DNA from: Desulfobacterales bacterium
Lineage (GTDB): Bacteria > Desulfobacterota > Desulfobacteria > Desulfobacterales > JAFDCJ01
DNA length: 13,906 nucleotides
Reading direction: 5' to 3'
NCBI GenBank assembly: GCA_020345785.1
Contig: CP070771.1
Span: 3,593,845 to 3,607,750 of the forward strand
Positions 1 to 13,906 of the stretch are shown here, piece after piece. The notes under the pieces were generated by a model. It saw only the letters and a list, made by a program, of their open reading frames with translations, was not told the origin of the DNA and did not search any database. The translations under genes were made by a program, and so were the position numbers. How positions within the stretch are numbered: position 1 is the stretch's first letter; each line of letters begins with the position of its first letter.

Positions 1-3
1 CAT

Positions 4-38
4 CTGAAACCTGACACCTGACACCCGAAACCTGAAAC
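4..38. repeat. Heptamer tandem repeat (about 5 copies)
   Basis: Five consecutive 7-mers are visible: CTGAAAC, CTGACAC, CTGACAC, CCGAAAC, CTGAAAC. This is a short degenerate microsatellite. It lies directly against the 5' side of a decayed coding fragment and may mark the breakpoint that truncated it. Copies are too short and have no unique spacers, so it is not a CRISPR array. Confidence 0.85.
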
Positions 39-213
39 CTTTAAAATTGCCCTGGACGACGCCAGCCGGTTCACAGCAGGCACGCTGCCCAACGGGCTTG
101 CATTTGCCGAAAACGGCGATATCTTAATATCCAATTTCGGCAGTCTCAGGGGAACACGGATTCCTTATTTCCAATCGCCGGTGGTGGGGTTACCGATGGC
201 GCATTGGAGATGA
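22..213 (+). pseudogene. Remnant of an SMP-30/gluconolactonase-like protein
   Basis: An open frame of about 63 codons runs from just after a TGA at 19-21 to a TGA at 211-213. Codons from about 40 onward look coding. The translation contains TAGTLPNGLAFAENGDILIS, which resembles the NG-[IL]-AF-x-x-DG beta-propeller blade motif of SMP-30/gluconolactonase/strictosidine-synthase-like proteins. Those proteins are usually about 300 residues, so only a fragment remains. No ATG, GTG or TTG start stands at a sensible place, and the 5' side runs into the heptamer repeat. The last 20 or so residues do not look like the family, which suggests a frameshift or random tail. It could also be a chance resemblance, since the match is one motif long. 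Confidence 0.4.
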
Positions 214-222
214 CTAATGAAT

Positions 223-243
223 ATTGAAGATTGAAGATTGAAT
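223..243. repeat. Heptamer tandem repeat (3 copies of ATTGAAG/T)
   Basis: Three 7-mers in a row: ATTGAAG, ATTGAAG, ATTGAAT. They are bounded by AATATT on both sides, which gives a weak dyad. The period equals that of the repeat at 4-38, but the unit differs. Confidence 0.7.
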
Positions 244-345
244 ATTTGCGGAATTCTGTCGATTTAATCATGTTGTTCTTCAATAGGGATCGGCAGCAGA
301 TCCATAGAAAATATTACGATAAAATAAGGGATATTTCCTGTTCCC

Positions 346-379
346 CTATTCAACCAATCAACCTATTCAACTAATTAAC
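346..379. repeat. 17-bp direct repeat (two copies) in the leader of the BKACE gene
   Basis: CTATTCAACCAATCAAC at 346-362 is followed directly by CTATTCAACTAATTAAC at 363-379, with 15 of 17 positions identical. Each copy contains two near-repeats ending in CAAC or TAAC. It ends 8 bp before the Shine-Dalgarno of the downstream gene. A regulatory role is possible, but ordinary spacer slippage is just as likely. Confidence 0.7.
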
Positions 380-387
380 TGAACAAT

Positions 388-393
388 GAGGAG
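388..393 (+). promoter_or_regulatory. Shine-Dalgarno of the BKACE gene
   Basis: GAGGAG lies 6 bases before the ATG at 400 and fixes that start. Confidence 0.8.
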
Positions 394-399
394 ATAATT

Positions 400-1326
400 A
401 TGTCCGATAAGTTCATCGTTACGGCCGCCCTTACCGGCGCCATTCACACCCCAACCATGTCGTCGAACTTACCGATAACACCGGATGAGCTCGCTGAAGA
501 GGCCCGCCGGGCAAGGGAAGCGGGAGCAGCGGTGGTCCATGTTCATGCCCGTAATCCGGAAACCGGACAACCTTCCGCCGACAGCCGGTTATTCGGTGAT
601 ATTTTAGCAAAGATCAAAAATAAATCCGACGCGGTTATCTGCACCACGACCGGCGGTGGATTCGGTATGACCGTCGAGCAGCGGGTATCCGTGGTTAAAG
701 CTTACAGTCCGGAGCTGGCTTCGCTGAATGCCGGTTCTTTAAACTTTGCCCTGCATCCGATTTTAGAAAAAATCAAAGAATTTAAATACGACTGGGAACC
801 CCAGTACCTGGGAATGAGCGAGGATTTTATCTTTCCGAACACCTTTAAAACCCTGCGCGAGTTCAGCGAATTTTTTGCAGCGGAGAACACCAAGCCGGAG
901 CTTGAAATTTATGATGCCGGCATGATCAACAATGTGGCATTTCTGTTGAGCCAGGGCTACATCAAAAAACCGGTTTATCTGCAGTTTGTGCTGGGAATTC
1001 TGGGCGGTATGCAGGCAACGATCAACAACCTGGTGTTTCTGGTAAATTCGGCCAGAGAAATCATCGGCGACGGGTTTGAATGGTCGGTGTGTGCGGCCGG
1101 CAAAAATCAATTTAAAATGTGCAACGCCGCCCTGCTGATGGGAGGGTTTACCCGGGTGGGGCTGGAGGATAATCTGTATCTGGATAAAGGCAGGATGGCC
1201 CAAAGCAGCGGTGAACAAGTGGAAAAAATTGTGCGCATTGCCAGAGAGCACGGCCTGGAGCCGGCCACACCGGAGGAGGCGAGAGAGATACTGAAGCTAA
1301 AAGGATTGGATAAAGTCAGGTATTGA
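400..1326 (+). CDS. BKACE family protein (beta-keto acid cleavage enzyme, DUF849)
   Basis: This 308-residue protein matches the beta-keto acid cleavage enzyme family, whose founding member is 3-keto-5-aminohexanoate cleavage enzyme (Kce) of lysine fermentation. Family members condense a beta-keto acid with acetyl-CoA and release acetoacetate plus a new CoA thioester, using a divalent metal in a TIM barrel. Visible features are an N-terminal TAALTGAIHTP strand, the metal-binding VVHVHAR motif (His47 and His49), a CTTTGGG loop near residue 81, and the C-terminal RVGLEDNLYLDKG segment (residues 252-264) with the conserved Glu-Asp-Asn. Length is normal for the family. A good GAGGAG fixes the start. 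It appears monocistronic, and the next gene converges on it with a 4-bp gap. The substrate cannot be read from sequence because BKACE enzymes accept varied beta-keto acids, so a kce symbol is withheld. Cytoplasmic. Confidence 0.93.
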   Translation: MSDKFIVTAALTGAIHTPTMSSNLPITPDELAEEARRAREAGAAVVHVHARNPETGQPSADSRLFGDILAKIKNKSDAVICTTTGGGFGMTVEQRVSVVKAYSPELASLNAGSLNFALHPILEKIKEFKYDWEPQYLGMSEDFIFPNTFKTLREFSEFFAAENTKPELEIYDAGMINNVAFLLSQGYIKKPVYLQFVLGILGGMQATINNLVFLVNSAREIIGDGFEWSVCAAGKNQFKMCNAALLMGGFTRVGLEDNLYLDKGRMAQSSGEQVEKIVRIAREHGLEPATPEEAREILKLKGLDKVRY

Positions 1327-1330
1327 CGCG

Positions 1331-1870
1331 CTATATGTATTCCTCTTGCATAAATGCTCTGATCAAATCGATCTGTTTAGGGGTCATATCGTTGAATTTT
1401 ACACCCATGCCCAGCATGCCCTTCCATAGGATTTCACCGCTGATATTCAATTGACCGGGGCTGTTCGGCAGGGAGAATGTCAGGCGTATTTGCTGACCGG
1501 CGGTAAACGGCTCACCTGTTTCAATAAATGCCCCGGCCGGACTGATGTCGAGCATAAACCCTTCAAAATTACGACCCTCAACCGTGTAGTCGATATTGAG
1601 CATGCAGGACTTGCGGGTATGGCCCCGCAGGGCGATCTCGGTTTCTTCCAGGTTGACTGATTTGAGGGGAAGCTCCTGGAGTTGTCCCAAAAGGGCAGAC
1701 TGCTGATCGTCTGACATGGTGCCAATCAACCGAAACAGGGTCGAAGTGAGATTGCCCTTCAGCAACTGTTTGAGCAGAATCAATTGCTGGTCTTCAGGCA
1801 AATTTTTAATTGTTTCCGCTAATTTAAGATTAACTGTTTTCTGGTCTGACGGTGGTTTGATACCGGGCAT
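1331..1870 (-). CDS. PilZ domain protein (probable c-di-GMP effector)
   Basis: The protein has 179 residues. The C-terminal half (about 80-179) is a PilZ domain with both c-di-GMP-binding signatures: RxxxR at residues 82-86 (RGHTR) and DxSxxG at residues 108-113 (DISPAG). The later GEILWKGMLGMGVKFNDM segment is the usual final beta-strand region. The N-terminal 75 or so residues are predicted helical (LPEDQQLILLKQLL and similar) and match no domain I recognise; similar helical leaders occur on stand-alone PilZ proteins of deltaproteobacteria. There is no signal peptide or membrane segment, so it should be cytoplasmic. The start is supported by AAGGAG (plus-strand 1878-1883) 7 bases upstream. 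It is convergent with the BKACE gene and divergent from the ABC ATPase. The output partner is unknown. Confidence 0.9.
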   Translation of the reverse strand: MPGIKPPSDQKTVNLKLAETIKNLPEDQQLILLKQLLKGNLTSTLFRLIGTMSDDQQSALLGQLQELPLKSVNLEETEIALRGHTRKSCMLNIDYTVEGRNFEGFMLDISPAGAFIETGEPFTAGQQIRLTFSLPNSPGQLNISGEILWKGMLGMGVKFNDMTPKQIDLIRAFMQEEYI

Positions 1871-1895
1871 GGACAGGCTCCTTCGTTACAAGCTG

Positions 1896-1908
1896 GGGGC
1901 TTCGCCCC
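1896..1908. other. Small GC-rich hairpin in the PilZ gene leader
   Basis: GGGGC-TTC-GCCCC forms a 5-bp stem 26 bp upstream of the PilZ start. No T-run follows on either strand, so it is not an evident intrinsic terminator. Its function is unknown. Confidence 0.45.
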
Positions 1909-1973
1909 GATTGGAATGCTGAAATTACAACTAACAAAAATTGATGCGCTATGTCAAGAATCATGGAAGCGGT

Positions 1974-3479
1974 TTGAAAAACCAAACGATCATAAAGCTC
2001 GAAAACATCACCCTCAGAGTCCGAGATGCGTTTTTATTGCCCAACACAAGCTGGCAAATCGATAAAGGGCAGCACTGGGCGATCTTGGGACCCAACGGCG
2101 CCGGAAAGACAACCCTGGTCAAGGCGCTTAGCGGTGAAGTTCCGGTGGTCACGGGTGTGATGCGTACTTTTCATAATCCGGCGAATCCACTGCGGGCCGA
2201 ATATGTATCCTTTGAACAGCATCAGCGCCTGATTGCACGTGAGGACCAACGCGATGAATTTCGTTCTTTCAGCGGTGATTTAAACCGCATCACTACGGTC
2301 CGTGAAATTCTGCTTGAAAGCAATGGACAGCCGGCCGACCTTACCGAAGATATTGAGGATGTGGTTGCCAGACTCAAATTACAGCACCTGCTCGGCAGGG
2401 GAATCCGGGCGTTGTCCACCGGAGAAATAAGAAAAATTCAGATTGCGCGGGCGCTGCGGAAATTGCCGGAAATTTTGATTCTGGATGAGCCTTTTGACGG
2501 CCTGGATGAATCTTCGCGTCGGGATCTGGTTCAAATCATCGATGGCCTGATGGATGACACCCGGACCGTGATTCTTGTAACCCATCGCCAAAGGGAGATT
2601 CTGCCCAAAATCTCGCATGTCCTGGCCGTTAAAAACGGGGAGGTGCTTTTTCAGGGGAGACGTTCGGATGTGCTGACCCCTTCGCAAATGGAGCGTCTGT
2701 ATGCATTCGATTTTGCCGCTTCTATTGCCATTCCTGCCGGAGAAGAAAGATCGCTGCCGGCTGCCGGAAACTCGTCCGATAGTTTGGTCTGCATGAAAAA
2801 TGTGACAGTTCAATATGGCGACACGACGGCCCTGGATAATATCAGCTGGACCATGAGATACGGTGAGAATTGGGCGATATTAGGCCCTAATGGCTCCGGC
2901 AAGACAACCCTGCTGAACCTGATCACGGCAGACAACCCCCAGGCGTATGCCAACCAGATTTATCTGTTCGGCAAACGTCGCGGTTCCGGTGAGAGCATCT
3001 GGGACATCAAACGACGCATTGGTACGGTCTCCTCTGAATTTCAGATCCGCTACCGCAAACCCATATCGGCGTTTGAAGTTGTCCTATCCGGTTTTTTCGA
3101 CAGCGTCGGTCTTTATCGTCATGCATCGGCTGAACAAAAACAAAAGGCCGAACAATGGATGGCGGTTTTGGGCATTGCCCATAAGTCCAATAAAATCTTC
3201 AATCAACTTTCATATGGTGAGCAGCGCATGATTCTGCTGGCGCGATCGATGGTTAAAGTACCATTGATACTGATTCTGGATGAACCCTACCAGGGTCTTG
3301 ATCGCACAAACCGGCAAAGAATGCTGGATGCAATCGACGTTATCGGTCACCGCAGCGAGACCCATATCATTTATGTCACGCATTATTCAGATGAAATCCC
3401 CACCTGCATAACCCATATGTTGCAGTTCAACAAGACACCCACTGGAAGATTCAAGGCCAGCCGGCGGCGGTTAAAATGA
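1974..3479 (+). CDS. modF: Tandem-ATPase ABC protein of the ModF (PhrA) type
   Basis: Two fused ABC ATPase domains with no membrane segment. Numbering here counts from the TTG at 1941. Domain 1 has Walker A GPNGAGKTT (50-58), signature LSTGE (159-163), Walker B ILILDEP and switch His215. Domain 2 has Walker A GPNGSGKTT (315-323), signature LSYGE, Walker B LILILDEP and His481. The order and length (about 500 residues) match E. coli ModF, an ABC protein beside the molybdate transport genes whose role is poorly defined. No mod genes lie here, so the symbol reflects family resemblance rather than a proven molybdate role. The start is uncertain. TTG 1974 (MKNQTIIKLENITLR) has GGAAG 4 bases upstream and begins the protein as ABC ATPases usually do. 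ATG 1944 and TTG 1941 are in frame but lack a ribosome-binding site. Confidence 0.85.
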   Translation: MKNQTIIKLENITLRVRDAFLLPNTSWQIDKGQHWAILGPNGAGKTTLVKALSGEVPVVTGVMRTFHNPANPLRAEYVSFEQHQRLIAREDQRDEFRSFSGDLNRITTVREILLESNGQPADLTEDIEDVVARLKLQHLLGRGIRALSTGEIRKIQIARALRKLPEILILDEPFDGLDESSRRDLVQIIDGLMDDTRTVILVTHRQREILPKISHVLAVKNGEVLFQGRRSDVLTPSQMERLYAFDFAASIAIPAGEERSLPAAGNSSDSLVCMKNVTVQYGDTTALDNISWTMRYGENWAILGPNGSGKTTLLNLITADNPQAYANQIYLFGKRRGSGESIWDIKRRIGTVSSEFQIRYRKPISAFEVVLSGFFDSVGLYRHASAEQKQKAEQWMAVLGIAHKSNKIFNQLSYGEQRMILLARSMVKVPLILILDEPYQGLDRTNRQRMLDAIDVIGHRSETHIIYVTHYSDEIPTCITHMLQFNKTPTGRFKASRRRLK

Positions 3480-3750
3480 TTTTAAATATGACAGCTGCAG
3501 TGGAAAAATTCAAAATCATGCCTATCATAAATAAAAGCTTTTTGAAGCCAACCGTTATCGTCCGCGATGCTGGCCGTGCAACCGGGTGCGCCGTGCCCAT
3601 GTGCATCAGATGCATCAGGTGCTGACGGCCTTTTATTTTCCTGCGCGACGGGATCATCTGTGGGGCGCACAATTTCAAGTCATGGTCAAAGATGCAGGGG
3701 AGGGGCATTGATCCGGATGGCCGGTTAGATAACGCAAGAGGATTTGAAAC
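3480..3750. other. 271-bp spacer without a recognisable gene
   Basis: No convincing gene is seen. A 35-codon frame from ATG 3518 and a longer minus-strand frame (3451-3708) have no ribosome-binding site or family resemblance. A 9-bp near-repeat, TGCATCAGA then TGCATCAGG, lies at 3602-3619. AAGAGGA at 3736-3742 is the ribosome-binding site of the next gene, 8 bases from its ATG. Promoters for the 3751 operon are expected here, but I cannot point to a convincing one. Confidence 0.5.
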
Positions 3751-6681
3751 ATGCGGCGAGTTGTTACGATCATCTTTTTGGGGGCCGTTCTCTGCACTTC
3801 GTTTGTTGGCGCTTTAGCAGCTGAACTGCCTGAGGATGCCATCCTGCGCAGCTGGGTGCAGGCGATGAAAGAAGCCCCCCGGGGACCGTTCACACGCCTG
3901 CGCTGGTTTTGCAATGACGGCACCATCTTGCCTCCCAAAGAATACGCCTGCCGGGAGCACGGCGGTGGGGTGCAGCATGGTGAATGGACAGACCAGGTCA
4001 AATTGATGCGTGATAACGGCTATTACATCGCCAATGTTTATGCGGATATCAACCCGGAAATGTTTCAGGCGGACCCCGCACACCCGGGTATCGTCAAGCA
4101 AATGATCCTGGAACGGTTTCTGATCGATGCCGACGACGGCTGGATTTTCCGCAGGGCGCGCTATTACCGCGGCGCCCTGCAAACAGAAGATGAGACCCGC
4201 GGAGGGCGAGGCCTTTTAATTGCGCTGGCCAAAGATCCGGAGTGGAATGAGCGGCGATTTGTCGTGCTGCGCGAAGCAGTGCGATTTGTGCCCCATGGCC
4301 GCAAGGAGGCACCCATCACGGAAATGCGGCAGCTTTCCCTGTCCCTTGCCGAAAAAGACCCAAATTTTGAAACGCTGCGGATCAAAATTCATGTCCACCC
4401 GGAACTGAGCGATGCCGTCGATGTCCGTACGTATGCCAAGAGCCGCGGTGTTGCCGGTCTTGCACAGGATTACGAGCGCCTGGCCAAGGTCATCGAGGAA
4501 ATTTACCAGCCCCAGGATGTTGAGCCCGCCGTTGTTTCTCTGTCCAAGCAGATCAAAAATACCAAATTAAAACGGCAGCTCAACAAGGCTGCCGGGCAGC
4601 TGCGCGACCCAAAAGATCCGGCGGCACGCTTTGCAGTTGCCGGAAAATTGCTGGCCACGCTGCGCGACAGCCTGCCCACGGCCGGACAGGCGGGCCGGCA
4701 ACTTGCTCTGCTGGATACCGGGCTGGTGCTGGAGGGCGAATTGTATCGCAGCGCCAATGAACTGCTGGAAACACTTTCCGGGGCGGCCCGCCGCCAGCGG
4801 TTAATGTGGCTTGCCGCCGCTTGCGATGGCCTATACGGCAGCGGTTTAATTTCTGCGCGTCAACACCGGTCTTTGCAGGAAACTTTTCAAGCTCTGCTCG
4901 AAACCAATCCCCAATTAATCGACTACCAGTACGGCCTGGAATACGCCGCCCGTGTTCCTGAATGGGCCGATCGGCTGCTGCGGTTTCATTTTTCCGAAAC
5001 ATTGGCCCGCTTGGAGGTGATCGAGCCGCTCAGTCTGCGCTACATTCACGACCGACTGCGCGGCAGTCTGCTGCTTTTTTATTCAGACACGCTGGAAAGC
5101 CTGATGGCCGACGCCGGCCGGCAGCTGGATATTCAAAATGACGTGTTCGAACAAAAAACAGCCACCGGCCTACGGGGTCTGAATGCCGGACTGGCGCGCG
5201 GCATCCTCAGGTTACCCAAAACCGGCGCGGATGGACACAGCTTGGACCGCAACGGTATTTATGTCCTGCCGGCGACCACCGAAGATTTGCCCCCGGTGGC
5301 CGGCATCATTACCGCCGGCAGGGGCAATATCCTTTCCCATGTGCAACTTTTAGCACGCAATCTGGGCATCCCCAACGTGACGCTGGACAAAAAACTGCTG
5401 CCGCAAATCACCGCCAGAGAAGGCCAAAAGGTGGTGCTGGCCGTCAGCGCCATGGGTATTGTCCAACTGGTTGAAGACGGCCCTGAGTGGGATCCGATTT
5501 TTGCCGAAGAATCCAAGGTGCAGGATGTTGTCATCCGGCCGGATCTCAATAAGCTGGATCTTTACAATCTCAGTTTTATCCCGCTGCAACAGATGCGGAC
5601 GACCGATTCCGGTCGGATTGCCGGACCTAAAGCCGCCAACCTGGGTGAACTCAAGCACCACTTTCCCGAGGCCGTTACCGATGGGCTGGTCATACCGTTC
5701 GGCCATTTCAGGGCCCTGCTGGACCAGCAGCTCGAACCGGACGAACCGAGTGTATTCAGCTGGATGCAGCAACAGTATGCGCTGATCCAGGACCTTAAAG
5801 ACGACCCTGTGAAACAGGAACAGGTCGTCCGCCTGTTTTTGCAGCGCATGCGGGACTGGGTCGAAAATGCCGATCCCGGCGAGGACTTTCGCCGACGTCT
5901 GCTGGAGGCGATGGAGGAGACATTCGGTCCGGACGGAAGTTACGGCGTGTTTGTGCGCAGCGACACCAATGTTGAAGATCTGCCGGGATTCACCGGGGCC
6001 GGTCTCAATCTCACAGTGGCTAATGTCGTGGGGACTGAAAATGTGCTGGAAGCCATCCGCCGGGTCTGGGCCTCGCCGTTCACCGAGCGGGCTTACAGCT
6101 GGCGTCAGGCCTACATGCAGAATCCGGAACATGTTTACGCATCGGTGTTGCTGCTTAAAAGTATCCCGGCTGACAAATCCGGTGTCATGGTGACGGCCGA
6201 CGTGGACACCGGCCAAACCGGTTGGTTGACCATTGCAGTTAATGAAGGTGTCGGCGGCGCTGTTTCCGGCCAGACATCCGAAGAGCTGCGAATTAACCTG
6301 GCCAACGGGAACGTGCGGCTGATGGCGCATGCCACCGAGCCGTATAAGCGGGTGATCTTAAAAGAGGGCGGCATGGCCAAGGTTGCAGCCAGCGGCACCG
6401 AGGCGGTGTTAAGTCCAAAAGATATCCAGCAATTGATGGCATTTGCCAGGTCCGTTGCCGAGCGCTTTCCCATGCTGCAAAGCGCCGATGGCAGCATCGT
6501 CCCCGCTGACATCGAATTTGGTTTTTTCCAGGACAAGCTGGTACTCTTTCAGATTCGTCCCTTTCTGGAAAGCATGCGCGCTCGACAAAACCTTTTTTTG
6601 AACCGTCTGGATCAGCGATTGAAAGAAAAATATGCCGTGGTGATTGATTTAGACGAGATTCCGGCGGAGGAAACCCAATGA
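3751..6681 (+). CDS. Exported dikinase-like protein: phosphohistidine domain followed by PPDK-type ATP-grasp domain
   Basis: The protein has 976 residues. Residues 1-24 look like a Sec signal peptide (MRR, hydrophobic core, ALAA before Glu25). Residues 25-490 are mostly helical and unrecognised, with Cys54 and Cys67 early. Residues about 500-575 are a PEP-utiliser mobile (swivelling) domain, with catalytic His530 in GRGNILSHVQLLARNLGIPN. Residues about 605-945 are a PPDK_N/PEP-synthase ATP-grasp domain: Lys627 in GPKAANLGEL, Arg736 in VRSDTNVEDLPGFTGAGLNL, and Glu922 and Gln934 in ADIEFG...FQIRP. All look intact. The order (His domain, then ATP-grasp) is the reverse of PEP synthase and matches plant alpha-glucan water dikinases; GHFRALL and VWASPFTERAY also resemble them. 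No PEP/pyruvate-binding barrel is present. The inferred chemistry is ATP to enzyme-His phosphate to an unknown acceptor. The oddity is the signal peptide, since ATP is scarce outside the cytoplasm. AAGAGGA precedes the start. It overlaps the next gene by ATGA. Confidence 0.85.
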   Translation: MRRVVTIIFLGAVLCTSFVGALAAELPEDAILRSWVQAMKEAPRGPFTRLRWFCNDGTILPPKEYACREHGGGVQHGEWTDQVKLMRDNGYYIANVYADINPEMFQADPAHPGIVKQMILERFLIDADDGWIFRRARYYRGALQTEDETRGGRGLLIALAKDPEWNERRFVVLREAVRFVPHGRKEAPITEMRQLSLSLAEKDPNFETLRIKIHVHPELSDAVDVRTYAKSRGVAGLAQDYERLAKVIEEIYQPQDVEPAVVSLSKQIKNTKLKRQLNKAAGQLRDPKDPAARFAVAGKLLATLRDSLPTAGQAGRQLALLDTGLVLEGELYRSANELLETLSGAARRQRLMWLAAACDGLYGSGLISARQHRSLQETFQALLETNPQLIDYQYGLEYAARVPEWADRLLRFHFSETLARLEVIEPLSLRYIHDRLRGSLLLFYSDTLESLMADAGRQLDIQNDVFEQKTATGLRGLNAGLARGILRLPKTGADGHSLDRNGIYVLPATTEDLPPVAGIITAGRGNILSHVQLLARNLGIPNVTLDKKLLPQITAREGQKVVLAVSAMGIVQLVEDGPEWDPIFAEESKVQDVVIRPDLNKLDLYNLSFIPLQQMRTTDSGRIAGPKAANLGELKHHFPEAVTDGLVIPFGHFRALLDQQLEPDEPSVFSWMQQQYALIQDLKDDPVKQEQVVRLFLQRMRDWVENADPGEDFRRRLLEAMEETFGPDGSYGVFVRSDTNVEDLPGFTGAGLNLTVANVVGTENVLEAIRRVWASPFTERAYSWRQAYMQNPEHVYASVLLLKSIPADKSGVMVTADVDTGQTGWLTIAVNEGVGGAVSGQTSEELRINLANGNVRLMAHATEPYKRVILKEGGMAKVAASGTEAVLSPKDIQQLMAFARSVAERFPMLQSADGSIVPADIEFGFFQDKLVLFQIRPFLESMRARQNLFLNRLDQRLKEKYAVVIDLDEIPAEETQ

Positions 6682-7949
6682 AACGCGCTATAAAATCCGG
6701 CTTATTGATTTTAATACTCCTCGGGGCTCCCAACGTCTGGTCCTATCCACTGGATGGATATCCCGCCACCGGGGTTTTGCGGCTGGAAGGTTTCCGGCTG
6801 GCCCAGCAGGGAAAAGTGCAGGGCATCCGGGTTCCGTCCGGTGCAATGCTTGGTCTGGACCAGGTTGACCTGCGACTGAACGAGCAGTCCGACTTTCAGA
6901 TTCCCGCAATCGATTCTGAGTTTTTGGCAAAGATCGAAAACCTGCTGGGAGACGATGCCGATAATTACGGAGTTGCCGTATTGGATTTAACGGATGCAGG
7001 CTCGCCGCGCTATGTGGAACATCGCGGTGACTATCAGGCCAATCCCGGCAGTGTCGGCAAACTTGTCGTGGCGCTGGGGGTTTTTCAAGCGCTGGCCGAC
7101 CTATACCCGAACGATGTCGGCAAGCGCCAGGAAATATTGCGTGACACCCTTGTAACCGCCGATCAGTTTATCCAATCGGACCACCACAAGGTGCCGTTGT
7201 GGACCCTGGAGAGCAAAAAAATCGACTATCGTCCCATCCAGATCGGCGACCGGGCAAATCTGTGGACCTACCTTGACTGGATGCTGTCGGCCAGCTCGAA
7301 TGCGGCGGCCAGTATAGTCATAAAGGAGCTGATGCTTTTGGTGCAGTATGGCCGAGATTATCCGGTCAGTATCGAGGTTGCCGATACTTTTTTTAAGGAA
7401 ACCCCGCGTAAAGAGCTTGCGCAGCTGCTGTCCAAAAGCCTGCAGGAACCTTTGACCCGCAACGGACTGGATCTTGAGCATCTTCGTCAGGGATCCTTTT
7501 TTACCTGGAAGGGCAAGCAGTTGGTGCCAGGCACGACCAGCTATGCCAGCCCCCGAGAATTGATGCGGTTTCTGGTGAAAATGGAGCAGGGTCAGCTGGT
7601 CGACCCGTTTTCCAGTCGCGAAATCAAACGCCTGATCTACATGACCCAGGGCCGCATCCGTTATGCATCGGCACCGGTCCTTTTTCCGGCGGCCGTTTAT
7701 TTCAAATCAGGGTCTTTGTACAAGTGCAAAGCGGAGCCCAATTTCAAGTGCGGTAAATACATGGGCAACGTGGTGAACATGCTCAATTCGGTGGCGGTCG
7801 TTGAATACCCGGCCGACGATCGGAAATACTATTATATGGTGGTGGTAATGTCGAATGTGCTGCGGAAAAATTCGGCGGTGGCCCATCAGACGCTGGCTAC
7901 TCGAATTCACCGTTTGATCGAGGCCCATCATTCGGCAAAAAAAGACTAG
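6678..7949 (+). CDS. Exported serine hydrolase, class A beta-lactamase/transpeptidase fold
   Basis: The protein has 423 residues with a signal peptide (MKRAIKSGLLILILLGAPNVWS, cleavage near 22). All three active-site elements of the penicillin-recognising serine hydrolase fold are present: SVGK (Ser125 nucleophile, Lys128), SSN (206-208) and KSG (343-345). Residues 23-90 form an N-terminal extension absent from ordinary class A beta-lactamases. No clear omega-loop ExxxN motif is seen, so a true beta-lactamase activity is doubtful; a peptidoglycan or esterase/amidase role fits equally. Cys350 and Cys358, just after KSG, could form a disulfide. The ATG overlaps the stop of the dikinase-like gene (ATGA), implying translational coupling and a shared job. 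The gene ends in CTAG at the border of the MITE-like element. Substrate unknown. Confidence 0.85.
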   Translation: MKRAIKSGLLILILLGAPNVWSYPLDGYPATGVLRLEGFRLAQQGKVQGIRVPSGAMLGLDQVDLRLNEQSDFQIPAIDSEFLAKIENLLGDDADNYGVAVLDLTDAGSPRYVEHRGDYQANPGSVGKLVVALGVFQALADLYPNDVGKRQEILRDTLVTADQFIQSDHHKVPLWTLESKKIDYRPIQIGDRANLWTYLDWMLSASSNAAASIVIKELMLLVQYGRDYPVSIEVADTFFKETPRKELAQLLSKSLQEPLTRNGLDLEHLRQGSFFTWKGKQLVPGTTSYASPRELMRFLVKMEQGQLVDPFSSREIKRLIYMTQGRIRYASAPVLFPAAVYFKSGSLYKCKAEPNFKCGKYMGNVVNMLNSVAVVEYPADDRKYYYMVVVMSNVLRKNSAVAHQTLATRIHRLIEAHHSAKKD

Positions 7950-8089
7950 AAGCTATCTCAAAAAAAGGATTTTGGTTCAAAATAGCGGCGGGGCCGAGTT
8001 TTAAACCGCAGGAATACATTAGTATTTCGAGGATTTAAAACGAGGCACCAACAAAGAGCTTGGGCCAAAAGACTTTTTTGAGGTAGCTT
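7950..8089. mobile_element. MITE-like near-palindromic element flanked by CTAG
   Basis: A 140-bp element with terminal inverted repeats: AAGCTATCTCAAAAAA on the left and AAGCTACCTCAAAAAA on the reverse complement of the right end, one mismatch in 16. Symmetry continues inward (TTTTGG...CAA, GTTTTAAA...TTTAAAAC, AATAC at the centre), so the whole element can fold into one long hairpin. CTAG flanks both ends (7946-7949 and 8090-8093), consistent with a 4-bp target duplication of the YTAR type used by some IS5-group elements. CTAG is itself a palindrome, so it could alternatively be part of the inverted repeat. No ORF or transposase lies inside. Sitting between convergent genes, it may also act as a bidirectional terminator, with T6 near the right end on the plus strand and T7 near the left end on the minus strand. 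Confidence 0.75.
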
Positions 8090-8983
8090 CTAGTTCGCCG
8101 TAGGCCCTTTGGTCTGAAAAATAAGATTGTCGATGGCGATGATCAGATCGGCGAGCCATTTGCCGCCTCGCGGGCTTTTGGCCAACGCCACAGCGATATA
8201 GCGACGGCCGTCGTGTTCGATGATGGCGCTGTCTGAATGATACTCTTTCCAGGTTCCGGATTTACGATAGATGCGGGAATCGGGATGAATCTGTCTCAAG
8301 CCTTTGACAAACTTGTGTTCGATGGCGGGGTTGCCGAGGATGGATTTCATTTGCCGGCTGAGCTCAGGGCTCACCAGCCGGCCGGTTTGCAGCATGTAAT
8401 AAAAACGGGCGACCTGAAGGGCAGTGGCGCCATGGGAAAGGTTATGAAGGGGGTCCCGTTTCCAGGCACCGGACTTGCTGTATTCTTTGCCGACCCACAG
8501 TCCGCCGTTTTTTTTCGGATCATAGAGCCGATATCGGGGAGATTGCAGCAAATCGGCCAGATAAGCCTTGCCCACCTGATTGAGGATTTCCGTGGCAGCC
8601 TGATTCGAAGAGTTGCGAATCATCAGCGCCAGCTTTTCCCGGGTGGTTTCATCCAGGGTCATATCGCCGCGGGCGATGCGTTCGAAAGCCCCCAGCAGGA
8701 TGGCGATTTTCGGCAAACTGGCGGCATACATCATCTCATTGGGATTTACGTAAGCCATGCGGGGCGATGATGGGTCGGTGATATCCACCAGCACAATGCT
8801 CAGGGACTTGCGGTCGGCTGCCTTGTCAAGATTGAGAGAAACCAGACACATTTGCAGCCCTTTCTGTAATTTTGGATCGCAGGTCTCCGACAAATCCGCC
8901 GGCAACTGGTGGGTGTGAACCGGTGTGGCAATGATCAGGAAGATGATGATTAAATATAGCTTATATCCGCACCTCTTAATCAT
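8090..8983 (-). CDS. Exported serine hydrolase, class A beta-lactamase-like
   Basis: This is a second protein of the same fold as the one at 6678-7949, convergent with it. With the start at ATG 8983 it has 297 residues and a typical signal peptide (MIKRCGYKLYLIIIFLIIATPVHT). An in-frame TTG at 9019 would add 12 residues ahead of the signal sequence and overlap the divergent gene, so 8983 is preferred; neither has a strong ribosome-binding site. Active-site motifs, numbered from the TTG, are SLPK (101-104), SSN (137-139) and KSG (253-255). The segments MMYAASLPKIAILLGAFE and SDSAIIEHDGRRYIAVAL are typical of class A beta-lactamase-like hydrolases. It lacks the N-terminal extension of its neighbour. 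Antibiotic hydrolysis cannot be claimed; a cell-wall or ester/amide hydrolase role is possible. Its TAG stop lies in the CTAG bordering the MITE-like element. Confidence 0.85.
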   Translation of the reverse strand: MIKRCGYKLYLIIIFLIIATPVHTHQLPADLSETCDPKLQKGLQMCLVSLNLDKAADRKSLSIVLVDITDPSSPRMAYVNPNEMMYAASLPKIAILLGAFERIARGDMTLDETTREKLALMIRNSSNQAATEILNQVGKAYLADLLQSPRYRLYDPKKNGGLWVGKEYSKSGAWKRDPLHNLSHGATALQVARFYYMLQTGRLVSPELSRQMKSILGNPAIEHKFVKGLRQIHPDSRIYRKSGTWKEYHSDSAIIEHDGRRYIAVALAKSPRGGKWLADLIIAIDNLIFQTKGPTAN

Positions 8984-9013
8984 GTTGGTAATTATTACTG
9001 TTTTGGTAGGAAA

Positions 9014-10306
9014 ATGCAAGTGAAAAATTCAAATAGGGCGCCGGCGGAAGGCTGCAACGGTCGATACCTTGCACTGCGAAAACCCGCGGTGCGGGCGTTT
9101 TTTCTGTTTATCAATTTTTTTCTCATCATTACAGCGCTTTATCAGCTGAAACCGGCCAGCCGCTCGCTTTTTATCGAAGCGCTGGGCGCCGAGCGTCTAC
9201 CCTATGTTTGGATTGTCACCGCGCTGACCATGGCCGTTTTTATCACCAGTTATCATCGGCTGGTGGCGCGTTTTAGCCGCCTGCATGTGGTGCTGGGAAC
9301 CACCTTGGTCGTCGGCGGCCTGCTGGTCGTCTTTCGCATCCTATTTAATTATCCCGGCCAGATCATTCCCATCAGCTTTTATGTGTTTGTTGACATTCAG
9401 AGTGTCGTGCTGGTTGAACAGTTCTGGAGCCTGACCAATGCGATATACACAACCCGGGAGGGAAAATCCTGGTACGGCTTTGTCGGAACAGGGGGACTGG
9501 TGGGCGGTGTCACCGGCGGCGGTATCTCGGCAATTTTACTTAAGTACACCCCGCTGCAAACGCCGGATCTGCTTTTGACGGCGGCGGCGACCGTCGGTCT
9601 TATTTTTGTTCTTGCATGGCTGATGGAGCGTATGGGCCTGTACTGTGAAATCGATCAGGTGGACGCTGCGACGCCGCAAAGTACGGGCAGCTGGCGTGTT
9701 TTAGGACGCAGCCGCTATTTGCTTCTGATTGCCGCGGTCTTATTGCTGGCCCAACTGGTATCTCCCATTATTGAGTACCAATTTTTGAATGCGGTAGAGA
9801 TATCCTATCCCGCCCGGGAAGCCCGGACGGAATTTCTGTCGCTGTTTTTCAGTGTGTTGGGTTTAATTTCCATTGCCATCAACCTGGTGATCACGCCCTT
9901 CATCCATCGTGTTTTCGGCACCATCGTCGGTTTGCTGATCCAGCCGTTGATGATCAGCCTGTTTTCCTGGTGTTTTTTGTTTCAATCCAGCCTCTTTTTC
10001 GGCGCCGCCAGCAAGATCAGCGACCGCGGATTATCCTATTCCATTAATCGGGCCTCCAAGGAGCTGCTCTACGTGCCGATTGATCCGGTGACCATCTATC
10101 AGGCCAAAGCCTGGATTGACATGTTCGGCTACCGCCTGTTCAAAGTTTCCGGCTCCCTTTTGATCCTGCTTTTCACCCAATGGCTGCCGGTAACCATCGG
10201 GATCGCCCGGCTAAGCTGGATTAACGTTACGATTTGCGGTGTCTGGATTGCTTTGATCATGGTGCTGCGCCATGAATACAATCTGATATGTGAAAAATCC
10301 CGCTAA
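9014..10306 (+). CDS. TLC/Npt-type nucleotide transporter-like membrane protein
   Basis: A 430-residue integral inner-membrane protein with about 12 hydrophobic segments. It resembles the NTP/NDP exchange (TLC, Npt1/Npt2) family. Matching features are LKPASRSLFIEALGAERLPYV near residues 45-65, EQFWSL...REGKSWYGFVGTGGLVGGVTGG (135-169) and ASKELLYVPIDPVTIYQAKA (347-366), the last being the family's RKELLF-x-P-x-D-x-x-x-Y-x-AKA segment. Characterised members exchange ATP for ADP in Rickettsia, Chlamydia and plastids. Relatives in free-living bacteria are uncharacterised, so the substrate is open. The N-terminal 25 residues are hydrophilic. The start is ATG 9014 (AGGA only 3-4 bases upstream) or GTG 9020, which is better spaced from the same AGGA. 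The SSS symporter follows 27 bp downstream, so an operon is likely. An MFS-like carrier is the alternative reading. Confidence 0.75.
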   Translation: MQVKNSNRAPAEGCNGRYLALRKPAVRAFFLFINFFLIITALYQLKPASRSLFIEALGAERLPYVWIVTALTMAVFITSYHRLVARFSRLHVVLGTTLVVGGLLVVFRILFNYPGQIIPISFYVFVDIQSVVLVEQFWSLTNAIYTTREGKSWYGFVGTGGLVGGVTGGGISAILLKYTPLQTPDLLLTAAATVGLIFVLAWLMERMGLYCEIDQVDAATPQSTGSWRVLGRSRYLLLIAAVLLLAQLVSPIIEYQFLNAVEISYPAREARTEFLSLFFSVLGLISIAINLVITPFIHRVFGTIVGLLIQPLMISLFSWCFLFQSSLFFGAASKISDRGLSYSINRASKELLYVPIDPVTIYQAKAWIDMFGYRLFKVSGSLLILLFTQWLPVTIGIARLSWINVTICGVWIALIMVLRHEYNLICEKSR

Positions 10307-10319
10307 GATCGGTTTAGCG
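10301..10319. other. Hairpin in the Npt-like/SSS intergenic junction
   Basis: CGCTAA at 10301-10306 pairs perfectly with TTAGCG at 10314-10319 around a 7-nt loop. The left arm includes the stop codon of the upstream gene. No T-run follows, so it is not an intrinsic terminator. It could tune expression of the downstream symporter, which has no clear Shine-Dalgarno. Confidence 0.45.
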
Positions 10320-10333
10320 AAACATATGATGCC

Positions 10334-11959
10334 ATGTCCTTAAATCCACTCGACTGGATCATCATTATCATCTACCTGGCCGGCATGGTCGCATTAAGCG
10401 CTTTTCTGGCGCGGGGACAGAAAAATGCGCGGGATTACTATCTGGGCGGCAATCAGACCGCCCCGCTGCCCATCGCACTTTCCACCGTGGCCACCCAGTG
10501 CTCAACCAACAGCCTGCTGGGCGCACCGGCTTTTGTGGCCTTTGCGGCGGGCGGGGGCATCCTCTGGCTGCAATATGAGCTGGCCGTGCCCTTTGCCATG
10601 ATGATCCTGATGGCCCTGATTTTTCCGGTTTTCCGCAGGCTGAATCTCATTTCTCTTTACGAGTATCTCGAGAAACGCTACGACCGCCAAACCCGCACCG
10701 CCGTCAGTATTCTCTTCCAGTTTCTGCGGGCGTTTTCCACCGGCGTCACCGTCTACGGGATTGCGCTCGTTTTGATGGTGTGCCTGGATCTGCCATTCTG
10801 GGCCGCCGTGCTGCTGCTGGGCGGCATCACGGTTGTCTACGATGTTTTGGGCGGCATGCGGGCGGTGATCTGGTCGGATGTTATTCAGGTGGGGGTGCTT
10901 TTCGGGGCAATCGTCGCGGCGGTTGCCGTGGCCATCCATTTGGTGGGCGGGATGGACCATGTTTGGGCCCGCTTTGATCCGCAGCGCCTGCGGGCGGTTG
11001 ATTTTGCCCATCATGGTCTGGGTGACGGCCGCACGTTTGCCTTCTGGCCGATGCTGGTGGGGGGGCTTTTCCTCTACCTTTCCTATTACGGTTGCGATCA
11101 AACCCAGGCCCAACGGGAACTTTCCACGCGCAGCGTGGATGACACCCGGCGGGCTCTTTTTTTAGACGGGATGCTGCGTTTTCCACTGGTGGCGTCTTAT
11201 TGTTTCCTGGGGGTGTGTCTGGGGGCCTATGCCGCGACTGATCCGGGGTTTGTCGCCGAGCTGCCGCCTGCCGACAACGGCAGTGCCAATTACAACCTGG
11301 CGGTGCCGATATTTGTTTTGAAACACTTCCCCCACGGATTGATCGGCTTGGTGATGGTAGGATTGCTGGCCGCCGCCATGTCCTCGCTGGACTCCACCTT
11401 GAATGCCCTCAGCGCCCTCAGCATGCAGGATATTGTCAAAAATTTTGTAAGAAAACAGCTCAGCTCCCGGATCGAGATGCTGCTGTCAAAATTGCTCACC
11501 GTGTTTTGGGGTGTGGTCTGTCTGGCGTTCTCGTTTTATGTGGGGGATATTTCCCAGACCGTCATCGAGTCCGTTAATAAAATCGGATCGCTGAGCAACG
11601 GGCCGCTGCTGGCCGTGTTCGTGATGGGAATGCTCAGCCGACGGGTCAACGGCCCGGGTGCCATATGCGGTTTGATCGCAGGATTTCTCGGCAATCTCGG
11701 GCTGTGGAGGTTTGCCCCGGACATCTCCTGGCTGTGGTGGAACGTTATCGGATTTATCGCGGCATACGCCGTCGGATATCTTGCCAGCCGCGTTTTCCCG
11801 GCACCTGATTCGGATAAGCTTTCGGGCACGTTGATGGCATCCCGCCCGGCTGAACGGGTGCAACTGCGCCGTTCCAAGTGGCGGCCTTACTATGTGGTGC
11901 TGGCGGCCTATGGCAGCGGCATTCTGCTTTTGTTGATTACCGTAACAATGATCCTTTAG
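10334..11959 (+). CDS. Sodium:solute symporter (SSS/SLC5 family)
   Basis: A 541-residue membrane protein with about 13 transmembrane segments. Typical SSS features are DYYLGGNQTAPLPIALSTVATQCSTNSLLG near the N-terminus (first transmembrane helices and substrate/Na site region), LYEYLEKRYD, YDVLGGMRAVIWSDVIQ in the middle, and AAAMSSLDSTLNALSAL at about residues 347-362, the Na2-site helix with its paired Ser/Thr. Length is normal. It should import an unidentified solute with Na+ across the inner membrane; the family covers sugars, amino acids, sialic acid, monocarboxylates and pantothenate, and sequence alone does not choose among them. The ATG at 10334 lacks a good ribosome-binding site, so translation may be coupled to the upstream Npt-like gene 27 bp away. 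Its stop overlaps the convergent small ORF by 4 bp. Confidence 0.9.
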   Translation: MSLNPLDWIIIIIYLAGMVALSAFLARGQKNARDYYLGGNQTAPLPIALSTVATQCSTNSLLGAPAFVAFAAGGGILWLQYELAVPFAMMILMALIFPVFRRLNLISLYEYLEKRYDRQTRTAVSILFQFLRAFSTGVTVYGIALVLMVCLDLPFWAAVLLLGGITVVYDVLGGMRAVIWSDVIQVGVLFGAIVAAVAVAIHLVGGMDHVWARFDPQRLRAVDFAHHGLGDGRTFAFWPMLVGGLFLYLSYYGCDQTQAQRELSTRSVDDTRRALFLDGMLRFPLVASYCFLGVCLGAYAATDPGFVAELPPADNGSANYNLAVPIFVLKHFPHGLIGLVMVGLLAAAMSSLDSTLNALSALSMQDIVKNFVRKQLSSRIEMLLSKLLTVFWGVVCLAFSFYVGDISQTVIESVNKIGSLSNGPLLAVFVMGMLSRRVNGPGAICGLIAGFLGNLGLWRFAPDISWLWWNVIGFIAAYAVGYLASRVFPAPDSDKLSGTLMASRPAERVQLRRSKWRPYYVVLAAYGSGILLLLITVTMIL

Positions 11960-12093
11960 ATAACATAATCCTCACGGTCCTTCTCTTCTTCCGACGATTC
12001 TTCCTCGATCATATCACACGTCATGTAGGAGCCGTCATTGACGGTCACGTGGCAATCTAATTCTTCATTGGTTTCATTTCTTTTATCGTTCAT
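11956..12093 (-). CDS. Small acidic hypothetical protein, 45 residues
   Basis: This is a complete frame from ATG (12093) to TAA. The product begins MNDKRNETNEELDCHVTVND, contains Cys14 and Cys26, and ends in a strongly acidic stretch (EEESSEEEKDRED) before YVI. It has no signal peptide or hydrophobic segment and resembles no family I know. In favour of a real gene are the orderly amino-acid composition and the tail-to-tail 4-bp overlap with the symporter (TTAG shared). Against it are its short length and the lack of a clear Shine-Dalgarno; GAAAG lies about 10 bases upstream. It could also be a chance frame opposite a transcribed region. Confidence 0.45.
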   Translation of the reverse strand: MNDKRNETNEELDCHVTVNDGSYMTCDMIEEESSEEEKDREDYVI

Positions 12094-12334
12094 TTTTGAT
12101 GTTCTTTCGCATCTATTCGACCGGTATCGTCAGATACCGGTGTATTCAAAGTTGGAAGACTTGGTCCGCTATAGCCGGCCTTTACTTTCAGACACCCATA
12201 ACGTGGGCATGAATTGGAGAATGTAAATGAAAACAGGCGGGCAATTCTCGAAAAAGGCACCGGTTGGCCAAAGCGGCAGGTTTAAGTGGAAAAGAGAATT
12301 CTACCTCGCAGCGTCTCATACGAGGCGGATCAAC
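12094..12334. other. Intergenic region between the small ORF and the M23 gene
   Basis: It holds a 9-bp hairpin at 12120-12141 and a 57-codon plus-strand frame (12227-12400) that runs into the 3' end of the peptidase gene. That frame has GGAG 7 bases before its ATG but no recognisable product. Near the peptidase stop, CCTCG (12304-12308) and CGAGG (12321-12325) could form a weak stem without a T-run. No clear promoter or terminator is evident. Confidence 0.5.
12120..12141. promoter_or_regulatory. Perfect 9-bp inverted repeat with 4-nt loop
   Basis: ACCGGTATC-GTCA-GATACCGGT. It lies 27 bp upstream of the small acidic ORF start. There is no T-run, so a terminator is unlikely. A dyad of this size fits a dimeric repressor operator or a stable RNA hairpin in the ORF leader. 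No regulator gene is adjacent. Confidence 0.5.
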
Positions 12335-13267
12335 TCACCGCTGAAGCAATCCATCCATGACTTCGACGAACCGGAGGGGACTTACCGCAACGGCATTTAG
12401 TTTGACACCCCAGTGTAGATGCGGCCCGCTGACCCTGCCGGTGGCACCGGACAAACCTATCAACTGGCCTTTTTCAATCCGCCGGCCGGCCGCCGTCTCG
12501 ATTTTGCTCAGGTGGGCATAAATCGTGAAAATTTCCGTACCGTGGTCGATGATGACGGCATTGCCGGAATAAAACAAATTTTTCGCCAGCCTCACGACAC
12601 CCGAGTTGGTTGCATAAACGGGTGTTCCTTTTGGAGAGCGAAAATCCAGACCATTATGATAACTTTTCAACTGACCGTTGAATACCCGTCGGTTGCCGAA
12701 ACGGCTGGATATTTCGTTTTCAACCGGCAGTTGGAACGAACCGTCCCATAACCGTTCCTTGACTCCACTGGCATAGACATGACGGACTTCCTGGTGTTCG
12801 CGGCTGGCGCGCTGACGGTCTTCATTGTTGGGGTTTACCCGACGGGAATCCACTTTTAAAACATCTGTTTTGTACTTGCCGGCGACTACCTGAAAGGGAA
12901 TCAGCCTGCTCTTTTTACCGGTTGCATCAAAATAGTTCAGCGTTAGTTTTTGAGGGCCCGTTTTGGTGCGATACGGTATGCCGATCAGGGCGAAATAGAC
13001 CCCGTTTGTTCCGGCTGGATGCCGGTAAACCTGGTGGCTGTGGCCGTTAAAGTCGATGCGCATGTCGGTGTCGGACAGCTGCCGTGCGCCGGTGTCGATT
13101 TGCAGCAGGAGGATGCCGCCGTTGGCGACATCATTTGAAGACGCATGTACTGCGGGGTATTGACCGACTTGGTTTTGGGCGGTCACCTTCCACGGCAGTA
13201 GCAATGCGGTGGACAGAATAAAGGCGGTCGCTATAACGAACAGGTCAGTGTTAATCCTAAGTTTCAT
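12335..13267 (-). CDS. Exported M23 family metallopeptidase (LytM/peptidoglycan endopeptidase-like)
   Basis: A 310-residue protein. Residues 1-30 form a signal peptide ending in VTA. Residues about 35-135 form a beta-rich region seen in some periplasmic M23 proteins, followed by a charged linker (about 136-175). The peptidase domain spans about 178-308, with all zinc-site motifs: HxxxD (His204, Asp208 in SYHNGLDFRSPKGTPV), His252 in IYAHLS and HLH (283-285) in SGPHLHWGV. An active Zn endopeptidase that cuts cross-linked peptidoglycan in the periplasm is therefore expected, although M23 enzymes can also act on other glycine-rich or peptide substrates. The ATG at 13267 has no obvious Shine-Dalgarno. 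The 194-bp leader carries a structured element that may control expression. Confidence 0.92.
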   Translation of the reverse strand: MKLRINTDLFVIATAFILSTALLLPWKVTAQNQVGQYPAVHASSNDVANGGILLLQIDTGARQLSDTDMRIDFNGHSHQVYRHPAGTNGVYFALIGIPYRTKTGPQKLTLNYFDATGKKSRLIPFQVVAGKYKTDVLKVDSRRVNPNNEDRQRASREHQEVRHVYASGVKERLWDGSFQLPVENEISSRFGNRRVFNGQLKSYHNGLDFRSPKGTPVYATNSGVVRLAKNLFYSGNAVIIDHGTEIFTIYAHLSKIETAAGRRIEKGQLIGLSGATGRVSGPHLHWGVKLNAVAVSPLRFVEVMDGLLQR

Positions 13268-13303
13268 AAATCAGTTCTGATGCGCGGCACAACAATATAA
13301 ATC

Positions 13304-13374
13304 AGCGACCAGCGGCAGAGCATGGTTCCGGCCCAAGGGGCTTTGTCATAACCCCAGCTTTGCTGGTGGTCGCT
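13304..13374 (-). ncRNA. Structured RNA element upstream of the M23 gene; possibly a divergent GEMM-like (c-di-GMP-I) riboswitch
   Basis: Seen directly: AGCGACCA (13304-13311) pairs perfectly with TGGTCGCT (13367-13374), enclosing CCAGC-TTT-GCTGG (13354-13366) and a weaker GGGG/CCCC pairing (13337-13340 with 13352-13355). Read on the minus strand, the order is: outer stem, short hairpin with an AAA loop, ACAAAGCC, GGGCC, TGCCGC, then the closing stem. That order resembles GEMM-I riboswitches (GCAAAGCC, GGGCC, AGCCGG between closing-stem arms). The GNRA tetraloop and the GGACGC block are not conserved, so the identification is weak. It ends 37 bp before the peptidase ATG, a sensible riboswitch position. 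On the plus strand the same stem is followed by T6 and would read as an intrinsic terminator, though no plus-strand gene precedes it. Confidence 0.3.
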
Positions 13375-13461
13375 TTTTTATAAATCTACCAGGTAATTGA
13401 GAAACTGTCCAGCTGGGAATCGATTGACACGCCGTAATTCCCCATTTTCCCGGTCATTCTG

Positions 13462-13906
13462 CTATCCCTTGATGATTCGCGGCAGCATCATTTGATGATG
13501 GGGACAGATGGATCTGGGATTTTGATAGGCCGCACCCGCAAAGGCCGCCAGATACTTCCGAATCTCCGTCATTTTAGCGACCTCGTCCACCAGGCCGTGC
13601 TGCGCACAATAAACCGGTCGGGAGTAATCGTTGTATTCCTGAACCAGTTTGTTCATTTCTTCGATGATGGGTTCAAGGGGTCGGCCGGCGTCTTTTTCTT
13701 TTACCAGGCGGCGGGAGAAGCTGGCGGCGGCGGCCGTCTCCCCGTGCATGACATAAATTTCCGTCGTGGCCGTGCCAAGGGTAAATGCATTGTGCCGGTT
13801 GGCGGTGGGACCGCCCATGATGTAATGGGCAGCCGCCGTCCCTTTTCTCAACACCACCAGCATCATGGGGACGTCGGTTTGCTGAATGGAATAAATTAAT
13901 GATTGG
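13462..13906 (-). CDS. gcdA: Carboxyltransferase alpha subunit, GcdA type (3' part; runs off the window)
   Basis: Only the C-terminal part of about 147 residues is present. The frame stays open to the window edge, so the ATG near 13866 is internal and the true start lies beyond 13906. The segment MMLVVLRKGTAAAHYIMGGP, then FTLGTATTEIYVMHGETAAAASFSRRL, and the end CPHHQMMLPRIIKG closely resemble the C-terminus of glutaconyl-CoA decarboxylase alpha subunit. That subunit carries the biotin-dependent carboxyltransferase (crotonase-fold) domain and moves the carboxyl group from glutaconyl-CoA to biotin on a partner subunit. Relatives act in propionyl- or methylmalonyl-CoA carboxylation/decarboxylation, so the exact acyl-CoA is uncertain. 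In anaerobes this fits benzoate, glutarate or amino-acid degradation. Partner subunits would lie outside the window. Confidence 0.85.
   Translation of the reverse strand, partial: QSLIYSIQQTDVPMMLVVLRKGTAAAHYIMGGPTANRHNAFTLGTATTEIYVMHGETAAAASFSRRLVKEKDAGRPLEPIIEEMNKLVQEYNDYSRPVYCAQHGLVDEVAKMTEIRKYLAAFAGAAYQNPRSICPHHQMMLPRIIKG

Follow-up and report, generated by a model that had tools for sequence, protein, structure and literature searches.

A predicted exported dikinase, a nucleotide carrier and two PBP-fold proteins as a candidate ATP-fuelled system of the bacterial periplasm

Four genes are found linked in bacterial genomes, and each of their products belongs to a known family. They encode a dikinase with intact catalytic residues, a nucleotide carrier of the TLC family, and two proteins of the class A beta-lactamase/PBP fold, called BL1 and BL2 here. 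The dikinase, BL1 and BL2 all have export-type N-termini. The four genes probably encode a single extracytoplasmic phosphotransfer system, in which the carrier would serve as the ATP supply line of the exported dikinase. The parts are familiar, but for the assembled system, in which a dikinase of predicted export is linked to a nucleotide carrier, no counterpart was found. No description of such a module was found in the open-access literature by title or abstract start, and the excerpts of PMC5381601 used here do not mention the four genes together. "The window" refers to the whole stretch of DNA that was analysed, 13,906 nucleotides from a Desulfobacterales bacterium (contig CP070771.1, positions 3,593,845 to 3,607,750).

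The dikinase is encoded on the forward strand at 3751..6681, as an open reading frame of 976 amino acids from ATG. A signal-peptide-like start (3751..3822, about residues 1-24) is followed by a mostly helical N-terminal domain (about residues 26-462), which contains Cys54 and Cys67 (3910..3951, forward strand). Next comes a phosphohistidine domain (about residues 474-576) with His530, the predicted phosphohistidine (codon 5338..5340, forward strand), and finally an ATP-grasp nucleotide-binding domain (5563..6588, forward strand; about residues 605-946). The Pfam family PPDK_N (PF01326; cut-off 27) covers residues 623-945 with an E-value of 5e-31 and a score of 108.6 bits. PEP-utilizers (PF00391; cut-off 23.1) scores 21.1 bits in the whole dikinase and 24.3 bits when the phosphohistidine region is scanned alone. 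The PEP/pyruvate barrel is not among the three Pfam families seen in the dikinase at E up to 0.1. Residues 26-462 have no Pfam match at E up to 1, and a comparison of this domain with the PDB gave no usable structural match.

Six residues (His530, Lys627, Arg736, Glu922, Gln934 and Arg936) are invariant in dikinase alignments of 32, 27 and 74 rows, each of which includes the window's own sequence. The last five are presumably catalytic residues of the ATP-grasp. The constancy of the catalytic residues down to about 44% identity in the 27-row alignment is beyond chance. By analogy with the PEP synthase family, His530 would be the residue that carries phosphate. An earlier note on this DNA had proposed the same reading frame and the same six residues, and all recur here at exactly the same positions and are invariant in the alignments. 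Its complete PPDK-type ATP-grasp is borne out by the PF01326 score and by the five residues kept in 74 rows. Its phosphohistidine domain agrees with the invariance of His530 and with the PF00391 score, which passes the cut-off for the region alone and falls short of it for the whole protein. The barrel that it reported as missing is missing in the Pfam scan too.

In the plant alpha-glucan water dikinases (GWD/PWD), the phosphohistidine domain likewise precedes a C-terminal ATP-grasp, and there is no PEP/pyruvate barrel. The earlier note had pointed to this arrangement; the likeness is real and stops at domain order. Unlike GWD, the dikinase described here is a predicted exported protein of bacteria, and GWD1_pHisD (PF22973) reaches 18.0 bits in the region and 14.3 bits in the whole protein, below its cut-off of 27. 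GWD carries N-terminal starch-binding modules, whereas none are detected here, since residues 26-462 lack a Pfam match. PEP synthase, PPDK and rifampin phosphotransferase have the ATP-grasp in common with the dikinase. Their domains, however, come in the reverse order, and the dikinase differs further in having no PEP/pyruvate barrel, in not sharing their acceptor domains and in its predicted export. It reaches none of the NCBIfam cut-offs of these three enzymes.

The N-terminus of the dikinase reads as a Sec signal: basic residues come first, then a hydrophobic core, then small residues before ELPED, where cleavage may occur. Of the 79 testable dikinase rows, 77 have a hydrophobic stretch (a 12-mer with a mean of 1.8 or more) immediately ahead of the mature part; the full set has 81 rows including the window, two of them without the anchor motif. 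By a similar, not identical, measure, such an N-terminus is seen in 173 of 496 other open reading frames of 200 amino acids or more in the dikinase loci, and in 99 of the 496 without a later hydrophobic stretch. The signal peptide that the earlier note had called convincing is borne out as a signal-peptide-like start. The same kind of measure detects an export-type N-terminus in 63 of 70 testable BL1 rows and in all 53 testable BL2 rows. Export of the dikinase and its partners, as predicted from these N-termini, is well supported.

Alternatively, the hydrophobic N-terminus might be an anchor that leaves the catalytic part in the cytoplasm, with no need of extracytoplasmic ATP, for a hydrophobic core alone proves neither cleavage nor orientation. 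However, basic residues preceding a hydrophobic core favour a protein body on the outside, and the dikinase has them. A second strongly hydrophobic 19-mer is absent from 75 of the 79 testable rows. Cys54 and Cys67 are invariant in the 27-row alignment and nearly invariant in the 74-row alignment, and their pattern is present in 78 of 81 rows; they suggest a possible disulfide. BL1, whose gene overlaps that of the dikinase, has an export-type N-terminus as well. An anchored, cytoplasmic dikinase is accordingly given very little probability.

Export would place an ATP-using enzyme in a compartment that is said to hold no ATP (PMC7391070, in excerpt), and it had been remarked in the earlier note that an ATP-dependent dikinase beyond the cytoplasm would be unusual. 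The remark matches this received view. Processes in the envelope are accordingly attributed to proton motive force or to cytoplasmic ATP.

The neighbouring genes suggest where the nucleotide may come from. In the window, the start of BL1 (6678..7949, forward strand, 423 amino acids) overlaps the stop of the dikinase by 4 bases. BL2 (8090..9019, reverse strand, 309 amino acids in its longest frame) and a TLC-family (ATP/ADP) carrier, assigned to the clade NTT1 (9014..10306, forward strand, 430 amino acids), follow. The neighbourhood was compared across the loci of the best 80 of 255 dikinase relatives from a scan of genome contigs, of which 47 have at least 5.5 kb available downstream of the dikinase. 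All three partners are present somewhere in the locus in 34 of these 47, and at least one is missing in 13. Taken singly, BL1 is found in 42, BL2 in 38 and a TLC carrier in 36 (37 by profile). Among the 67 loci of this best-80 sample that have room for it, 61 have BL1 downstream of the dikinase and in the same orientation, more than 1 kb away in four cases, and the exact 4-base overlap recurs in 32 of the 61. The next commonest cluster of neighbours occurs in 13 of 81 sources and has no fixed position.

Some genomes carry the module in two parts, one with the dikinase and BL1 and the other with BL2 and the carrier. The parts are about 8 kb apart in four loci (L038, L068, L075 and L079) and about 20 kb apart in the genome G002. 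When the carrier is absent from the locus (10 of 47), PF03219 is matched elsewhere in nine of the genomes; the exception is the genome of L046. Overall, 18 of 20 dikinase genomes queried have a PF03219 match (the misses are those of L019 and L046), compared with 0 of 14 control genomes. The linkage of the dikinase, BL1, BL2 and the TLC carrier is well supported.

Co-occurrence was also followed in two taxonomic classes: 321 genomes from the class of Guyparkeria hydrothermalis (genome G018, locus L064) and 147 from the class of a Desulfobacterales genome (G001, locus L002). At cut-offs of E 1e-30 for the dikinase and 1e-10 for TLC matches, the dikinase is encoded in 29 of the 321 genomes. BL1 is present in 30, comprising all 29 dikinase genomes and one other (G247), in which a 133-bit piece of BL1 shares its contig with a TLC gene and no dikinase is found. 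The 27 genomes with BL2 all have the dikinase, and two dikinase genomes (G055 and G198) lack BL2.

Any TLC match is found in 80 genomes of this first class, 28 of the 29 with the dikinase versus 52 of the 292 without; the remaining dikinase genome, G255, gave none at 1e-10. The TLC scores are split: 23 genomes reach at least 488 bits, and the others stay at 263 or less. The upper group, taken as the NTT1 subfamily, is present in 23 of 29 dikinase genomes versus 0 of 292 others (Fisher p 6e-30), a comparison in which the limit was chosen after the scores were seen and the sample includes genomes that supplied rows of the profile. Two dikinase genomes have weaker matches, of only 61.8 bits in G004 and as a short piece in G055. 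The dikinase and the NTT1 carrier share a contig in 18 of the 23 genomes, and lie within 10 kb in 17 of these.

The second class gives a similar picture. The dikinase is encoded in nine of 147 genomes, and the NTT1 subfamily (at least 572 bits) in six, all among those nine. In the other three dikinase genomes, the TLC matches score 211-248 bits and fall in frames about 970 amino acids long. Any TLC match occurs in 42 genomes, being found in 9 of 9 with the dikinase versus 33 of 138 others.

The carrier resembles the ATP/ADP carriers of Chlamydia and plastids. The window's copy scores 76.1 bits against PF03219 (cut-off 21), and the profile of its family matches the ATP/ADP carriers 9j3n (E 2e-33) and 9j3j (E 5e-25) in the PDB. 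Unlike those carriers, it has a gene tied to an ATP-using enzyme of predicted export, it has tryptophan at the position of the ADP-site lysine, and at 56.9 bits it does not reach the TIGR00769 cut-off of 387.2.

More than one clade of TLC carrier takes part in the module. The rows fall into NTT1 (32, the window included), NTT2 (13) and NTT3 (2), with one weak row from L019 besides, and their identity to the window's carrier is 47-75%, 21-27% and 20-22%, respectively. When the NTT1 and NTT2 labels are placed on an IQ-TREE phylogeny of 47 dikinases, well-supported branches force a minimum of three changes, whether gains or losses. On the branch of L081, where the dikinase is 32% identical to that of the window, a single strand carries, in order, BL2, a TLC-HEAT fusion, the dikinase and BL1; this BL1 matches no Pfam family and was identified by eye through its motifs and position. 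Since several TLC clades occur in the module, what persists is a carrier of the TLC type and not one lineage of carrier. This apparent replacement is the strongest argument that the module may need nucleotide transport.

Charged residues of Arabidopsis NTT1 have been studied at K155, E245, E385 and K527 (PMC3306366 and PMC4256464, in excerpt). They correspond to W66, D127, E254 and K377 in the window, as counted by hand along the alignment; a single offset of 84 puts all four on the right letters. Within the NTT1 clade, the lysine of the ATP site is kept in all 32 rows, as is an acidic residue at each of the two acidic sites (Asp in place of E254 in four), and all 32 have tryptophan at the ADP-site lysine position. 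Such a pattern hints at an exchange of ATP for a partner other than ADP, perhaps AMP. In NTT2, K527 is replaced by aspartate and E245 by glycine, each in 12 of 13 rows, and with these charges lost the residue pattern can be used as a lead only. AMP is also the expected product of the dikinase, and so is perhaps a candidate exchange partner of the carrier.

The module may also be real and exported while its carrier has a different task, importing the phosphorylated product or moving a different nucleotide, for instance NAD, with the dikinase drawing on nucleotide that lysed cells or the surroundings provide. The key charged residues known from other carriers are kept only in part, the substrates of NTTs are described as unpredictable from sequence (PMC4256464, in excerpt), and NAD is carried by some of them, according to parts of PMC5381601. 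Yet more than one TLC clade occupies the same slot, and what these clades have in common is nucleotide-carrier ancestry. An exported enzyme living on chance extracellular ATP would moreover need no tied carrier. We regard this explanation as unlikely. Most characterised bacterial NTTs carry ATP, as excerpts of PMC4256464 also state, and for the supply-line reading we infer ATP as the cargo and outward as the direction. That reading is taken up again below.

The reverse flow can be considered as well. Salvage would have the dikinase run backwards and turn AMP, with the help of a phosphodonor, into ATP on the outer side of the membrane, after which the carrier would import it. PPDK-type chemistry is reversible. 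NTTs of intracellular pathogens do import energy and nucleotides (PMC5381601, in excerpt). Against this, the dikinase has no PEP/pyruvate domain as a source of high-energy phosphate, and BL1 and BL2 would be left without an obvious role, making salvage extremely improbable.

BL1 and BL2 both match PF13354 (38.4 and 70.5 bits; cut-off 22) and share the motifs SxxK, SxN and KSG with class A beta-lactamases and TLL2115; in BL2 of the window, the first two read SLPK and SSN. The ExxLN-type loop of class A beta-lactamases is, by pattern, nearly absent in its strict form, which may be a difference. It is seen in 0 of 43 BL1 and 1 of 52 BL2 readable rows (8 and 26 with a looser pattern), with 28 of 71 BL1 rows and 4 of 56 BL2 rows unreadable in this way. 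BL1 is about 420 amino acids long, has two invariant cysteines, and gave no sequence match in the PDB. For BL2, the only PDB profile match is a weak one to 2j7v (TLL2115; E 1e-4), which we take to be PBP-A, a D,D-peptidase. The acceptor of the dikinase may be a peptidoglycan- or peptide-linked molecule; this is our own guess, tentative and somewhat doubtful.

A role in detoxification can be imagined from the same families. The dikinase would phosphorylate an antibiotic-like molecule in the manner of rifampin phosphotransferase, with BL1 and BL2 acting on beta-lactam-like ones. In structural comparison, the ATP-grasp matches rifampin phosphotransferase best, and the beta-lactamase fold is present in both partners. 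Even so, we think detoxification a quite improbable function for the module.

The preferred reading, a supply line for an exported dikinase, can be described as a series of steps. The TLC/NTT carrier in the inner membrane would move cytoplasmic ATP, or another NTP, into the periplasm in exchange for spent nucleotide. The dikinase, exported through Sec, would take up this ATP in its ATP-grasp and phosphorylate His530 on its swivelling domain. From His530 the phosphate would pass to an acceptor in the envelope, perhaps held by the N-terminal helical domain, and AMP would be released. BL1 and BL2, as exported active-serine enzymes, would act on the substrate of the dikinase, most likely peptidoglycan- or peptide-linked. 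In its fullest form, the proposal is that a dedicated ATP/NTP exporter powers a periplasmic dikinase in several lineages, that the dikinase phosphorylates an envelope substrate together with two PBP-fold enzymes, and that ATP is exchanged for AMP and not for ADP. Taken with all these details, the proposal could equally well hold or fail.

NTT carriers are found across free-living bacteria, and only a small fraction of their diversity has been studied (PMC5381601, in excerpt). If the proposal is true, some of them would have a role beyond intracellular pathogens and plastids. The rule of an ATP-free periplasm would be broken in a considerable number of species (of the genomes sampled, 29 of 321 in the first class and 9 of 147 in the second), and the periplasm of these bacteria would harbour an ATP-fuelled biochemistry with its own supply line.

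A sodium:solute symporter of the SSF family (window positions 10334-11959) lies directly 3' of the TLC-family nucleotide carrier. Because it recurs in only one (L002) of 80 loci, the best 80 of 255 relatives, it was rejected as a member of the conserved module, which consists of the predicted exported dikinase, the beta-lactamase/PBP-fold proteins BL1 and BL2, and the carrier. L002 also has the M23 peptidase, which in the window is on the minus strand (12335-13267). The top NCBIfam model for this peptidase is peptidoglycan metallopeptidase Pgp3, with a score of 260.9, below the cut-off of 300.

On the 5' side of the dikinase, a beta-keto acid cleavage enzyme of the BKACE family (400-1326) comes close to, but remains under, the cut-off of the 3,5-dioxohexanoate:acetyl-CoA acetone transferase model (407.1 versus 430). 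A ModF-like tandem ABC ATPase (1941-3479) scores 441.3, under its cut-off of 459, and is also found immediately 5' of the dikinase in L005 and L012.

Additional TLC-like frames, scoring 51-72 bits, are located immediately 5' of the dikinase in L028, L029, and L061, on the opposite strand and across a gap of 40-80 bases. The frame in L061 encodes an MFS-like protein of 1050 aa that carries a cyclic-nucleotide-binding domain at its C-terminus. In several genomes, NTT1, the clade of the window's carrier, is immediately followed by a second TLC-related frame, about 715-840 aa long: the one at L037:16972-19119 and those next to NTT1 in genomes G136, G165, and G288.

Finally, in L081, from a divergent branch, the four-gene operon is immediately followed by a gene (L081:12929-13780) whose product, judged by eye, looks like a PPK2-type polyphosphate kinase. 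This protein may be linked to nucleotide recharging.
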